The notes under the pieces were generated by a model. It did not search any database. It was given only the letters and a program-made list of their open reading frames with translations, and had not been told where the DNA came from. A stretch of DNA of 64,000 nt, taken from Nitrospira sp. GTDB lineage: Bacteria > Nitrospirota > Nitrospiria > Nitrospirales > Nitrospiraceae. Positions 1 to 64,000 of the stretch are shown in pieces. Numbering within the stretch: the stretch's first letter is position 1; each line of letters opens with the position of its first letter. The stretch lies in contig JAFEBI010000004.1 of the NCBI GenBank assembly GCA_018242725.1, positions 62,001-126,000 on the forward strand, read 5' to 3'. The translations under genes and the position numbers were made by a program.

Positions 1-467
1 AGTCGGGTTTCGGCGCCGGGTTCACCGTCGGACTTTTCCCTACCACGCTGCGTGGGATCATTGGCTTCGCGTTTGATTCGAACCTCCATAGCGGAGCACT
101 TTCTTTCTCCGATATCGGGCAGGGGCAACGGACTGAACGTGGTCGTTCCGACCTGCTCCTGTCCAATACGACAGTCAACCTTTTATTTCGATATCCGGGC
201 GAACGCGTACGCCCATATATTGGAGCTGGTGTTGGATGGTCAAGCGGAACTCTTCTCAATCCAAACATTGCGGGACGAAATGATCAAGATTTTGATTCCG
301 CCTACGCGTTTGTTCATCAATTTCTTGGCGGTGCTCAGGTGTCTCTCACTGCGAAGGTCTTTATTTTTGGTGAGTACCGCTATACATCATCAACCTATCA
401 CTGGGAAGAACTGGCCGTCGATTTTCGCACACACTATGGATTACTTGGGGTTGGGCTACGCTTGTAA
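1..467 (+). CDS. Outer-membrane beta-barrel protein, 3' part (5' end outside window)
   Basis: An open frame enters from the left edge (first full codon at base 3) and ends at TAA 465-467, giving the last 154 residues of a protein. It has alternating hydrophobic/polar strands typical of a small outer-membrane barrel, with segments such as RPYIGAGVGW and QVSLTAKVFIFGEYRYT, and a C-terminal strand ending LLGVGLRL. This resembles the opacity/OmpA-like barrel class, so the protein probably sits in the outer membrane, but no specific family or function can be named. The start and any signal peptide lie outside the window. A strong hairpin follows eight bases after the stop, and the next gene converges on it. 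A different frame at 52..495 is open but looks non-protein-like. Confidence 0.72.
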   Translation, partial: SGFGAGFTVGLFPTTLRGIIGFAFDSNLHSGALSFSDIGQGQRTERGRSDLLLSNTTVNLLFRYPGERVRPYIGAGVGWSSGTLLNPNIAGRNDQDFDSAYAFVHQFLGGAQVSLTAKVFIFGEYRYTSSTYHWEELAVDFRTHYGLLGVGLRL

Positions 468-474
468 TTCTCGG

Positions 475-513
475 CGTCAGCCTGATGCCGGCTGAACCGG
501 CACCAGGCTGACG
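475..513. terminator. Hairpin terminator between convergent genes
   Basis: CGTCAGCCTG-A-TGCCGG pairs with CCGGCA-C-CAGGCTGACG around the loop CTGAA: 16 base pairs with one A/C mismatch. It lies exactly between two convergent genes and could end transcription from both sides, although the T-tract is poor. Confidence 0.7.
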
Positions 514-525
514 TTCAGTAATCTC

Positions 526-1116
526 TCACTTTCTCGTTTCAGCAACCATTGCGAGACGATCCCCAGCGATTGTTTTCAGCTGCTCCAGACTCAGTTCCTT
601 CACAACTTGGCATTCAGCGTTAAGCAGGCGAACGCTCCCGTCGGCAGCATACTCCGCTTCCGAGAGAAGATTCCCATATTCATCAACCAGGCGATACCCC
701 GTCGCGCTGGCGACGATCGTGGCACGGCGTTCGACCACACCATGGCGCTCGAAGCTCACCGTTGCACCATCCTCCGACGAAATCCATCGAACGCTGGTCT
801 CGCCCAATGTCACCACCTTGCTACCATCGCTCCCCAGATCGGACTCCTTAACGGGGCTGTCACCGGTCCAAAAATGCATCGAGTTGAAAATGAAGGTATC
901 CAGCAATGCCGAGAACATGTAGGCCGGAACAATCAACATACCGAAGAAGACAATTTCCTTCATCCATTTGTCATTGACTTGACCGCTGCCTTTGACATTG
1001 CTGTTCCAGCGATAGACATTCTTTGTGAGATTGAACGGACCATAGCACGCGGTACTCATCGCCATCACGCTCAGCAACACCATCGCCGCAATAGTTCGCT
1101 GCCTCAATCTGCTCAT
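526..1116 (-). CDS. DUF3332 family lipoprotein
   Basis: A 196-residue protein of the DUF3332 family, whose function is unknown. The recognisable stretch is ACYGPFNLTKNVYRWN followed by NDKWMKEIVFFGMLIVPAYM and a membrane-associated segment. The N-terminus MSRLRQRTIAAMVLLSVMAMSTAC looks like a lipoprotein signal with Cys24 as the acylation site, although the lipobox is degenerate. The start at 1116 is preferred over the upstream ATG at 1155: AAGGAG lies six bases before it and the signal peptide begins there. It is the last gene of a leftward group. The C-terminal half carries YRLVDEYGNLLSEAEY-like beta repeats. Confidence 0.78.
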   Translation of the reverse strand: MSRLRQRTIAAMVLLSVMAMSTACYGPFNLTKNVYRWNSNVKGSGQVNDKWMKEIVFFGMLIVPAYMFSALLDTFIFNSMHFWTGDSPVKESDLGSDGSKVVTLGETSVRWISSEDGATVSFERHGVVERRATIVASATGYRLVDEYGNLLSEAEYAADGSVRLLNAECQVVKELSLEQLKTIAGDRLAMVAETRK

Positions 1117-1208
1117 CCCCGTCTCCTTTTCATCAAAATAATCAGGTTGTCCCACTTATCGCGCAATCCCTCATCTAACATAATCCAAGATTTTGGCACA
1201 ATCGCGCC

Positions 1209-1727
1209 TCAATCAGAAATCTCGTCTCGTGCAATCCGATCGTTCAAACGAATGTGCCTCGCCGACAACCGTGCGCCGATTGTGATCATCCCCAGCATTC
1301 TGGGCAGCGCAAAGCGTTTGGGACCGGCCGATCCCGGATTGAACAACAATGTATCGTCCAGCCATTCGTTCCTCGGTTGGTGAGTATGACCAAAGATACA
1401 GATGTTCGGTTGCATGCGATCAAGAAACGCGCTTCCCTCTTTGGTCAACTTTCCCCCTTCAAACATCACATGCCTGATCGCGATACGGACACCATTCAGC
1501 TTGAGGAGTGCCTCGATCGGAAAGCCACTCTTCTCATACCCGTCGACGTTGCCGGAAACCACCGTCACGGGGGCGATGCCTTTCAGATACTCGATGACTG
1601 CGCGCTTGCCGAAATCACCGGCGTGAACAATATGATCAACATGCTGGAAGTGCCGCAGGATTACCGGATCGAACAGGCCGTGCGTGTCGGCGATCACTCC
1701 GATACGAATGAGCCGTGACCGGCTCAC
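1209..1727 (-). CDS. YfcE/MJ0936-type metallophosphodiesterase
   Basis: A 172-residue calcineurin-like phosphoesterase. The metal-binding motifs occur in the expected order: DTHG near the N-terminus, HAGDFG, GNVDG, then GHTH and a closing NPGS. Members of this family hydrolyse phosphodiesters with Mn or Ni in the cytoplasm; the natural substrate is usually unknown. The start is taken as GTG 1725-1727 because it overlaps the stop of the upstream M48 peptidase gene in a GTGA arrangement, implying translational coupling. A longer reading to 1775 would add residues with no family counterpart. Confidence 0.85.
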   Translation of the reverse strand: MSRSRLIRIGVIADTHGLFDPVILRHFQHVDHIVHAGDFGKRAVIEYLKGIAPVTVVSGNVDGYEKSGFPIEALLKLNGVRIAIRHVMFEGGKLTKEGSAFLDRMQPNICIFGHTHQPRNEWLDDTLLFNPGSAGPKRFALPRMLGMITIGARLSARHIRLNDRIARDEISD

Positions 1728-2872
1728 GGAGCAGAGCCTGATGACACGCCTAATGCATCGCGAACCTTGGTCCATTCGAACGAGAACGGCTCAGACTGCT
1801 GCTTCGGCATCTCCGCGAGTCGCGCCTTGAGATGATCCGCTCTGGCACTGCTCATCGGATGGGTGGAGAGCCACTCGACTCGCCCCTCATCCTTCTCAGT
1901 CAGTCGTTGGAAGAACGTGATCATGCCTTCGGGGTGAATCTTGGCACGATACAGCAGATCAAGCCCGGTGGTATCCGCCTCGGTCTCCTGCGCTCGGCCA
2001 AACTTCAGCGTCATCAATTCAATGCCGAACTGCTTCATGGCCCCGCCCAGTCCCGGCGGATTGCCCAACACAATCGACACGACGGCCACAAAACCCAGCT
2101 GTTTAATGATCCGTTCAAGGCCATGCCGCCGGAGCACATGGTTCAGCTCATGCGCCAAGACCCCCGCCACTTCTTCCGGGCTTTCCGCCTTTTTCATCAA
2201 ACCCGTGAACACAACGACATACCCACCGGGTAGCGCGAACGCATTCACCACATCGCTCCTCACGACGGTGACATCAAATCGATAAGGGTTGTTGGGGACC
2301 TGACTGGCTAGGCGCTGTGTCATTTCCTTGACCGCATCCACAGCAATCCCTTCTTTCATCACATCCTGGCCCGCAAGAAACTCACGATAGGCCGATTCAC
2401 CCAACTTCTGTTCCCACTCGATGGGAATGCGATTGACGGCAAGTTCAACCAATACGTCACTCCCGAACCACAAGCCCAGTATCACAGCAAAGACTGTTCC
2501 GCCGACAAGTCCCCATACGAACCGATGGCGTTGCCGGACCTGTCGGACCTGTTCGGCGGCTTGCTCCAGTGGCCGGTTCAGATGGGCAGGAGCCGCTTGC
2601 CGAAAGGCGCGAATGAGTTCAGGGCTTTTCAAATACAGCGTCCGCTGCTCGACCGATCCCGACCAGGACGCAACAAGCTGGTTATGGTCTAATCCACCAG
2701 CAGAGATCGTCAGATCAGAAAACCCCACGGACTCAGTGTGACCCACAACACCTTCACGATCCGAGAGAAAGGTAATGGTCAGCCCCTGCCCTTCAACATG
2801 AACAAGACAAGGCGCACCACTGGCCGGGAATTCATCACCGAAGCAGAGCGCATTAGGTTGCAGTTCGATCAT
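1724..2872 (-). CDS. M48 family metalloprotease, membrane anchored
   Basis: A 382-residue Ste24/HtpX-like zinc peptidase. The catalytic motif HELNH is at residues 241-245 and the third ligand lies in ETEAD near residue 298. One transmembrane helix at about 118-137 separates an N-terminal beta-rich domain of about 115 residues from the peptidase domain, so the protease probably faces the periplasm and acts in envelope protein quality control. A second hydrophobic stretch after the HExxH helix (about 259-270) is typical of the fold. Its stop overlaps the start of the downstream phosphodiesterase gene. The substrate is unknown. Confidence 0.85.
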   Translation of the reverse strand: MIELQPNALCFGDEFPASGAPCLVHVEGQGLTITFLSDREGVVGHTESVGFSDLTISAGGLDHNQLVASWSGSVEQRTLYLKSPELIRAFRQAAPAHLNRPLEQAAEQVRQVRQRHRFVWGLVGGTVFAVILGLWFGSDVLVELAVNRIPIEWEQKLGESAYREFLAGQDVMKEGIAVDAVKEMTQRLASQVPNNPYRFDVTVVRSDVVNAFALPGGYVVVFTGLMKKAESPEEVAGVLAHELNHVLRRHGLERIIKQLGFVAVVSIVLGNPPGLGGAMKQFGIELMTLKFGRAQETEADTTGLDLLYRAKIHPEGMITFFQRLTEKDEGRVEWLSTHPMSSARADHLKARLAEMPKQQSEPFSFEWTKVRDALGVSSGSAP

Positions 2873-2915
2873 GGCATCGCCCTTGATTGATTCGTTGAGG
2901 AACGAAAATTCTCGC

Positions 2916-3084
2916 GCGGATGCTCAAACCGGCGGCCGACAAAGCCGCAGGCAAGAAACAATCGGAGGCGTAGCAGCTTTCACCCTCCCACCCCGAGCTG
3001 CCAAGACAGCTCCTTCCTCGCTTGGGGTACGTTGAGGATTGTTTTGAGCCGAGACCGAAGTTGGCGGGCGGTTTCAGCATCCGC
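2916..3084. repeat. Long imperfect palindrome (169 bp hairpin)
   Basis: The left arm 2916-2940 (GCGGATGCTCAAACCG...) and right arm 3060-3084 (...CGGTTTCAGCATCCGC) are near-perfect reverse complements over 25 bp. Pairing resumes inside around AAACAATC (left) and GATTGTTT (right). The apex is a perfect stem GAGCTG/CAGCTC with loop CCAAGA at 2996-3013. The element fills the gap between the AIM24-like gene and the M48 peptidase gene and begins at the AIM24 stop codon. Confidence 0.75.
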
Positions 3085-3767
3085 TATTCGGTGACAGGGA
3101 TGAACTGTCGTACCCACGCTCCGAAACCGCCGGGATTCCGACTCTGGATATACACCACGCCTGGACCACGGAACCGGCAGACAAAACCTTCGCCAGAGGT
3201 AAAGCTCGCCACCCATCCCGAAGTGGCTTTTTCGATGTTGTAGGACGTCGTCGTGGACCAGGCGACCAGATGACTATTGTCCACGATATATTCCTGCCCA
3301 GGTTTCAATTCGATCTTGTGAACCGCGCCAAAGCTGTTGAGCAGAAGCATCCCCTTCCCGCTCATCTTCAGAATGAAGAACCCTTCGCCACCCAGTAATC
3401 CCCGACTCATACTCTGCATCTGGCTGTCGATCGTAATCCCATCCGCCCCGGCTAAAAATCCATCTTTTTGCACCATGTATTCGTTGACCCCATCGAGTTC
3501 TAGCACAACAATTTCACCGGGCACCGTCGGAGCCAGTAAGACCTCCCCAGCCCCTCGACTCGCCTTGAGTGTCTGGAAGAAGAACTTTTCTCCTGTCAGG
3601 AATTTTCGCGAAAGGGCTCCCAGAAATCCCCCTTCCATTTTGCTTTCAATGTCGATCGTCGGCGAGCAGGCCACCATCGCACCCGACTCCGCCTTGATCT
3701 GCTCTCCATTTCCCAACTCCACACGCGCCATAGGAAATGCCCCGGGATACAAGATCTCGCTTTTCAT
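3084..3767 (-). CDS. AIM24 / TIGR00266 family protein
   Basis: A 227-residue protein of the AIM24 (TIGR00266) family. It has the usual Gly-rich beta repeats: ESGAMVACSP, GGFLGALSRKFLTGEKFF, GLLGGEGFFILKMSGKG and LKPGQEYIVDNSHLVAW. No signal peptide or membrane helix is visible. Bacterial members have no settled biochemical function; the yeast namesake is mitochondrial. The ATG at 3767 is preceded by GAGGAG. The gene is 43 bp downstream of the amidohydrolase gene on the same strand, so the two may be co-transcribed. Its 3' end touches the long palindrome. Confidence 0.85.
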   Translation of the reverse strand: MKSEILYPGAFPMARVELGNGEQIKAESGAMVACSPTIDIESKMEGGFLGALSRKFLTGEKFFFQTLKASRGAGEVLLAPTVPGEIVVLELDGVNEYMVQKDGFLAGADGITIDSQMQSMSRGLLGGEGFFILKMSGKGMLLLNSFGAVHKIELKPGQEYIVDNSHLVAWSTTTSYNIEKATSGWVASFTSGEGFVCRFRGPGVVYIQSRNPGGFGAWVRQFIPVTE

Positions 3768-3810
3768 TCGAATCTCCTCTGTTTGTCTTTCCGCTCAGCT
3801 TTCGCCGCTC

Positions 3811-5256
3811 TCACTCCGCCACCCATCCATACACTCGCCGACTCGGCTCAGGCCCCTCTTGCACATAACTCATCCTGAGCCGCCCTAAGATATCAGTGGG
3901 AAGTTCATGCCGTTTTGCCTCAACATTGATCCCAAAGACTCTTGCCGCATTCAGCCCAAAAACCTGCTCTTTCACTGATCTCGTGAGTGGCTGATAGTGA
4001 TGCGTTTCGAGTAATTCCTCGGGAATCATGAATCGCCGAAAGGCTTCAATTTGCCATTGGGGTGTTCCATACCAGATCGAATCCGTCCCCCACAAGACGT
4101 GATCGACGCCGAACGCACGAATGATTCGTCCCAGCAGATGGGCACAGATCAATGGATAGGTGGTCACCAATTGGGCAAACGTCGACCCCAACTCCATATA
4201 GATGTTGGAGATATCTGGCTCTCCCTCCTTCAATCGGCAGAATTCGGTGGTCCAGGGAATTTCACCCGTTTTCGCAAACACCTGATCGATCGATGCGACG
4301 CCTCGAAACCCCGAGTGATAGACCAAAAAGTCGAGATCCGGAAAATCCTTGGCCGCCTTCATCAAATCTCTCGGGTGATTGTAATCAGGTACAGGACCCA
4401 ACGGCAGTCCCTTGTGAACACAGATCCGCTTGACGTGAAGCTTTCTCGCTTGCTCAAGCATGGGATAGGCGATCCGCTCGTCATCCATCCGCCAGCCACG
4501 ATCGAATCCCTTCGGACAGGACCCGGTGTAGCACTTCCAGGCGTCAACCTTAAGCGTTTCAGCCTGCATGGCCATGAAGTCCAAATCCGCAGCGCCCAAC
4601 TGAGGCGTCACCAGACCATGGGCCAACATCCGTTGTGAGCCGGCTAATCGATTGATCTCGTCTCGGATATGGGCCATTTCTTTTGGTGGAACGACGGCTT
4701 CTTGTGGATAGGGACCAGGCGGCGTGCTGATCAAGCCGATCGTCGTTTCACTGTCAAAGAAGACTTCCTTGATGAAATTCTTCCAGGACAAATCATCAAT
4801 GGTGCCTCGATCACCGGCCAATCGTGGATTGAGCCCGGACTCGCGAATAGACCGCCGTAGCGACAGCAACGCGTGCTTGGACACGGCGCCCTTGCGATTT
4901 GCTTCCGCATCGGTAGGATCGTAGCTGGATCCGACATAGTGAGTTTGTACGTCGAAGATAAAATAGGGAGCGCCCCCTTGTTCCGCGAACGCCGCAGTCT
5001 CGAAGAGCTCGATGTCTCCAATGTTGAAAAATCTGCCGAATGCAGCGTTCACGGCCAACAGCGCCGCCGCCATTCCACCCGTTGCGTTCAAGAACTCTCG
5101 CCTGGTCAGTCCGCTACGAGTCACCGCCCGTTCCATCAAGTCTGCGGCCACTCGCTCGACACATTGCTGCTGCCTCGTCTGGGGAATGGGGCGGAACTCT
5201 TCGTTCGAGACGATCTGCGTCGGAATTCGAGTCGGACAGACCACACCCTTCTTCAC
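3811..5256 (-). CDS. Tat-exported amidohydrolase-2 family protein
   Basis: A 481-residue TIM-barrel amidohydrolase (amidohydrolase_2 family). Residues about 49-73 form a Tat-type signal (LTRREFLNATGG then a hydrophobic core), so the enzyme is probably exported folded. The first metal motif, normally HxH, reads FDVQTH, leaving only one histidine; later motifs are present (HKGLP, VYHSG, WGTDSIWYG). A divergent metal site is possible. The GTG start at 5256 is kept because the 40 residues before the Tat motif look like a conserved extension of this exported subfamily; ATG 5136 is the alternative. A TTGACA-17-CACAAT promoter lies upstream, and a 13-codon ORF ends across the start codon. The substrate is unknown. 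Confidence 0.75.
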   Translation of the reverse strand: MKKGVVCPTRIPTQIVSNEEFRPIPQTRQQQCVERVAADLMERAVTRSGLTRREFLNATGGMAAALLAVNAAFGRFFNIGDIELFETAAFAEQGGAPYFIFDVQTHYVGSSYDPTDAEANRKGAVSKHALLSLRRSIRESGLNPRLAGDRGTIDDLSWKNFIKEVFFDSETTIGLISTPPGPYPQEAVVPPKEMAHIRDEINRLAGSQRMLAHGLVTPQLGAADLDFMAMQAETLKVDAWKCYTGSCPKGFDRGWRMDDERIAYPMLEQARKLHVKRICVHKGLPLGPVPDYNHPRDLMKAAKDFPDLDFLVYHSGFRGVASIDQVFAKTGEIPWTTEFCRLKEGEPDISNIYMELGSTFAQLVTTYPLICAHLLGRIIRAFGVDHVLWGTDSIWYGTPQWQIEAFRRFMIPEELLETHHYQPLTRSVKEQVFGLNAARVFGINVEAKRHELPTDILGRLRMSYVQEGPEPSRRVYGWVAE

Positions 5257-5294
5257 GATGTGACCGTCAACGCTGAGGTTGGTACGTACTCCAT
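5253..5294 (-). CDS. Possible 13-residue leader peptide
   Basis: ATG at 5292-5294 follows GAAAGGACGGCC, a plausible ribosome-binding site, and encodes MEYVPTSALTVTS. Its TGA (5253-5255) overlaps the GTG start of the amidohydrolase gene in a GTGA arrangement. The big gene itself lacks a clear ribosome-binding site, so this short frame may couple translation into it. This is an inference from spacing only. Confidence 0.35.
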   Translation of the reverse strand: MEYVPTSALTVTS

Positions 5295-5324
5295 GGCCGT
5301 CCTTTCATGGCGGGCAGACCGCTG

Positions 5325-5353
5325 ATTGTGTGAAATACTTTCCGTACTGTCAA
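5325..5353 (-). promoter_or_regulatory. Sigma70-type promoter of amidohydrolase-AIM24 genes
   Basis: On the minus strand TTGACA (5348-5353), 17 bp, then CACAAT (5325-5330). The expected start of transcription is near 5318, about 60 nt before the GTG start. Confidence 0.65.
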
Positions 5354-5394
5354 GCGAGCGTCGTTGAGACCGCCTAGAAGCAGTCAGGCCAGAC

Positions 5395-8300
5395 TTATTT
5401 CGAGTTCGATGAGGAAGCTGAGGTTTTAGCTTGGCCAGCAGAAGAATATGCAGCAGGGATCTCTACAACCACATCTCCTTGCGGATCGGCATCTTGATCC
5501 TTCCCATCGTGGCCGACACTGTAAAGCAGGCCCTTTTTCTGATTCACCAACATCGGGAGGCCAGTATAGGGATCGTAGAAGTTCTGTCCCGCTTTGGCGA
5601 TCTTGTTGGGAAGATCACCCTCTGAAGATCCACGTCGTAACCACGCCTGTAAACTCGCCAGCCTGAGATGGGCGTCTGTATCCACCATCATTCCGTTGTA
5701 CACATCCCATGCGGGCAGCGGGTCAAGACCGACCAGATTTTCGATCGGGTTGGTGAGATAATCCATCACGCCAGCCGCAGGAAAACGTACATGATCTTTC
5801 CACTTCGGCAGGGAATCATAATGCTTTTCGCCGACCGCTTGGTACGACGCTTCGTAGTACGTGGCATAGTCATTAAGCCGGCGCTGCTTCGGTAAGGGCA
5901 GTGCCGACACCACCATCGAGGATATTGCCTGATCTTCAGCTCTCGCGGCCTTTAACTGACTCTCGTAGGTCTTCCCTGCTGAAACCAATTCGCTCTGCAT
6001 CGGCCACCGTAACGACAGCTCAGCTTGATCGAGAGGTCGTACAAACTTGGTGATACGCCCTAGATGTTTCGTGTCGAAATCCGAACGAACGAGCAAGCCC
6101 GATGCGAGGGCAATGTCGTCATTGACCGCTTGCAATGCCAACATTTTCACAGGGAGTGTCCGTGCCTGGCTCAGCACGACTCGCCACATTTCCATGTCGG
6201 TTTCAAGCCGATCGACACCGACGTCCGTCCCCTGTGCAAATCCATCTGCGACATGCAGTTGATGGGCGAACGCCATCGCTTCGCAGGGTGGGCTGATAGG
6301 CTGACCGTAGCCCCAATCCTCGAATGGAAGCTTTTGCCATTGACGATATCGGTCAAGCGTCGCCTGATGTCGGCTCCCCCATCCTTGGATAGTCTCCTGA
6401 TGCGATTTGAATTGGCCGATTGGGTCCGATCCTCGGACCCATCCGCGCATGGTGCCGCCGGACGCACTCGATCGGTCACCTGTTTTTGATCCAGAAGTTC
6501 CAAAGCAACTCAACGCCGTTGCACTGTCTCCGATAGCCGATTGCCTCTGACCCTCAGCGCGGAGAGGATCTTGTCCCGCCGGCGCATCGATCCCAAGCAG
6601 CAGCGTATACGCATTCTTTTGAGCCCCAAAGAGGGTCTGTTGTGGCGTCGTTGTGAAACTCTGGAACGTCGGTGATGGAGGTTCTTCCATGATCATCCAT
6701 GTCAGCGCAAGCGCTCCGAGACCAAGCGCGATGCACACCCCGATCAGCATCGTCAGCCCGACCACCGTCCTTACAATGGCCTGAGTGGTCGAAAAGCAGA
6801 CACGTAGGAAGCCTAGGATCGTTATCCCCGCCCTAGTAAAAATTGCCGTAGACTCTTGGCCCTGCGCTGGTTCGTTAATACGCGGTCTCGCCTCAGGCGT
6901 CCTCCTGATCCTCGAAGATTCGACGAATACGGCATCAGTCTCGGACGTCGCCGGCAGCGGCTGGCTGACTTCCTGCCGTTCAAGAATCACCGGTTTCGCT
7001 GATGTGACGGAGGTGACAACATGCTCTCGACCCGCTCCCGTCAGGTTATCAACCTCCATCCGCTCTGGTTGAGGAAGCATGGGTTCAGGAATCGGCGTTC
7101 GTGCTTGAACGTTCACCACCTCCGGAGGCTGATCGCCGTGAGGCAATACCCTTGCCCCTCGCTGAGTCTCGGGCAAGCGCTCACCATTGTCTATGATGGG
7201 CTTCGTCGGACTTGGTTCAATTGGATCAAGCTCAACAGGTCGAATCGTCTCGCTTTTCTCGAGGAGGACCAAGTTGACAGGTTGCGAATCATGCGCCTGA
7301 AATTCCGTCTTGAAACCTTGCTCGATCTCATCAGTAACTGCACTGGGGTGGGGCTGCTCTCGCTTGATGGCAAACTCGGTCGGTTGATCACAAATTTCGT
7401 GCTGATCCACGACCGAGCCTGGACTCGAGTCCTGGGTACAGGCTTGAGCCACAGATTCCTGTAACGCAGGAGATTCCGCTTCGTCGGCCTGCGATGATTG
7501 TACGAAGGAAAACAGCGGCGCTGACTCCGCGACCCGCTCTGTACCTTGGTCCGTCGTGGACGGCGAGCCCACCCCCACTGCAGAATCGTGCCGCTCCTCC
7601 GAGTGCCCTGTTGGGACAGCTTGTGCGAACGAAAATGTGTCCTGCTCTAAATCAGGCTCCTTAGTCGATGGTGAAGGCGGCCGGTGACTCTCATGAGCTT
7701 GTAGAGAGCTATCCGGATCTTGTGACTGATCCACGGATTGTTCGAGAGGCTCCGCCGCAATTAAAGAGTTCGTCTCGACGGAAGCGATTGAGTGCACCGA
7801 CTCCTCCACCTGATCCCATGGCATGGGTGCAATCGGCGATCTCGACGTTTCTTCATCTACTTTCCCACTTTCTCCCTCTCGCTTCGGAGTTTCTACGGCA
7901 GAAGCCTCAACCAGCCCTCCTGGCGAAGATGAGACTGGGGAAGTGTCTGCAATAGTCCCTTCCAAGCAAGTCGGCGCCGGGGACGTTGACACATCCTTTG
8001 CCGGAGATTGCTCTCCGAACTTCCAGGCTGTATCAAAGACGGATTTCCATGAAAACCCTGGCTGCTTCCAAGGCTGAACTGTCTCATCGGCCAAGACTGG
8101 GGCCGGATCGATTGGCGAATCAGCGGAACAGGGCTTCTCTTCTGCTTGCAGCCGCTCGACCTCATCGGTCGGTAGAGAGGCTTCCTCTTTGTTTGAGCCC
8201 AATATCGGCTCGGAAAGTGATGACTCTGTCCGGACCGATGAACTGGGCTCTTGGTCAGTCTGAGGCTGGGATGGCAGGCTGGGCTCGGTGCTATCCTCGG

Positions 8301-9498
8301 AGAAGGTTCTGGAAGGGTCGACTGTCTGTTCCGAATCCACCCTTATCGCTCCGGATGGAGGACGGTCTGTTGTTACTGCTGTTGCCTCTGCAACTTCAGG
8401 TGAGACCGGCTCCGGTGCTTGGAGCAAGACAGAATCGGCATCCACCACATCTCGATGCGCTTCCGACGACGCCACAGAGATCGCGGTTTGGGATTCTTCG
8501 GAGCTGAGAGAAGGAAGAGAATCCCCAGCCACCTCCCGTTCTGCTGCGAGCTGACTGACCTCTGCTACCGCTAGAACGTCTCCAACCTCTTGGATGGAGC
8601 TTTCCGCCTGTCGGTCAGTTTGAACTTCGATGACGATCGGTTCTCCCTCGGCAGCGTGAAGCTCCCGCGACCGGTCTAGACTGTGCTCAGAGGACTGAAC
8701 TTGTTGCGGGGAATCAGCACGGTGTTCTGACTGCTCAGCTGGTTGTGCAATGTCACGTGGATGCGACGTCTCACCCGATGGCTCCACCTCCGCAGGGGAA
8801 ACCTGGACTTCCCATGGCATCATTCCATCCGCTCCAGAAGAAGCGGCCTGTTCCCCCGAATCTTCGCCAAGGACGTCTTGATGTAGCACGGGGTCTGTCT
8901 CGGGGGCGCTCGATTGCCGTGCCACTAATCGGCCGGTTTCCGCGTCAAAAAACGAGGCCAAACGAAACGCCACAGGGCTCGCCGGGGCCAATTCTCGTAT
9001 TTTCGAATAGAGTTGCCCGGCATGATCCGGACGCTCGGGATCCGGATCTTCGATTAAGATATCGACGGCCTTCCCGTACTCTTCGACGGCCTCAAGAACA
9101 TTTCCTTTTTCCTGATAGATCGTTCCAAGTTTCTCAAGGTAGGGCACACAGCGCGGACCGGCGGCGAGATACTCACGGAGTAAGGATTCTGCCAACCAGT
9201 AGTCTTGGCGCTGAAAGGCTTCGGTAATCAGGGAGTCAAAGGCTTCTCTTGCCGGGATGAGGCTTCCCAATCGAAGATGGAGGGTCGCGAAAAGCCGTCG
9301 CGCCTCCATGTTTACTGGATCGAGAGCCAGCAGTTCTTTGAGCGCAGTGGATGACCGGCCGTACTTTCCCGCGTTCATTTGGGTGATCGCTTCTTCCAGC
9401 AGCGCACTCTTCCTGCTGTACCCAACCACCCCGCGCTTCGGTGTACGAACCGTCTCCGTCTTATCTGATTTTGTTGAGGCTTTCTTATTCCATCGCAC
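5395..9498 (-). CDS. TPR protein with long disordered acidic region and one membrane segment
   Basis: A 1367-residue protein of unrecognised function. Residues about 30-175 hold tetratricopeptide-like repeats (AGKYGRSSTALKELLALDP...). Residues about 190-880 are rich in Ser, Glu, Pro, Gln and Asp and look intrinsically disordered. A strongly hydrophobic stretch near residues 890-940 is the only membrane segment. The last ~430 residues look globular and would be periplasmic if the TPR end is cytoplasmic. The C-terminus has YDPYTGLPMLV then LYSVGHDGKDQD, reminiscent of the metal-binding tail of major pseudopilins such as GspG. The arrangement recalls FimV-like scaffolds with domain order reversed. 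GTG 9498 has AAGG seven bases upstream. It is divergent from a secretin gene, suggesting a joint envelope role. Confidence 0.7.
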   Translation of the reverse strand: MRWNKKASTKSDKTETVRTPKRGVVGYSRKSALLEEAITQMNAGKYGRSSTALKELLALDPVNMEARRLFATLHLRLGSLIPAREAFDSLITEAFQRQDYWLAESLLREYLAAGPRCVPYLEKLGTIYQEKGNVLEAVEEYGKAVDILIEDPDPERPDHAGQLYSKIRELAPASPVAFRLASFFDAETGRLVARQSSAPETDPVLHQDVLGEDSGEQAASSGADGMMPWEVQVSPAEVEPSGETSHPRDIAQPAEQSEHRADSPQQVQSSEHSLDRSRELHAAEGEPIVIEVQTDRQAESSIQEVGDVLAVAEVSQLAAEREVAGDSLPSLSSEESQTAISVASSEAHRDVVDADSVLLQAPEPVSPEVAEATAVTTDRPPSGAIRVDSEQTVDPSRTFSEDSTEPSLPSQPQTDQEPSSSVRTESSLSEPILGSNKEEASLPTDEVERLQAEEKPCSADSPIDPAPVLADETVQPWKQPGFSWKSVFDTAWKFGEQSPAKDVSTSPAPTCLEGTIADTSPVSSSPGGLVEASAVETPKREGESGKVDEETSRSPIAPMPWDQVEESVHSIASVETNSLIAAEPLEQSVDQSQDPDSSLQAHESHRPPSPSTKEPDLEQDTFSFAQAVPTGHSEERHDSAVGVGSPSTTDQGTERVAESAPLFSFVQSSQADEAESPALQESVAQACTQDSSPGSVVDQHEICDQPTEFAIKREQPHPSAVTDEIEQGFKTEFQAHDSQPVNLVLLEKSETIRPVELDPIEPSPTKPIIDNGERLPETQRGARVLPHGDQPPEVVNVQARTPIPEPMLPQPERMEVDNLTGAGREHVVTSVTSAKPVILERQEVSQPLPATSETDAVFVESSRIRRTPEARPRINEPAQGQESTAIFTRAGITILGFLRVCFSTTQAIVRTVVGLTMLIGVCIALGLGALALTWMIMEEPPSPTFQSFTTTPQQTLFGAQKNAYTLLLGIDAPAGQDPLRAEGQRQSAIGDSATALSCFGTSGSKTGDRSSASGGTMRGWVRGSDPIGQFKSHQETIQGWGSRHQATLDRYRQWQKLPFEDWGYGQPISPPCEAMAFAHQLHVADGFAQGTDVGVDRLETDMEMWRVVLSQARTLPVKMLALQAVNDDIALASGLLVRSDFDTKHLGRITKFVRPLDQAELSLRWPMQSELVSAGKTYESQLKAARAEDQAISSMVVSALPLPKQRRLNDYATYYEASYQAVGEKHYDSLPKWKDHVRFPAAGVMDYLTNPIENLVGLDPLPAWDVYNGMMVDTDAHLRLASLQAWLRRGSSEGDLPNKIAKAGQNFYDPYTGLPMLVNQKKGLLYSVGHDGKDQDADPQGDVVVEIPAAYSSAGQAKTSASSSNSK

Positions 9499-9949
9499 GG
9501 ATTAACCTTAGCAGATCTCTAGTATCCAATAGCCTACAGCAACGCTCGTCCCAAGCCTCGCGATTGGTCTCCTCATCAGCTTAAGTCCGAAACAATGATA
9601 CTCATGAGTCAGGAGCCGTAGACATTCAATAAGCGCCATTGCAACCTATTGACATTAAATGATTTAATTATTTTCCGATTGAGTCTGTGACTGGTTTAGC
9701 ACCTGTTCGCCGGACACTGGTTTCCGGCACAAATATGTGGACGTCCATGCTTTGCCTGTGGCAGTCAGCTAAACAGAGCGCTCCTTGCACAGTTCCTATA
9801 CCCATCCTCTTCAATTGATTATCGGCTTTTTCATGAAATTCATTAGCTTAGGGCGTAGAGGCAAGACCCTGCCCATCCGTTCTGCCCTCGTTGAGTAAAC
9901 AAGCTCTTAGAGGTGCTGCACACCCTAGTTGGAGAGCTGGTAAACACTG
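9499..9949. other. Divergent intergenic region (TPR gene / secretin gene)
   Basis: No credible gene is seen in these 450 bases. They must hold the promoters of two divergent genes. Visible structure: the perfect palindrome ATTAAAT-G-ATTTAAT at 9654-9668 beside TTGACA (9649-9654), and a hairpin GCCGGA/TCCGGC at 9709-9728. No convincing -10 box can be assigned. Confidence 0.5.
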
Positions 9950-11653
9950 GTGATCGGGATCGAATTGCCACAAAATGTAATCCTGGTTGTGTCCTTGGAT
10001 CTGCCTATGGTACGGTCAAACTCAATCGCTCAGTTTCAAGAAAACCACGGAATTTCTAGCTCCATCGTGCAATTTCATTCAGGCCTAACACCCGCCTTAC
10101 CCACAGCCAAACGGATGAGCACCTACCTGGTTGGAGCGCTCCTCTGCTGGTCGACCCTCGTTCCATCGCACCTGTTTGCGCAGGGAACTGGCTCGCAACC
10201 GGCCAAGGTGTCCCTTGATTTCAACGAAATTGATATTCCAGTCTTTGCCAGGTTCATTGGGGAACTCACCGGCAAAAACTTTGTGCTGGACGAAACCATC
10301 AAGAAACAAGGGGGGAAAATATCTGCGTTTTCCCCGACCAAGGTTACTCCGGACCAGGCATTCAGCATGTTTGTGGCCGCACTGGAAGCCGCTCGCATCG
10401 CGGTCGTGAAGAAAGAGGGAAATCTCTATCAAATTGTACCGATGGGCGATCTCCCGCCTGAGCGGGGTGTGTTTGTCTACAAGCTCAAACACGCCAACGC
10501 CACAGATCTTGCTGCGGTTCTCACCAACTTGGTGGCCCGCTCACAAACTGTGGCTCAAATCACACCAGGAGTTCGGCCTCCGATCAGACCACTGACGGAA
10601 TTTGAAGCCCCGGTCCAGGTGTTTGCCGACAAGGCCACAAACTCCATTATCGTCAGCTCAACCAAAAATGCATGGACTCACATCCATGCCGTGATTCGCG
10701 ATCTTGATGTACGACGAAAGCAGGTCTTTGTCGAAGCCGTCATTTTGGAGGTCCAAGTCGATCGGCTCAGACAAATCGGCACGGACCCAGTCCAAGTCCT
10801 CGGTGGCGGGATAAAGGATTCATTTACAGGGTTCGGAGGCATCAACAACACACCACCGGATTTCTCCGCTATCGCCCAGGCCATCACAGGTGCTTCTACT
10901 GCTGCAGCAACAGGCGGCACATCGCTGTTGCTCAAATCAGCCAATGTCCGTGCCTTCTTGAACTTGCTGATGAACATGACCGATACCAATATCCTATCGA
11001 CGCCTCAAGTTCTTGCGGCCGACAATCAGAAAGCTAAAATCGTTGTCGGTGAAAATCGGCCATTCCCAACCGGACAAGCCCAAGGCATCACCGGCGGAAC
11101 TCTGGTGACGATCGAACGGAAAGACGTTGGTGTCACATTAGAATTGACACCCCAAGTATTGGAAGATGATTTGATTCGGCTCGAAATCAAGCAAGAGATT
11201 ACCGCGATCGCGGAGAATGTTGCACAAACGATCGGGGCTGGCTCAGCCAGCATCCCCGTAGGCCCCACCACCACCAAGCGATCCATGGAGACAACAACCA
11301 TCGCTCAGGACCAACAGACACTCGTTGTCGGAGGATTAGTGCGCGACAACATTACATTGAGCGAAAAGAAGATCCCCCTCTTGGGGGATATTCCATGGCT
11401 TGGGTGGTTGTTTAAGTCACAGAATCGTCAGACCGAGAAGTTGAATCTTCTGGTGTTTCTGACTCCTCACTTAGTTCGAGATGACGCGGACATGGTCGAG
11501 CTGAACGCAAGGAAAGCCCGTGATGTCAACTCCTTACAACGCGACAATCGGATCGAGGAACCGACCAAACTCAAACTGGAGATACTCGAACGTCTCGAGC
11601 AGCCTTCGTTAGTTCCCCAAGTCCCCCTTATCGATAAGTCCAGCAAGCCTTAA
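9950..11653 (+). CDS. Secretin (GspD-like, single N1 repeat)
   Basis: A secretin subunit that would form an outer-membrane secretion pore. After a hydrophobic export signal (about residues 56-78, ending SHLFAQG) come an N0 domain (VSLDFNEIDIPVFARFIGEL...), one N1 domain (FVYKLKHANATDLAAVLTNL to RKQVFVEAVILEVQVD) and the C-terminal secretin domain (VGENRPFPTG, VGVTLELTPQV, VVGGLVRDN, IPLLGDIPWLGWLF, LLVFLTPHLV). Typical GspD has three N1-type repeats, so this is a short form. No other type II secretion or pilus genes are nearby. The start is uncertain: GTG 9950, ATG 10007 and ATG 10115 are all in frame. 10115 sits directly before the hydrophobic signal but lacks a good ribosome-binding site and loses the preceding KR. 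Confidence 0.82.
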   Translation: MIGIELPQNVILVVSLDLPMVRSNSIAQFQENHGISSSIVQFHSGLTPALPTAKRMSTYLVGALLCWSTLVPSHLFAQGTGSQPAKVSLDFNEIDIPVFARFIGELTGKNFVLDETIKKQGGKISAFSPTKVTPDQAFSMFVAALEAARIAVVKKEGNLYQIVPMGDLPPERGVFVYKLKHANATDLAAVLTNLVARSQTVAQITPGVRPPIRPLTEFEAPVQVFADKATNSIIVSSTKNAWTHIHAVIRDLDVRRKQVFVEAVILEVQVDRLRQIGTDPVQVLGGGIKDSFTGFGGINNTPPDFSAIAQAITGASTAAATGGTSLLLKSANVRAFLNLLMNMTDTNILSTPQVLAADNQKAKIVVGENRPFPTGQAQGITGGTLVTIERKDVGVTLELTPQVLEDDLIRLEIKQEITAIAENVAQTIGAGSASIPVGPTTTKRSMETTTIAQDQQTLVVGGLVRDNITLSEKKIPLLGDIPWLGWLFKSQNRQTEKLNLLVFLTPHLVRDDADMVELNARKARDVNSLQRDNRIEEPTKLKLEILERLEQPSLVPQVPLIDKSSKP

Positions 11654-11814
11654 CCTGCATCCAGATCAAGATACGCTTTGCGTACGATGCTTCATCAGGC
11701 TTACCTGGATATCACTACTATCAGACTTCTATGCCCCCCCTCGGAGGAATGGTCCCTCGCTCTCCTCCTGACTATGCTGCATCTCTATGGATGATAACCC
11801 AGGAGGACGGACCG

Positions 11815-12156
11815 ATGGCTGACACAATCGTAAACTGGCGAATCCATCCTCGGCTTTCCGTTACCTATCCGGTGATCTTTGGAGGTGCTCCGTTTGTCGG
11901 AGAAGGAGTAGTCTCGGACCTCTCCCTGACCGGCTGTTCAGTACACTGTGATCGAACCGTTCTGATGGGCAGCTATGTGAAGTTGAGCGTCCTATTGCCA
12001 GACCCCACCGCATCCCTGTTCATCGAGCTCGGGAAGGTTCGATGGGTGAAGCGAAATACTTTCGGTGTAGAGTTCATCCGATTGGCAACGCTCACTCGAC
12101 ATCGCCTGGATCGAGTGATGTCCCAAGAGGCGAACCCTTTTCTAGTACCCGCCTAA
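11815..12156 (+). CDS. PilZ domain protein
   Basis: A 113-residue stand-alone PilZ domain, the family that binds cyclic di-GMP and relays it by protein contact. The binding motifs are visible: RIHPR near the N-terminus (RxxxR) and DLSLTG (D/NxSxxG) about 30 residues later. ATG 11815 is chosen because AGGAGG lies eight bases upstream; the frame is open to 11731 but that extension is not family-like. It follows the secretin gene by about 160 bp on the same strand, so it may be co-regulated with it. Confidence 0.85.
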   Translation: MADTIVNWRIHPRLSVTYPVIFGGAPFVGEGVVSDLSLTGCSVHCDRTVLMGSYVKLSVLLPDPTASLFIELGKVRWVKRNTFGVEFIRLATLTRHRLDRVMSQEANPFLVPA

Positions 12157-12281
12157 GCTCCACCGTTCTTCAATAGCGAGATCCCTGTTCATCCCTAGGA
12201 AGCAACCACTGTCAGGTCTTGCCCATCGATGAGAATGTGGTGAGAAGCGGGAAGATCAGCGGCGAGAACTTGGGGTCGACC

Positions 12282-12306
12282 GCCCCCCACACGAGCGATG
12301 GGGGGC
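12282..12306. terminator. GC-rich hairpin after the barrel-protein cluster
   Basis: GCCCCCCA (12282-12289) pairs perfectly with TGGGGGGC (12299-12306) around a 9-nt loop. It lies just downstream of the last of three leftward barrel genes and may end their transcript, although no T-tract follows. Confidence 0.5.
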
Positions 12307-12324
12307 CATTGATCTGGAACGACC

Positions 12325-13179
12325 CTATGGCTTGATGTCAAAGTGAATGGACATGCCCGCATGCGCAAAGATCGTATCCACCGTGGATTCATAACGATTC
12401 ACAATAAGTTCCCCTGAAAACAAAGGACCCGTAAAGGCTGGGCCGGACCTATTGAACCGATCCGTCGTCAGCCCGTCGTGACTGGAATGGATGTACTTCG
12501 CCTCAGCAAACACAGAGACGTACTTGAAGAGATGCGCCTTGATACCTCCCACTCCCATAAACGCGATCGTCGTATCCCGTTCTTCGGTGATGGCACGAAG
12601 AAAACCCGTCCCCTGTTGTCCACCGGGTCGCATCGCCATCTGATGCGCACCCACGCCGATTCCTACGTACGGGAACCATCGCCCGTTAGGATAGGCTTCG
12701 GAAATCGCCATGGGGTAGCGAACGAGGAAATTAGAGCCGACATAGATCCCCTGTATCTCCGTCGTGTTGCCTCCATTCGCGGGAGTAAAATTATAATTTT
12801 CCCTACAGCAGGCCACGTCCGCATACCAAATAAAGCCGCTGATTTCCACACCGAGATCGAATCCCGCCAATTTGTTTCTGGTCGGAAACCAGATCCCCGC
12901 GTTGCCTCCGACCGAGTGTTTTGTCTGGTAATCGATGTCCTTGACCACCCTCGGCGTCGTCCCGTCGGTAAAGGTCGCGTCCGCACTGCGGGGAATCGCT
13001 ATGCCCGCCATAAAGGACAGATAGGGCTCAAGCGTTCCGGAGGACATGGTTGGAGGATCAGCAGACGATATCGCATAGGGATCGGCGACCCGCTGGCTAG
13101 ACGAATCACCCGCTCGGGTAATATCCGCAAAACCGAGGACGCAGAGGAGACAAATCACCCCCGAAATTCTTGCTTTCAT
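12325..13179 (-). CDS. Outer-membrane beta-barrel protein, tandem paralogue 3
   Basis: A 284-residue exported protein, the promoter-distal of three tandem paralogues. The signal peptide is MKARISGVICLLCVLGFADITRA. The mature part has amphipathic strands and landmarks shared with its neighbours: LEPYLSFMAG, GGNAGIWFPTRNKL, the Cys pair DVACCR, FLVRYPMAIS, PNGRWFPYVGIGVGAHQM and a C-terminal HFDIKP. It is probably an outer-membrane barrel; the family is not recognised beyond that. A GGGAGG ribosome-binding site precedes the ATG. The three copies and their leaders arose by tandem duplication. Confidence 0.78.
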   Translation of the reverse strand: MKARISGVICLLCVLGFADITRAGDSSSQRVADPYAISSADPPTMSSGTLEPYLSFMAGIAIPRSADATFTDGTTPRVVKDIDYQTKHSVGGNAGIWFPTRNKLAGFDLGVEISGFIWYADVACCRENYNFTPANGGNTTEIQGIYVGSNFLVRYPMAISEAYPNGRWFPYVGIGVGAHQMAMRPGGQQGTGFLRAITEERDTTIAFMGVGGIKAHLFKYVSVFAEAKYIHSSHDGLTTDRFNRSGPAFTGPLFSGELIVNRYESTVDTIFAHAGMSIHFDIKP

Positions 13180-13315
13180 TCATCGTCCTCCCAAGGTAAA
13201 GCAACCATCTGCTGCGAGGAGCTTGAGTTGCAAAATCTGAGATCCATCAGTCGCCTGTCAGTGAGGCACGGCGAATGCGAGTGCGTCTGCGTAGAACTCA
13301 ATTCACCCCCCAATC

Positions 13316-14191
13316 CTACGGCTTCCAGTCAAAGTGAAATGACAAGCCCGCATGCACAAGGATCGTATTGATCGTGGAGGAATAAGGATTCACAAAAGGA
13401 CCTGGCGTACCTATGAATAGACTGCCATCTGGGGAGTTTCCGAACCGATCCGACGACAGGCCGTTGTGATGGGCATAAAGATACTTCGCCTCAGCAAACG
13501 CCGCCACGTACTTGAAGAGATGCGCCTTGAATCCTCCTACTGCTTGAAACCCGATCGTCGTATCCCGTTGGGTGGTGATGGCGCTTGTAAGAGTCCCCCC
13601 CCGGAATCCACCGGGCTTCATCCCGAGCTGGTGCGCTCCCACGCCGATCCCAACGTACGGATGCCACCGCCCGTTGGGATAGACCTCGGAAATCGCCATG
13701 GGGTAGCGAATCAGGAAATTGGGACCGACGTAGACGCCATCGACTTCAGTCGTGGTACCGCGATTGGCGATTCCATTCACTTGCTGTGCTCCCGTAGGAT
13801 CATTATTAAAAAAGTCCCGACAGCAGGCCACGTCCGGATACCACACATAGCCGGTGATTTCCACGCCGAGATCGAATCCCCACAACTTGTTTCTGGTTGG
13901 AAACCAGATCCCCGCACTACCTCCCCATGATTGTTTCATCTGATAATCGACATTTTTGACCACTGTCGGCTGGGTCCCGTCCTGAAACGTGGCATCCTGG
14001 CTGAATGGAATCGCCACACCCGCCATAACGGAAAAATAGGGCTCCAGCGTCCCGGAGGACATGGTCGGGAGATCAGGCGATAGGGCATAGGGATCGGCGA
14101 CCCGCTGACTGTACGGATCATCCGCCCTGGCGAACCCCGCGGATCCAAGGACACAGAGGAGACACAGCATCGCCGAAATTCTCGCTTTCAT
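13316..14191 (-). CDS. Outer-membrane beta-barrel protein, tandem paralogue 2
   Basis: A 291-residue paralogue of the genes on either side, with signal peptide MKARISAMLCLLCVLGSAGFARA. It keeps GIWFPTRNKLWGFDLGVEI, the CCRDFF Cys pair, the PMAISEVYPNGRWHPYVGIG segment and a C-terminal FHFDWKP. It differs by an insertion after the Cys pair (NDPTGAQQVNGIANRG) and in the last loops (NSPDGSLFIGTPGPFVNPYS), as expected for exposed loops under change. It probably sits in the outer membrane; no ligand or function can be inferred. It shares the conserved leader block with its neighbours. Confidence 0.78.
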   Translation of the reverse strand: MKARISAMLCLLCVLGSAGFARADDPYSQRVADPYALSPDLPTMSSGTLEPYFSVMAGVAIPFSQDATFQDGTQPTVVKNVDYQMKQSWGGSAGIWFPTRNKLWGFDLGVEITGYVWYPDVACCRDFFNNDPTGAQQVNGIANRGTTTEVDGVYVGPNFLIRYPMAISEVYPNGRWHPYVGIGVGAHQLGMKPGGFRGGTLTSAITTQRDTTIGFQAVGGFKAHLFKYVAAFAEAKYLYAHHNGLSSDRFGNSPDGSLFIGTPGPFVNPYSSTINTILVHAGLSFHFDWKP

Positions 14192-14326
14192 TCAGCGTCC
14201 TCCCACGGTAAAGCAACCATCTTCTGCGACGAATATGAGTTATACAATCTGAGATCCATCAGTTTTCCATCAATGGTCACGGCAACGATCCGGGGCGAGT
14301 GTATCTGCGCACTACTCGGCTCGACC

Positions 14327-15208
14327 CTACGGCTTCCAGTCAAAGTGCAGCGACAAGCCCGCATGCACAAAGATCGTGTCGATCGAAGATGAATATTGGT
14401 TAAGAAAGAGAGTGCTTCCTCCCGTCGTTGGCAACGTGGGGCCTACGGACTGCCCGAACCGATCCGTCAACATCCCGTCGTGATGGGCTTGGAGATACTT
14501 CGCCTCTACAAAAAAAGCCAGATACTTGAAGAGGTGTGCCTTGACGCCTCCCACTGCCTGCCACCCGACCGTCGTATCTCGTTGGTCTGGAATGGGGTTC
14601 GCCTCTAAATTGCCCCCCGGCTGACAACAGGCACTCACTCCCCGGGATCCACCTGGCCTCATCGCCATCTGATGCATGCCCACGCCGATCCCGACGTATG
14701 GAAACCACCGCCCGTTGGGATAGGCCTCTGATATCGCCATGGGGTAGCGAATCAGAAAATTAGGGCCGATGTAGAGGCCTTGGATCTCAGTCGTGGTGCC
14801 GTTACCCGTTGCGGGATCACGATTGTAATTGTTCTGACAGCAGCCCACGTCCGCTTGCCAAAGGAATCCGGTGAGCTCCATGCCAAGATCGAAACCCCAC
14901 AACTTGTTTCTGGTTGGAAACCAGATTCCCAAGTTACCCCCGAGAGAAAAATTATTTCTATATTCGACATCCTTAACCACGCGAGGCGATGTCCCATCCG
15001 TAAACGTGGCGTCTTCACCGCGTGTCAGTGCCACGCCCGTCATAAAGGATAAATAGAGCTCAGGCGTCCCTGAAGAGATAGTTGGAGGATCGGGCGAGAG
15101 CGCATAGGGATCGGCGACTCGTTGGCTATAGGGATCTTCCGCCCGGGTGAGATCCGCAGAGCCGAGGACACAGAGGAGACACATCATCGCCGAAATTCTT
15201 GCTTTCAT
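14327..15208 (-). CDS. Outer-membrane beta-barrel protein, tandem paralogue 1
   Basis: A 293-residue paralogue and the first of the three in transcription order. The signal peptide is MKARISAMMCLLCVLGSADLTRA. It shares NLGIWFPTRNKLWGFDLGME, the CCQNNY Cys pair, FLIRYPMAISEAYPNGRWFP and the ending SLHFDWKP. A Cys-containing insertion (SACCQPGGNLEANPIPDQ) appears in a loop near two thirds of the length and is absent from the other two. The 530 bp upstream should contain the cluster promoter. Function is unknown; outer-membrane location is inferred from barrel-like strands and the signal peptide. Confidence 0.78.
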   Translation of the reverse strand: MKARISAMMCLLCVLGSADLTRAEDPYSQRVADPYALSPDPPTISSGTPELYLSFMTGVALTRGEDATFTDGTSPRVVKDVEYRNNFSLGGNLGIWFPTRNKLWGFDLGMELTGFLWQADVGCCQNNYNRDPATGNGTTTEIQGLYIGPNFLIRYPMAISEAYPNGRWFPYVGIGVGMHQMAMRPGGSRGVSACCQPGGNLEANPIPDQRDTTVGWQAVGGVKAHLFKYLAFFVEAKYLQAHHDGMLTDRFGQSVGPTLPTTGGSTLFLNQYSSSIDTIFVHAGLSLHFDWKP

Positions 15209-15741
15209 TCAGTGTCCTCCCAAGATAAAGCAAGCAGGTTCTTCTCCGAATGTAGGCTGCGCAAGCTGAGATCCGTCAGTCGATTGTCGTTGGCCCGTGA
15301 GGCAAGACGAGTGCATCTGCGCGCAACTCAAATCGCCCCCAGGTTCAGCAGTTGCGGTTCTTGGCATGAGCGTCCTCTCCCCGTCTCCAGAGCGATCAGG
15401 AGGGGATACTCCTTTCGTATACATTCCGAGATCGGCGCTCACAGTAGCAACCCCGCGTTCAGTTTTTAAAATAGATAAAACGGATTTGAGTTATCGGTAA
15501 ATCCAATACACCATGGAATATGGGGACAAAACTACAGAGTTGGAGGGATCGACGCCGTCTCCGGTCTGGCACGCACCATCAGTACAGGTCGCTCGCCCAT
15601 ATGGCACGGCAATACACCGGCAAGCAACTCATTGAAAAATAATATGATCGTCACTGCGCAAGACAATGGCCACCCCGTCGAAATACCATCGACGGAATTG
15701 TGACAGAGGAGGATGCCAACGGAAGGATCGTATCCTGGAAA
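15209..15741. other. Intergenic region upstream of the barrel cluster
   Basis: No gene is supported here. The part nearest the barrel gene repeats the leader found before the other two copies. Near 15460-15485 is an AT-rich stretch that could hold a promoter, but no clear box pair was found. A perfect 7-bp stem CCGTCGA/TCGACGG with a 7-nt loop lies at 15675-15695, 47 bases beyond the sucD stop, and may be the end signal of the rTCA operon although no T-run follows. Confidence 0.5.
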
Positions 15742-16614
15742 CTACCGTCCCAACGCTTTTTTGACCGCCTGCCCGATCTCTGCCGGATTCTTGACCACGG
15801 TGACACCAGCCGCTTCCAATGACTTCATCTTTTCAGTCGCGGTCCCCTTGCCACCGGATATGATTGCTCCGGCATGGCCCATGCGGCGTCCAGGAGGCGC
15901 CGTAATGCCGGCGATGAAGCTGATCACCGGTTTTTTGACATTCTTCTTGATAAACTCAGCCGCTTTTTCCTCGGCGTCGCCGCCGATCTCGCCGATCATC
16001 ACGATTGCCTGAGTTTCTTGGTCTTTTTCAAAGAGCGGCAACACATCCACAAACCCCGTGCCGTTGACCGGATCGCCACCGATGCCGACACAGGTCGTTT
16101 CGCCCAATCCAAGCGTTGAAAGCTGATGCACCGCTTCGTAGGTAAGGGTCCCGCTGCGGGAGACAACCCCGACCACACCTTTTTTATGGATGAAACCCGG
16201 CATGATCCCGATCTTGGCTTCATCGACCGTGATCACGCCCGGGCAGTTCGGTCCGATCAATCGCACGTCGCGTCCGCGAAGAGCCCGCTTCACTTTAACC
16301 ATATCGTTCACGGGAATCCCTTCGGTGATGCAGATCACGAGCTTGATGCCTGCATCAGCAGCTTCCAAAATGGCATCGGCGCAAAACGGCGGAGGCACGA
16401 AGATCAGCGACGTGTCAACCTCGGTCTTTTTCACAGCATCCGCCACCGTATTGAAGACGGGAATCCCTTCGACTTCCTGGCCGGCCTTCCCCGGTGTGAC
16501 TCCGGCCACGACCTTCGTCCCGTAGGCCTTGCACTGAGTCGCATGAAATGAACCTTCCTTGCCCGTAATCCCCTGTACTACTACGCGTGTATTCTTATTG
16601 ACGAGAATGCTCAC
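15742..16614 (-). CDS. sucD: Succinyl-CoA synthetase alpha subunit
   Basis: A 290-residue subunit that binds CoA and carries the phosphohistidine. The N-terminal CoA-binding fold ([18 protein letters not shown]), the IGPNCPGVI segment, and [10 protein letters not shown] with the active-site His are present. In the reductive TCA cycle it makes succinyl-CoA from succinate. The GTG at 16614 is chosen: GAGGA lies just upstream and the length matches the family, while the frame extends to a TTG at 16644. It is the last gene of the rTCA operon. A long stem-loop separates it from sucC. Confidence 0.95.
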
Positions 16615-16652
16615 GGTTTCCTCTTTTCTTCCCTTCCTTTTCAAGAAGGCCT

Positions 16653-16760
16653 GCCGGGTCGGTCTTCATACTGCGGGCATCCACCGAGCACCGACCGATG
16701 TCTGGCAATTTAGTTGGACTCATATGTGCGCGGTGGGCGAGCACTGAAGACCGGCCCGGC
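16653..16760. repeat. Long hairpin element between sucC and sucD (palindrome family copy 1)
   Basis: The outer arms GCCGGGTCGGTCTTCA (16653-16668) and TGAAGACCGGCCCGGC (16745-16760) pair 15 of 16. The inner arms CACCGAGCAC and GTGCGCGGTG pair 9 of 10. The core GGGCATCCACCGAGCACCG...GGTGGGCGAGCAC recurs at 17968-18085 and 60466-60583. Confidence 0.75.
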
Positions 16761-16770
16761 GCACCTTCGC

Positions 16771-17949
16771 TCACGCTGCTTTACCGGTCAACTTGACGAT
16801 TTTTTGGGCGGCTTCCCACAGATCGTCGGCGACATCGAGCTTCAACCCGGATTCCGCCAACAGCTTGCGCCCCTCTTCGGCATTCGTCCCCTGCAATCGG
16901 ACAACGAGGGGCACGCTGATCTTGACTTCCTTGGCGGCTTCGATGACTCCGTGGGCGATGCGCTCGCAGCGCACGATGCCGCCAAAAATGTTGATAAAGA
17001 TGCCCTTCACATTCGGATCTTTCAGGAGAATCCGGAAGCCGGCGGCGACGGTCTCTTTGGTCGCGCCTCCACCCACGTCTAGAAAGTTCGCCGGTTCACT
17101 ACCGGCCAGCTTGATGACATCCATGGTTGCCATCGCCAGACCAGCCCCGTTCACCATGCAGCCGATGTTGCCGTCCAATTTCACATAATTGAGATTGTTC
17201 GCGGTCGCCTCGATTTCAAGCGGCTCTTCCTCATTTAAATCGCGCATTGTTTGCACATCTTCATGCTTAAAAAGGCCGTTGTCGTCGAACGAGACTTTGC
17301 CGTCCAGCGCCACGACCGTCTTTTCTTTCGTGATGATGAGCGGATTGATTTCAACCAGGGCGCAGTTCTTCTCCATGAACAGGCGGTATAGATTTCCCAG
17401 CATTTTGATGAAGGGATTCACGACCGTCGGCTCGATGTTCGAGAGCCCAAGGGCAAAGGCAATGTTCCGCCCATTGTATCCCTGAAACCCCACGGCAGGA
17501 TCAACTGGTTCCTTGATGATCTTTTCCGGGGTTTTGGCGGCCACCTCTTCGATTTCCATTCCGCCCTCTGTGCTGGCAATGAACGTGGGCCAACCCGTGT
17601 CGCGATCCACAAGGATCGATAGATAGAGTTCCTTGGCGATGTTCGCCCCCTCTTCCATCAGCAGACGATGAACCTGACGCCCCTTCGGTCCTGTCTGATG
17701 CGTCACCAGCGTCTTGCCGATGAGCTCTTTTGCAAATCCTGCGACCGCCGCCTTGTCCTTGGTGATTTTTACTCCACCGGCCTTACCACGACCGCCAGCA
17801 TGGATCTGTGCCTTCACGACAAAAACCGGTGTGTTCAGTTCGCCGGCCCAGGCGGTCGCCGCTTCAGGAGAGGTGATTTCCTTTCCACGCGGCACCGGCA
17901 CACCAAACTGCGCAAACAAATGCTTAGCCTGAAACTCATGCACATTCAT
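16771..17949 (-). CDS. sucC: Succinyl-CoA synthetase beta subunit (ADP/GDP-forming)
   Basis: A 392-residue protein with an ATP-grasp domain starting MNVHEFQAKHLFAQFGVPVP, then KAQIHAGGRGKAGGVK, LVEINPL, GNIGCMVNGAGLAMATMD and FLDVGGGA. It partners SucD in the reversible succinate + CoA + NTP reaction; in an autotroph running the reverse cycle it would work toward succinyl-CoA. The length matches the family. It lies between frdA and sucD on the same strand with a long stem-loop on each side. Confidence 0.95.
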   Translation of the reverse strand: MNVHEFQAKHLFAQFGVPVPRGKEITSPEAATAWAGELNTPVFVVKAQIHAGGRGKAGGVKITKDKAAVAGFAKELIGKTLVTHQTGPKGRQVHRLLMEEGANIAKELYLSILVDRDTGWPTFIASTEGGMEIEEVAAKTPEKIIKEPVDPAVGFQGYNGRNIAFALGLSNIEPTVVNPFIKMLGNLYRLFMEKNCALVEINPLIITKEKTVVALDGKVSFDDNGLFKHEDVQTMRDLNEEEPLEIEATANNLNYVKLDGNIGCMVNGAGLAMATMDVIKLAGSEPANFLDVGGGATKETVAAGFRILLKDPNVKGIFINIFGGIVRCERIAHGVIEAAKEVKISVPLVVRLQGTNAEEGRKLLAESGLKLDVADDLWEAAQKIVKLTGKAA

Positions 17950-17967
17950 TCTCTACCTCATTTTTCA

Positions 17968-18085
17968 GGACTGCGACGGGGACGTGACATGCTATGCGCG
18001 TCCAACGAGCACCGCCCTTCATGTGAAAATTCGATCGATCTTGCGTGCCGTGTTGCGCGCACAAGAAATGTTCCCGTTGCGGTCC
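17968..18085. repeat. Long hairpin element between frdA and sucC (palindrome family copy 2)
   Basis: The left arm from 17968 (GGACTGCGACGGGGAC...) pairs with the right arm ending 18085 (...GTTCCCGTTGCGGTCC) with a few mismatches, and the inner arms GCGCGTCCAACGAGCACCGC and GCGTGCCGTGTTGCGCGC pair imperfectly. The core is shared with the copies at 16653 and 60466. The element ends directly at the frdA stop codon. Confidence 0.7.
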
Positions 18086-19669
18086 TTACCCCACTTTTCT
18101 CGTGTACGCCGGCAGGATCATCGGCGAGATGACGCCACTGGCATTCCCGTGCTTCTTCGCCTCGGCGCGGAACTGTTGCACATGTTTGAGGGTCAGCGCA
18201 CCCTGTTTCATCGACTTGGCACGACCGGCGGCGGTCAAACCGGATCGTTTGCCGAATACCATAAGGTCCAACAACGAATTCCCCATGAGACGGTTCCGCC
18301 CATGCAATCCCCCCGAAGCCTCTCCTGCAACGAACAGATTCTTCACGTTGGTTTCTGAGTTCGTATCGATCTTCACTCCGCCGTTCTGATAGTGCAGCGT
18401 CGGATAGATCAAGACCGGATCCTTGCTGATATCGATCCCAAACCGCTCAAACTGCATCATCATGGCCGGGAAATGCTTCTCCACCGTCCCTGCCCCATGT
18501 TCTGCATCCAGTAACGGCGTATCCAGCCAGACCCCGACGCGGCCCGACATCGTTCTGATCCCACGCCCTTCCTCACACTCGCGGATAATCGAAGAGGACA
18601 CGACATCCCGGGTATCCAGCTCGTTCACGAACCGTTCGCCCTTTGCATTGACGAGGTGCCCGCCTTCGGAGCGAATCCCCTCCGTGACCAACGCCCCGAT
18701 CAACTGTTCCGGATAGACCGCGCCTGACGGATGATATTGAAACGTATCCACATGCGCGAGTTTGGCCCCCATGCGATAGGCCAGACAAAGCCCGTCACCA
18801 GTCGCCCCATAGTGATTGCTCGTGGGAAATCCCTGAATATGCAGCCGACCGATGCCACCGGTCGCCAAAATCACCGACTTGGCGGCGACGACGACCTGCC
18901 GCTGATTATCGAGATCTTTGAAAATTGCTCCGGTGCAGGCCCCTTGATCATCGCTCAACATTTCAACGGCAGCGGCGAATTCCAATAATTGAATCTTTTG
19001 ATTGATGACTTCGTCCTTCAGCACCCGCATGATTTCGAGACCGGTGTAATCGGAGCAGGTCAAGAGACGCGGCTTTGAGCTCCCTCCACCCTTCTTCACA
19101 TGGAGATTGCCATCGGCCTGCCGGTCGAACAGTACGCCCAACTCCAAGAGCCATTTCGCAATCGACGGCCCATCCTCGACCATGACTTTGAGGAGGGCAT
19201 GATCGTTCTCCATGTGCCCGCCCTTGAGCGTATCAATAAAATGCGTGACCGGTGAATCCTCCGGCGCTACAGAAATCTGCATCCCACCCTGCGCCATCAC
19301 ACTATTGGAATCGCCTAAGCGAAGCTTCGTGGCCAAAATCGTTTTTGCCCCCGCGCCATGAGCATGCAAGGCTGCGGCACAACCTGCGCCTCCACCACCA
19401 ATGACCAATACATCGCAGGTATGGTGCGGCGTGAGATCGGTATTGTCCTGGATGGAGCTGTCACCCTCGAGCAAGGTCGCAAGCTCGATGACGGTTTTGT
19501 CGCCCCCGTTCGGGCCGAACTTGATCTGCCGGTAGGCGCTGGCACGGAAATCAGGATGGTATTTGTGAATCAGTTGGTCTCGGTCCGCCGGAGAAAACTT
19601 GGGGATGGTCTGTTTACGCCGAGCATCCCGAGTCTTGTGTACGATTTGTTGGAGCGCGTGAATGTCCAT
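18086..19669 (-). CDS. frdA: Fumarate reductase flavoprotein subunit, soluble type
   Basis: A 527-residue FAD protein. The dinucleotide motif VLVIGGGGAGCAAALHA is at about residues 87-103. Substrate-site landmarks follow: FQYHPSGAVYP, GGHLVNAKGERFVNEL and ASGGLHGRNRLMGNSLLD. It reduces fumarate to succinate in the reverse cycle. The residue that binds FAD covalently in classic FrdA/SdhA (His in SHTVAAEGG) is Asn122 here (SNSVMAQGG), so FAD should be non-covalent. An N-terminal extension of about 80 residues precedes the FAD fold. No anchor-subunit gene is adjacent, pointing to a soluble or peripherally bound enzyme. It is coupled with frdB upstream. Confidence 0.88.
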   Translation of the reverse strand: MDIHALQQIVHKTRDARRKQTIPKFSPADRDQLIHKYHPDFRASAYRQIKFGPNGGDKTVIELATLLEGDSSIQDNTDLTPHHTCDVLVIGGGGAGCAAALHAHGAGAKTILATKLRLGDSNSVMAQGGMQISVAPEDSPVTHFIDTLKGGHMENDHALLKVMVEDGPSIAKWLLELGVLFDRQADGNLHVKKGGGSSKPRLLTCSDYTGLEIMRVLKDEVINQKIQLLEFAAAVEMLSDDQGACTGAIFKDLDNQRQVVVAAKSVILATGGIGRLHIQGFPTSNHYGATGDGLCLAYRMGAKLAHVDTFQYHPSGAVYPEQLIGALVTEGIRSEGGHLVNAKGERFVNELDTRDVVSSSIIRECEEGRGIRTMSGRVGVWLDTPLLDAEHGAGTVEKHFPAMMMQFERFGIDISKDPVLIYPTLHYQNGGVKIDTNSETNVKNLFVAGEASGGLHGRNRLMGNSLLDLMVFGKRSGLTAAGRAKSMKQGALTLKHVQQFRAEAKKHGNASGVISPMILPAYTRKVG

Positions 19670-19680
19670 ATCCAGCTTTC

Positions 19681-19744
19681 AGCCACCAACATTCAGCAAC
19701 CATCTCTCAGAAGCTGAGAGCTGACGGCTTGTTGTTTAGTGGCT
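19681..19744. repeat. Stem-loop between frdB and frdA
   Basis: CTCTCAG (19704-19710) pairs perfectly with CTGAGAG (19714-19720) over an AAG loop. Outer pairs are AGCCAC (19681-19686) with GTGGCT (19739-19744) and CAACA with TGTTG. It spans nearly the whole gap and reaches into the frdB stop codon. Confidence 0.65.
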
Positions 19745-20456
19745 ATTTCACCGTCGCACAATGTTCGGCCAGTTCCTTCTCATTCATCTTCAGAATCTTG
19801 GCCCATTCGTCCTTATACGTGTCCTCTTGAATTTCCTTGATCCGGGTATCGAGCCCGACCGGTTTGTCGGTGAAATGCGCGCCCTGCGCACGGCTGACAT
19901 AGAGTGCCACGAGATTCGGCGCAATGTCGGCAATACAGACAGGCGTGCACATGCCGCACATGACGCAATCCATGAACATCTCGGAGACACTCTTGAAGTC
20001 ACCGAAGACGGCCTTCCAGACCCCTTCTCGCACATCGATTTTCTGCGGACAGGCTTCGGTGCAGGCGTTGCAATTCCGACACAACGGAGCCTCCGGATAG
20101 AGATTGAACAAGTCTTGTTTGGGATCTTGAAGTGTCTGAATGTCGTACGTAGCTTTCCGGGCCGGGAAGGGCGGCATCATCGTAAATGACATACCGTCCT
20201 GTACCGCCATCTGACAGGCGAGACACGTTCGGACTTTCGGATCGTCTTTCGTCCGATAGTAAGTGGCACAGGCGCCGCAGAATCCGCCAAGACAACCGAC
20301 GCCGCGCACGACATCAATCCCGGCGTACCACATCGCACGAACGACGGTAATCCCCTCCGGCACATCGACTTTCTTGCCGGCAATCTCGATCGTAACCATC
20401 CGAGGTTTCATGACCTCGGGTTGATCGATGACATTCTGGTTGTCATTATCTGCCAT
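19743..20456 (-). CDS. frdB: Fumarate reductase iron-sulfur subunit
   Basis: A 237-residue protein with a ferredoxin-like [2Fe-2S] domain (GCLGGFCGACATYY then CLAC) and two Cys clusters for [4Fe-4S]/[3Fe-4S] type centres (CRNCNACTEACP and CVMCGMCTPVC). It passes electrons to the FrdA flavin. The N-terminal part resembles ferredoxin-type domains more than classical SdhB. It lies immediately before frdA in the same operon; no cytochrome b or anchor gene accompanies it. The physiological electron donor (NADH, ferredoxin or quinol) cannot be told from sequence. Confidence 0.88.
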   Translation of the reverse strand: MADNDNQNVIDQPEVMKPRMVTIEIAGKKVDVPEGITVVRAMWYAGIDVVRGVGCLGGFCGACATYYRTKDDPKVRTCLACQMAVQDGMSFTMMPPFPARKATYDIQTLQDPKQDLFNLYPEAPLCRNCNACTEACPQKIDVREGVWKAVFGDFKSVSEMFMDCVMCGMCTPVCIADIAPNLVALYVSRAQGAHFTDKPVGLDTRIKEIQEDTYKDEWAKILKMNEKELAEHCATVK

Positions 20457-20490
20457 AGCTACTTTCTCCGGGACCTGCGGATCACGCGTT

Positions 20491-20520
20491 GAGGACTGAG
20501 CTCGAAAAAGCTCAGTCCTC
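20491..20520. repeat. Perfect 12-bp stem-loop between idh and frdB
   Basis: GAGGACTGAGCT (20491-20502) pairs with AGCTCAGTCCTC (20509-20520) around the loop CGAAAA. There is no T-tract in the direction of transcription, so an mRNA stability or processing role is more likely than termination. Confidence 0.75.
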
Positions 20521-20534
20521 GCGGCTCAGTTCTG

Positions 20535-22775
<2,241 letters not shown>

Positions 22776-22787
22776 TCAATATATTGG

Positions 22788-25031
22788 TTAGTTCAGCGCA
22801 TTCAACGCAGAACCGGCCTTAAACCAGGTGATTTGCTGTGCTGTCATACTATGATTCGCCTGAACTTTCACATCACCGCTCGCTTTGTGCACGACGACCG
22901 TCACCGGCTTGCCCGGCGCCAGGTTCGGCAGGTCCACGATGCTCAGCCGATCGTTCAAATCGATCTTGTCGTAGTCCTTCGGATCGGCGAAGGTCAACGG
23001 CAAAATCCCCTGCTTCTTGAGATTGGTCTCATGGATGCGCGCGAAGCTCTTGGTAATGACCGCGCGCACATTCAGGAACCGCGGTGACATCGCCGCATGC
23101 TCGCGACTGCTGCCTTCGCCGTAGTTCTCATCGCCAACCACGATCGATCCAATCCCTTTCGACTTGTAAGCCCTCGCAATCTGCGCGATCGTGAGGTTCG
23201 ATTCACCGGTGAGTACATTCGTACCCTTCCCCGGCTCAGAAGCAAAGGCACTATTGGCACCGAGGAACATGTTGTCGCTGATCTTATCCAAATGGCCACG
23301 GAACTTGAGCCATGGACCGGCGGGCGAAATATGGTCGGTCGTGGTCTTGCCCTTGGTCTTGATCAAGAGCGGGAGCTTGTCGAAATCCTTGCCGTCCCAT
23401 TTCGGGAACGGCTGCAATACTTGCAAGCGTTCACTGGTCGGCGGAATATCGACGGTGAGTCCTTCACCGTTATCGGCGGGCGCCACGTAACCTTCTTCCC
23501 CCTTCGCAAACCCTTTGGCCGGCAACTCTTCACCGACCGGGGCTTGGAGCTTGAATTCCTTGCCGTCTGCACCTTTCACCGCCTGATTGACCGGATCGAA
23601 ACCAAGATCGCCGGTGATCGCATACGCCGTCACCACTTCCGGACTCGCCAAGAACGAGAGCGTTTCACTGATTCCATCGTTCCGACCGGGGAAATTTCGG
23701 TTAAAAGAACTGACGATCGAGTCAGCCTTGCCCTTCACCCCGTCCGCACGCTTCCACTGTCCGATGCAGGGACCGCAAGAATTCGACAACACGGTCCCGC
23801 CGAGCTTCTCGAATGTCTCCAAAAATCCATCACGCTTCATCGTATGGTAAATGCGTTCCGATCCGGGAGAAATCAGGAACGAAGCCTTGGCCTTCAAACC
23901 AGCCTTCAATGCTTGCTGTGCCACATGAGCCGAGCGGCTGATATCCTCGTAGGACGAATTGGTACAACTCCCGATCAAGGCCGCTTTTAATTCGACCGGA
24001 TACCCCTTCTCCTGTGCTTCGGCCTTCAGTTTAGAAATCGGCCGTGCAAGATCCGGCGTATGGGGTCCGACCACATGCGGCTCGAGCTTCGAGAGATCGA
24101 TTTCAACGATCTGATCGTAGTACTTCTCCGGAGCTTGCGCCACCTCCGGATCCGCAACAAGCAATGCCTTATTCGTCTGGGCCAACTTTGCCAGATCCGC
24201 CCGATCCGTAATGGTCATATATTCGACCATCTTTTGATCGAATGGGAAGACTGACGTGGTGGCGCCCAGCTCCGCGCCCATGTTGCAAATCGTGCCCTTC
24301 CCAGTCGCGCTGATTGTTTCAGCGCCAGGGCCAAAGTATTCAACAATCTTATTCGTTCCACCCTTCACCGTCAGCAGGCCGCAGAGGTAAAGAATCACGT
24401 CTTTTGCCGACGCCCACCCGCTCAATTTTCCGGTGAGCTTCACTCCGATCAATTTCGGATGGAGCACTTCCCAGGGGAGACCGGCCATCACTTCACCGGC
24501 ATCCGCTCCACCGACACCGATCGCCAAGCCTCCCAACCCACCGCCGTTCGGCGTATGCGAATCGGTCCCGATGATCAAGCACCCAGGGAACGCATAGTTT
24601 TCCAATACGACTTGATGAATGATCCCCGCGCCTGGCTTCCAGAATCCGATCCCGTACTTTTTGGCGGCAGATGCCAGGAAGTTATAGACTTCCCTGTTCT
24701 CATCCAAGGCTCGCGTGAGATCCTTCTCCGACCCCATTTCAGCACGGATCAAGTGATCGCAGTGAATCGTGCTCGGCACCGCAGCCTTCTTCTTGTTCGC
24801 CTGCATGAACTGCAGTACAGCCATCTGGGCCGTTGCGTCCTGCATGGCCACCCGATCGGGGCGCAGCGCCAACATGGCCTTGCCACGCTCCCAATTCTGG
24901 GTATCGAAGTTGTCGGCATGAGAAACGAGAATCTTATCCGCTAGCGTCAACGGTCGGCCGAATTTCTTTCGAGCCTTTTCGAAGACTTCCGGCATTTTGA
25001 CATAGAGACTTTTGGCGAGATCCATGGACAT
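22788..25031 (-). CDS. acn: Aconitate hydratase (mitochondrial-like type)
   Basis: A 747-residue aconitase that isomerises citrate and isocitrate through cis-aconitate with a [4Fe-4S] cluster. Cluster ligands are visible in GSCTNSSYED and SCGPCIGQW. Other landmarks are IGTDSHTPNGGGLG, GATTSVFPFD and, in the swivel domain, GDENYGEGSSREHAAMSPR. The length and motifs resemble the ACO2-like type rather than the ~900-residue AcnA. It lies between aclA and idh on the same strand, consistent with converting isocitrate to citrate for ATP-citrate lyase. Confidence 0.95.
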   Translation of the reverse strand: MSMDLAKSLYVKMPEVFEKARKKFGRPLTLADKILVSHADNFDTQNWERGKAMLALRPDRVAMQDATAQMAVLQFMQANKKKAAVPSTIHCDHLIRAEMGSEKDLTRALDENREVYNFLASAAKKYGIGFWKPGAGIIHQVVLENYAFPGCLIIGTDSHTPNGGGLGGLAIGVGGADAGEVMAGLPWEVLHPKLIGVKLTGKLSGWASAKDVILYLCGLLTVKGGTNKIVEYFGPGAETISATGKGTICNMGAELGATTSVFPFDQKMVEYMTITDRADLAKLAQTNKALLVADPEVAQAPEKYYDQIVEIDLSKLEPHVVGPHTPDLARPISKLKAEAQEKGYPVELKAALIGSCTNSSYEDISRSAHVAQQALKAGLKAKASFLISPGSERIYHTMKRDGFLETFEKLGGTVLSNSCGPCIGQWKRADGVKGKADSIVSSFNRNFPGRNDGISETLSFLASPEVVTAYAITGDLGFDPVNQAVKGADGKEFKLQAPVGEELPAKGFAKGEEGYVAPADNGEGLTVDIPPTSERLQVLQPFPKWDGKDFDKLPLLIKTKGKTTTDHISPAGPWLKFRGHLDKISDNMFLGANSAFASEPGKGTNVLTGESNLTIAQIARAYKSKGIGSIVVGDENYGEGSSREHAAMSPRFLNVRAVITKSFARIHETNLKKQGILPLTFADPKDYDKIDLNDRLSIVDLPNLAPGKPVTVVVHKASGDVKVQANHSMTAQQITWFKAGSALNALN

Positions 25032-25110
25032 GACTGTATCTCCTTAGAGCTTTGAGCGCTGGGTACCGAGAATAACTCCTCACTCAGACCTCAGCACTGG
25101 TTACTCAGCA

Positions 25111-26931
25111 CTATTTCAACGGTGGCACTTCCCGTCGCTTCGGGGCCGCATAATTCACCAGGTAATCGAACAACCGGATCAAACGACTGTCCTGACGCTT
25201 CTGGTCAACCCAGTGGCCGATCAATCCGATCGTGCGCGATAAGATGAAGAAGCCGTTCAAACTGTCGACGGGGAAGCCCATATCAACCAGAACCGCGGCC
25301 ATCGTGCCGTCCACATTCAGAATCAAGTTATCCTTCTTCACTGCCGTGACCTGCTCAACCGCCAAGGCGAAATCGAGGCAGGGCGTTTTGATATTCAAGC
25401 TCTTCACATAACCAACAAGCTCCTTCACCCGCTTGTCCGGGTTACGCAAGCTTTTCACTCGGTGACCAATACCAGGCACTGGGCCGACATTTTTCTTCAT
25501 GTACGCCAGGAACTCGTCCACATTCATCTTGTTGTCGACCGCGTACTTAAACCAACGACCGGCGTCCGTCACCGCACCGCCGAAGCGCGGACCGATCATA
25601 ATGAGCCCGGCCGCCACCGCTTGAGAGAGACCGATTCCAGCGCAGGCCGCGAGAATCGTCGCATAGGCACCGCTGACGCAAGGTCCATGATCGGCCGAAA
25701 GCATCATAATGCGCTTGATGATTTCCGCTTCTTGCTTTGAGATGAGGCGTTTGTCCCAGAGTAAGCCGATGACATGCGGAATTTCGTAGCCCTTATTGAT
25801 CAATTCGGAAGCTGGATAACCGTCATAGCAGGGCTCGTCTCCGCGATCGTCGCTGATCGTGGTCCGGATCAACGGTGCCACCATTACCTCGTCGGCCTTC
25901 ATCGCCTCTTCGACTGACTTGGGCAACTTCGGCAGAACCGCTGGCTCCACAGGCTCTTTCACCTGACCGGACTTGAGCAGTTCTTGATAGGTCTCCTTGA
26001 TAACCGGACCAAGCGCTCCGAACGTCGGTGGGACAATGGCACCGGCTTTCTTCAGCGCATCGGACTTCGATCGCGCTGATCCCTCGCCTTTCATCCCTTC
26101 TTTGGCGCCGGCATGACCGAACTTCATGCCCTTCGGCAAACTCTCCTGACAGAACCCGGAGACCACACCGATCAACTTCACGCGACGTTTCTTCGCGCCA
26201 TACCACTCCGCTGCACGCTCTTCGAGATCGCCGCCCATTTCGCCGACAATGACGACCGCCTTGGTTTGCGGGTCGTTTTCGAACATTTCGAGGTAGCTCA
26301 CATAATCGGTGCCAGGGTAGGCATCGCCACCGATACCGATGGCCGTCGTGATGCCATCGGCAAATTGCGAGCAGATCCAGATAATTTCGTTCGAGAGACC
26401 GCCTGACTTTGTAATAACGCCGAACGAACCTTCCCGATACAACTTCGACAACACGAGATTGTCGAACGCGCCACCGATGACCCCCAACCGGCAAGCTCCC
26501 GCAGAGATGATGCCGATTGAAGATGGGCCGTTGAACACCTTCCCGAGCTTTCGAGCGTGGGTTCCAAGTAGCTTGGCGTCCTTCTCCGGCACACCCTCGG
26601 TGATCATCGAGACGACCTTGATGTTCGGATCGTCCAACGCTTCCATGCCACCCTTCATGGCGCGATCGGCTCCGATGTACACAAGGCTGGTGTTGATGGC
26701 CGGATGATTCTTCGTTGCTTCCGCGATCGTCTTGTAGATGGGGATCGCGATCAGCCCGCTGCCGTACGGTACTTCATTGGTCTTGCCGGCATCAGGCGGA
26801 TAGACAAATGCCTCGACCGTGAGGGGACGCTTAATCAGGTAACAGAACTCCGCCATTCGGCGGGCTGCATTGACACCGGCGGCACCACCCTGAATCACTA
26901 CACGGGTGTCTTTATTGGCCAGAATACTCAT
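25111..26931 (-). CDS. aclA: ATP-citrate lyase alpha subunit
   Basis: A 606-residue large subunit of the two-subunit ATP-citrate lyase, the key enzyme of the reductive TCA cycle (citrate + ATP + CoA to acetyl-CoA + oxaloacetate). The N-terminal half is a SucD-like CoA-ligase module (VVIQGGAAGVNAARR, phosphohistidine segment GHAGAKEGMKGEGSARSK). The C-terminal ~250 residues are citrate-synthase-like (SADHGPCVSGAYATI, GPRFGGAVTDAGRWF, GIGHRVKSLRNPDKRV). The ATG at 26931 is used because GGAGG lies just upstream; the frame runs to 26970. It follows aclB with a stem-loop in the gap. Confidence 0.95.
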   Translation of the reverse strand: MSILANKDTRVVIQGGAAGVNAARRMAEFCYLIKRPLTVEAFVYPPDAGKTNEVPYGSGLIAIPIYKTIAEATKNHPAINTSLVYIGADRAMKGGMEALDDPNIKVVSMITEGVPEKDAKLLGTHARKLGKVFNGPSSIGIISAGACRLGVIGGAFDNLVLSKLYREGSFGVITKSGGLSNEIIWICSQFADGITTAIGIGGDAYPGTDYVSYLEMFENDPQTKAVVIVGEMGGDLEERAAEWYGAKKRRVKLIGVVSGFCQESLPKGMKFGHAGAKEGMKGEGSARSKSDALKKAGAIVPPTFGALGPVIKETYQELLKSGQVKEPVEPAVLPKLPKSVEEAMKADEVMVAPLIRTTISDDRGDEPCYDGYPASELINKGYEIPHVIGLLWDKRLISKQEAEIIKRIMMLSADHGPCVSGAYATILAACAGIGLSQAVAAGLIMIGPRFGGAVTDAGRWFKYAVDNKMNVDEFLAYMKKNVGPVPGIGHRVKSLRNPDKRVKELVGYVKSLNIKTPCLDFALAVEQVTAVKKDNLILNVDGTMAAVLVDMGFPVDSLNGFFILSRTIGLIGHWVDQKRQDSRLIRLFDYLVNYAAPKRREVPPLK

Positions 26932-26961
26932 CGAAAATCCTCCAACAGTGAAACTTCCAGC

Positions 26962-27001
26962 GGTCAGCACCCAGCCGACAGCTGATGGCTAATAGCTGAC
27001 C
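26962..27001. repeat. Stem-loop between aclB and aclA
   Basis: GGTCAGC (26962-26968) pairs with GCTGACC (26995-27001), and inside it CAGC pairs with GCTG. It belongs to a GCTGA-rich intergenic sequence type also seen near 19681 and 30432. Confidence 0.55.
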
Positions 27002-27006
27002 ACTCG

Positions 27007-28203
27007 TTACTTTTGTAACGCTTTGTCGACGATGTCCGTCAGTGGGGTGTTGCGGTCGAAGACGTTGATGTCGAAGCCCTCGTCCTTCAGTGCGCGCATC
27101 GCATCGAGACCTTCCTTCTCGCGCGGTCCACCGCGGCGCACCCAGATCTTCACGCCCTTTAACTTGCCATCGCCCTTCGCTTTGCGGAAGCCGTTAATGA
27201 TGCCGCCGAAGGTTTTTTTGACGTCGGTAAAATTTGCAATTGCACCACCAACGATGATGTTCTTGATGCCGGGCAACGAACAGACTTTTTCCGTCAGTAC
27301 TTCCACCGCCCAGTCCGGGGGATCACCGGAATACTCAGCGTAGTTCGCCAGTTTGCCGCCTCGCGCCACGACCGCGTCAGAATAGTAGACACTTGCGCCG
27401 CCGCCGGCCGGCAACATGGCCGTATCACCGCCAGGAATTTCAATGAATTTCACTGAACCCTTGATCTTGCTGTCGACCGCCATGACTTCCATTTCGTCCT
27501 TGCTGTAGGAACGACCGAACTCCGCAGCGAATGGAAAGTTCCAATCCGGATGCCTGAACTTGGCGTCGCCGTCCAGCAACGTGACCGCATCGAGCGCGAC
27601 CAACTCGCCGTCACTCTCGCGTGTAACGACGGGATTCACTTCGAGATATTGTGCGTCCTCGCTCTCGAAACAGGTGAACATCTTGCCGGCAAAGTCGGCC
27701 ATCTTTTTCGCGAGCGGGCCGGTGAATCCGGCATCTTTAGAAAGTTTTTCGAGTTGACCCGCCGAAGGAGCCTGCCCGACCTCCAAGCAGAGACGCTTCA
27801 CACGATCCCAGTTCGACTCCACCTCGATCCCGCCGCAATTGGCGACAAGAATCTCACTGCCTTCGCGGGTAGACTTCACCGCGCAATAGTACTCTTCCTT
27901 ATGTGGAACCATCTCCGACACAATGACCTGCGAGACGGTAATGCTACCGACCTGACGCCCGATCATTTCCTTGGTCGCAGCCACCGCAGCATTGAGATCA
28001 AGACCCACTTTGACCAGACCGAGCTTGAAGCGTGAGCCGAGCGCCTCGTGCGCCTTCGCCACCAACTTCGAGGTCTTCATCCAGTCATTGGCTTGTCCAA
28101 GCTTGGTCAGTTCGTCCGTGGACGTGACGACGACATAGTTGGGGACGTGAATCCCCCACTTCTTCATCAGCCCCATGCCAGGGCCTTCCAACACCTTAGC
28201 CAT
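27007..28203 (-). CDS. aclB: ATP-citrate lyase beta subunit
   Basis: A 398-residue ATP-grasp subunit related to SucC, starting MAKVLEGPGMGLMKKWGIHVP. It supplies the nucleotide-binding half of ATP-citrate lyase. Landmarks include SEMVPHKEEYYCAV, YLEVNPVVTRE (metal/nucleotide site), MLPAGGGASVYYSDAV and IIVGGAIANFTDV. The ATG at 28203 has GGAG eight bases upstream; the frame extends to 28269 but that part lies over the predicted promoter. It is the first gene of the rTCA operon, about 43 nt after the predicted transcription start. Confidence 0.94.
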   Translation of the reverse strand: MAKVLEGPGMGLMKKWGIHVPNYVVVTSTDELTKLGQANDWMKTSKLVAKAHEALGSRFKLGLVKVGLDLNAAVAATKEMIGRQVGSITVSQVIVSEMVPHKEEYYCAVKSTREGSEILVANCGGIEVESNWDRVKRLCLEVGQAPSAGQLEKLSKDAGFTGPLAKKMADFAGKMFTCFESEDAQYLEVNPVVTRESDGELVALDAVTLLDGDAKFRHPDWNFPFAAEFGRSYSKDEMEVMAVDSKIKGSVKFIEIPGGDTAMLPAGGGASVYYSDAVVARGGKLANYAEYSGDPPDWAVEVLTEKVCSLPGIKNIIVGGAIANFTDVKKTFGGIINGFRKAKGDGKLKGVKIWVRRGGPREKEGLDAMRALKDEGFDINVFDRNTPLTDIVDKALQK

Positions 28204-28252
28204 GCGAATTCTCCTTCGTAGTAACTCAGGCAAAGCAAAATAGGGGAGCGGG

Positions 28253-28282
28253 ATTTTAGCTGAAATCAACAGGATGACTCAA
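28253..28282 (-). promoter_or_regulatory. Promoter of the rTCA operon
   Basis: On the minus strand TTGAGT (28277-28282), 18 bp, TAAAAT (28253-28258). The predicted start near 28246 gives a leader of about 43 nt containing the aclB ribosome-binding site. Confidence 0.65.
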
Positions 28283-28375
28283 GACGCCAGAGGGACTAAT
28301 AGAGAAGGGATCAAAAGACCTAGCAGACGATGCTTCGCCGAACGCTCATCCTAAGCAGTTAAAATATATAGCTTT

Positions 28376-29227
28376 TCATGGGTTACGTTGTCGTGTCGAA
28401 CCCGGAGACTGACAGCGAGGGCAAAAATATGAACTTCGTTCACCGCGAAGGCGCTGAATCACCCTGCCACAGTGATTCGGGCAAAGCTGCCCCTCTTTTC
28501 CATAGACCAGATGCCGTCGCTTGTATTGTCCCTCACTTCCGTCAGGGGCAAAAAAGTCTCGCACACTCGATCCCCCATGCCTAATTGCCTCATCCAGAAC
28601 CTCCCGCATGATCGCATAGAGCGTTTTGATCTTGCGCACCGACAGCTCACTCACCTGGCGATTCGGGTGTAGACCAGCTCGGAAGAGAATCTCGTTTGCA
28701 TAGATATTCCCAATGCCGGCAATGACTTGTTGATGCATCAAGAGGGCCTTGAGCCTTCCACGCCGCTCCTGCAACAGACGCACAAAGTCTTGCTGAGACG
28801 CAGTCAATGGGTCCAGCCCAAAGCGGCGAGTGAGATACCGATCCAATCCCGCTTTATCCAACAGCGAGAGGCGTCCGAATCGGCGGGGATTCCAGTATCG
28901 TAGTTCTGATTCTCGGCCTCCTGTGAACGACAGTCTCACGTGAACATGCTGTGGATGTTTCGTCGCGGTCGATTGGAACAACAGCAGGCCGGTCATCCCC
29001 AACTCGGCCACGACATAGCGACAAGCGTGACTATTCACAAATCCCAAGGCGACACTTTTGCCGAACCGCTCAGCGGACTGTAGAGTCGCTCCGTAATACC
29101 ACGGCGCGGTGGCATAGCCTTCTCGAACAATATCCGCTCGTCCGATCCATACCTCAGTTACCTGCGCTCCGAGGAGACGCGCGCGGATTTGTCGAGCGAC
29201 GACTTCAGCTTCGGGGAGTTCAGGCAT
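28376..29227 (-). CDS. mutM: Formamidopyrimidine-DNA glycosylase
   Basis: A 283-residue Fpg/MutM, which excises oxidised purines such as 8-oxoguanine and nicks the DNA. The processed N-terminus PELPEAEVV with catalytic Pro and Glu is present, as are the helix-two-turn-helix segment (GIGNIYANEILFRAGLHPN) and a C-terminal zinc finger. The finger reads CPNHC...CPRC, so its first pair is CxxxC instead of the usual CxxC. The start is fixed by the invariant MPELPE at 29227; the frame extends far upstream without family similarity. No operon partner is clear. Confidence 0.92.
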   Translation of the reverse strand: MPELPEAEVVARQIRARLLGAQVTEVWIGRADIVREGYATAPWYYGATLQSAERFGKSVALGFVNSHACRYVVAELGMTGLLLFQSTATKHPQHVHVRLSFTGGRESELRYWNPRRFGRLSLLDKAGLDRYLTRRFGLDPLTASQQDFVRLLQERRGRLKALLMHQQVIAGIGNIYANEILFRAGLHPNRQVSELSVRKIKTLYAIMREVLDEAIRHGGSSVRDFFAPDGSEGQYKRRHLVYGKEGQLCPNHCGRVIQRLRGERSSYFCPRCQSPGSTRQRNP

Positions 29228-29316
29228 CCTGTCACCGTGTTCTGAGTCGAAAATGAGCGGCATTAAGCCACGAGGGGGAGAGAAAGGCAAGATTCTGGAA
29301 TGAATTGAGAACGACG

Positions 29317-29748
29317 TTACGGACGAGCCTGGGAAGACGACCTGAAGCGGCGGAGTTGACGAACCTGCTCGATGGCCACTTGTAGATTCGGCAACGGCAT
29401 GGCACCTGGATGCCGTGTCATGACGAGTTTCAGTACTTCGTCGTAGGACTTTCCTTCCACACAACACAGGTAGGCCATAACGACGGAAACCGATCGCCCC
29501 ATGCCGGCCCGGCAACACACCAGTTTTCGCTCTGTCGGTGCCCGCGACTCAAGCCATTGCACGGCCTCCATCAACTTGGCAGGATCGGCCTTGGCAAACT
29601 CTCGAAAAGGAATGTGACGGTAATCCATCCAGGGGGCAGGAGTGACGGCCAACTCTTCGGCCACCAGCAACAGGGTGCCAACGACCGCCGGTGGCTGCTG
29701 TGCATCGTCAATATTTCCGACCAGCAGCTGATCCGTAATCATGTGCAT
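29317..29748 (-). CDS. Dual-specificity protein phosphatase-like
   Basis: A 143-residue cysteine phosphatase of the dual-specificity class. The P-loop is CRAGMGRS with Cys79 and Arg85 (CX5R). The usual preceding His (HCxxGxxRS) is Cys78 here. The N-terminal ITDQLLVGNIDDA resembles the start of DSP domains, and an Asp in the WMDYRHIPF segment could be the general acid. It should be a small soluble enzyme acting on phosphoproteins or other phosphoesters; the substrate is unknown. A TTGACG-16-TATACT promoter ends nine bases before the ATG, so the message is predicted to be leaderless or nearly so. Confidence 0.82.
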   Translation of the reverse strand: MHMITDQLLVGNIDDAQQPPAVVGTLLLVAEELAVTPAPWMDYRHIPFREFAKADPAKLMEAVQWLESRAPTERKLVCCRAGMGRSVSVVMAYLCCVEGKSYDEVLKLVMTRHPGAMPLPNLQVAIEQVRQLRRFRSSSQARP

Positions 29749-29757
29749 GGCATGGTG

Positions 29758-29785
29758 AGTATAGCCTGCCTCAGTGAAGCGTCAA
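29758..29785 (-). promoter_or_regulatory. Promoter of the phosphatase gene, leaderless geometry
   Basis: Minus strand TTGACG (29780-29785), 16 bp, TATACT (29758-29763), then nine bases to the ATG. The expected transcript starts within about three bases of the start codon. Confidence 0.65.
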
Positions 29786-29812
29786 GCATTCTTACCGACG
29801 GTGCGACGACGG

Positions 29813-29842
29813 TTGCGATTTCTTTTCCCCACCCGCTATACT
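29813..29842 (+). promoter_or_regulatory. Promoter of the zinc-ribbon gene, leaderless geometry
   Basis: TTGCGA (29813-29818), 18 bp, TATACT (29837-29842), then only six bases (CCCAAT) before ATG 29849. The +1 would fall on or next to the A of ATG, and no ribosome-binding site is available. Confidence 0.65.
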
Positions 29843-29848
29843 CCCAAT

Positions 29849-30208
29849 ATGGTTACGCTCACTCAGCAAGAAGTGGAACGGCGGTTGGACACGGTCCCCT
29901 GCGCCATCTGCAAGCAGTCGAGCTTTGCCATCGATGAACGATTCATGGGGGCTGACGGGGACTGGCGAGCCATTTGCAAGAAATGTTTTTACACGTTTCC
30001 GGTCTACACGGACATGGAATTCTATCTTCGCACACAACCAGATGTGCCATTCAGGCTCAAGGAAATATCCTGTACGGTCTGCAATCATCGGGGGGTCAGC
30101 CTGGACCTCCGAGCCACCTTGTCGGTACGGGACGCCTACTACTTTGTCACCTGTCGAGGGTGTCAGCGACAATTTGTCGAAAGATCATCGTTAGAGGCCT
30201 TTGAATAA
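29849..30208 (+). CDS. Small zinc-ribbon-like protein
   Basis: A 119-residue soluble protein with four CxxC knuckles: CAIC, CKKC, CTVC and CRGC, spaced like two zinc ribbons in tandem. The family and function are not recognised. ATG 29849 is chosen because a promoter with TATACT sits six bases upstream, leaving no room for translation from the in-frame codons further back (29774). It is divergent from the phosphatase gene and followed 38 bases later by a small acidic-protein gene with its own promoter-like box. Confidence 0.7.
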   Translation: MVTLTQQEVERRLDTVPCAICKQSSFAIDERFMGADGDWRAICKKCFYTFPVYTDMEFYLRTQPDVPFRLKEISCTVCNHRGVSLDLRATLSVRDAYYFVTCRGCQRQFVERSSLEAFE

Positions 30209-30234
30209 ATCCGCTTCTCTTCCCAACACTCGTG

Positions 30235-30240
30235 TATACT
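30235..30240 (+). promoter_or_regulatory. -10 box six bases before a start codon
   Basis: TATACT followed by GAGACT and then ATG 30247, the same geometry as at 29837-29849. The matching -35 element is poor, so this promoter is less certain. Confidence 0.45.
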
Positions 30241-30246
30241 GAGACT

Positions 30247-30426
30247 ATGAGTGACACGCCAAAACAGCCTGATCTCACGCCGGAAGACAAACCCAAGGTG
30301 AGAAAAGAAATTCCTGTGTTCGCCGTTCAGGACGATGATGCCATCATGGCCGAAGAAATGGCGGATCTCTTCGAAGAAGACAAAGTCTCCCACCAGCACG
30401 GCAGCTCGGAACCGGAAGCGGATTAG
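30247..30426 (+). CDS. Small acidic protein of unknown function
   Basis: A 59-residue, strongly acidic protein (KVRKEIPVFAVQDDDAIMAEEM..., ending SSEPEAD). No known domain is recognised; charge and composition suggest a disordered or protein-binding peptide. The ATG at 30247 is preferred over 30232 because the promoter-like box at 30235 would exclude the upstream codon. No ribosome-binding site is visible, matching the leaderless prediction. It could be co-regulated with the zinc-ribbon gene just upstream. Confidence 0.5.
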   Translation: MSDTPKQPDLTPEDKPKVRKEIPVFAVQDDDAIMAEEMADLFEEDKVSHQHGSSEPEAD

Positions 30427-30549
30427 TCCGTTCAGCTGTCAGCTTTCGGTTGTTAGTGTTCGACATCATAAAAACTTTTCAATAAAACCATATAATCACC
30501 GCTAGGCGGAGAGCCTGTCATTGCCAAGTCGCTTTTACGATATTTATCA

Positions 30550-31290
30550 TTAGCTCTCTTGCTGTTCCATTTGACGTTTTAAATTTAATGCGTCAAGAAG
30601 TATATCGCGATCGAGAAAATGGATTACGCCTGATTGAGATGTCCCTCGTAGCACCATTCCACACAAAACCGATGTCGGCCGCTGCCTCGGCTGTTCAAGC
30701 CAAGCAAAAACAGGTGTCCCACTAAGTCCACTGAATGTTGTCAGTGATAAGGTGTTATGAACTTTCAATACATGAAGGGACTGAAAATTTGATGGGCCAT
30801 CGTAGCGCCCAAGAAACATTACCCGATCCGCTCGAAATTCTGTAGTTTCATAATTTAAAAATGATCGTTCCTCCGGGTAGCCAAGAACGAAAAACTGTGT
30901 TTCATGCGCGTATCCCTTCCATTCACCACAAGAGAGAGCTAGATCCATCAGTTGTGCTCTTGCAACATCTGGATGATTTATCCGCCTTGTGTCAATCGCT
31001 ATCACAGCGACATCCGCAATATCGTCATCTTCTAGATGTTGCGGGACGTAAAACACATCTTTTAGGGGAATGAGTTGACACGAAACATCAGAAGAAAATA
31101 CACAGATGGGCATGAGGTTATTGGGCTGGAGTGCATGGCGTGCCGTTAAAACATATGACCTACCTTCATAACCCACTAGAAAAACTGTGCCTCGTGTGGA
31201 GGAGTAGCGCACTCCTTCAACACCTGTTTCGAAAACTAATGGTTGAATAGAGGGAGCAAGTCGATCTATAGCGTACTGAGGAATGAACAT
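30550..31290 (-). CDS. Trypsin-like serine peptidase
   Basis: A 246-residue protein with a chymotrypsin/trypsin-type triad: His52 in VLTARHAL, Asp93 in IADVAVIAID and Ser190 in FSGLSGTPVF (GxSG). There is no clear signal peptide or PDZ domain, so it may act in the cytoplasm. The coding sequence and flanks are visibly richer in A and T than the surrounding genes, which suggests later acquisition. It stands alone, flanked by a GCTGA-rich intergenic repeat on one side and a decayed small ORF on the other. The substrate and the partner, if any, are unknown. Confidence 0.75.
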   Translation of the reverse strand: MFIPQYAIDRLAPSIQPLVFETGVEGVRYSSTRGTVFLVGYEGRSYVLTARHALQPNNLMPICVFSSDVSCQLIPLKDVFYVPQHLEDDDIADVAVIAIDTRRINHPDVARAQLMDLALSCGEWKGYAHETQFFVLGYPEERSFLNYETTEFRADRVMFLGRYDGPSNFQSLHVLKVHNTLSLTTFSGLSGTPVFAWLEQPRQRPTSVLCGMVLRGTSQSGVIHFLDRDILLDALNLKRQMEQQES

Positions 31291-31303
31291 GGTCTTTGGA
31301 CTC

Positions 31304-31501
31304 TTACGAAGCCTTGAAGGTTACGCTCTTTTTCTCTGACCCTGCGGACTGCTATGGTGGCCTACTCCATCAACATCTATTCCCCTTGACCTGTTCAGGT
31401 AAATCTCCATCATCAATACATTATGACAACGCTGAAACCGCCAGCTCATCGCGCAGCCAAGGATTCTTGCCGGACGATGTCACGACCGAAAACACGTACA
31501 T
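31304..31501 (-). pseudogene. Decayed small ORF with three in-frame stops
   Basis: From ATG 31499-31501, with GAGAGG upstream, one frame reads MYVFSVVTSSGKNPWLRDEL... through three internal stops (TAA at 31421-31423, then TGA and TAG) to a final TAA at 31304-31306. The intervening stretches (CIDDGDLPEQVKGNRC, QSAGSEKKSVTFKAS) look like protein sequence of even composition. This suggests a ~65-residue gene broken by point mutations. The family is not recognised, and chance similarity to coding sequence cannot be excluded. Confidence 0.35.
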
Positions 31502-31527
31502 CTTGCTACCTCTCATTCATGCTTAAT

Positions 31528-32709
31528 TCAGACTGCCCTTACAATCTGCACGGCCGCTTCCTGCTCGATGCGTCCCAACGCCGAGACCTTTCCACCACGC
31601 TCCTTATGCGCGATCTGCTCAACTTGCACAATCGCCCCGCGATGCCATTGGTCGAATGTTTGGTTCTGAGCAGAAGCGAGTCGGTCTTGCCGTCCGATTT
31701 CTTGTCGACCGTGCTCATTGCACAGCCAAGCTCTTTTTTCTCCCTTCATTTCTCGCAACTCGCTCACGACTCGATACACATCGGGGCGCCGTTCGACGAT
31801 GGTCTTGCCGTCTTTGCGTAGCAGCAGATAGGAAAATTTCAGCGCATCTTTGATGAAGCCGACTTGTTCGTCGATTTCCTGAATGACAGCCGGTGGATCC
31901 CATGTCCGTTCTTCATGGCACCAATCGTGTAGGTTAATCATGGCCGGGCAGTCGTTTTCGTGAAGGCAAGGGCTATAAACGGTGCAGCGTTTCTCTTGGA
32001 GTAGTCGGTCTCGCACCTGAAGCAACCCGCGGGAAGTTTCGCGTAGAGCCGGCTCGATGATCATCATCGTTCCGTGCGGGGCGAGGAGCGACAAAGCCTC
32101 ACGCACCATACCAGTACGCATCTCGATTGAGTCTTTTGCATTTGTGTAAATCTCATTCAAGCAGTTAGCGACGATAATGAGATCAAAGGGCGCCCGTTGT
32201 TTAACCTGCTCCAACCACACTACTCGTCGCTCAAGATCTCCTTCAGTGACCGGCAAGCTCGCTGCTCTAACACTGGCCGCTTCGCAATATCGATCCCACA
32301 GTTGTCTGGCCTGTCCAAGCGCTGCTTTTGAACCATCGATAGCGGTCACGGACAGGGCATACGGCAAGGCCTGCTGATGCCACCAGTCGAGAACGGCCAA
32401 CGTTCCGGTACCAGGACCTGAACCAAGGTCCAATACTGAAAAACTCTCATTCACCTGAGGAGTAGGCATTTCATCCAGTAACAGCTGTATCTTGACCAAA
32501 TTCACTGGGAGGAAATATTGGAGATAGGCCGCTCCAAGGAGTCTGTTGTCCAAATATGCTTGGTTGAGATGTCCACGCTCCTTCGTGAAAAGCCTGGACA
32601 GCGCCCCCACAGCCTCCGTCACTTTCTTTGGAGAAAGACCCTCTCTAGCAATCAGTTCGTGAATCACTTTGAGGGTGAGCGGTGAAACCATGGCGTTGAG
32701 GCGTTGCAT
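31528..32709 (-). CDS. Rsm22-like SAM-dependent methyltransferase
   Basis: A 393-residue methyltransferase with the SAM-binding motif VLDLGSGPGTGTLAV near residue 91. Features match the Rsm22 (mitochondrial ribosomal small-subunit associated) family: the Cys-containing YSPCLHENDCPA, DWCHEERTW and the FSYLLL segment. Family members bind an iron-sulfur cluster or zinc and are linked to ribosome assembly; the substrate in bacteria is unproven. The start codon lies six bases after a TACACT box, again without a ribosome-binding site. It is divergent from the 82-residue gene at 32748. Confidence 0.8.
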   Translation of the reverse strand: MQRLNAMVSPLTLKVIHELIAREGLSPKKVTEAVGALSRLFTKERGHLNQAYLDNRLLGAAYLQYFLPVNLVKIQLLLDEMPTPQVNESFSVLDLGSGPGTGTLAVLDWWHQQALPYALSVTAIDGSKAALGQARQLWDRYCEAASVRAASLPVTEGDLERRVVWLEQVKQRAPFDLIIVANCLNEIYTNAKDSIEMRTGMVREALSLLAPHGTMMIIEPALRETSRGLLQVRDRLLQEKRCTVYSPCLHENDCPAMINLHDWCHEERTWDPPAVIQEIDEQVGFIKDALKFSYLLLRKDGKTIVERRPDVYRVVSELREMKGEKRAWLCNEHGRQEIGRQDRLASAQNQTFDQWHRGAIVQVEQIAHKERGGKVSALGRIEQEAAVQIVRAV

Positions 32710-32725
32710 AGCCGTAGTGTATGCT
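32696..32725 (+). promoter_or_regulatory. Promoter of the 82-residue protein gene
   Basis: TTGAGG (32696-32701), 18 bp, TATGCT (32720-32725). The expected leader of about 15 nt includes the GGAGG at 32737-32741. It overlaps the opposite-strand Rsm22 promoter. Confidence 0.6.
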
Positions 32726-32745
32726 CACGGTATTACGGAGGACAA
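32716..32745 (-). promoter_or_regulatory. Promoter of the Rsm22-like gene, leaderless geometry
   Basis: Minus strand TTGTCC (32740-32745), 18 bp, TACACT (32716-32721), then six bases to ATG 32709. Its -10 box overlaps the -10 box of the rightward promoter by two bases. Confidence 0.55.
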
Positions 32746-32747
32746 CC

Positions 32748-32996
32748 ATGACGGATGATATTCTGAAAGCCTATAAAGACGTCGAAGCAGCAGTGGAACG
32801 CTATATTCGACTTCTGCACGACCACGTCACCATGCTCCAAAACATTGAACCGCCGGGCTCCGATAAAGTCGTTCGGCTGACGGCTGGGTCCAAAGCCATG
32901 ACGGATAGTGCTGGGATCTACCTATCCTACGCCAAGTATGTCGCCTATGGGATGCCGGCCAGCGAAGAAATGGTGGAGGATGAGATACAAGGGTAA
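32748..32996 (+). CDS. Small conserved-looking protein of unknown function
   Basis: An 82-residue, probably helical soluble protein (MTDDILKAYKDVEAAVERYI...). No domain is recognised. ATG 32748 has GGAGG seven bases upstream; the frame extends to 32721 but that segment overlaps the promoter. It is divergent from the Rsm22-like gene with overlapping promoters and followed by a strong bidirectional terminator at 33080-33124, so it is a complete single-gene unit. Confidence 0.65.
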   Translation: MTDDILKAYKDVEAAVERYIRLLHDHVTMLQNIEPPGSDKVVRLTAGSKAMTDSAGIYLSYAKYVAYGMPASEEMVEDEIQG

Positions 32997-33079
32997 GAAC
33001 GTTTTTCGTATCTTGTGAAGCGTCGTTCGTGGGTAATTTCGAGGTACTCTTCACGAATCACGAGAACCATGCCACATCA

Positions 33080-33124
33080 AAACAAAAGGGCCTGTCCGGT
33101 TCGTCCGGACAGGCCCTTTTGTTT
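33080..33124. terminator. Strong bidirectional rho-independent terminator
   Basis: AAACAAAAGGGCCTGTCCGG (33080-33099) pairs perfectly over 20 bp with 33105-33124 around the loop TTCGT. A-rich and T-rich ends flank the GC stem on both sides, so it can end transcripts from the small gene on the left and from the oxidoreductase operon on the right. Confidence 0.92.
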
Positions 33125-33141
33125 CAGATCCTGTATGTCGG

Positions 33142-34476
33142 TTAGATGCTGCGCATAAACTGGGCAACTTCGTCTGGATTGACGGTACCGCCCATAACCT
33201 GCGACATCGCGACATTCGTGGATTTCTTTCCGGTCAGACCGGACTCGACTTCATCCACGATCAACTCCACCGGCATTGATTGTCCACCGTAGACGCGCGG
33301 ACCTCCGATAATCTTTGCTTTGGAGTACCCATAGATCGCGGTGGCCACTTCTTTCGCCAACCAACCGACATAGTTGAATTCCGGCACGACGATTAACTTG
33401 GCCTTGCCGCACAATTCTCGCAACTCCCTGGTCGGGAATGGACGGAGCGAACGAACCTTGATAAGGCCGACGTTGAGCCCCTTGTCCTTGCAAAGGCGCA
33501 CGGCTTCGCGTGACTGAGCTGCAGCGCTTCCTGAAGCGATGATGATCGCATCAGCGCCTTCGACGTTTTCCGCCGTCAGCAAACCACCCATGTACTGATT
33601 GATGTACTTACGGGAGCGTTCGACAGCAGCCCACACTTCTTGCTGCCAGACCGCATGGATGTTGTAGGCCATGAAGTTTGACTTCTGAACCGGAGCATCA
33701 CGAGACAGACGAGCCGGAGGATTCTCGGCATCAAGCACCGGCACGGCACCACGCCAGGCTTCACGTGGCGGCAACTTGATCCCGCGATCTTGCATTCGTA
33801 CATAGCCACGAGCGTGAGTGACAAAGAACCCGTCACAGCATACCCCGACCGGCAGAGTCACGTCGTTCTTTTCACTGATCGTGAAACCCGCCATCGTGAA
33901 ATCGAACATGTCCTGTTGATTTTCGGCATGGAACACGATCATGCCACAGTTCAACAAGTAGGCGACTTCGATATTGTCCGGCTGAATGGCCAGCGGCGCA
34001 TTGACGACACGGCAGGTAAACATGGCAACCACCGGAAGACGATGGCCCGGCCATGACGCAATTCCTTCCAAGCCACGCAACGTACCAGGCCCGGCCGTGG
34101 CCGTATAGCATCGAACACCTGCGCGAGACCCACCGGCGATAGCCGCCATGACACCGACTTCTTCTTCGCCACGATAGTACTCTTTCACATAGCCTTCGCC
34201 GTAGAGCACCCCGACGAGCTGCATGGTTTCACTCTGCGGCGTGATGGGATAGGCAATAGCCAAATCCACATTCGAACGACGGACCGCTTCTTTTGCGGCC
34301 TCGCTGCCGGTGATGAACTCCTTCGTCCGAGGCGCCTCGTGAAACATATACTCAGGTGTCACGACTTTCTGTCTCTTCGCCTCACCATGTGGATCTTGCT
34401 TAGCCGCACTCTGTGGAGCAGCAACGCTGGTGATAGGATCGCCCTGGGGATTGGTTTTCACTTCAGTTTCACTCAT
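33142..34476 (-). CDS. forA: 2-oxoacid:ferredoxin oxidoreductase alpha subunit
   Basis: A 444-residue PorA-type subunit carrying the pyrimidine-binding domain of the thiamine-dependent 2-oxoacid:ferredoxin oxidoreductases. Landmarks are GSEAAKEAVRRSNVDLAIAYPITPQS, EEEVGVMAAIAGGSRAG, ATAGPGTLRG and GGPRVYGGQSMP. The enzyme carboxylates acetyl-CoA to pyruvate or succinyl-CoA to 2-oxoglutarate using reduced ferredoxin; which one is not decidable here. A ~50-residue N-terminal tail precedes the domain. ATG 34476 follows GAGAGG. It is the last gene of the five-gene cluster and ends before a strong terminator. Confidence 0.9.
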   Translation of the reverse strand: MSETEVKTNPQGDPITSVAAPQSAAKQDPHGEAKRQKVVTPEYMFHEAPRTKEFITGSEAAKEAVRRSNVDLAIAYPITPQSETMQLVGVLYGEGYVKEYYRGEEEVGVMAAIAGGSRAGVRCYTATAGPGTLRGLEGIASWPGHRLPVVAMFTCRVVNAPLAIQPDNIEVAYLLNCGMIVFHAENQQDMFDFTMAGFTISEKNDVTLPVGVCCDGFFVTHARGYVRMQDRGIKLPPREAWRGAVPVLDAENPPARLSRDAPVQKSNFMAYNIHAVWQQEVWAAVERSRKYINQYMGGLLTAENVEGADAIIIASGSAAAQSREAVRLCKDKGLNVGLIKVRSLRPFPTRELRELCGKAKLIVVPEFNYVGWLAKEVATAIYGYSKAKIIGGPRVYGGQSMPVELIVDEVESGLTGKKSTNVAMSQVMGGTVNPDEVAQFMRSI

Positions 34477-34521
34477 AATCACACCTCTCTATATGGACGG
34501 TGAGCTGCTCGCTCAGCCTGC

Positions 34522-35286
34522 CTATCCTTCTCGCTTCATCTGCTCTGCCGAATGGCCGAACATCGCTGCGCTACCTGTCCCTCCAGGGGTCGGGGCAAAT
34601 GCCATGGGGTTGGTGTGAGTTTTCCCACCATGTACCTTTGATTGTGTTCCGGTGAATCGGACGTTCTCACCGCTCTCAGGTAGCTTAATACCCATTTCCT
34701 CACGAATACGCTTAAAAATCTGCGCAACGCGCTTGATCTTGAGCGTATCGGAATCTCGGATCGTGAGCATTGCATCTTCATGGCCTTGCTCCGCGCAGAT
34801 CGCCATGGTACAGCAATTGGTTCCCGCCCGGATCATCTTGAGCGTGAGGTTGGCATAATGACAATGCACACCGATGAAGATACAGGCTTCGATCTTATTG
34901 CCCCAGATGGTCAAATTCGGATGATTTGGATTGATCACTTCCTCAGGATCAATCTTTGGATACTTCGGGCGATAGTCCGGCATCGGAATAATCATCACTT
35001 CAGGAATCTGCGCGGCTATTTCTAATGTTGCCTTTGCTTTTTCTACCGCATGATCATTCCAGGCCCACAAGAGCAGGGGGCCTGGGAAAATTGTCGCATT
35101 CGGGCTCGTCAGCATTTTGCGAGCCATTTCTTCAATGACAACTTCTTCGTTCGGCTCAAGGAGGCCATAGTACAACCCCTGCCCAGGATCCGGCAGGTCG
35201 ACACCTAGCTGAGCTGCTGACGGTGGATGGAACCCCGCCGGACCCGGCACGATGATTCGCTCTCTCGTATCTTGTGTGATTGCCAC
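34522..35286 (-). CDS. forE: 2-oxoacid:ferredoxin oxidoreductase accessory subunit (ForE-like)
   Basis: A 254-residue protein inside the oxidoreductase cluster, assigned by position to the extra subunit of five-subunit For/Kor enzymes described for reverse-cycle bacteria. Visible features are a Cys/His-rich stretch (CIFIGVHCHYANLTLKMI then TNCCTMAICAEQGHEDA) and a C-terminal Gly/Pro-rich tail (FAPTPGGTGSAAMFG). No cofactor motif can be named with certainty. GTG 35286 is the preferred start, with AAGGAAAGGG upstream; a TTG at 35313 overlapping the ferredoxin gene is the alternative. Confidence 0.75.
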   Translation of the reverse strand: MAITQDTRERIIVPGPAGFHPPSAAQLGVDLPDPGQGLYYGLLEPNEEVVIEEMARKMLTSPNATIFPGPLLLWAWNDHAVEKAKATLEIAAQIPEVMIIPMPDYRPKYPKIDPEEVINPNHPNLTIWGNKIEACIFIGVHCHYANLTLKMIRAGTNCCTMAICAEQGHEDAMLTIRDSDTLKIKRVAQIFKRIREEMGIKLPESGENVRFTGTQSKVHGGKTHTNPMAFAPTPGGTGSAAMFGHSAEQMKREG

Positions 35287-35302
35287 GCCTGATTCCCTTT
35301 CC

Positions 35303-35626
35303 TTACCCGACAACAGGACTTGCCAACACCGCAGTGGTGCTCTTCTCTCCGTACGTAATATTGTCGGTCAATGCCGCCTTCGGCAGTTGATCGATCATGA
35401 TCATCTTGATGGCATTATTCTTCGCCATGTTGTCGCAGACCCACACACATTGCGCGCATCCCTTACAACGATCGACCGCGACATACGCGGATCCATACTT
35501 AAACCCTTGATCTTTCCCCATCTCATCGCTGTATTGAATGGTATTAGCTTCCGGGCAGTACTGCGTACAGAGCTTACAACTCTTCGCGGCGCAAATTTCA
35601 ACACTAATATCGGCTACGAGGTACAT
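35303..35626 (-). CDS. forD: 2-oxoacid:ferredoxin oxidoreductase delta (ferredoxin-type) subunit
   Basis: A 107-residue ferredoxin-like subunit with two Cys clusters, CKLCTQYCP (preceded by another Cys) and CKGCAQCVWVC, fitting two [4Fe-4S] centres. It relays electrons between external ferredoxin and the catalytic subunits. The ATG at 35626 with GGAG upstream gives the expected MYLVADISVEIC start; the frame extends to 35704 but that part overlaps forG. It lies between the gamma and accessory subunit genes. Confidence 0.88.
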   Translation of the reverse strand: MYLVADISVEICAAKSCKLCTQYCPEANTIQYSDEMGKDQGFKYGSAYVAVDRCKGCAQCVWVCDNMAKNNAIKMIMIDQLPKAALTDNITYGEKSTTAVLASPVVG

Positions 35627-35646
35627 GGAAACTCCTTTATAACCGG

Positions 35647-36363
35647 TTACACGGTGGCTGCTGCAACAGGCTCTTCCACCCGTTTGACATCGGCCGCAGC
35701 CCAACCATGATCAACAGCGTAGTTCCATCCGGCACGCATAACGGCAACGTTCTTTTCGATCAGTTCTTGCTTCTTCTTGAACTTCCGCTCGACGACACTG
35801 TCGAGGGCGGCCGTACCACCAGACACGACGAAACCTTTCCCTAGGAACCTGTCCTTCACGGCCTGGTCTAGCCCCGCCATGCTCGTCAACCCTGTAATCG
35901 CCCCGATACAGCCCATCAGCGCCATATTGGTAGCGAGATCCATCCCTGCCACTTCCAATGAGATTTTTGTCGCCGGAAAGTAATAAAGCTTCGCACGACG
36001 TTCTTTCAGCTCAGCCGCCTGATCCCGATGGAGATTCATTGGCCCATCGTTGTTGATCAGCGCAATCCCGTCTTCTTTCAAGCCGAAGTAGAACGGCATC
36101 GTATAAGACTTGCCGTGCGTAATGACTTGAGGATGGAAGATAATAATGATGTGCGGGAAGGTGATTTCACCGATCTCGTAGATCGGCTCATCTGACACGC
36201 GAACATAGCTTTCAACCGGGGCCATTCGCTTTTCAGACCCATAGAACGGCACGATCGTACTTTCGCCACCGGCATTAATGACGGCCGTGCTCAGAATATG
36301 CGATCCGGTCACGACGCCTTGCCCGCCGACACCTGCCATTCGAATATTGAAGCGCTTTGCCAT
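35647..36363 (-). CDS. forG: 2-oxoacid:ferredoxin oxidoreductase gamma subunit
   Basis: A 238-residue PorG/KorC-type subunit. The N-terminus FNIRMAGVGGQGVVTGSHIL is the family signature, followed by STIVPFYGSEKRMAPVESYV and ATNMALMGCIGAITGL. It forms part of the catalytic heteromer with the alpha and beta subunits. It lies 21 bp after forB and directly before forD on the same strand. Confidence 0.92.
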   Translation of the reverse strand: MAKRFNIRMAGVGGQGVVTGSHILSTAVINAGGESTIVPFYGSEKRMAPVESYVRVSDEPIYEIGEITFPHIIIIFHPQVITHGKSYTMPFYFGLKEDGIALINNDGPMNLHRDQAAELKERRAKLYYFPATKISLEVAGMDLATNMALMGCIGAITGLTSMAGLDQAVKDRFLGKGFVVSGGTAALDSVVERKFKKKQELIEKNVAVMRAGWNYAVDHGWAAADVKRVEEPVAAATV

Positions 36364-36384
36364 CGTGGACTCTCCTTCGTTCGC

Positions 36385-37278
36385 TTAGGCTTTGTTAGGA
36401 ATTGCAGCAGCCGGCTTGGCAAGAAATTCCTTGTAGCCATAGCGCTCAGTGAGGTACTGCTTCGCTTCTTCGCTGACATACTCCGTGAACTGATACCGAT
36501 CATTTTCAACCGTCTTCGCGTCTTCCATGACCTTGTCGGTCGGAATGGCGTATTCAATATTGCACGATGTGTACGCTTGGATATAGGTCGATCCGACTTC
36601 GCGCGCGATGAGCACGGCCTTTTTGATGACACTTTCCACACGACGCGGATTATTTGGCACCACGGTCGCCACATAGGCACAGCCCGCGACCTTCGCCATC
36701 TGCAGCATGTCCATCTTCTCGAACTTCTTCCCGAGGGGAGCCATCTTCAACACGGCACCACGGTTGGTCATTCCACTTTCTTGACCACCAGTATTTCCGT
36801 ACACTTCATTGTCCAACATGATGGTCGTAAAGCGTTCCTTGCGGAACCATGAATGGAGTACCTGCTGAAATCCGATGTCGGCCGTTCCTCCGTCGCCGGC
36901 CATCACGACTACATCTTTAGGCTTGTCGCCGAAGCGAAGACGAAGGCCACGCGAGAGGCCGCTTGCCACTCCGTTTTGATCACCGTAGTTGCCGTAGACA
37001 AAGGGAATCGCAGCTTGTGAAATGGCGAGACGACCACAACCGGCAGTCCCGACGGTAATTGTATCTTCCGGATTGGGAAACGCCACCATGGCCAGACGAA
37101 TGAAGAGCGTCATTGCACAACCTGCACACATGGGATGCTCTTCGAGCACTTCCTTGAAGCTGCCTACCTGTGAAACCGAGACCTTCTTACCAAACGGTCC
37201 ATGCTCTACCAAGTCTCGATATTCTTTTGGCATAAACTTTTCAAATCCGTTGGAGAATTTGACATAATCAAGGCTCAT
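36385..37278 (-). CDS. forB: 2-oxoacid:ferredoxin oxidoreductase beta subunit
   Basis: A 297-residue PorB-type subunit that binds thiamine diphosphate and an iron-sulfur cluster. The TPP motif is visible as MAGDGGTADIGFQQVLH running to MLDNEVYGNTGGQ. Cluster cysteines include CAGC near residue 52 and the Cys in VGTAGCGRLA. It is the first gene of the cluster: GGGAGG precedes the ATG, and about 400 bp of non-coding sequence lies upstream. Confidence 0.92.
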   Translation of the reverse strand: MSLDYVKFSNGFEKFMPKEYRDLVEHGPFGKKVSVSQVGSFKEVLEEHPMCAGCAMTLFIRLAMVAFPNPEDTITVGTAGCGRLAISQAAIPFVYGNYGDQNGVASGLSRGLRLRFGDKPKDVVVMAGDGGTADIGFQQVLHSWFRKERFTTIMLDNEVYGNTGGQESGMTNRGAVLKMAPLGKKFEKMDMLQMAKVAGCAYVATVVPNNPRRVESVIKKAVLIAREVGSTYIQAYTSCNIEYAIPTDKVMEDAKTVENDRYQFTEYVSEEAKQYLTERYGYKEFLAKPAAAIPNKA

Positions 37279-37695
37279 TACGCACCTCCCTTATATCGTT
37301 GGCAACGGCATGCCGCTGCTTATATTTTTGTCACGCTACCGAATCATGACTCGCGAAATAAAACTTGAGGACTTGAGGGTTTGAACTATTCGGCACGCCC
37401 TAACCGAACCACCAGACCCCAGGCATCCTAGCAAAGCCCAAAAAAGGCTGTCAATGATTTGTACGGCCTTTTGTCGACACCGTACGATTGCTCCACCCAC
37501 TCTATACTGTCCACCTAAACTTACAGGAATATAGTATAACGCCACGAAAATCAACGCAACTTCAAAGAGGACCCAATGGTTCCAAAAGAAGGCCTAGGTC
37601 CGACGGTCAGACGTAGGCCATTTGCCCCAAGCCATGGAGGGAGCTGGTTGCTTCGGAGATTACTTAACTTACGCCTGGCAATTCATGTTTAGAGA
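37279..37695. other. Intergenic region upstream of the oxidoreductase cluster
   Basis: No gene is supported in these 417 bases. They should contain the leftward promoter of the oxidoreductase cluster, but only loose AT-rich candidates (around 37320-37370) were seen. A short perfect palindrome CGGCATGCCG lies at about 37308-37317, and an AT-rich imperfect inverted repeat lies around 37501-37537. Confidence 0.45.
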
Positions 37696-37724
37696 TTGCC
37701 GATCTACGACAATCTGGTTACACT
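37696..37724 (+). promoter_or_regulatory. Promoter of the MTHFR-C gene, leaderless geometry
   Basis: TTGCCG (37696-37701), 17 bp, TACACT (37719-37724), then seven bases to ATG 37732. Confidence 0.55.
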
Positions 37725-37731
37725 GCGATAC

Positions 37732-37980
37732 ATGTCACTGCGAGTACTGATCCCTGGCGAAGACGAGGCTGGGACCCATGTCGGTGGAGTGCATAAGCGC
37801 CCCCCGATTCCTGATAACACACTCAAAGCCGAGTGCCCCAAATTCATGGCGCATGGTCCCTGCGGAGGAGTCCGGAAAGGTGGCCTGTGTGAAGTTTACC
37901 CGGACATGAAATGTCCATGGGTCTCCCTGTATCTCGAATTGGAGAAGATCGGTCAGACTGAGTGGATGAAACAAATTTAG
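37732..37980 (+). CDS. Stand-alone MTHFR C-terminal (MetV-like) domain
   Basis: An 82-residue protein matching the methylenetetrahydrofolate reductase C-terminal domain: CPKFMAHGPCGGV, then GGLCEVYPDMKCPWVSLY, with four conserved-looking cysteines. This domain is found fused to or partnering MetF in some bacteria, where the Cys set binds zinc or an Fe-S cluster. Here it stands alone, about 5 kb from metF (42508-43395). ATG 37732 is preferred because a promoter ends seven bases upstream; the frame opens at 37696. It may be a partner of MetF, an inference from the domain only. queF follows 20 bases later. Confidence 0.72.
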   Translation: MSLRVLIPGEDEAGTHVGGVHKRPPIPDNTLKAECPKFMAHGPCGGVRKGGLCEVYPDMKCPWVSLYLELEKIGQTEWMKQI

Positions 37981-38000
37981 CCTGATGTGAGGCATGCACC

Positions 38001-38423
38001 GTGAGACAGGAAAAGGTCAGAAGAAAGCCCAAGGTCACGAAACTAGGCTACAATGAGCGGCACGCTAAAAGCGGTATCACAGCGCCTCTGCCAGACATTG
38101 AAACGTTCCCGAATCAGTACACCGGCTATGAGATCACGATCGAGATTCCAGAATACACAGCGATTTGCCCCAAGACAAATTTGCCCGATTTCGGCACCAT
38201 CACACTGCACTACATGCCTGATGAAGCATGCCTGGAATTGAAGGCGTTCAAAATGTACATCCATGCCTATCGGAATCTTGGTATCTTCTACGAGAACGCC
38301 GTCAATCGTATCCTCCAAGATGTCGTCAAATCCTGCCGACCGGTTTGGGCCAAAGTCACCGGCACGTTTACAGCCCGCGGCGGGCTCTGCAGCAAGATCG
38401 AAGCGAAGTATCCTTCACTATAG
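38001..38423 (+). CDS. queF: preQ1 synthase (7-cyano-7-deazaguanine reductase)
   Basis: A 140-residue unimodular QueF (YkvM type), which reduces preQ0 to preQ1 with NADPH in queuosine tRNA modification. Signature residues are visible: YTAICPKTNLPDFG with the nucleophilic Cys and Asp, ELKAFKMY, and FYENAVNRI. GTG 38001 is the start, with GTGAGG nine bases upstream. It follows the MTHFR-C gene by 20 bases and probably shares its transcript. Confidence 0.93.
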   Translation: MRQEKVRRKPKVTKLGYNERHAKSGITAPLPDIETFPNQYTGYEITIEIPEYTAICPKTNLPDFGTITLHYMPDEACLELKAFKMYIHAYRNLGIFYENAVNRILQDVVKSCRPVWAKVTGTFTARGGLCSKIEAKYPSL

Positions 38424-38765
38424 TTATCCCTTTCCTACATTGCCCGTCGAGAAGTAATTCAAACTGATCAACGAATCGCCTGTTCCTCAGGCATCCGTGT
38501 ATTCGCCGTAGGGCGAGCCTCGACGAAACATGCGTAACTCCATCGACCACTATTCGCCTAAGGGAGAATATTTCGTACAGCTCGATTTTTTAAGGAAAGT
38601 ATGATGAGATTTCCCAAGAACTTCGGAGCACCCCAACGAACCACTACTAGGCAGAAGACTCTGGCTATCCGGCAAACGATTGCACACCACGTCACCATCA
38701 TGCGACAGTCATCCCCGCCCACACGATGAACTCGGTTTTCTCCTGCCGATGGAGAAGAGCTTGGC
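38424..38765. other. Intergenic region before the hybrid kinase gene
   Basis: No gene is supported in these 342 bases. Two related short inverted sequences occur: TATTCGCCGTAGGGCGA near 38500 and TATTCGCCTAAGGGAGAATA near 38552-38571; each can form a small hairpin. GGAGAAG just before 38766 is the ribosome-binding site of the kinase gene. Confidence 0.45.
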
Positions 38766-40793
38766 ATGAATAAGCCACCGAAACACCCCCAGACAGAGCA
38801 GGCATTACGGGAAAGCGAAACCAAGTACCGTGAACTGTTCGAATCGTCGCGTGATGCCATCATGTTGCTGTTTCCGCCGGAATGGAAATTCACCACATGC
38901 AATCCTGCAACCGTTACCCTGTTCGGAGCCAAAAGCATCGAGCACTTCACCTCACTCGGCCCATGGGATGTATCGCCTCTTCTACAGCCGGACGGCCAAC
39001 CCTCAGCCGATAAAGCCCCGAAAGTGATTCGACAAGCCATGGAGGACGGATCGCATTTTTTTGAATGGACCCATCGTCGCATCAACGGACCGAACTTCGC
39101 GGCGACCGTCCTGCTGACTCGAATTACTTTGAAGGGACAAATGGGCTTACAGGCCACCGTACGAGACATCAGTGAACAGAAACGCACGGAACAAGCGCTT
39201 CGCGACTTGTCGGAGTTTCAGAAGGCGATCCTAGACAATGCTGGGCACGCTATCATCTCGACGACACCGGATGGAATCATCCGTGTGTTCAATCCTGCCG
39301 CCGAACAGCTCTTAGGGTATTCAGCCGAGGAATTGATTGAAAAAGAGACGCCCGCAATTTTTCACGATCCCCAAGAAGTGGTGGCACGTGCCCAGGCGTT
39401 TTCTGCGGAGCTTGGTATCGACTTAGAACCCGGCTTTGATGTCTTCGTCGAAAAATGTCGTCGCGGCCTTCCTAACGCCCATGAGTGGACCTACATCAGA
39501 AAAGACGGAAGTCGACTCACCGTCCTCCTGACGACCACTGCTCTACGCAGTCCGGAAGGGACGATCACAAGCTTTTTGGGCGTGGCGTCGGACATTACGA
39601 GGCTCAAGACTGTTCAACAAGAATTGACGCTCGCGAAAGATGCCGCCGAAACGGCCAGTGTCGCTAAATCTCAATTCCTGGCCAATATGAGTCATGAAAT
39701 TCGCACACCAATGAACGGAGTCCTCGGTATGACCGAACTGCTCCTGACGACTCTCCTGACCGATAAACAGCGGCACATGGCTCAGACTGTGCAACAATCT
39801 GCCGCCTCGTTGCTCACGATCATCAATGATATCCTGGATTACTCAAAGATTGAGGCCGGGAAACTCCAGCTCGAGCACATCGATATGCATCTCTCCCACC
39901 TCTTCGATGATGCCGTCAGGCTGTTCTCCGAAGGCGCTCGCCAAAAAGGGCTCTCCCTGTCCGTCGAAATAGCGCCGGATATTCCCACTGCACTTCGAGG
40001 AGACCCCATACGATTAAGACAGATTCTCCTGAATCTCATCGGAAACGCCGTTAAATTCACCGCCAGCGGATCGATCACCGTGAGCGCGGTCTGTCTCAAG
40101 CGTTCCGCCGAACAGATTCTGCTTCGAGTAACTGTTCGTGATACGGGCATCGGGATTCCACCTGAATCCCAGGCCCACGTTTTCGACGCATTCGCCCAAG
40201 CCGATGGATCGACGACGCGCAAGTTTGGGGGCACTGGGCTCGGCCTCACGATCGTCAAACAACTTGTTCACTTGATGGGAGGAACCGTTGATCTCGAAAG
40301 CACGCCGGGTCTCGGCTCAACCTTTGGGCTTATTGTCCCGCTGGAGGTTCGTCCGGACAACAAGTTGTCATCAGCTATCCTACAGTCTCAACAGAGTACA
40401 GCCACTCTCTGCGGGAAAATCTTGCTCGCAGAAGACAACGTTGTGAATCGTGAAATCGCTGTGGCGATGCTGGAGCTATTAGGATGTACGGTGGATATCG
40501 CTGAGGACGGACAGGAAGCACTCACCGCAGTCGACGCCCAATCCTACGATGTCGTTCTCATGGATTGCCAGATGCCCAACCTCGATGGATTGGAAGCCTC
40601 TCGGTTGATTCGTGAACAAGAAAGACACCACCCACATCGCCGCCGTCTCCCCATTGTCGCGCTCACAGCCAATGCGATGGAAGGCGATCGAGAACAGTGT
40701 CTGGCGGCCGGGATGGACGGGTACCTGGCCAAACCCTTTACTTTTGATCAGCTGCATAACGCATTGGCGCTCTGGTTGAAAAACGCGGCCTGA
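38766..40793 (+). CDS. Hybrid sensor histidine kinase (PAS-PAS-HisKA-HATPase-REC)
   Basis: A 675-residue soluble hybrid kinase. Two PAS domains (about 12-130 and 145-270) precede a coiled linker, the HisKA domain with phospho-acceptor His310 in MSHEIRTPMNG, and a HATPase domain (NLIGNAVKFT, DTGIGIP, GGTGLGLTI). The C-terminal receiver (ILLAEDNVVN to the end) has phospho-acceptor Asp600 in VVLMDCQMPNLDG. No membrane helices are present, so the signal is probably intracellular. No partner response regulator is nearby. ATG 38766 has GGAGAAG upstream. Confidence 0.9.
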   Translation: MNKPPKHPQTEQALRESETKYRELFESSRDAIMLLFPPEWKFTTCNPATVTLFGAKSIEHFTSLGPWDVSPLLQPDGQPSADKAPKVIRQAMEDGSHFFEWTHRRINGPNFAATVLLTRITLKGQMGLQATVRDISEQKRTEQALRDLSEFQKAILDNAGHAIISTTPDGIIRVFNPAAEQLLGYSAEELIEKETPAIFHDPQEVVARAQAFSAELGIDLEPGFDVFVEKCRRGLPNAHEWTYIRKDGSRLTVLLTTTALRSPEGTITSFLGVASDITRLKTVQQELTLAKDAAETASVAKSQFLANMSHEIRTPMNGVLGMTELLLTTLLTDKQRHMAQTVQQSAASLLTIINDILDYSKIEAGKLQLEHIDMHLSHLFDDAVRLFSEGARQKGLSLSVEIAPDIPTALRGDPIRLRQILLNLIGNAVKFTASGSITVSAVCLKRSAEQILLRVTVRDTGIGIPPESQAHVFDAFAQADGSTTRKFGGTGLGLTIVKQLVHLMGGTVDLESTPGLGSTFGLIVPLEVRPDNKLSSAILQSQQSTATLCGKILLAEDNVVNREIAVAMLELLGCTVDIAEDGQEALTAVDAQSYDVVLMDCQMPNLDGLEASRLIREQERHHPHRRRLPIVALTANAMEGDREQCLAAGMDGYLAKPFTFDQLHNALALWLKNAA

Positions 40794-40853
40794 AAAGCAT
40801 GCGCACCGTGAAGCTCCGCGGCTGAGCCTGATCAGAATTTCGCAGCAAAGTGC

Positions 40854-40882
40854 TTGCACCGTCAGACACGCCGCAGTACCCT
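40854..40882 (+). promoter_or_regulatory. Promoter of apaH, very short leader
   Basis: TTGCAC (40854-40859), 17 bp, TACCCT (40877-40882), then 11 bases to ATG 40894. The predicted leader is only about four bases. Confidence 0.5.
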
Positions 40883-40893
40883 CAAGACAACTC

Positions 40894-41712
40894 ATGGCCA
40901 CCTACGCGATCGGCGATGTGCAGGGTTGTTACGAGCCCTTGCAACGTCTGCTCCAGCATATTCGATTTGATCCTTCCAGGGATCGCCTCTGGTTTGTCGG
41001 CGATCTGGTGAACCGTGGCCCCGACTCACTGAGTGTCCTCCGCTTGATCAAACAACTTGGAGAGAAAGCGGTTGCTGTCTTGGGCAACCATGACCTATTC
41101 CTTTTGTCCGTGGCCGAGAACATTGTCAGGCTTCGCCCCGAGGACACTCTGCAATCCATTCTTGACGCACCCGATCGCGACGAGCTCCTCACATGGCTAC
41201 GTCACCAACACCTGCTCTATCGTGAAGGCTCGTTTGCTATGGTCCATGCGGGCTTGCTCCCGCAATGGACAGTCGATAACGCTGAGAAACTGGCTCGGGA
41301 AGTTGAGACCGGCTTACAAGGTCCTTCCTACCGAGATATTCTCAAAGCCTTGTATCCGAGTAAACGCCTCCAATGGTCTCCGGATCTGACTGGTCCCACT
41401 CGACTTGCCGCCATCATCAAAGTGCTCACCAGACTCCGCGCCTGTTCAGCAGATGGGCAAATGGAATCGTCCTTTAATGGCCCCCCTGAAGGAATCCCTT
41501 CCGGATACTCTCCTTGGTTTAAGATCAAGGGCCGGAAGCATCGTGACACGACGATTGTCTGCGGGCATTGGGCTGCCTTGGGGCTTCACTGCGAAGACCA
41601 TCTTCTTTCGATCGATAGTGGTTGCGTGTGGGGAAGAGAGCTTACTGCCGTATGCCTGGAAGACCAGAACTTTTTCCAGGTACCTTGCACGGAGGTGACC
41701 GGCCAAGACTAA
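40894..41712 (+). CDS. apaH: Symmetrical bis(5'-nucleosyl)-tetraphosphatase
   Basis: A 272-residue ApaH that cleaves Ap4A symmetrically to two ADP and, in proteobacteria, also removes Np4 caps from RNA. The metallophosphatase motifs are in order: YAIGDVQGCYEPL, FVGDLVNRGPDSL, LGNHDLFLL, VHAG, and GHWAALG near the C-terminus. It is monocistronic in appearance, converging on panB with eight bases between the stops. Confidence 0.94.
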   Translation: MATYAIGDVQGCYEPLQRLLQHIRFDPSRDRLWFVGDLVNRGPDSLSVLRLIKQLGEKAVAVLGNHDLFLLSVAENIVRLRPEDTLQSILDAPDRDELLTWLRHQHLLYREGSFAMVHAGLLPQWTVDNAEKLAREVETGLQGPSYRDILKALYPSKRLQWSPDLTGPTRLAAIIKVLTRLRACSADGQMESSFNGPPEGIPSGYSPWFKIKGRKHRDTTIVCGHWAALGLHCEDHLLSIDSGCVWGRELTAVCLEDQNFFQVPCTEVTGQD

Positions 41713-41719
41713 ATACCGG

Positions 41720-42508
41720 TCAATGATAGCTTTCTGAGTCGCTAGGGAATCTCCCCTGCTCGACTTCTTCTTTGTACTGGCTTAGCGCTTGAATCGCATC
41801 AGTCTTAAGATGCGCGTAGGTCTTCACAAATTTGGGAACGAAGGCATCGAAGAGCCCGAGGAGATCGTAGAGCACAAGAACTTGGCCGTCACAATGCGGC
41901 CCCGCCCCAATCCCGATGGTGGAAATCGACAGCGCCTGGGTGACCTTTCTGGCAAGCTCGGCTGGGATCGCCTCCAACACAAGAGCAAATGCTCCAGCTG
42001 CTTCAAGCGCTCTCGCATCGTCCAGCAATTTGGCAGCCTGATCCTCCACCTTTCCTTGAACTTTATATCCACCGAGCGAATGAACGGATTGGGGTGTCAT
42101 GCCCAGATGGCCCACGACGGGAATCCCTAGGCTGGTCATCGCTTTCACCCGATCAGCCATGACGGCACCGCCTTCGAGCTTGACCGCAGCGGCGCCGGCC
42201 TGGAGCAATCGACCTGCGTTACGCACCGCTTCTTCGGTGCTGATCTGATAGGACATAAACGGCATATCACCGATGACCAGAGCGCGTGGCGCAGCCCTCA
42301 CCACTAGCTCGGTGTGGTAAATCATATCCTCCATCGTTACAGAAAGCGTATTAGCCTTTCCCTGCACGACCACGCCTAGAGAATCTCCAACCAAGATGAC
42401 CCGGATACCCGCTTGCTCGACAATGCTTGCAAACAACGCATCGTAGGCTGTGACAACGACGAGCTTCTTACGTTCTCGTTTGTACTGCTGGACTTCGAGG
42501 ATCGTCAT
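41720..42508 (-). CDS. panB: 3-methyl-2-oxobutanoate hydroxymethyltransferase
   Basis: A 262-residue PanB, the first step of pantothenate synthesis, transferring a hydroxymethyl group from 5,10-methylene-THF to 2-oxoisovalerate. Landmarks are VVTAYDALFASIVEQAG, LVGDSLGVVVQG, AAVKLEGG, PVVGHLGMTPQSVHSLGGYKVQG and GIGAGPHCDGQVLVLYD. Its ATG overlaps the metF stop by one base (TAATG), and both enzymes use methylene-THF, as does FolD upstream: a coherent one-carbon operon. Confidence 0.95.
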   Translation of the reverse strand: MTILEVQQYKRERKKLVVVTAYDALFASIVEQAGIRVILVGDSLGVVVQGKANTLSVTMEDMIYHTELVVRAAPRALVIGDMPFMSYQISTEEAVRNAGRLLQAGAAAVKLEGGAVMADRVKAMTSLGIPVVGHLGMTPQSVHSLGGYKVQGKVEDQAAKLLDDARALEAAGAFALVLEAIPAELARKVTQALSISTIGIGAGPHCDGQVLVLYDLLGLFDAFVPKFVKTYAHLKTDAIQALSQYKEEVEQGRFPSDSESYH

Positions 42509-43395
42509 TAGCCCAATTCTGCCTTGGTGATGATCTCCGCCAATCGATGCGTGGCCTTGATCGCCATGATATGGACTCCGTCACAATGGGGGCGTACTGC
42601 CTTGATTGATCGCACGGCAATATCGACACCGACATCTTCAGCCCGATCTCCGGCGGCCTTGAGCTCATCAATCATCTCTTGCGGTACGGACATGCCGGGG
42701 ATATTGGCGTTCATGAATTCGGCCATCTTGTGATTCCGCAAGACGAGAATTCCCGCCAGCACCTTCACATTGAATGGCCGCACCTGTTTCATAAAGCCAG
42801 CAAAGACATCGGGATTATAGACCGCTTGGGTCTGGAAAAACTGAGCACCGGCTTTCACTTTCACTTCAAATTTTGCCAGCACAGGTCCGACGAGATCGGC
42901 CTCCGGTGTGACGGCTGCCCCGATCGTGAATGCCGTGGATCCGTCCAGTTTGTTGCCCATCATATCTTTACCGTTGTTCAAGCCCCGCACCAGCTGCATG
43001 ACTTGGACCGAATCAAGGTCATAGACTGGCTTGGCTTCTTTGTGGTCTCCCACTGTGGGATAATCACCGGTGAGGCACAAAATGTTCCTGATCCCAAGCA
43101 TGTGAGCGCCCATCAGATCCGATTGCATGGCAATCCGATTGCGGTCACGACAGGTCAGTTGCATCACAGGATCATGCCCCAACTCATACAGCAAGCGACA
43201 GACTGGAAGAGATCCTGCGCGAACGACTGCAGCGGTGTTGTCGGTGATATTCACGCCGTGAACACGCCCCACCAGCTGTTTGGCATTCTCCAGAACTGCG
43301 GAGATATTCGTCCCCTTGGGAGGGTTATATTCAACGGTGACGGCGAAGGTCCCGCGAGTCAGGACATCGATCAAACGCTGCGGCTCTCGGCTCAT
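42508..43395 (-). CDS. metF: Methylenetetrahydrofolate reductase
   Basis: A 295-residue MTHFR with an FAD-binding TIM barrel. It reduces methylene-THF to methyl-THF. Landmarks are TVEYNPPKG, GVNITDN, CRDRNRIAMQSDLMGAHMLG, LCLTGD, and FFQTQAVYNPDVFAGF. It carries no MTHFR_C extension; a separate protein with that domain is encoded at 37732. It sits between folD and panB in a leftward operon. Confidence 0.94.
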   Translation of the reverse strand: MSREPQRLIDVLTRGTFAVTVEYNPPKGTNISAVLENAKQLVGRVHGVNITDNTAAVVRAGSLPVCRLLYELGHDPVMQLTCRDRNRIAMQSDLMGAHMLGIRNILCLTGDYPTVGDHKEAKPVYDLDSVQVMQLVRGLNNGKDMMGNKLDGSTAFTIGAAVTPEADLVGPVLAKFEVKVKAGAQFFQTQAVYNPDVFAGFMKQVRPFNVKVLAGILVLRNHKMAEFMNANIPGMSVPQEMIDELKAAGDRAEDVGVDIAVRSIKAVRPHCDGVHIMAIKATHRLAEIITKAELG

Positions 43396-43405
43396 GATCG
43401 CCCTC

Positions 43406-44266
43406 TCATTTCAGCCCTGCGGATCGTTTCGCGGACTCGACCGTATTCTCTAACAACATGGCAATCGTCATAGGCCCCACCCCCCCTGGCACCGGACTAA
43501 TCCAGCCAGCCTTCTGTTTCACCGGCTCAAAATCCACATCACCGCACAGCTTCCCCTCCGGCGTCTTGTTCGTGCCCACATCGATGACCACCGCGCCTTC
43601 GCGTACCATGTCCGCCGTAACAAACTTCGCTTTCCCGATCGCAACGAGCAATAAGTCAGCTTCGCGGCAGACTGCGGGAAGATCCTTCGTTTTTGAATGA
43701 CAAATTGTGACGGTCGCGTTCCGCTGCAGCAACATCAGTGCCAGCGGTTTCCCCACAATGTTGCTCCGTCCGACGACAACAGCCCGTTTCCCCTCAATGG
43801 TCACCCCGGCAGATTCAATCATCTTGATCACGCCTTTGGGCGTACAAGCTTCAAACACGGGGTGCCCCTCCACCAGTCGGCCGAAGTTGTAGGGATGAAA
43901 CCCGTCTGCATCCTTAAACGGAGAAACAGCCTCGAGAATCATCTTGCTATCGATATGCTTGGGCAGGGGTAGCTGAACCAGGATGCCATGAATTTTGGGA
44001 TCTGCATTCTTTTTTTCGATAAGCGCCAGCAAGTCAGCCTGACTCGTAGTGGCTGGGAGCTTGTGGTCGTCAACATAGATGCCAGCCATTTCACAGGCCT
44101 TTTGTTTGTTTTTTACATAGACATGTGAGGCAGGATCATCGCCGACCAAGATGGTGGCGAGACCAGGCACGATCCCCTTTTTCGTCAATAGATCTGCCGA
44201 TTCTTGTGCCAGCCGATCACGGACCTGCTGCGCCAATGCTTTGCCATCAATCAATTGTGCGGCCAC
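43406..44266 (-). CDS. folD: Methylenetetrahydrofolate dehydrogenase / cyclohydrolase
   Basis: A 286-residue bifunctional FolD that interconverts methylene-, methenyl- and formyl-THF. The active-site segment SHVYVKNKQKACEMAGI with its Lys, the ILVQLPLPKH motif, GRSNIVGKP and PVPGGVGPMTIAML are all present. The start is GTG 44266 with GGGAGGAAG upstream. It is the first gene of the folD-metF-panB operon, with a TTGACT-17-TTAAGT promoter upstream. Confidence 0.95.
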   Translation of the reverse strand: MAAQLIDGKALAQQVRDRLAQESADLLTKKGIVPGLATILVGDDPASHVYVKNKQKACEMAGIYVDDHKLPATTSQADLLALIEKKNADPKIHGILVQLPLPKHIDSKMILEAVSPFKDADGFHPYNFGRLVEGHPVFEACTPKGVIKMIESAGVTIEGKRAVVVGRSNIVGKPLALMLLQRNATVTICHSKTKDLPAVCREADLLLVAIGKAKFVTADMVREGAVVIDVGTNKTPEGKLCGDVDFEPVKQKAGWISPVPGGVGPMTIAMLLENTVESAKRSAGLK

Positions 44267-44309
44267 GATCTTCCTCCCTCTCGCAGGTAAGTCAGTAAAT
44301 TTTCTGGCA

Positions 44310-44338
44310 ACTTAACAGGGGAATTTTATGCAAGTCAA
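44310..44338 (-). promoter_or_regulatory. Promoter of folD-metF-panB
   Basis: Minus strand TTGACT (44333-44338), 17 bp, TTAAGT (44310-44315). The leader would be about 38 nt. Confidence 0.5.
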
Positions 44339-44376
44339 CGCCGGACGATGATACGGGGGCAGCTAGGGAAATTTCC

Positions 44377-45450
44377 ATGCACTGTATCCCTCCTCGTCGT
44401 TTCTTGACAGTCTCGTTACCCCTTGGATACGATGATCACAAGTCTAACTCTTGGGATACCCCTCCGTTGCCCTTATCTTCCTCTCAACAACCCATCCTCG
44501 TTGCAGCACTGCTGGTTGGGCTGTCCCTCCCCAGTGAGGCAGCGCAAATCACTGGGTTGGAGACCCCCAATAGCTTTATCGGAGATCCCTCAGGGAAAGA
44601 ATATTTTATCTCCAATATCAATGGAGAACCTGAGGCTCGTGATAATAACGGTTTCATCACGAAACTGAATACCGAGGGGAAGATTATCAGCCTCAAGTTT
44701 ATCCAAGGTGGTGTGACCGACATCGCTCTGCACGCACCCAAGGGCATGGCCCTAGTCGGATCCATCCTCTACGTTGCCGACCTGGATCAACTGAAGGGCT
44801 TTGACAAAACCACCGGCAAACTCGTGATCACCGTCTCCTGTTCGCCGCCGTCCCGATCACCGGTCTCATTGACCGATGTGACGGCTTCACCTGACGGTCT
44901 GCTCTACGTGTCCGATCAGAGCGCCAATTCCATCTACCGCATCACTCCATCGGACAATTATCGGGTCAACCTCTTGATCCACGACGACCGACTCGCAGGC
45001 CCTGCAGGGCTTGCCGTCCACCCCACAACTCACCACCTCATTGCAGTGAGTTGGGACAAGGGAAAAATTCTGGAGATCACCCCTGACGGACAGTTGACCG
45101 AACTGGAGGCGAACGGATTTTTCACCAGTCGGTTCCAAAATCTGAGCGGAGTAGATTTCGATCAGTGGGGGAATATGTATGTGTCGGATCTCACCAAAGG
45201 GAAGATTTGGCGAATGACCAGAGACCACAGATTCCAAGTCATCGCGGAGTATCTCCTGGCTCCGGCCGACATCGGTATCGACCGCACGAACAATCTCATC
45301 TTGGTTCCCTATTACTATGTCCACGCGGCTGAAATGAACGGGCTGGAAACCCCATCATCAGCGAAATCCAAAGGTGAGAAGCGTACCCTCGCCGACTATG
45401 GGTTCATTCCTCCCCCTCAAAAGACAACCCCAGAAGGGTCAACGAAATGA
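44377..45450 (+). CDS. Exported NHL/SMP-30-like beta-propeller protein
   Basis: A protein of up to 357 residues with repeated beta-propeller blades: GFITKLNTEGKIISLKF, DVTASPDGLLYVSDQSANSI, GLAVHPTTHHLIAVSWDKGKI and GVDFDQWGNMYVSDLTKGKI, typical of NHL or SMP-30/gluconolactonase-like propellers. A hydrophobic export signal (PILVAALLVGLSLPSEA) lies about 40 residues after the first ATG. A TTGACA-18-TACGAT sequence at 44404-44433 falls inside the nominal 5' coding part, so the true start may be downstream (for example the TTG codon near 44467) or the 5' end may be altered. The last four bases overlap the next gene (ATGA). Confidence 0.7.
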   Translation: MHCIPPRRFLTVSLPLGYDDHKSNSWDTPPLPLSSSQQPILVAALLVGLSLPSEAAQITGLETPNSFIGDPSGKEYFISNINGEPEARDNNGFITKLNTEGKIISLKFIQGGVTDIALHAPKGMALVGSILYVADLDQLKGFDKTTGKLVITVSCSPPSRSPVSLTDVTASPDGLLYVSDQSANSIYRITPSDNYRVNLLIHDDRLAGPAGLAVHPTTHHLIAVSWDKGKILEITPDGQLTELEANGFFTSRFQNLSGVDFDQWGNMYVSDLTKGKIWRMTRDHRFQVIAEYLLAPADIGIDRTNNLILVPYYYVHAAEMNGLETPSSAKSKGEKRTLADYGFIPPPQKTTPEGSTK

Positions 45451-46145
45451 ACGCCTGTGCGTATTGTCATGACCGCAAAGGGAAACGCCCATGCCCCGCG
45501 CTAAGCGGTTCGATTTGCAGCCTCTGCTGCGGCGAGCATCGAATCACTCGAATCTCCTGCCCCACTGATTGTGTCTATCTCGATACCGGAAGCGATTACC
45601 AACAGAAACGGCTCAGTGAGCAATTTTTACCGGTCCGCCGAGAGTTCTATCGCGAACTCGACGAATCGGGGGGACAGAAAGCCGTTGCCCTCTTTAATTT
45701 GATTGAAGTCATTACATTTAGCTATTTTGAAGGACGGCGTGACGGGCAAGATGCCGAAGTGATCACGGCGCTTCAGGCCCTCCGGCGCACACTCAGCCCC
45801 CTCCATGTACCATCTGCCCCCATGCCGGTGTTTGCAGAACACCTCCGAAAGGAATACGAAAGCTTCAAAAAGCAGAACCCTGAGCAGATCGCCGATCCAT
45901 CAGACGCGCCAGCGGTCTTGGATCGAATCGACAGATTCGTCTCGACGTTTTCGGGCAAGGACTTTCAGTCCAGCCGATTTCTTGGAGGGCTGGTCGGCTA
46001 TGTAAAAACACACCACCCTGAGATTGCGGATCATCTCAAGAAGAAACACGAACCTGGACACATCTTTCTTCCAGGACAATCGTTCATGCCTTCTCCGCGC
46101 CCTGACGAACACACCCATGGTCCAGGCTGCCACCATCAGCACTAG
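45447..46145 (+). CDS. Cys-rich zinc-binding-like protein with His-rich tail
   Basis: A 232-residue protein. The first ~50 residues hold a dense Cys/His array (CAYCHDRKGKRPCP, CSLCCGEHR, CPTDC) that should bind zinc or another metal. A helical middle domain follows, and the C-terminus is His-rich (HTHGPGCHHQH), suggesting metal loading. The family seems a conserved hypothetical one; no function can be given. Its ATG overlaps the stop of the propeller gene (ATGA), so the two are translationally coupled. Confidence 0.7.
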   Translation: MNACAYCHDRKGKRPCPALSGSICSLCCGEHRITRISCPTDCVYLDTGSDYQQKRLSEQFLPVRREFYRELDESGGQKAVALFNLIEVITFSYFEGRRDGQDAEVITALQALRRTLSPLHVPSAPMPVFAEHLRKEYESFKKQNPEQIADPSDAPAVLDRIDRFVSTFSGKDFQSSRFLGGLVGYVKTHHPEIADHLKKKHEPGHIFLPGQSFMPSPRPDEHTHGPGCHHQH

Positions 46146-46251
46146 AACTGTCTTGGGAAATCTGTCCGGCTGTATGCCCGGTTCACCCAACGATGCACCG
46201 AACCAAAGAGGCCCTCTTCCGCACTGTAGCCTCTGAGGAGGACCTTGAGGA

Positions 46252-46287
46252 ATGTCGAGTTGTGGCGGGTGCGGTTCATCACGTTGA
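46252..46287 (+). CDS. Possible 11-residue Cys peptide
   Basis: ATG 46252 follows a GAGGAGGACCTTGAGGA sequence and encodes MSSCGGCGSSR before TGA. The very good ribosome-binding site and the CxxC composition make it worth recording, but a frame this short can occur by chance. It lies between the His-rich protein gene and the convergent PilZ gene. Confidence 0.25.
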   Translation: MSSCGGCGSSR

Positions 46288-46307
46288 GGAGGTCGACCCT
46301 TCGCGAG

Positions 46308-46697
46308 CTAGACGCAATCTGTCAGCCTCCTGTTCGCCTGATGTAGCCCATCCTCAGCAAGTCCATCCACCGCTCGCTGGTGCAAAAGTTGTTCGATGTG
46401 CCCTGCCAACCGGCAATCCGCGTCGTTTGAGAGGGCGACGATCTGAACGCCGAATTCCTCTTGTTCAGCCCACCGCACGACCGCTTGATCAATCTTGAGA
46501 CAATCTTTCTGGCCCGGCAGCCAGAGCTGAACCCTTATGATCGTTTGTGAAGGAGGGGCAGAAAGACACTGCACCCGAAACCCATTCAGTGAGATATCCC
46601 GCACAGCTGCGAGTCTCACACAATGGGGCATCACATAACGGCAGGGGTACTCAGCATCAAGTCGACGATACATCCGGCGCGTCACGATGGATAGCAT
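46308..46697 (-). CDS. PilZ domain protein
   Basis: A 129-residue stand-alone PilZ domain. The cyclic di-GMP motifs are RMYRR near residue 8 (RxxxR) and DISLNG about 25 residues later. The C-terminal ~25 residues extend beyond the domain (LHQRAVDGLAEDGLHQ...). GGAGGGGGGAG precedes the ATG. It is downstream of the cyclophilin gene on the same strand, separated by 199 bp with a hairpin, so it is probably a separate unit. It is the second PilZ protein in the window after 11815. Confidence 0.85.
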   Translation of the reverse strand: MLSIVTRRMYRRLDAEYPCRYVMPHCVRLAAVRDISLNGFRVQCLSAPPSQTIIRVQLWLPGQKDCLKIDQAVVRWAEQEEFGVQIVALSNDADCRLAGHIEQLLHQRAVDGLAEDGLHQANRRLTDCV

Positions 46698-46757
46698 CTC
46701 CCCCCTCCTTTGATGGCTCGAACAATCAGGGTTGAGGATACGTACGAACTGGGTTGG

Positions 46758-46782
46758 GGGGGAATCCTACAAAAGTTCCCCC
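46758..46782. repeat. Hairpin between cyclophilin and PilZ genes
   Basis: GGGGGAA (46758-46764) pairs perfectly with TTCCCCC (46776-46782) around an 11-nt loop. Position suggests a terminator of the upstream lipid/ribosome run, but no T-tract follows. The rest of 46698-46896 shows no gene. Confidence 0.45.
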
Positions 46783-46896
46783 TCGGAAGGCGGAAACCTC
46801 AGTCAGGCACACATGACGTGCATCCGTACGCGGAAGCCGGGGAAGGCCACACGGGGGCACGAAGACTCGCAATGGGACTCACGAGCAGGCGCAGTG

Positions 46897-47505
46897 CTAT
46901 TCCACGATGGTCACGGTCATTTCTACACGCTCTCGTGGATTGTCACGCTCGTCACGTGGCAGATTCACGATCTTATCAGCCACACCAATACCTTTTGTCA
47001 CTTCTCCAAACACAGAGTATTTGCGATCCAGGAATCGGGAATCCTCCACCACAATGAAAAACTGAGATCCCGCAGAGTCCGGATCCGCGGCCCTGGCCAT
47101 CGAGACGATGCCTCGCTTATGCGGGATATCGCTGAACTCCGCCTTCACCGTATGGCTGGGACCACCCTGGCCATAGGTGTCCTTTTTGAGAGAATCCTTC
47201 GTATTCGGATCTCCCCCTTGAATCATGAATCCGGGAATCACGCGATGAAATATTGTTCCATTATAGAAACCCGCCTTGGCCAACTTGACAAAATTCTCGA
47301 CATGCTTGGGCGCCACATCCGGATAGAATTTGATTTCGATATCACCGAATTTTGTTTTGATGATGGCCCGTGCACTCTTCGGAGCGTCCGTCTTTGAATT
47401 GGGCGTGTCGTCGGCTGCAGGAAGCAACCCGATTCCTGAGACCAACAGCATCAAACCAATCAGCCCCCCAGCCAGTATCCGCCATCCTGCTTGTTTGAAC
47501 ATCAC
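46897..47505 (-). CDS. Cyclophilin-type peptidyl-prolyl isomerase, exported
   Basis: A 202-residue cyclophilin catalysing cis-trans isomerisation of prolyl bonds. A hydrophobic N-terminal export signal (FKQAGWRILAGGLIGLMLLV...) points to the periplasm. The catalytic core is clear: FHRVIPGFMIQGGDP, FSDIPHKRGIVSMARA and GSQFFIVVED. It lies 71 bp downstream of rnc and probably is the last gene of the long leftward run. Confidence 0.92.
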   Translation of the reverse strand: MMFKQAGWRILAGGLIGLMLLVSGIGLLPAADDTPNSKTDAPKSARAIIKTKFGDIEIKFYPDVAPKHVENFVKLAKAGFYNGTIFHRVIPGFMIQGGDPNTKDSLKKDTYGQGGPSHTVKAEFSDIPHKRGIVSMARAADPDSAGSQFFIVVEDSRFLDRKYSVFGEVTKGIGVADKIVNLPRDERDNPRERVEMTVTIVE

Positions 47506-47576
47506 CGACCTCCCATACTCTTCTAATCATCGTGGCCCGACCTTGTAGCAGCTCTCGTTTCAAGCGAACGGCTACC

Positions 47577-48284
47577 TTAATGCTCTATCTGCCCCAGCGC
47601 GTGCTGCGCTGCCTCCTGCTCTGCTTCTTTCTTGCTGTTTCCTCGTCCGACCCCTATCACTTTCTGATTCACTTGCACTTCCACCTCAAAGATCTTCTGA
47701 TGGTCCGGTCCAGTTTCGCCCACCACCAGGTACTGCGGCAGCACCTCATACCGCTTTTGACACCATTCCTGAAAACGCGTTTTGTAATCATCACCTCCAG
47801 GTTGTTCATGAACGGCATCCAGTTGATGCAGCTCATCAGCGAGAATGTCGACCGTGACATCACGGCTGACCTCAAAACCTCCGTCCAAATAAACCGCAGC
47901 AATAACGGCCTCCAGTGCGTCAGCCAATAGTGAGGTTTTATCCCTTCCCTTGGACCGTTCCTCCCCTCGACCAAGCCTCAGATAACGCCCAAGATCCAGC
48001 CGCCGAGCGGCATTCGCCAACGACGTCTCGCTCACCAGCTTTGCCTTGAGCTTGGAGAGCGCTCCTTCGCTCGATTGAGGATATCGTCTCGCCAGATAAT
48101 CACTGATGATCAGCGATAAAACCGCATCTCCCAAAAACTCAAGGCGTTCATTATGTGTCCGACCAGGCTCCCGACGCTCATTCACGTACGACTTGTGTGT
48201 AAGCGCCTCTTCCAAAAGGTTGTCATCCGTGAATCGATAGGTCAAGAAGGCGCGTGAGGAATCGGCAGAAGAGGCAGGCATCAT
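47577..48284 (-). CDS. rnc: Ribonuclease III
   Basis: A 235-residue double-strand-specific endonuclease for rRNA and mRNA processing. The family signature NERLEFLGDAVLSLI and a second catalytic acidic region (DKTSLLADALEAVIAAVYLD) are present, followed by a double-stranded-RNA-binding domain with KKEAEQEAAQHAL at the end. It is 13 bp after fabF, a common arrangement with the fatty-acid genes. Confidence 0.95.
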   Translation of the reverse strand: MMPASSADSSRAFLTYRFTDDNLLEEALTHKSYVNERREPGRTHNERLEFLGDAVLSLIISDYLARRYPQSSEGALSKLKAKLVSETSLANAARRLDLGRYLRLGRGEERSKGRDKTSLLADALEAVIAAVYLDGGFEVSRDVTVDILADELHQLDAVHEQPGGDDYKTRFQEWCQKRYEVLPQYLVVGETGPDHQKIFEVEVQVNQKVIGVGRGNSKKEAEQEAAQHALGQIEH

Positions 48285-48297
48285 TGAGGCATACGTG

Positions 48298-49560
48298 TTA
48301 CGTGTCCAGTCGTTTGAAAATCAAACAGGCGTTTACTCCGCCAAATCCGAATGAATTAGACAAGGCCACCTGAATCGCAGCTGGCCGAGCCTGGTTGGGA
48401 ATATAGTCTAGGTCACAAGCTGGATCAGGGGCATCCAGATTAATCGTGGGGGGGAGCATTCCATGGAATAGCGCCAGGATACTGAAAACAGCTTCAATTC
48501 CACCGGCCGCACCGAGCAAATGCCCCGTCATGGACTTGGTCGAGCTAACGGGAATGCGATAGGCCTGCTCACCGAATACTTGCTTGATTGCCCGGGTCTC
48601 AATCGCATCGGCCATCGTCGATGTCCCGTGCGCATTGATATAGCCGATCTGATCGCGGGATATTCCCGCATCCTTTATGGCAAGCTCCATACACCGCACA
48701 GCCCCTTCGCCCTCTTCCGGTGGAGCTGTAATGTGGTACGCATCGCTGTTCATCCCGTACCCGATGATCTCCCCGTAGATTCTCACCCCACGCCGGATGG
48801 CATGCTCGCGCTCCTCGATCACGACAACGCCTGCCCCTTCGCCCAACACGAATCCATCACGATCCTTGTCGAACGGACGGCTTGCTTTGGTCGGTTCATC
48901 ATTCCGGAAGGACAAGGCCTTCGCGGCGGCGAATCCCGCGACACCCAACGGAGTGACCGCCGCTTCGGCACCGCCGGCCACCATGACATCCGCCTCACCT
49001 CGTTGAATCAGGCGGTAGGCATCTCCAATGCAATGATTGCCCGTGGCGCAAGCCGTTACGGCACAGGAATTGGGCCCTTTGGCTCCGATCCGAATCGCCA
49101 CTTGCCCAGAGGCCAGATTGATAATGGTCATCGGAATAAAAAACGGTGAGACCCGGCCAGGCCCTTTGGCCCTGAGCACATCATGGTAATGTTCGATCGA
49201 CCCGAGACCACCGATCCCGGAACCGATGTACACCCCGACCCGTGTGGCCTCTTCCGGCGAGACCTTTAATCCTGCATCGTCCACGGCCAACTGCGCTGCA
49301 CCGACAGCGTAGTGGATGAACGTATCCATTTTCTTGATCTCTTTTTTTTCGATGAACCGAGCCGGATCGAAGTCCTTCACCTCGCCTGCGATTTGGGCAT
49401 CATAGCCGGTGGGATCAAATCGCGTGATCCTGGCGATACCGGACTCGCCAGCACAAATAGCATTCCACGTCTTTTCGACCCCAGTACCCAACGGAGTCAC
49501 CAGACCAAGACCGGTGACAACGACACGCCGAGTTGGCTGATCTGATTCGCCTGCGCCCAT
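48298..49560 (-). CDS. fabF: Beta-ketoacyl-ACP synthase II
   Basis: A 420-residue condensing enzyme elongating acyl-ACP. The Cys-His-His triad is visible: Cys in TACATGNHC, His in [11 protein letters not shown] and His in [12 protein letters not shown] 49560 lies two bases after the acpP stop; a TTG overlapping that stop is the alternative start. It is located between acpP and rnc in the fab cluster. Confidence 0.95.
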
Positions 49561-49562
49561 GT

Positions 49563-49796
49563 TCAAGACTTTTCTTTAATGTAGTCCAGAGCTTTTCCGA
49601 CCGTCAGAATTTTCTCGGCATCCTCATCGGGAATTTCAATTGAAAATTCTTCTTCAAGTGCCATCACCAGCTCGACCGTATCGAGCGAATCCGCTCCCAA
49701 GTCTTCAACGAAAGAGGCCTCCGGTGTGACCTCGTCTTCTTCCACGCCCAGCTGTTCGGCAATAATTTTCTTTACTCGTTCGTCTACAGTGGCCAT
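49563..49796 (-). CDS. acpP: Acyl carrier protein
   Basis: A 77-residue acidic carrier with the phosphopantetheine attachment Ser37 in GADSLDTVE. It carries growing acyl chains for the Fab enzymes encoded on either side. The start ATG 49796 gives the canonical [12 protein letters not shown]; the frame opens at 49868 without family support. A GGAGG ribosome-binding site lies upstream. Confidence 0.96.
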
Positions 49797-49886
49797 CGAT
49801 CTGACTACCTCCTTCCCCGGTATACGCTCACCTGCACCGTCACACGGGGATCTGTGACGGCCATTCACTCACGAGACTCGCTGTCT

Positions 49887-50630
49887 TTATACCATCAACA
49901 TACCGCCGTTTACGTGCAACACATGACCCGTGATATAAGCGGCCTCCTCGGAGACTAAGAAGCGCACGGCTGCAGCAATATCGGCCGGCGTCCCCAAGCG
50001 ACCTAATGGAATCTGCTTGAGCAATGTATCTTTGACATCCGCGGAAAGCCCATGGGTCATTGCCGTATCGATGAAACCCGGCGCCACCGCATTGACCGTC
50101 ACATTACGGCTGGCATATTCCCGCCCCACTGTCTTCGTAAACCCGATGACGGCTGCCTTCGAAGCCGAGTAGTTCGCCTGCCCTGCATTTCCAATCACCC
50201 CGACAATCGAGGCAATATTGACGATACGACCATACCGCTGCTTGGTCATCGGCTGCAAGACCGCCTTCGTACAGTTAAAGGTCCCGTTCAAATTGATCTG
50301 AAGGACCAGGTTCCAATCTTCTTCTTTCATTCGGAGCAATAAACCGTCACGAGTGATGCCGGCATTGTTGACCAGGAGGTCTATCTTTCCCCAAGCCTTG
50401 AGCACTTGCTCGACCATCGCCTTGGTATCATTGGTATCGGCCACGTTGACTTTGAGATTCAACGCCTTTCTCCCAATTTTCTCTACCGCAACCACAGTTT
50501 CCGCAGAACGGCTGGGGTCGAGATCAGCGACGGCAATGTCCGCCCCCGCTTGAGCCAACGCTTCGGCAATCGCACGACCAATACCCTGGGCGGCACCGGT
50601 CACAATAGCGGTTCTCCCTTGTAGTGACAT
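49887..50630 (-). CDS. fabG: 3-oxoacyl-ACP reductase
   Basis: A 247-residue short-chain dehydrogenase with the NADPH motif TGAAQGIGRAIA, NNAG, and the catalytic YSASK. It reduces 3-oxoacyl-ACP in fatty-acid elongation. The C-terminal GHVLHVNGGMLMV is typical of FabG. ATG 50630 with AAAGG upstream is preferred to the open frame start at 50666. It lies between fabD and acpP. Confidence 0.95.
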   Translation of the reverse strand: MSLQGRTAIVTGAAQGIGRAIAEALAQAGADIAVADLDPSRSAETVVAVEKIGRKALNLKVNVADTNDTKAMVEQVLKAWGKIDLLVNNAGITRDGLLLRMKEEDWNLVLQINLNGTFNCTKAVLQPMTKQRYGRIVNIASIVGVIGNAGQANYSASKAAVIGFTKTVGREYASRNVTVNAVAPGFIDTAMTHGLSADVKDTLLKQIPLGRLGTPADIAAAVRFLVSEEAAYITGHVLHVNGGMLMV

Positions 50631-50706
50631 CTCAGACCTTTCCGATAAGACGTTAACAGACGACAAAATGGTTCGTGGCTTCGTCTTCCCTTAGGACGAT
50701 CTCCTG

Positions 50707-51642
50707 TCAGCTCAGCGCGTTGAGTGTCGCATCTAAGGATTTCGGATCGTTGACATTCAATACAGTCACACCAGGCAAAATTCGCTTGATCAGACCGGTC
50801 AACACTGTGCCAGGACCGACTTCAACAAAGGTCGTCGCACCCATGTCGCCCATCACATGCACCGTATCTTCCCACAAGACGGAAGAAGGCAGCTGGCGAA
50901 TCAACGACGCCTGAATCTCCCCTGCGCGACTGATCGCCTTCGCCTCTGCGTTATTCACAAGCGGCGAACTGAGGTCAGCCCACCGAACAGCACCGAGATC
51001 CTTAGCTAACCGATCAGCGGCTTGCTGCATCAAGGGTGTATGCACCGGCACACTGACAGGCAACGGAATTGCCTTTTTACAGCCTTGCTCCTTCGCCAAT
51101 GCGATCGCTCGCTCCACCGCTGCCTTCTCACCGGCAATGACGACCTGCCCAGGTGAGTTGAAATTTGCGGCCGCGACCACGCCGACCGATGAAGCAGCAC
51201 GACAGACTTCTTTGACGACTTCTGCGGTCAATCCTAAAAGAGCCGCGACAAGTCCGGTTCCAGGGGCAACGGCCTCGGACATGTACCGCCCACGTTTCTG
51301 AACCAAGCCAACGGCATCATGAAAGGTAACCCCACCGACCGCCACCAACGCAGAGTATTCGCCCAAACTATGCCCTGCGGCTGCAATGGGCTTGATCCCA
51401 ACCGGCTCAAGGAGTCTCCAGGCAGCGATGCTACTGACAAGCAAGGCTGGTTGAGTGAATTCGGTCAGATTCAGCCGTTCAGACGGTCCGGTAAAACACA
51501 ACTCAGCCACGTCATATCCCAGAACCGAGGAAGCCTCATCGTACACCGCTTTCAAGGAGGGATGGGCATCATAGAGTGCCTTTCCCATCCCGACCGATTG
51601 AGACCCCTGTCCAGGAAACACGAAACCGATTTTTTGCGTCAT
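50707..51642 (-). CDS. fabD: Malonyl-CoA:ACP transacylase
   Basis: A 311-residue transacylase that loads malonyl groups onto ACP. Landmarks are FVFPGQGSQSVGMGK, the nucleophile motif GHSLGEYSAL, and PVSVPVHTPLM with the catalytic His. It lies between fabH and fabG on the same strand. Confidence 0.96.
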   Translation of the reverse strand: MTQKIGFVFPGQGSQSVGMGKALYDAHPSLKAVYDEASSVLGYDVAELCFTGPSERLNLTEFTQPALLVSSIAAWRLLEPVGIKPIAAAGHSLGEYSALVAVGGVTFHDAVGLVQKRGRYMSEAVAPGTGLVAALLGLTAEVVKEVCRAASSVGVVAAANFNSPGQVVIAGEKAAVERAIALAKEQGCKKAIPLPVSVPVHTPLMQQAADRLAKDLGAVRWADLSSPLVNNAEAKAISRAGEIQASLIRQLPSSVLWEDTVHVMGDMGATTFVEVGPGTVLTGLIKRILPGVTVLNVNDPKSLDATLNALS

Positions 51643-51763
51643 GGGGCGTTAGATATCTTAGAAATCCCGCGCAAAGTCAACGGGAAAAGTTTTCACAAGC
51701 CGCTCGCTTGTATCCAGGAAGACTCAACTCAACAGTCCTCCCTGACTCCAGACAGATCTACAT

Positions 51764-52738
51764 CTACCACCTGATGACGGCTGACGCCCACGTGAGGCCC
51801 GCTCCAAAGGCACCCAGCATCACCAATGAACCAGCCTTCACACGCCCCTCACGAACCGCTTCATCCAGGGCAATGGGAATGGAGGCCGCCGAGGTATTTC
51901 CATACCGATCCACGTTCAGGAGCACCTTCTCGACCGGAAGGCCTAACCGTTCGATCACCGCCTTGAGAATTCGTATATTAGCCTGGTGCGGCACATAGAG
52001 ATCGATATCCTCTACCAGAAGATTATTGGCGGACAAGGTCGTCCGAGCAATCTCTTCCAGCGTTCTGACCGCAACTTTAAACGTTTCGTTCCCCTTCATC
52101 TTGATGTACTGGAGGCGCTCTTCAATCACTTTTGCAGAAGGGGGCGTACGTGAACCACCGCCCGGCACCATGATCAGCTCGCACAACGTCCCGTCAGAGC
52201 GAAGATGTGTGGAGAGGATTCCTCGCTCCCCATCACTCGCGCTGACCACAACCGCTCCAGCTCCGTCGCCAAACAGCACACAGGTGTTCCGGTCGGTCCA
52301 GTCCGTGATCGCAGACATGACTTCGGCTCCGATCACCAGAACGTGCCGCATCCCACTTTTCACATAGGCATCCGCAACAGAAAGCGCGTAGACAAACCCG
52401 CAGCACGCAGCCGACAGATCGCACGCCGCAGCCTTCGTCGCACCGAGTTGATGCTGGACGAGACAGGCTGTGGCCGGAAGCGGGTAATCCCCCGTGCACG
52501 TGGCCACCAAAATCATATCGAGATCGGCTGCCGTCAGACCTGCCGACGCCAAGGCTCGCTTCCCGGCCTGGACCGCAAGGTCAGAACAGGTCTCTCCCGT
52601 CGCTGCAAGATGCCGCTCGCGGATGCCGGTCCGCTCGCGAATCCATTCGTCGGACGTAGCGACCATCTGTTCAAGATCCGCATTCGTCAAAATCTTGGCA
52701 GGCGCATACGAGCCGGTGCCTGAAATACAGGCCCTCAT
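51764..52738 (-). CDS. fabH: Beta-ketoacyl-ACP synthase III
   Basis: A 324-residue initiating condensing enzyme joining acetyl-CoA and malonyl-ACP. The catalytic residues are visible: Cys in DLSAACCGFVYAL, His in VPHQANIRIL and Asn in RYGNTSAASIP. Its ATG overlaps the plsX stop (ATGA), showing tight coupling of phospholipid and fatty-acid genes. Confidence 0.96.
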   Translation of the reverse strand: MRACISGTGSYAPAKILTNADLEQMVATSDEWIRERTGIRERHLAATGETCSDLAVQAGKRALASAGLTAADLDMILVATCTGDYPLPATACLVQHQLGATKAAACDLSAACCGFVYALSVADAYVKSGMRHVLVIGAEVMSAITDWTDRNTCVLFGDGAGAVVVSASDGERGILSTHLRSDGTLCELIMVPGGGSRTPPSAKVIEERLQYIKMKGNETFKVAVRTLEEIARTTLSANNLLVEDIDLYVPHQANIRILKAVIERLGLPVEKVLLNVDRYGNTSAASIPIALDEAVREGRVKAGSLVMLGAFGAGLTWASAVIRW

Positions 52739-53754
52739 CGTCCTGGCTCCATCGCCGGGAGGGAATGACTCTCCTCAATGTCTCGCTGAATGAGCTCTCG
52801 CACGCCGCCCTCAGCCATTCCCTTGGCTCGTCGGATCGCATTTTTGATGGCCTTCGCCGACGACCGTCCATGACAGATCATCGTCACCCCATTCACTCCC
52901 AACAGCGGAGCCCCACCGAATTCAGCATAGTCGATTTTCCGTTTGAGATTTGCCAGCGGACCGGCAATCAGGGGATACGCGAGCCGACCAAGGAAGTGGC
53001 CTGAAATTTCCCTCAGGAGCAACCGCTTGATCATCTCGGCGACGCCTTCGGAAATCTTCAACGCGACATTGCCGATAAATCCATCGCAGACGACAATGTC
53101 CGCGATCCCGCTATAGACATCGCGCCCCTCGACATTCCCCACGAAATTCATCGAGCTTGACTTAAGCAACTTAAACGCTTCCTTCGTGACCTCATTCCCC
53201 TTACTATCCTCTTCACCGATGCTCAACAACCCCACGCGAGGATTCGGTTTGCCGAGCAGATGCTTGCCGTATTCGTTCCCCATCAAGGCGAATTGCTCAA
53301 GATGGTTGGCGGTGCAGTCCACATTGGCTCCGACATCGAGCATGATGGCCTCTCCGGTCAACGTCGGAAGACTCGTGGCAATCGCCGGCCGTTCAACCCC
53401 CTTGATCAGCCCTAAGACGAAGAACGAGGCCACCATGCTTGCTCCTGTATTCCCAGGGCTTACCACAGCCACGGCCTCGCCGCTCTTGACTAACTCTGTC
53501 GCAACCCAAATCGACGAATCCCGTTTCTTTCGGGCCACTGCAGCAGGCGACTCATGCATCTCAACGACCTGAGAGGCGTGCTTAATAGACAGGCGAGGAT
53601 CATGACCGGATTGACGTTCGCACTCTTGTTTCAGGATGGCTTCGTCGCCGACAAGAATAACCTCGACGTCGCACTCTTTCACAGCCTGAAGCGCACCCTC
53701 CACACAAGGTGCCGGGCCATGATCTCCCCCCACCGCGTCGAGCGCGATCTTCAT
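52735..53754 (-). CDS. plsX: Phosphate acyltransferase
   Basis: A 339-residue PlsX that makes acyl-phosphate from acyl-ACP for phospholipid synthesis. The N-terminus MKIALDAVGGDHGP and motifs such as VVSPGNTGASM, LLSIGEEDSKGNE and CDGFIGNVALK are typical. ATG 53754 gives the family N-terminus; a GTG at 53772 is in frame, and neither has a strong ribosome-binding site. The gap to rpmF contains a 12-bp palindrome. Confidence 0.94.
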   Translation of the reverse strand: MKIALDAVGGDHGPAPCVEGALQAVKECDVEVILVGDEAILKQECERQSGHDPRLSIKHASQVVEMHESPAAVARKKRDSSIWVATELVKSGEAVAVVSPGNTGASMVASFFVLGLIKGVERPAIATSLPTLTGEAIMLDVGANVDCTANHLEQFALMGNEYGKHLLGKPNPRVGLLSIGEEDSKGNEVTKEAFKLLKSSSMNFVGNVEGRDVYSGIADIVVCDGFIGNVALKISEGVAEMIKRLLLREISGHFLGRLAYPLIAGPLANLKRKIDYAEFGGAPLLGVNGVTMICHGRSSAKAIKNAIRRAKGMAEGGVRELIQRDIEESHSLPAMEPGR

Positions 53755-53816
53755 GCGGTTTGCGGTACTCACGGATGGTGTTGGAAAGACAGGCTATCCA
53801 TGTGTCGCCCCCTGGG

Positions 53817-53828
53817 ATCAGATCTGAT
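53817..53828. promoter_or_regulatory. Perfect 12-bp palindrome upstream of plsX
   Basis: ATCAGATCTGAT lies 63 bp before the plsX start in the rpmF-plsX gap. It might be an operator for a lipid-synthesis regulator, by position only; it does not resemble the FapR consensus. A second inverted repeat CGTCAA/TTGACG lies at 53957-53975 just after rpmF. Confidence 0.3.
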
Positions 53829-53981
53829 GTACTGACCCCTTCTCGCCACAGACCAGCTTGAACATGTCACCGTTCTCCACGTACATCAGGCTGAGACAGC
53901 TCGACAAGCTGTTCCATTAGATACGAAGAGACGCCTGAACACCTGCCGCTGTAGGGCGTCAACCATCGATTGACGGTCGGC

Positions 53982-54167
53982 TTAGGCTTCTTCCACTTGA
54001 ATGACGGCTTTGCCCTTATAGGTCCCGCAATTCAAACAGGTGTAATGCGGAAGCTTTAACTCATGGCACTGCGGGCACACAGCCATCCCCGGTGGGGTCA
54101 TTCGCAGTTTTTGGGTGCGACGCTTATCGCGTCTGGCCCGTGAATGTTTATGTTTCGGATTCGGCAT
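53982..54167 (-). CDS. rpmF: 50S ribosomal protein L32
   Basis: A 61-residue L32 starting MPNPKHKHSRARRDKRR with a four-cysteine zinc ribbon (CPQC...CLNC), i.e. the zinc-binding paralogue. It follows the DUF177 gene by 35 bp and precedes plsX, the usual rpmF-plsX-fab order. Confidence 0.96.
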   Translation of the reverse strand: MPNPKHKHSRARRDKRRTQKLRMTPPGMAVCPQCHELKLPHYTCLNCGTYKGKAVIQVEEA

Positions 54168-54202
54168 GGTGACTCCTTCTTCCCCTCGATTCGGACCGCG
54201 AC

Positions 54203-54796
54203 TCAGCGCCGTCCGACGTCTCTCAGCTTCTCTTTCATCGTACGCAGCACATCAAATGGGCCTCCCGACGGTTCCTCACCGCAAAGACAGGACCCTCCAT
54301 TTAAATCGTATCCACAACGGGCACAGAGACCACGACAGTCGGTTGCACACAACGGGTGCATTGGAGACGCCAAGATTACCTGTTCTCGCAACATCGGCGC
54401 CAGATCCAGATGATCACCCGTAAAGTAATAGAGATCGTCGTTCGGCTCTTCTTCCTCAGTCGTAGGAGATGCCGCTGCTTTTTTCTTTCGCGCTCCGTCC
54501 CGTTTCCCGATAGGCCCCGTGGATTTCACCTCTCGCTCATAGACGACGCGCAAGGAAAACGCCACCTGCTCGTCAAACTCTTTCAGGCAACGGACACATT
54601 GCCGACCTGCGGTCCCTTCCACCACGCCGGTCACATAGATGCTCCGTTCGATCGGACGAAGCTCCAATCCGACCGACATCGTTCCGCGAATGGACACATC
54701 CGCGTCTGTCAGCCCTAACTCGTCGCCTGTTAGGTCTCCGGACAGCGAAAGGCCTTCGTCCGTGATATCCGAGATTTTCGGCGTTAAGATACCCAT
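54203..54796 (-). CDS. DUF177/YceD family protein
   Basis: A 197-residue YceD/DUF177 protein. The family is almost always next to rpmF and is tied to ribosome or 23S rRNA biogenesis. Visible features are the Cys pair CVRC in the middle, a Lys/Glu-rich low-complexity insertion (ARKKKAAASPTTEEEEP), and the C-terminal zinc-like CATDCRGLCARCGYDLNGG. ATG 54796 with GAGGGAAG upstream is preferred over 54853. Confidence 0.88.
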   Translation of the reverse strand: MGILTPKISDITDEGLSLSGDLTGDELGLTDADVSIRGTMSVGLELRPIERSIYVTGVVEGTAGRQCVRCLKEFDEQVAFSLRVVYEREVKSTGPIGKRDGARKKKAAASPTTEEEEPNDDLYYFTGDHLDLAPMLREQVILASPMHPLCATDCRGLCARCGYDLNGGSCLCGEEPSGGPFDVLRTMKEKLRDVGRR

Positions 54797-54858
54797 AACT
54801 TCCCTCGACGATATCCCGCCGCCCCATTTCGAGGCACCAACCTCACCGATCACGTTCG

Positions 54859-55116
54859 TTATCGCTCCTCAGCAAAGCTGATGATGGCGATATGCCGAGC
54901 CCGCTTCACGGCTACCGTCAATTCACGCTGATGCCGCATGCAATTGCCAGAAATCCGACGTGGAACAATGCGCCCTCGCTCCGTCAAAAAGTTCCGAAGC
55001 AGTCCGGCGTCTTTAAAATCAATCGGTGCTTTGTCCAGACAAAATCGGCAGGGACGTCTCCGCTGGAACAGCCGTCCACCCCCACCACCCCCGCGCTCAT
55101 TTTCACCTCGATCCAT
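54859..55116 (-). CDS. rpsR: 30S ribosomal protein S18
   Basis: An 85-residue S18. The Gly-rich N-terminus ([11 protein letters not shown]) leads into [20 protein letters not shown] and [23 protein letters not shown]. The Cys set CRFC/GNC suggests a zinc-binding form. GGAGG precedes the ATG. It lies in the classical rpsF-ssb-rpsR order. Confidence 0.96.
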
Positions 55117-55140
55117 CACTGCCTCCTCATATGCCTGTCA

Positions 55141-55539
55141 TTAACCTTCATCGCCTGTCTCATAACCGGGTTCATCGTGCATGGGAGGCTCGGCACCGGC
55201 GCCACCATCCTGACGCTTGGGCATAAACGTCACGGTCTGGGCGACCACTTCATGTTTGCTGCGCTTTTGGCCATCTTCGGTTTCCCATCGGCGCTGCTGC
55301 AACCGGCCCTCAACAATCACGCCGTTCCCCTTGCTGAGATACTGCCCGCAATGTTCGGCTTGTTTACCAAAGACCACAATATCGACAAAACACACTTCTT
55401 CCTTCAAATCGTCGCCCTGCTTAAACCGGCGGCTGACCGCCAAGCCGAAACTGGCCACCGGCGTCCCGCTCGGCGTATACCGAAGCTCGGGATTTCGAGT
55501 GAGGTTTCCCAGTAAGATGACTTTGTTAAACCCGGCCAC
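55141..55539 (-). CDS. ssb: Single-stranded DNA-binding protein
   Basis: A 132-residue SSB with the OB-fold start FNKVILLGNLTRNPELRYTP and the CFVDIVVFGKQAE segment. The GTG at 55539 overlaps the end of rpsF by 14 bases and has CAGGAG upstream. The acidic C-terminal tip normally ending in DDDIPF is absent: the protein ends HDEPGYETGDEG with no terminal Phe. Either this SSB does not recruit the usual partners by the tip, or another SSB does so. Confidence 0.92.
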   Translation of the reverse strand: MAGFNKVILLGNLTRNPELRYTPSGTPVASFGLAVSRRFKQGDDLKEEVCFVDIVVFGKQAEHCGQYLSKGNGVIVEGRLQQRRWETEDGQKRSKHEVVAQTVTFMPKRQDGGAGAEPPMHDEPGYETGDEG

Positions 55540-55873
55540 CGTCTGACTCCTGCGACGCAGCTTCCACCGGACGCCGTTCAACTAATGGTTTCTCATGATG
55601 AACCGTCAGAAACTTGATGATATCGTCTTCCAAGCGATAGGCCCGTTCCAGCTCACCGACGGTATTGTTCGGCGCCTTAAAGTAAAAATAGCCGTAGGTT
55701 CCTTTTCGCTCGCGACGCACTTCGTAGGCGAGTTTTTTCTTCCCTAAGTTTTCGGCTTTGATGAATTGCGCACCGGTCTTGTCGGCAACCGCTTTCATCT
55801 TGTCGATGAGTGTTTTGGTGTCCTCATCGGAAAGGGACGGACGAATAATAAACAGAGACTCGTAGAGCTCCAT
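55526..55873 (-). CDS. rpsF: 30S ribosomal protein S6
   Basis: A 115-residue S6 (MELYESLFIIRPSLSDEDT, RRERKGTYGYFYF, HHEKPLVERRP). GGAGG precedes the ATG. It is the first gene of the long leftward ribosomal/lipid run, with a TTGACA-18-TACCGT promoter about 80 bases upstream. Confidence 0.95.
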   Translation of the reverse strand: MELYESLFIIRPSLSDEDTKTLIDKMKAVADKTGAQFIKAENLGKKKLAYEVRRERKGTYGYFYFKAPNNTVGELERAYRLEDDIIKFLTVHHEKPLVERRPVEAASQESDGGRV

Positions 55874-55953
55874 GCAGCAATCCTCCTGGACAATGGCCCC
55901 CGAACCAGTCGGGAGCGAGGTGTAGGGTGCCTATCTGGATCAATGAACGGAGG

Positions 55954-55983
55954 ACGGTACCATAGGGATTCTTATACTGTCAA
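55954..55983 (-). promoter_or_regulatory. Promoter of the rpsF operon
   Basis: Minus strand TTGACA (55978-55983), 18 bp, TACCGT (55954-55959), about 80 bases before the rpsF start. The leader is long enough for S6/S18 autoregulation, but no specific fold was recognised. Confidence 0.5.
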
Positions 55984-56099
55984 TTACAGCCCTTGACTAT
56001 CTCAAATCCAAACATGCGCACATGAGCCATCTGGATCGCTTAATGCGATGAAGCAGCTGGGACAGTATCTGCATCGCATCTACACTGGAGGACAGCAGC

Positions 56100-56347
56100 A
56101 TGAAAACGACGGTACGGAAGTGAGGTAACAGTCTGGCAATTCGAGTCCCTTAGAATGTTGCGGTGCAGGTTGAGCTCAAGGCACAAGACGATTTGGATAT
56201 TGAGATATAGAATGGCAACATCATATGGAGAAGCCCCGTCTCCGACTTGTGTATCAACTTGAAGACCTCGTGAAACGGATCACATTGAAAAACCTGCATG
56301 GTGAAGTTGTTACGGATAGCCCAGTCGGTCATATCCGATCATCCTGA
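56100..56347 (+). pseudogene. Decayed MazE/AbrB-type antitoxin gene
   Basis: A good ribosome-binding site (TGGAGGACAGCAGC) precedes ATG 56100, and the frame reads MKTTVRK-stop-GNSLAIRVP-stop-NVAVQVELKAQDDLDIEI-stop-NGNII. Joined, this is a clear MazE/AbrB-like swapped-hairpin antitoxin; the expected residue at the first stop is Trp (TGG to TGA). A frameshift follows, after which another frame continues KNLHGEVVTDSPVGHIRSS to TGA 56345-56347, matching the usual C-terminal NLHGEV of MazE. No mazF toxin gene follows. The gene is broken by at least three stops and one frameshift. Confidence 0.8.
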
Positions 56348-56388
56348 CATCCATCTGAATGTTGACTCAAAACACCCGCGCAACCGCG

Positions 56389-56417
56389 TTGACAGATTAC
56401 GCCGTTTTGCTTACCGT
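56389..56417 (+). promoter_or_regulatory. Promoter, leaderless geometry
   Basis: TTGACA (56389-56394), 17 bp, TACCGT (56412-56417), then six bases to ATG 56424. Confidence 0.5.
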
Positions 56418-56423
56418 ACGTCC

Positions 56424-57005
56424 ATGGACAGTCCTCCCCACCAAACTCGGAATAACCGAACGTTCTTACTGGTGCTCGGCATTGCCAGTATGCTGGCCTG
56501 GATCATGCTGTTCTCCGCCGGCCTGCTCATTGACTCGGAACCGTACAGAACGGCACTGACCAACAAAGACGTGACGGTTCACAATCTTGTGCTGGCCGCT
56601 CTGCTCTACACTCCGACCAACGTCGCACTACTCAGTATGTTGGCAGGCTTAATGGGTGGCTGCTCCAGCTTGATGTATGATCATGGCGATTTAGAGGAAC
56701 AAATTAAGTCCGCACAGGCGGAGGGGAATCAGCAACTAGCCAGGCGATTGACCTTGCGCCTTTCGTATCTGTCCGAGTCACCATTTTCATCAATGCTGCG
56801 TGGCTTCCTAGTCTATCTCGCCATTATTTCCGGAATTCTGCTTGCGATTTCCAATCCATTCGAAGTGACGAGCGCCGACCAGTTCATCCGTCTGGCCGGG
56901 CTATTCTCCGTCATTGCCTTCGTTATGGGATACGACCCCACGCGATTCGAAGATCTCATCGATACGCTCTCGTCACTCAGCCATAAAGCTGCAGGCAAGA
57001 AGTAA
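56424..57005 (+). CDS. Multi-pass inner-membrane protein of unknown function
   Basis: A 193-residue protein with about four hydrophobic helices: near residues 14-34, 52-75 (LVLAALLYTPTNVALLSMLAG), 117-138 and 150-165. A charged loop (HGDLEEQIKSAQAEGNQQLA) probably faces the cytoplasm. No family is recognised. ATG 56424 is chosen: the frame is open from 56298, but that part overlaps the mazE relic and the promoter whose -10 box ends six bases before this ATG. Confidence 0.65.
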   Translation: MDSPPHQTRNNRTFLLVLGIASMLAWIMLFSAGLLIDSEPYRTALTNKDVTVHNLVLAALLYTPTNVALLSMLAGLMGGCSSLMYDHGDLEEQIKSAQAEGNQQLARRLTLRLSYLSESPFSSMLRGFLVYLAIISGILLAISNPFEVTSADQFIRLAGLFSVIAFVMGYDPTRFEDLIDTLSSLSHKAAGKK

Positions 57006-57155
57006 TTCGCTCATCACACTCGTGAGACAGTAGTCGCATCACTCTCAATATTAAGAACCGGTTCGTCCGTGAGAGCGTCGTCAACCACTACCGTCATGGG
57101 TTTTAAGTTTGGGCCATATACCTAACAGGGAAACGATCTGTTCTCTAGCGCCAAA

Positions 57156-57183
57156 TTGACTCCAGTACAACACCTGTTATGCT
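57156..57183 (+). promoter_or_regulatory. Promoter, leaderless geometry
   Basis: TTGACT (57156-57161), 16 bp, TATGCT (57178-57183), then eight bases to ATG 57192. Confidence 0.6.
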
Positions 57184-57191
57184 TAAATTCG

Positions 57192-57518
57192 ATGAGACGA
57201 ATCCTCGTCCAATGCAGTGCAATCCTTGCGGCTGTCATCGTCGCCACTTCGGCATCGGCTGAAGGCCCTGATGCATCATCGCTCCAGCCACGAACAGGCC
57301 AGGCGATTCAGAGCGACTCCCCACTCCCCATGAAAACCAGACGCGGGCGGTGCAATCCCGCTTCCACGAGATGTCAGCTCCCACGCCATCGCGTGCAACC
57401 CACAGACTCCGATCTCAATCAACGGGCTGAGTCAGGCCCTCATCTGAAACCCGACAGCTCGTTGAATACCCGCAGTCGTACAGGCGCAAGTATCGATGAT
57501 CCTTCGACTGCGCCATAA
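57192..57518 (+). CDS. Small exported protein of unknown function
   Basis: A 108-residue protein with a clear signal peptide (MRRILVQCSAILAAVIVATSASA, cleavage before EGP). The mature part is rich in Pro, Ser, Arg and Gln with low complexity and two Cys residues (RGRCNPASTRCQLPRHR), so it may be unfolded or bind the cell surface. No family is recognised. ATG 57192 sits eight bases after a TATGCT box without a ribosome-binding site; the frame opens at 57156 inside the promoter. Confidence 0.5.
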   Translation: MRRILVQCSAILAAVIVATSASAEGPDASSLQPRTGQAIQSDSPLPMKTRRGRCNPASTRCQLPRHRVQPTDSDLNQRAESGPHLKPDSSLNTRSRTGASIDDPSTAP

Positions 57519-57627
57519 TACCTGTACGGGTCGTCATTTTGCTTGTGCGGACAGCCCCAGTCAGCGATTCATAACTGAAACCTAACTCCACGATATTTTT
57601 ACTGCCATCAGGGCAAAACCAATTCGA

Positions 57628-58440
57628 CTAACCTGATGCCGTTGGGATAGTTGTGACCACTACATTAGGATCCCCTGGCTGTCGAGGTCTAACTTGGCGA
57701 TTTGGGAATATCGTTCCAAGTAGATAGTTTTGCGCGGCAACTCGAAGATCCATCGTAAGCCCAGAGAGATCATGCCCTATGGCAATGACCTTGGCAGTTA
57801 ATGCTTCAAGTTGGGATATAGCTTCTGGACTTGGCGGCCACTCGATAGTGCTATATTTTGGTGAGGTGAGCAGGCTGGCTTTGAGACTCAATTCAGAAAG
57901 TGGGGACATGAGATCTCGCAACATTTTGCCAAACCGTTCACGAAAAATTACAAATTCCGGCATTGCGATTTCATATGATTCCAAAGATTTCAGAAGAGTG
58001 ATTATGGCATCTTGCGATCCTTTCAGGTCTTGGTGGATGCGCGCAAAAGTGTATTGGCTTTCCCTTGGAACAGCTTGAGTCATACGATGTCTTAACTCGC
58101 TCATGAAGATAGAAGGGAGCACAACTAGAGTCGAGAAATGAGGATCCGCTAATTCAATACGAGTTGCAATTTCCTTATAAATCTCGACTCTGAGACCATT
58201 CTGTGCTTGCACACGATTAGCTTCAATCATATTGAGGTGTTGTTCTTGTAGTTGCCAATGCAAGATTATGAAACCAAATATAAGGCCAAAAAGAGATATC
58301 ACTGGTGTTGGACTAATCCAGCTATCCCAGCTTCTGTTAAGCACATATAGATCCGCAAAAACAAAGACTCCAAAAGCAAGGAGTAACCCCACCAACATTA
58401 TCCCGCGATTTACATTGTTGATTTGCGTCCTTTTCTCCAT
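57628..58440 (-). CDS. Membrane-anchored helical protein of unknown function
   Basis: A 270-residue protein with two transmembrane helices near the N-terminus (about residues 14-32 and 47-64), then a long helical cytoplasmic or periplasmic region (LQEQHLNMIEANRVQAQNGL...). No family is recognised. The coding sequence is richer in A and T than its neighbours, which hints at a different origin. ATG 58440 has GGGAGA eight bases upstream; the open frame reaches 58488. No operon partner. Confidence 0.65.
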   Translation of the reverse strand: MEKRTQINNVNRGIMLVGLLLAFGVFVFADLYVLNRSWDSWISPTPVISLFGLIFGFIILHWQLQEQHLNMIEANRVQAQNGLRVEIYKEIATRIELADPHFSTLVVLPSIFMSELRHRMTQAVPRESQYTFARIHQDLKGSQDAIITLLKSLESYEIAMPEFVIFRERFGKMLRDLMSPLSELSLKASLLTSPKYSTIEWPPSPEAISQLEALTAKVIAIGHDLSGLTMDLRVAAQNYLLGTIFPNRQVRPRQPGDPNVVVTTIPTASG

Positions 58441-58665
58441 ACCGTGATTCTCCCGTACTGTCATGGCCAAGATACCGCATAGCCTCATTAACAGGATCCA
58501 ATCAGGTCTTCAAGTTTAGCTGCACTTCCTTAGGCCAGCAGTTAAGAAGAGACAGGTGTCTAAACTCATTCTCTTGCTAGACTCCCCCCTCATCTTGCCT
58601 CTCCTCACCTCTGCCCTTTAGGATGGCGCTCCGAACGCCTAAATCACCTCATATGGAATGATTTC

Positions 58666-59310
58666 ATGGATGCACACTTTTGGCACAACCGATGGGAAAC
58701 GAAGCAGACCGGATGGCACGAGCGTGCCGTCAATCCGCTGCTGATCACTCACTTTCCTTCCCTGCACGTACCGCCTAGCGGGCGTGTTTTCATACCGCTT
58801 TGTGGTAAGTCGCTTGATCTCGGTTGGCTGCTGTCTCAGGGCTATGCGGTGGCTGGAGCGGAACTGAGTGAGCTAGCTGTGACGCAGCTCTTTGCTGAGC
58901 TAGGGATAGAAACCCATATTTCAGACGTCGGAAAACACAAGCTTTTTCACGGAGAGAAGATCGACATTTACGTGGGCGATCTCTTTGACCTGTCTCGTGA
59001 GATCCTCGGCCCTATCGATGCGGTGTACGACCGGGCTGCATTGGTTGCGCTACCTGAACCTATGCGGGAGCGGTACACAGGCCACCTCAAGGCTATTACA
59101 GGCTTGGCACCTCAACTCATCATCGGCTATGAGTACGACCAGGCCGTCGTGCCGGGGCCTCCGTTTTCCGTGAGCCCCGATGAGCTCCATCGCCATTACG
59201 GTGACACCTACGCACTCACCGCGCTGGCCCGTGTAGATGTCCCTGGTGGACTCAAGGGGAAATGTCCTGCAACGGAACATGTCTGGAAGTTAGAAAAACG
59301 GCAAGGCTAG
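58666..59310 (+). CDS. tpm: Thiopurine S-methyltransferase family protein
   Basis: A 214-residue TPMT-type SAM-dependent methyltransferase. Landmarks: FWHNRWETKQTGWHE at the N-terminus, VFIPLCGKSLDLGWLLSQGY (SAM-binding core), GAELSELAV and YDRAALVALPEPMRERY. Bacterial members methylate thiopurines and selenium or tellurium compounds; the native role is unclear. It stands alone, convergent with ychF with 27 bases between. Confidence 0.93.
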   Translation: MDAHFWHNRWETKQTGWHERAVNPLLITHFPSLHVPPSGRVFIPLCGKSLDLGWLLSQGYAVAGAELSELAVTQLFAELGIETHISDVGKHKLFHGEKIDIYVGDLFDLSREILGPIDAVYDRAALVALPEPMRERYTGHLKAITGLAPQLIIGYEYDQAVVPGPPFSVSPDELHRHYGDTYALTALARVDVPGGLKGKCPATEHVWKLEKRQG

Positions 59311-59337
59311 TCCCAAAAACAGAACCTTCACTGTCGA

Positions 59338-60429
59338 CTAGACATTAAATCTAAAGTACACGATATCGGCTTCTTTGATGACGTAGTCTTTGCCTTCAAG
59401 GCGGAATAAGCCCTTCTCCTTGACCTTAGCTTCTGATCCACAGGCTAACAGATCGTCGTAGTGATAGACCTCGGCACGGATGAAGCCACGCTCCATATCG
59501 GAATGGATCTTGCCCGCTGCTTGCGGCGCCTTAGTGTTTCTTGGGATCGGCCAGGCACGGGATTCGGTCTCGCCGGCGGTGAAAAATGTCACCAGATCCA
59601 GCAAGCTATAGGCTTCACGCGTCAACCGGACAAGCCCGGATTCCGTCAATCCCATTTCACTCAGAAAGTCCACCCGTTCACTCTCAGGTAACGACGAGAG
59701 CTCTGCTTCCAGTTGCCCGCAGATCGTGACAACTCTAGCCCCTCGCTTGGCGGCAAAGTCTCTCACCATCTGGACCATGGCTTCGTCGGCATTCTTTCCT
59801 TCCGAAACATTGGCGACAAACAGCACCGGCTTGGCCGAAAGCAGCTGGCATTCCGTAAGGATCGCCCGTTCCTCCGCAGGGTATTCCCGATTGCCTAACC
59901 ACTCGCCCTTGTCGAGCATGCCGATGAGCTTGGTGAGAAACTCCACTTCAAAGGCAGCCTTTTTATCTCCCGCTCGAACTTTCTTTTCCGTTTTCTGTTT
60001 CCGCCGATCAAGCGTTTCCAGATCAGACAACATCAATTCCGTCTCAATCACGCCGATGTCACGGAGCGGATCAACGCCGCCGCTGACGTGTACGACATCC
60101 GTACCTTGGAAGCAGCGGACCACGTGCAGCAACGCATCGACTTCTCTGATATGACCAAGGAATTGATTTCCAAGTCCTTCGCCTTTACTAGCCCCTTCGA
60201 CCAACCCGGCAATGTCTCGCACTTCCAGCGTACTGTAGGTGGTTTTCTTCGAGACAAAAATTTCCGTCAATTTGACGAGTCGTGGGTCCGGCACCAGCGC
60301 CACGCCGGTATTGGGATCCACCGTGGCAAACGGATAGTTCGCCGCGAGCGCTCCTCCTCCAGTGAGTGCGTTAAAGACCGTCGTCTTACCGACGTTCGGA
60401 AGCCCGATCATGCCGCAACAAAGACCCAT
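59338..60429 (-). CDS. ychF: Redox-regulated ATPase YchF
   Basis: A 363-residue Obg-family P-loop ATPase. The G1 motif is GLPNVGKTT, switch/G3 region VRDIAGLVEGASKGEGLGNQFL, and the base-recognition motif is the ATP-preferring ANVSE type. The C-terminal TGS domain ends DIVYFRFNV. It binds ribosomes and is linked to stress responses. It is the last gene of the ispE-prs-rplY-pth-ychF run; a long palindrome separates it from pth. Confidence 0.95.
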   Translation of the reverse strand: MGLCCGMIGLPNVGKTTVFNALTGGGALAANYPFATVDPNTGVALVPDPRLVKLTEIFVSKKTTYSTLEVRDIAGLVEGASKGEGLGNQFLGHIREVDALLHVVRCFQGTDVVHVSGGVDPLRDIGVIETELMLSDLETLDRRKQKTEKKVRAGDKKAAFEVEFLTKLIGMLDKGEWLGNREYPAEERAILTECQLLSAKPVLFVANVSEGKNADEAMVQMVRDFAAKRGARVVTICGQLEAELSSLPESERVDFLSEMGLTESGLVRLTREAYSLLDLVTFFTAGETESRAWPIPRNTKAPQAAGKIHSDMERGFIRAEVYHYDDLLACGSEAKVKEKGLFRLEGKDYVIKEADIVYFRFNV

Positions 60430-60465
60430 TGTTCTTTCCTTATCTTTTTACACACTCTGTACCAA

Positions 60466-60583
60466 GGGGAGCCGAGGGGTTGCCCCCACTGCGCGCATCC
60501 ACCGACGCACCGCCCTTAGTTTCATCATTCGATCAATTCTCGCGTGCGTGGTGGGCGAGCACAGGTCAATCCGTCCGCTCCCC
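60466..60583. repeat. Long hairpin element between pth and ychF (palindrome family copy 3)
   Basis: The left arm GGGGAGCCGAGGGGTTG (from 60466) pairs imperfectly with the right arm ending GCTCCCC (60583). The inner arms GCGCGCATCCACCGACGCAC and GTGCGTGGTGGGCGAGCA pair imperfectly. The core matches the elements at 16653 and 17968. The right end overlaps the last codons of pth. Confidence 0.72.
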
Positions 60584-61156
60584 TCCCTCTACTCGCTCTC
60601 TCACATTGAACTGATTCATCGCCACTTCTGGCCCACGATGGATCAAACATTCCAGTGCATCAACGGCCCGCTCCAGACAAGGCTCAAAGACCGCCAGTTC
60701 GTCCTTCATGACTGGTTCCAGCACATAGTCCGCGGAATCCCGACCCGGTGCCGGCCGGCCGACTCCGATCTTTAATCGGACAAATTGCGGAGTCCCCAGT
60801 GCTTCGATGAGGGATTTGATCCCGTTATGTCCCCCGTAGCCTCCGGAAAGTTTGATCCGCAGTCGGCCCGGCTCTAAATCGAGATCGTCATGAACAACGA
60901 TAAGCTCACTGTGAGGAATGCCGAACTCTCGCAGGAGACCTTTCACGGGAGGACCGGAACAGTTCATCCAGTCGAGGAGACCGGCCAACTCGATCAATTC
61001 TCGCCCAAGTCGCCCGGAACCTCGTTGTGCGGTACCGCGCGGTGAGAGCCGGATGGACCATCGAGCGGCAGCCCGCTCGATGGCCCACATCCCGACATTG
61101 TGACGGGTCTGAGCATAGGCCTTTCCAGGATTGCCCAGTCCAACAAGCAGACGCAA
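60566..61156 (-). CDS. pth: Peptidyl-tRNA hydrolase
   Basis: A 196-residue Pth that recycles tRNA from drop-off peptidyl-tRNA. Catalytic landmarks: LVGLGNPGKAYAQTRHNVGMW with the active-site His and Asn, HDDLDLEPGRLRIK, and GGHNGIKSLI. Two bases separate it from rplY, a standard pairing. Its 3' end lies inside a palindromic element, which encodes the terminal ERVEGGERTD. Confidence 0.95.
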   Translation of the reverse strand: MRLLVGLGNPGKAYAQTRHNVGMWAIERAAARWSIRLSPRGTAQRGSGRLGRELIELAGLLDWMNCSGPPVKGLLREFGIPHSELIVVHDDLDLEPGRLRIKLSGGYGGHNGIKSLIEALGTPQFVRLKIGVGRPAPGRDSADYVLEPVMKDELAVFEPCLERAVDALECLIHRGPEVAMNQFNVRERVEGGERTD

Positions 61157-61158
61157 CG

Positions 61159-61944
61159 TTACTTCTTCTTTTCAGCTTCTTTCTTCTCAGCCTTAGGCGC
61201 GGCAGCTTCTTTCTTGTCGCCACCCTTCGCGTCACCAGCAGGTGCCGCTGCTGCTCCGGCTTTGGCTGGCGCTGCGGCACCTGCCGCACCTTCAGCCCCC
61301 GCCTCCTTACCTTTCGCCAACACTTCCGGTTCTCCTGCTTGACCAGCCCCAGCCGTCAGCAAGGCCTCCAGCTTCGCATCCGACATCGGGGCCGCAACAC
61401 TCACTACCATCTGCTCGGGCTCATCGAGGAAACGGATCCCCTCGCGCGCGCCGATTTCCTTGACATGGATACCGCTCCCAATGGCCAAGGCCGACGCATC
61501 CACTTCAATGTGATCAGGCAATGCCGCGGGCAAACATTCGACATGCATGTCGCGCATGTTGTGGTGCAACACACCGCCTTCCTTTACTCCCGCTGGAATG
61601 CTGCCGATGACCTTCACCGGCACTTTGACCCGAATCGGTTTGCTCATTGAAATTTCAAAGAGATCAGCGTGCAATATCGCTCCCGTGATCGGATCCACTT
61701 GATAGTCCCTTAAGAGAGCGGTGCGGCTCGGCTTGGACTTGGCCCCGTTGACGGTCAGTGAAATCAGCGCGGTGCTGCCCGCGTGGGACTTCAGAATCTT
61801 GACCAAGTCGTCGGGGTTGGCGATCAACGAGAGACATTCGCCCTGGCCGTACAACACCGCCGGAATTTTCCCGGCCCGTCGCATTGACCGTGCCGCTCCC
61901 TTACCCGCTTGTTCTCTCACCGCTACTGTCAGATCAAATTTCAT
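61159..61944 (-). CDS. rplY: 50S ribosomal protein L25 / general stress protein Ctc
   Basis: A 261-residue long-form L25 (Ctc type) with the N-terminal 5S rRNA-binding domain (MRRAGKIPAVLYGQGE) and the TL5-like C-terminal domain (IPLRVE-type region GIRFLDEPEQMVV). The last ~55 residues are Ala/Lys/Gly-rich low complexity (KAGAAAAPAGDAKGG...). ATG 61944 with GGAGGAG upstream is preferred over 61977. It lies between prs and pth. Confidence 0.94.
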   Translation of the reverse strand: MKFDLTVAVREQAGKGAARSMRRAGKIPAVLYGQGECLSLIANPDDLVKILKSHAGSTALISLTVNGAKSKPSRTALLRDYQVDPITGAILHADLFEISMSKPIRVKVPVKVIGSIPAGVKEGGVLHHNMRDMHVECLPAALPDHIEVDASALAIGSGIHVKEIGAREGIRFLDEPEQMVVSVAAPMSDAKLEALLTAGAGQAGEPEVLAKGKEAGAEGAAGAAAPAKAGAAAAPAGDAKGGDKKEAAAPKAEKKEAEKKK

Positions 61945-61995
61945 GATTCTCCTCCGTCTCCCCAGCTTCCAGCACAACGCCCCGCCCAGACCGGG

Positions 61996-62937
61996 CTAGG
62001 CAAATAATGAACTCACCGACTCATCTTCATGAATGCGCCTGATCGCCTCGCCTAAAAGCGGCGCCACCGACAATTGATGCAACTTCGGACAAATCAACTC
62101 TTTCCCTCGCAACGGAATGGTGTTGGTGATCACCACTTGGGAAAGACTCGACGACTGTAATCGTTCCAGCGCCGGCCCGGACAAGACCGCATGGGTACAG
62201 GCGGTCATCACTTCTCGCGCGCCATGATCGAGACAGGCCTGAGCTCCCTGAACAATCGTACCCGCCGTATCGATCATATCATCAAGGAGAAGGACTCGCT
62301 TCCCCTGCACATCCCCGATGATATTCATGATTTGAGCTTGATTGGGACCCTCTCGACGTTTATCAATGATCGCCAGATTGGCCTGAATCCGTTTGGCGAA
62401 TGCCCGAGCACGCTCCACCCCACCGGCATCGGGAGAAACGACGACGAGGTCGGTCATTTGCTTTTTGATGATATAGTCCAGCAAAACCGGAAGCGCGTAC
62501 AAATGATCGACCGGGACGTTAAAGAATCCCTGAATTTGTCCGGCATGAAGATCCATCGAAAGTACACGATCCGCCCCGGCCGTGGTCATCAAGTCCGCGA
62601 CCAACTTGGCGGTAATGGGAACACGGGGTTGATCTTTCCGATCCTGACGGGCATATCCAAAATACGGGATCACCGCCGTGATTCGATTCGCGGAGGAGCG
62701 TTTCAACGCATCGATGATGATCAACAACTCCATCAAGGAATCGTTGACCGGCTGACAGCAGGACTGCACGACAAAGACATCGGCACCCCGAACATTTTCG
62801 TCGATCTTGACACGGATCTCGCCATCGCTGAACGAAGAGACCGTCGCTTCACCCAGCTTTTGCCCAAGATAAACGCAAATCTCATGCGCAAGCGCAAGAT
62901 TGGCGTTGCCAGAGAAAATTTTCAATTCTCTGTTCAT
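61996..62937 (-). CDS. prs: Ribose-phosphate pyrophosphokinase
   Basis: A 313-residue PRPP synthetase that supplies PRPP for nucleotide, His and Trp synthesis. Landmarks: IKIFSGN-type start ([13 protein letters not shown]), [53 protein letters not shown] and the PRPP loop [15 protein letters not shown] promoter with TTGACA-16-TATACA lies about 150 bases upstream. Confidence 0.96.
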
Positions 62938-63084
62938 TGAACGTTCCTAACTGACCGTCGCGTCTTGAGTCTAACGTGCTGGATTCTCTAGTGGTTCTTG
63001 TGCGGCGCGCAATGCTGATCGGTATCAGCCTGACAACACACGTCGCAGCACACACGACTGGGGAAACCCATCAAGGGGTGAAAC

Positions 63085-63112
63085 TGTATAAGAAATCTTC
63101 GGTCTCTGTCAA
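63085..63112 (-). promoter_or_regulatory. Promoter of prs-rplY-pth-ychF
   Basis: Minus strand TTGACA (63107-63112), 16 bp, TATACA (63085-63090). This gives a 5' leader of about 140 nt before prs. No tRNA or riboswitch was recognised in the leader. Confidence 0.7.
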
Positions 63113-63144
63113 CAAACGACCGGACGAATGTGAAAATCGGCCAA

Positions 63145-64000
63145 CTACGAAGAGGGCGAGGTCAGTGCGACAAACACCTTGAACTGTGGCTCATTCATAA
63201 ATAGGGCTCGTGCCTGATGGGCCTTTGCTTCATCACGAAACACCCCGAAAACGGTCGCCCCGCTCCCTGAAAGGAGCGCCGCATCAGCCCCGTGAGCCAG
63301 TAGTCGCCGTTTGATCTCCTGCAGCATGGGATAGGCCTGAAACACCGGTCCTTCGAAGTCATTTTCTGCTGCCTCCACTACCTGCTCCCATCTCAACTCA
63401 GATACTTGTTCCAGCATGGTGTGGGACCGGGATAGTGGAGCCACTCCGGTTCGATCGGCAGACAGCTGCTGATACGCCCACTTCGTTTCCACAGGGAAAC
63501 CCGGGTTGACTAAAACGACCCATCGCGTTCCTTTGATTCTCACCGGAGCAACCTGCTCACCGCGCCCTGCCACGGTTGCGGAGGGCGCGAAGAAAAAGAA
63601 CGGCACATCGCTCCCGAGCGGTTGACCGATTTGCGCCATCTTTTCCGACGACCATTCCAGATTAAACAACTGGTTCAACCCGAGAATCGTCGCAGCCGCA
63701 TCACTACTCCCACCTCCCAACCCAGCCCCCATCGGAATCCGCTTTCCGAGGGTAATGTCCAATCCCCCTATTTTTCCACTCTGTTTCATGACCGCCGCTG
63801 CCGCACGATAGACCAAATTGGAGCCATCCGTTTTCAAAGATGGGTCGTCACAGCGTAATGCGACTCCTGAATGGGTATCAGTCTGCGCAATGGTGATCTC
63901 GTCCTCCACCTGGACCGTCTGCATGAGCGACCAAAGATTGTGATAGCCGTCGGCGCGACGATCGAGAATGCGCAGCACAAGATTGATCTTGGCAGGTGCG
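63145..64000 (-). CDS. ispE: 4-diphosphocytidyl-2-C-methyl-D-erythritol kinase (5' end outside window)
   Basis: A GHMP-family kinase of the MEP isoprenoid pathway. The frame runs to the window edge and includes APAKINLVLRILDRRADGYH, so the start lies just beyond base 64000. The ATP-binding motif is PMGAGLGGGSSDAA and a third GHMP motif is LLSGSGATVFGVF near the C-terminus. The reading seen from an internal Leu codon is only part of the gene. prs lies downstream with its own promoter. Confidence 0.93.
   Translation of the reverse strand, partial: APAKINLVLRILDRRADGYHNLWSLMQTVQVEDEITIAQTDTHSGVALRCDDPSLKTDGSNLVYRAAAAVMKQSGKIGGLDITLGKRIPMGAGLGGGSSDAAATILGLNQLFNLEWSSEKMAQIGQPLGSDVPFFFFAPSATVAGRGEQVAPVRIKGTRWVVLVNPGFPVETKWAYQQLSADRTGVAPLSRSHTMLEQVSELRWEQVVEAAENDFEGPVFQAYPMLQEIKRRLLAHGADAALLSGSGATVFGVFRDEAKAHQARALFMNEPQFKVFVALTSPSS

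Follow-up and report, generated by a model that had tools for sequence, protein, structure and literature searches.

The window analysed here, a stretch of 64,000 nucleotides from a Nitrospira sp. genome (G000, contig C29:62001-126000), contains a large open reading frame with a GTG start codon, further referred to as the long form, which is flanked by the gene of a divergent secretin and by several downstream genes. The features discussed below are as follows.

5395..9498, minus strand: whole gene of the long form (1367 aa), encoding a TPR domain, an acidic linker, a transmembrane (TM) helix and a predicted periplasmic C-terminal domain (CTD).
8944..9417, minus strand: predicted cytoplasmic TPR domain, aa 28-185 (Pfam TPR_16, AlphaFold pLDDT ~97, PDB neighbours).
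6859..8943, minus strand: acidic low-complexity linker, aa 186-880, identified by composition, which is kept among orthologues while the sequence is not.
8809..8820, minus strand: linker motif copy 1, MPWE, aa 227-230 (motif scan).
8014..8055, minus strand: second linker motif, FSWKSVFDTAWKFG, aa 482-495 (motif scan).
7801..7830, minus strand: linker motif copy 2, APMPWDQVEE, aa 557-566 (motif scan).
6691..6780, minus strand: single transmembrane helix, aa ~907-936 (hydrophobicity, charge bias).
5437..6681, minus strand: predicted periplasmic CTD of an unnamed family, aa 940-1354 (homologue search, alignment, AlphaFold).
5461..5577, minus strand: conserved tail YDPYTGLPM...LYSVGHDGKDQD...DVVV, aa 1308-1346 (CTD alignment, hhalign).
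9950..11653, plus strand: GspD-type secretin, divergent from the long form (Pfam, NCBIfam, synteny).
11731..12156, plus strand: PilZ-domain protein downstream of the secretin (Pfam; position conserved in the genus).
3811..5256, minus strand: amidohydrolase with a Tat-like N-terminus, the first gene downstream of the long form (Pfam, synteny).
3084..3767, minus strand: AIM24-family protein, downstream of the long form (Pfam, synteny).
1724..2872, minus strand: M48 metalloprotease, downstream of the long form (Pfam, synteny).
1209..1775, minus strand: metallophosphoesterase-like gene, downstream of the long form (named from sequence, synteny).

The initial annotation had described a TPR region, an acidic linker, one membrane span and a globular C-terminus, and all of these are confirmed for the 1367-residue product, the N-terminus of which shares the pattern M/V-R-x-D/N-K-K with long-form orthologues. 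The N-terminal part matches Pfam TPR_16 in two stretches (35.1 bits, cut-off 32.7), is modelled by AlphaFold with pLDDT of 94-98 across residues ~31-190 and has consensus TPRs (CTPR) and MamA as structural neighbours in the PDB, with PilF ranking lower; by profile and by its helical-hairpin fold it belongs to the TPR superfamily. This is the most conserved part of the protein, with 52-85% identity across genera versus 39-70% for the CTD. The linker contains 18.7% Asp/Glu, 6.7% Lys/Arg and 2.7% aromatic residues, carries a net charge of -84 and ranges from 263 to 1066 residues among long forms; its composition, low conservation and pLDDT of ~50 in the stretch modelled suggest that it is disordered. 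One strong hydrophobic segment (~907-937) is found in the long form. In 48 of 50 non-redundant orthologues the 30 residues before this helix contain more Lys and Arg than those after it, and therefore, by the positive-inside rule, the N-terminus is predicted to face the cytoplasm and the C-terminus the periplasm.

The CTD belongs to no named family. Its AlphaFold model (last ~430 residues; pLDDT 85.7, pTM 0.87) is mainly helical with three short strands at the C-terminal end, and no relative was found in Pfam, NCBIfam, PHROG or among PDB sequences, in agreement with the earlier statement that the domain order fits no known family: beyond the TPR, no Pfam or NCBIfam family was matched. A Foldseek search of the CTD against the PDB gave no match at E<=0.001, retrieving only helical solenoids with TM of about 0.16. 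Scans against Pfam and NCBIfam revealed neither LysM at E<=1 nor, within the CTD, any other known peptidoglycan-binding domain.

The tail ending in YSVGHDGKDQD, which had been compared to the C-terminus of GspG-type pseudopilins, is present and conserved, and residues Y387, S388, G390, D395 and D403 (CTD numbering) are invariant in 38 Nitrospiraceae sequences. The long-form tail DPYTGLPM...LYSVGHDGKDQDADPQGDVVV resembles the C-terminus DPWGNPYKY...YEVTSLGTDGEVGGEGVNADI of GspG from the same genome. A pseudopilin-derived protein, the tail of which would assemble or bind calcium like GspG, would account for this shared pattern, DP....P...(L/I)YSxGxDG....D, for the C-terminal helix followed by three short strands, an order also seen in the GspG major pseudopilin (PF08334), and for the fact that hhalign aligns Nitrospirota GspG to exactly this part of the tail. 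However, only the 19-residue motif YSxGxDG...D was aligned (E 0.15, probability 0.4%), the T2SSG profile (PF08334) did not match the tail sequences, there was no fold match in the PDB, and distant Nitrospirota homologues, which end ...PMQWDGKKRCIYFNGMS..., lack the loop. The resemblance is therefore one of motif, and homology of the tail to pseudopilins was rejected. Moreover, the long form has no prepilin leader (GFTxxE with a hydrophobic N-terminal helix), unlike the genuine GspG encoded elsewhere in the same genome. The pseudopilin reading of the CTD is not supported, and a pseudopilin origin of the protein is very improbable.

The distribution of the CTD was surveyed within Nitrospirota. 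It was detected in 135 of 147 Nitrospiraceae genomes, and syntenic orthologues across this family argue that the architecture is real rather than a chance product. Complete long forms comprise about 920-1740 residues, and a short paralogue of about 470-490 residues consists of the TM helix and the CTD. In the rest of Nitrospirota three genomes, from two other families, gave weak but significant distant matches (best E 1.4e-11) in open frames of 447-492 aa. A tblastn search of plasmids with the CTD and one distant homologue gave no match. Since most of the genomes are drafts, absences should be taken as provisional. Proteins resembling the CTD, with a tail of the type DPF.G.P...YSVGP.G.DDGG, may exist in other phyla.

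Apart from tryptophan-centred motifs, the linker is poorly conserved. In 50 non-redundant long forms (CTDs less than 85% identical to each other), MPW[DE] occurs in 104 copies in 45 linkers, as compared with 0.125 (maximum 2) in shuffles, which test composition only, common descent adding to the count; a motif similar to FSWxx[IV]F is present in 37 of the 50 (shuffles 0.01). Copies located past the first 70 linker residues (n=76) yield the consensus APMPW[DE]Q[VI][EQ]E, to which the copy directly following the TPR conforms less closely (n=36). Copy numbers between 1 and 5 speak for the motif itself having been duplicated or selected, and in the genome of the window the pattern MPW[DE]Q[VI] is found in the long-form linker alone. 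Docking of copy 1 on the TPR domain was considered: AlphaFold leaves the motif at pLDDT ~50, neither supporting nor disproving it.

Of 75 full-length long forms, 13 come from genomes without GspG, and 8 of these lack the motif, as compared with 1 of the 62 from genomes with GspG; by genus, the motif is absent in 5/5 without GspG and present in 9/9 with it. On the tree this corresponds mainly to one joint gain of motif and GspG, the basal genera g4, g5, g8, g10, g17 and g22 having neither, and to one joint loss in G009, G088 and G094; since these are about two evolutionary events, the Fisher values for the association are not independent tests. The linkers of G009, G088 and G094 are also shortened to ~300 aa. 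Exceptions occur in both directions, as G018, G075 and G083 have four motifs each with GspG not found, and G140 has GspG with the motif absent. In genera g18 and g14, which mostly lack canonical GspD and GspK, GspG sits in a different cluster with GspE- and GspF-like genes. For GspK, used as a second marker of the type II secretion system (T2SS), PF03934 was restricted to matches of ~316 aa, because it also matches unrelated ORFs of ~810-865 aa and many control genomes. The link between the motif and GspG-type systems is suggestive only.

The divergent secretin, recognised already in the initial annotation, carries the Pfam Secretin, Secretin_N and GspD N0 domains above cut-off and scores 341 bits with TIGR02517 (GspD; cut-off 351); its true start is likely the Met codon at about 10115, where the signal peptide begins. 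Checked as the initial annotation had proposed, the gene pair proved syntenic across four genera: where both genes share a contig, GspD adjoins the long form divergently in 70 of 73 genomes, the exceptions being G012, G021 and G077, and this adjacency is seen only in one clade, formed by the window's genus and three sister genera (g1, g2, g9 and g16). The genes for GspC, E, F and G, for further pseudopilins and for GspL, M and K are grouped on contig C6 of the same genome, and gspD was not found in the stretch of this cluster that was read. The secretin of the window is most likely the GspD of the canonical T2SS encoded on C6. In G012 (genus g12) gspC and gspD are both in the T2SS region, and in G002 and G021 gspD lies beside gspC, away from the long form; with the CTD tree, the simplest account is a single relocation of gspD in the ancestor of the g1/g2/g9/g16 clade. 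The idea that the CTD substitutes for GspC at an orphan GspD was rejected, as gspC sits in the T2SS cluster (C6:104070-104969).

The adjacency to GspD, its relocation beside the long form and the correlation of the linker motif with GspG would all suit a dedicated T2SS assembly factor or GspD tether. However, with the GspG profile and resemblance to the GspD of the window as criteria for a T2SS, the long form was found without GspG or a close GspD relative in G009 (99% complete), G088, G094, G010, G017, G032 and less complete genomes, whereas GspD and GspG are accompanied by only the short CTD form in G031 (rated 100% complete). Co-occurrence thus fails both ways, as shown by G009, G010, G017 and G032 on the one hand and G031 on the other, and the long form is not an obligate part of the T2SS. 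Furthermore, the N0 domain of GspD has a known inner-membrane partner in GspC (PMC3169554), and the presence of GspC in the same genome leaves no gap for the long form to fill. A dedicated T2SS role is accordingly improbable; of the earlier proposal of a tether or scaffold for a secretion or surface apparatus, the tether or scaffold role fits the anatomy, and the dedicated secretion part is contradicted. The genes downstream point in another direction. Of the genes for the amidohydrolase, AIM24, the M48 protease and the phosphatase, one or more are kept at 23 of 26 long-form loci (AIM24 at 20 of 26), including loci of the T2SS-negative basal genera g4, g17 and g22, and these genes are older partners than GspD. 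The long form may therefore be an envelope quality-control or stress scaffold working with these four, the secretin being a later, incidental neighbour, which would agree with the 78-95% identity of AIM24 across Nitrospiraceae, with the narrow range of the GspD adjacency and with long forms in genomes lacking a T2SS. Against this stand the syntenic nature of the evidence, the full-length protein of G009 (L037), which has none of the four neighbours in the 6 kb read, and the linker motifs tracking GspG systems, which it leaves unexplained. This is a real possibility and the main rival, nearly as likely as the reading that we tentatively prefer, namely that the long form is an inner-membrane hub or tether similar to FimV/HubP and PodJ.

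These are landmark or scaffold proteins that position envelope machines or help to assemble them (PMC12918733, PMC5285504, PMC9684454). FimV/HubP has a periplasmic LysM-like domain, one TM helix and an acidic unstructured cytoplasmic region, with repeats in HubP, and its TPR domain is regarded as the principal interface for clients (PMC12918733); in the absence of FimV, the PilQ secretin forms fewer multimers and PilO/PilQ are delocalised (PMC5285504). The long form has the same elements, a single TM helix, a long, acidic and variable cytoplasmic linker, a cytoplasmic TPR and a periplasmic domain, but in reversed order, with the TPR at the N-terminus and a periplasmic domain of a different family, without LysM, at the C-terminus. 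No FimV model was among its NCBIfam matches, and a FimV_core search of 20 genomes gave zero matches, as did the controls. In PodJ, a cytoplasmic N-terminal scaffold that includes a disordered region is followed by one TM helix and a periplasmic C-terminus (PMC9684454), an orientation shared by the long form; PodJ, however, carries cytoplasmic coiled coils and periplasmic repeats with peptidoglycan-binding domains, instead of which the long form has the TPR with its linker and the unmatched CTD. Since LysM of FimV and the coiled coils and peptidoglycan-binding domain of PodJ were not found, the long form stands outside both families.

If the long form is a hub, clients in the cytoplasm or membrane would be recruited by its TPR domain and Trp-centred linker motifs, the single TM helix would serve as anchor, and the CTD would fix the protein to a site in the envelope or to a partner in the periplasm. 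In g1, g2, g9 and g16, GspD is a plausible client or co-regulated partner. Whereas the anatomy, the topology signal, the conservation, the synteny and the motifs are observed, binding, scaffolding, the role of GspD as client and any polar position are inferences. The hub is favoured by the very confidently folded and highly conserved TPR, by an acidic linker of variable length as described for HubP/FimV (PMC12918733), by repeated motifs far above the shuffled expectation, by the neighbouring GspD together with the T2SS cluster read without gspD, by motifs following GspG by genus and on the tree, and by the precedent of FimV acting on the PilQ secretin; the exceptions to the motif pattern (G018, G075, G083 and G140), the differing g18/g14 cluster, the undocked copy 1 and a CTD with no peptidoglycan-binding domain found weigh against it. 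That a new class of envelope hub, evolved in Nitrospirota independently of FimV/HubP, recruits type II secretion-type machinery by a TPR and a disordered tether with multivalent Trp motifs, with motifs tracking the machines and a periplasmic anchor of new fold, is conceivable but rather unlikely.

Nitrospira are dominant nitrite oxidisers and include comammox organisms, and to our knowledge there is almost no genetics for them. The new elements here are the unnamed periplasmic domain and the repeated linker motifs APMPW[DE]Q[VI][EQ]E and FSWxx[IV]F. The long form is a family-wide membrane protein, and its motif peptides and TPR domain are usable as bait; the natural motif losses in G009, G088 and G094 open a comparison. 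If the long form is indeed a hub, large membrane hubs that combine a TPR with an acidic linker have evolved at least twice, their domains arranged in opposite orders.

The short paralogue is homologous to the long form along the full length of the CTD (about 30-38% identity), differs from it in having neither TPR nor linker, and adjoins a cobalamin-uptake cluster of the btuF-C-D-B type. Genes similar to BtuB, BtuD and BtuF were found near it in 16 of the 18 loci scanned, and a BtuC-like gene in 15 of 18. Cobalamin riboswitches were present at all five short-form loci scanned for them; the riboswitch closest to the short gene faces btuF, not the short gene.

The periplasmic C-terminal domain (CTD) of the long-form protein also occurs in a short paralogue of Nitrospiraceae, composed of the membrane span and CTD (loci L053-L066 and L156-L161). 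A btuF-C-D-B type cobalamin-uptake cluster, accompanied by cobalamin riboswitches, is divergent from this short paralogue in 16 of 18 loci. The neighbours of the CTD differ, being a TonB-dependent uptake system for the short form but a secretin for the long form. Part of a 662-aa TPR protein encoded on another contig of the window's genome (C17, L189:7712-9700, -) is similar to the TPR domain of the long form (30% identity).

In the window's genus, the secretin is followed by one PilZ gene, and elsewhere in this genus the PilZ gene is adjoined by relatives of the following secreted proteins:

12325-15208 (-), three tandem paralogues, secreted proteins of 284-293 aa with MKARIS... signal peptides

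These are possibly beta-barrels; the one member tested had no Pfam match. In genera g14 and g18 (loci L042, L045, L046 and L070), at least two PilZ-domain genes are situated upstream, at a distance of approximately 4-7 kb from the long form. The AIM24-family protein (3084-3767, -) shares 78-95% identity between Nitrospiraceae genera, a conservation far exceeding that of the adjoining genes.

GspE-, GspF- and GspG-like genes form a separate cluster (L250, L251 and L252, in genomes G030, G014 and G064, respectively), which also encodes small PilM/N/O-like membrane proteins and is a T2SS- or MSHA-like variant. Its GspG shows about 60% identity, and its hosts are genera mostly lacking canonical GspD/GspK.
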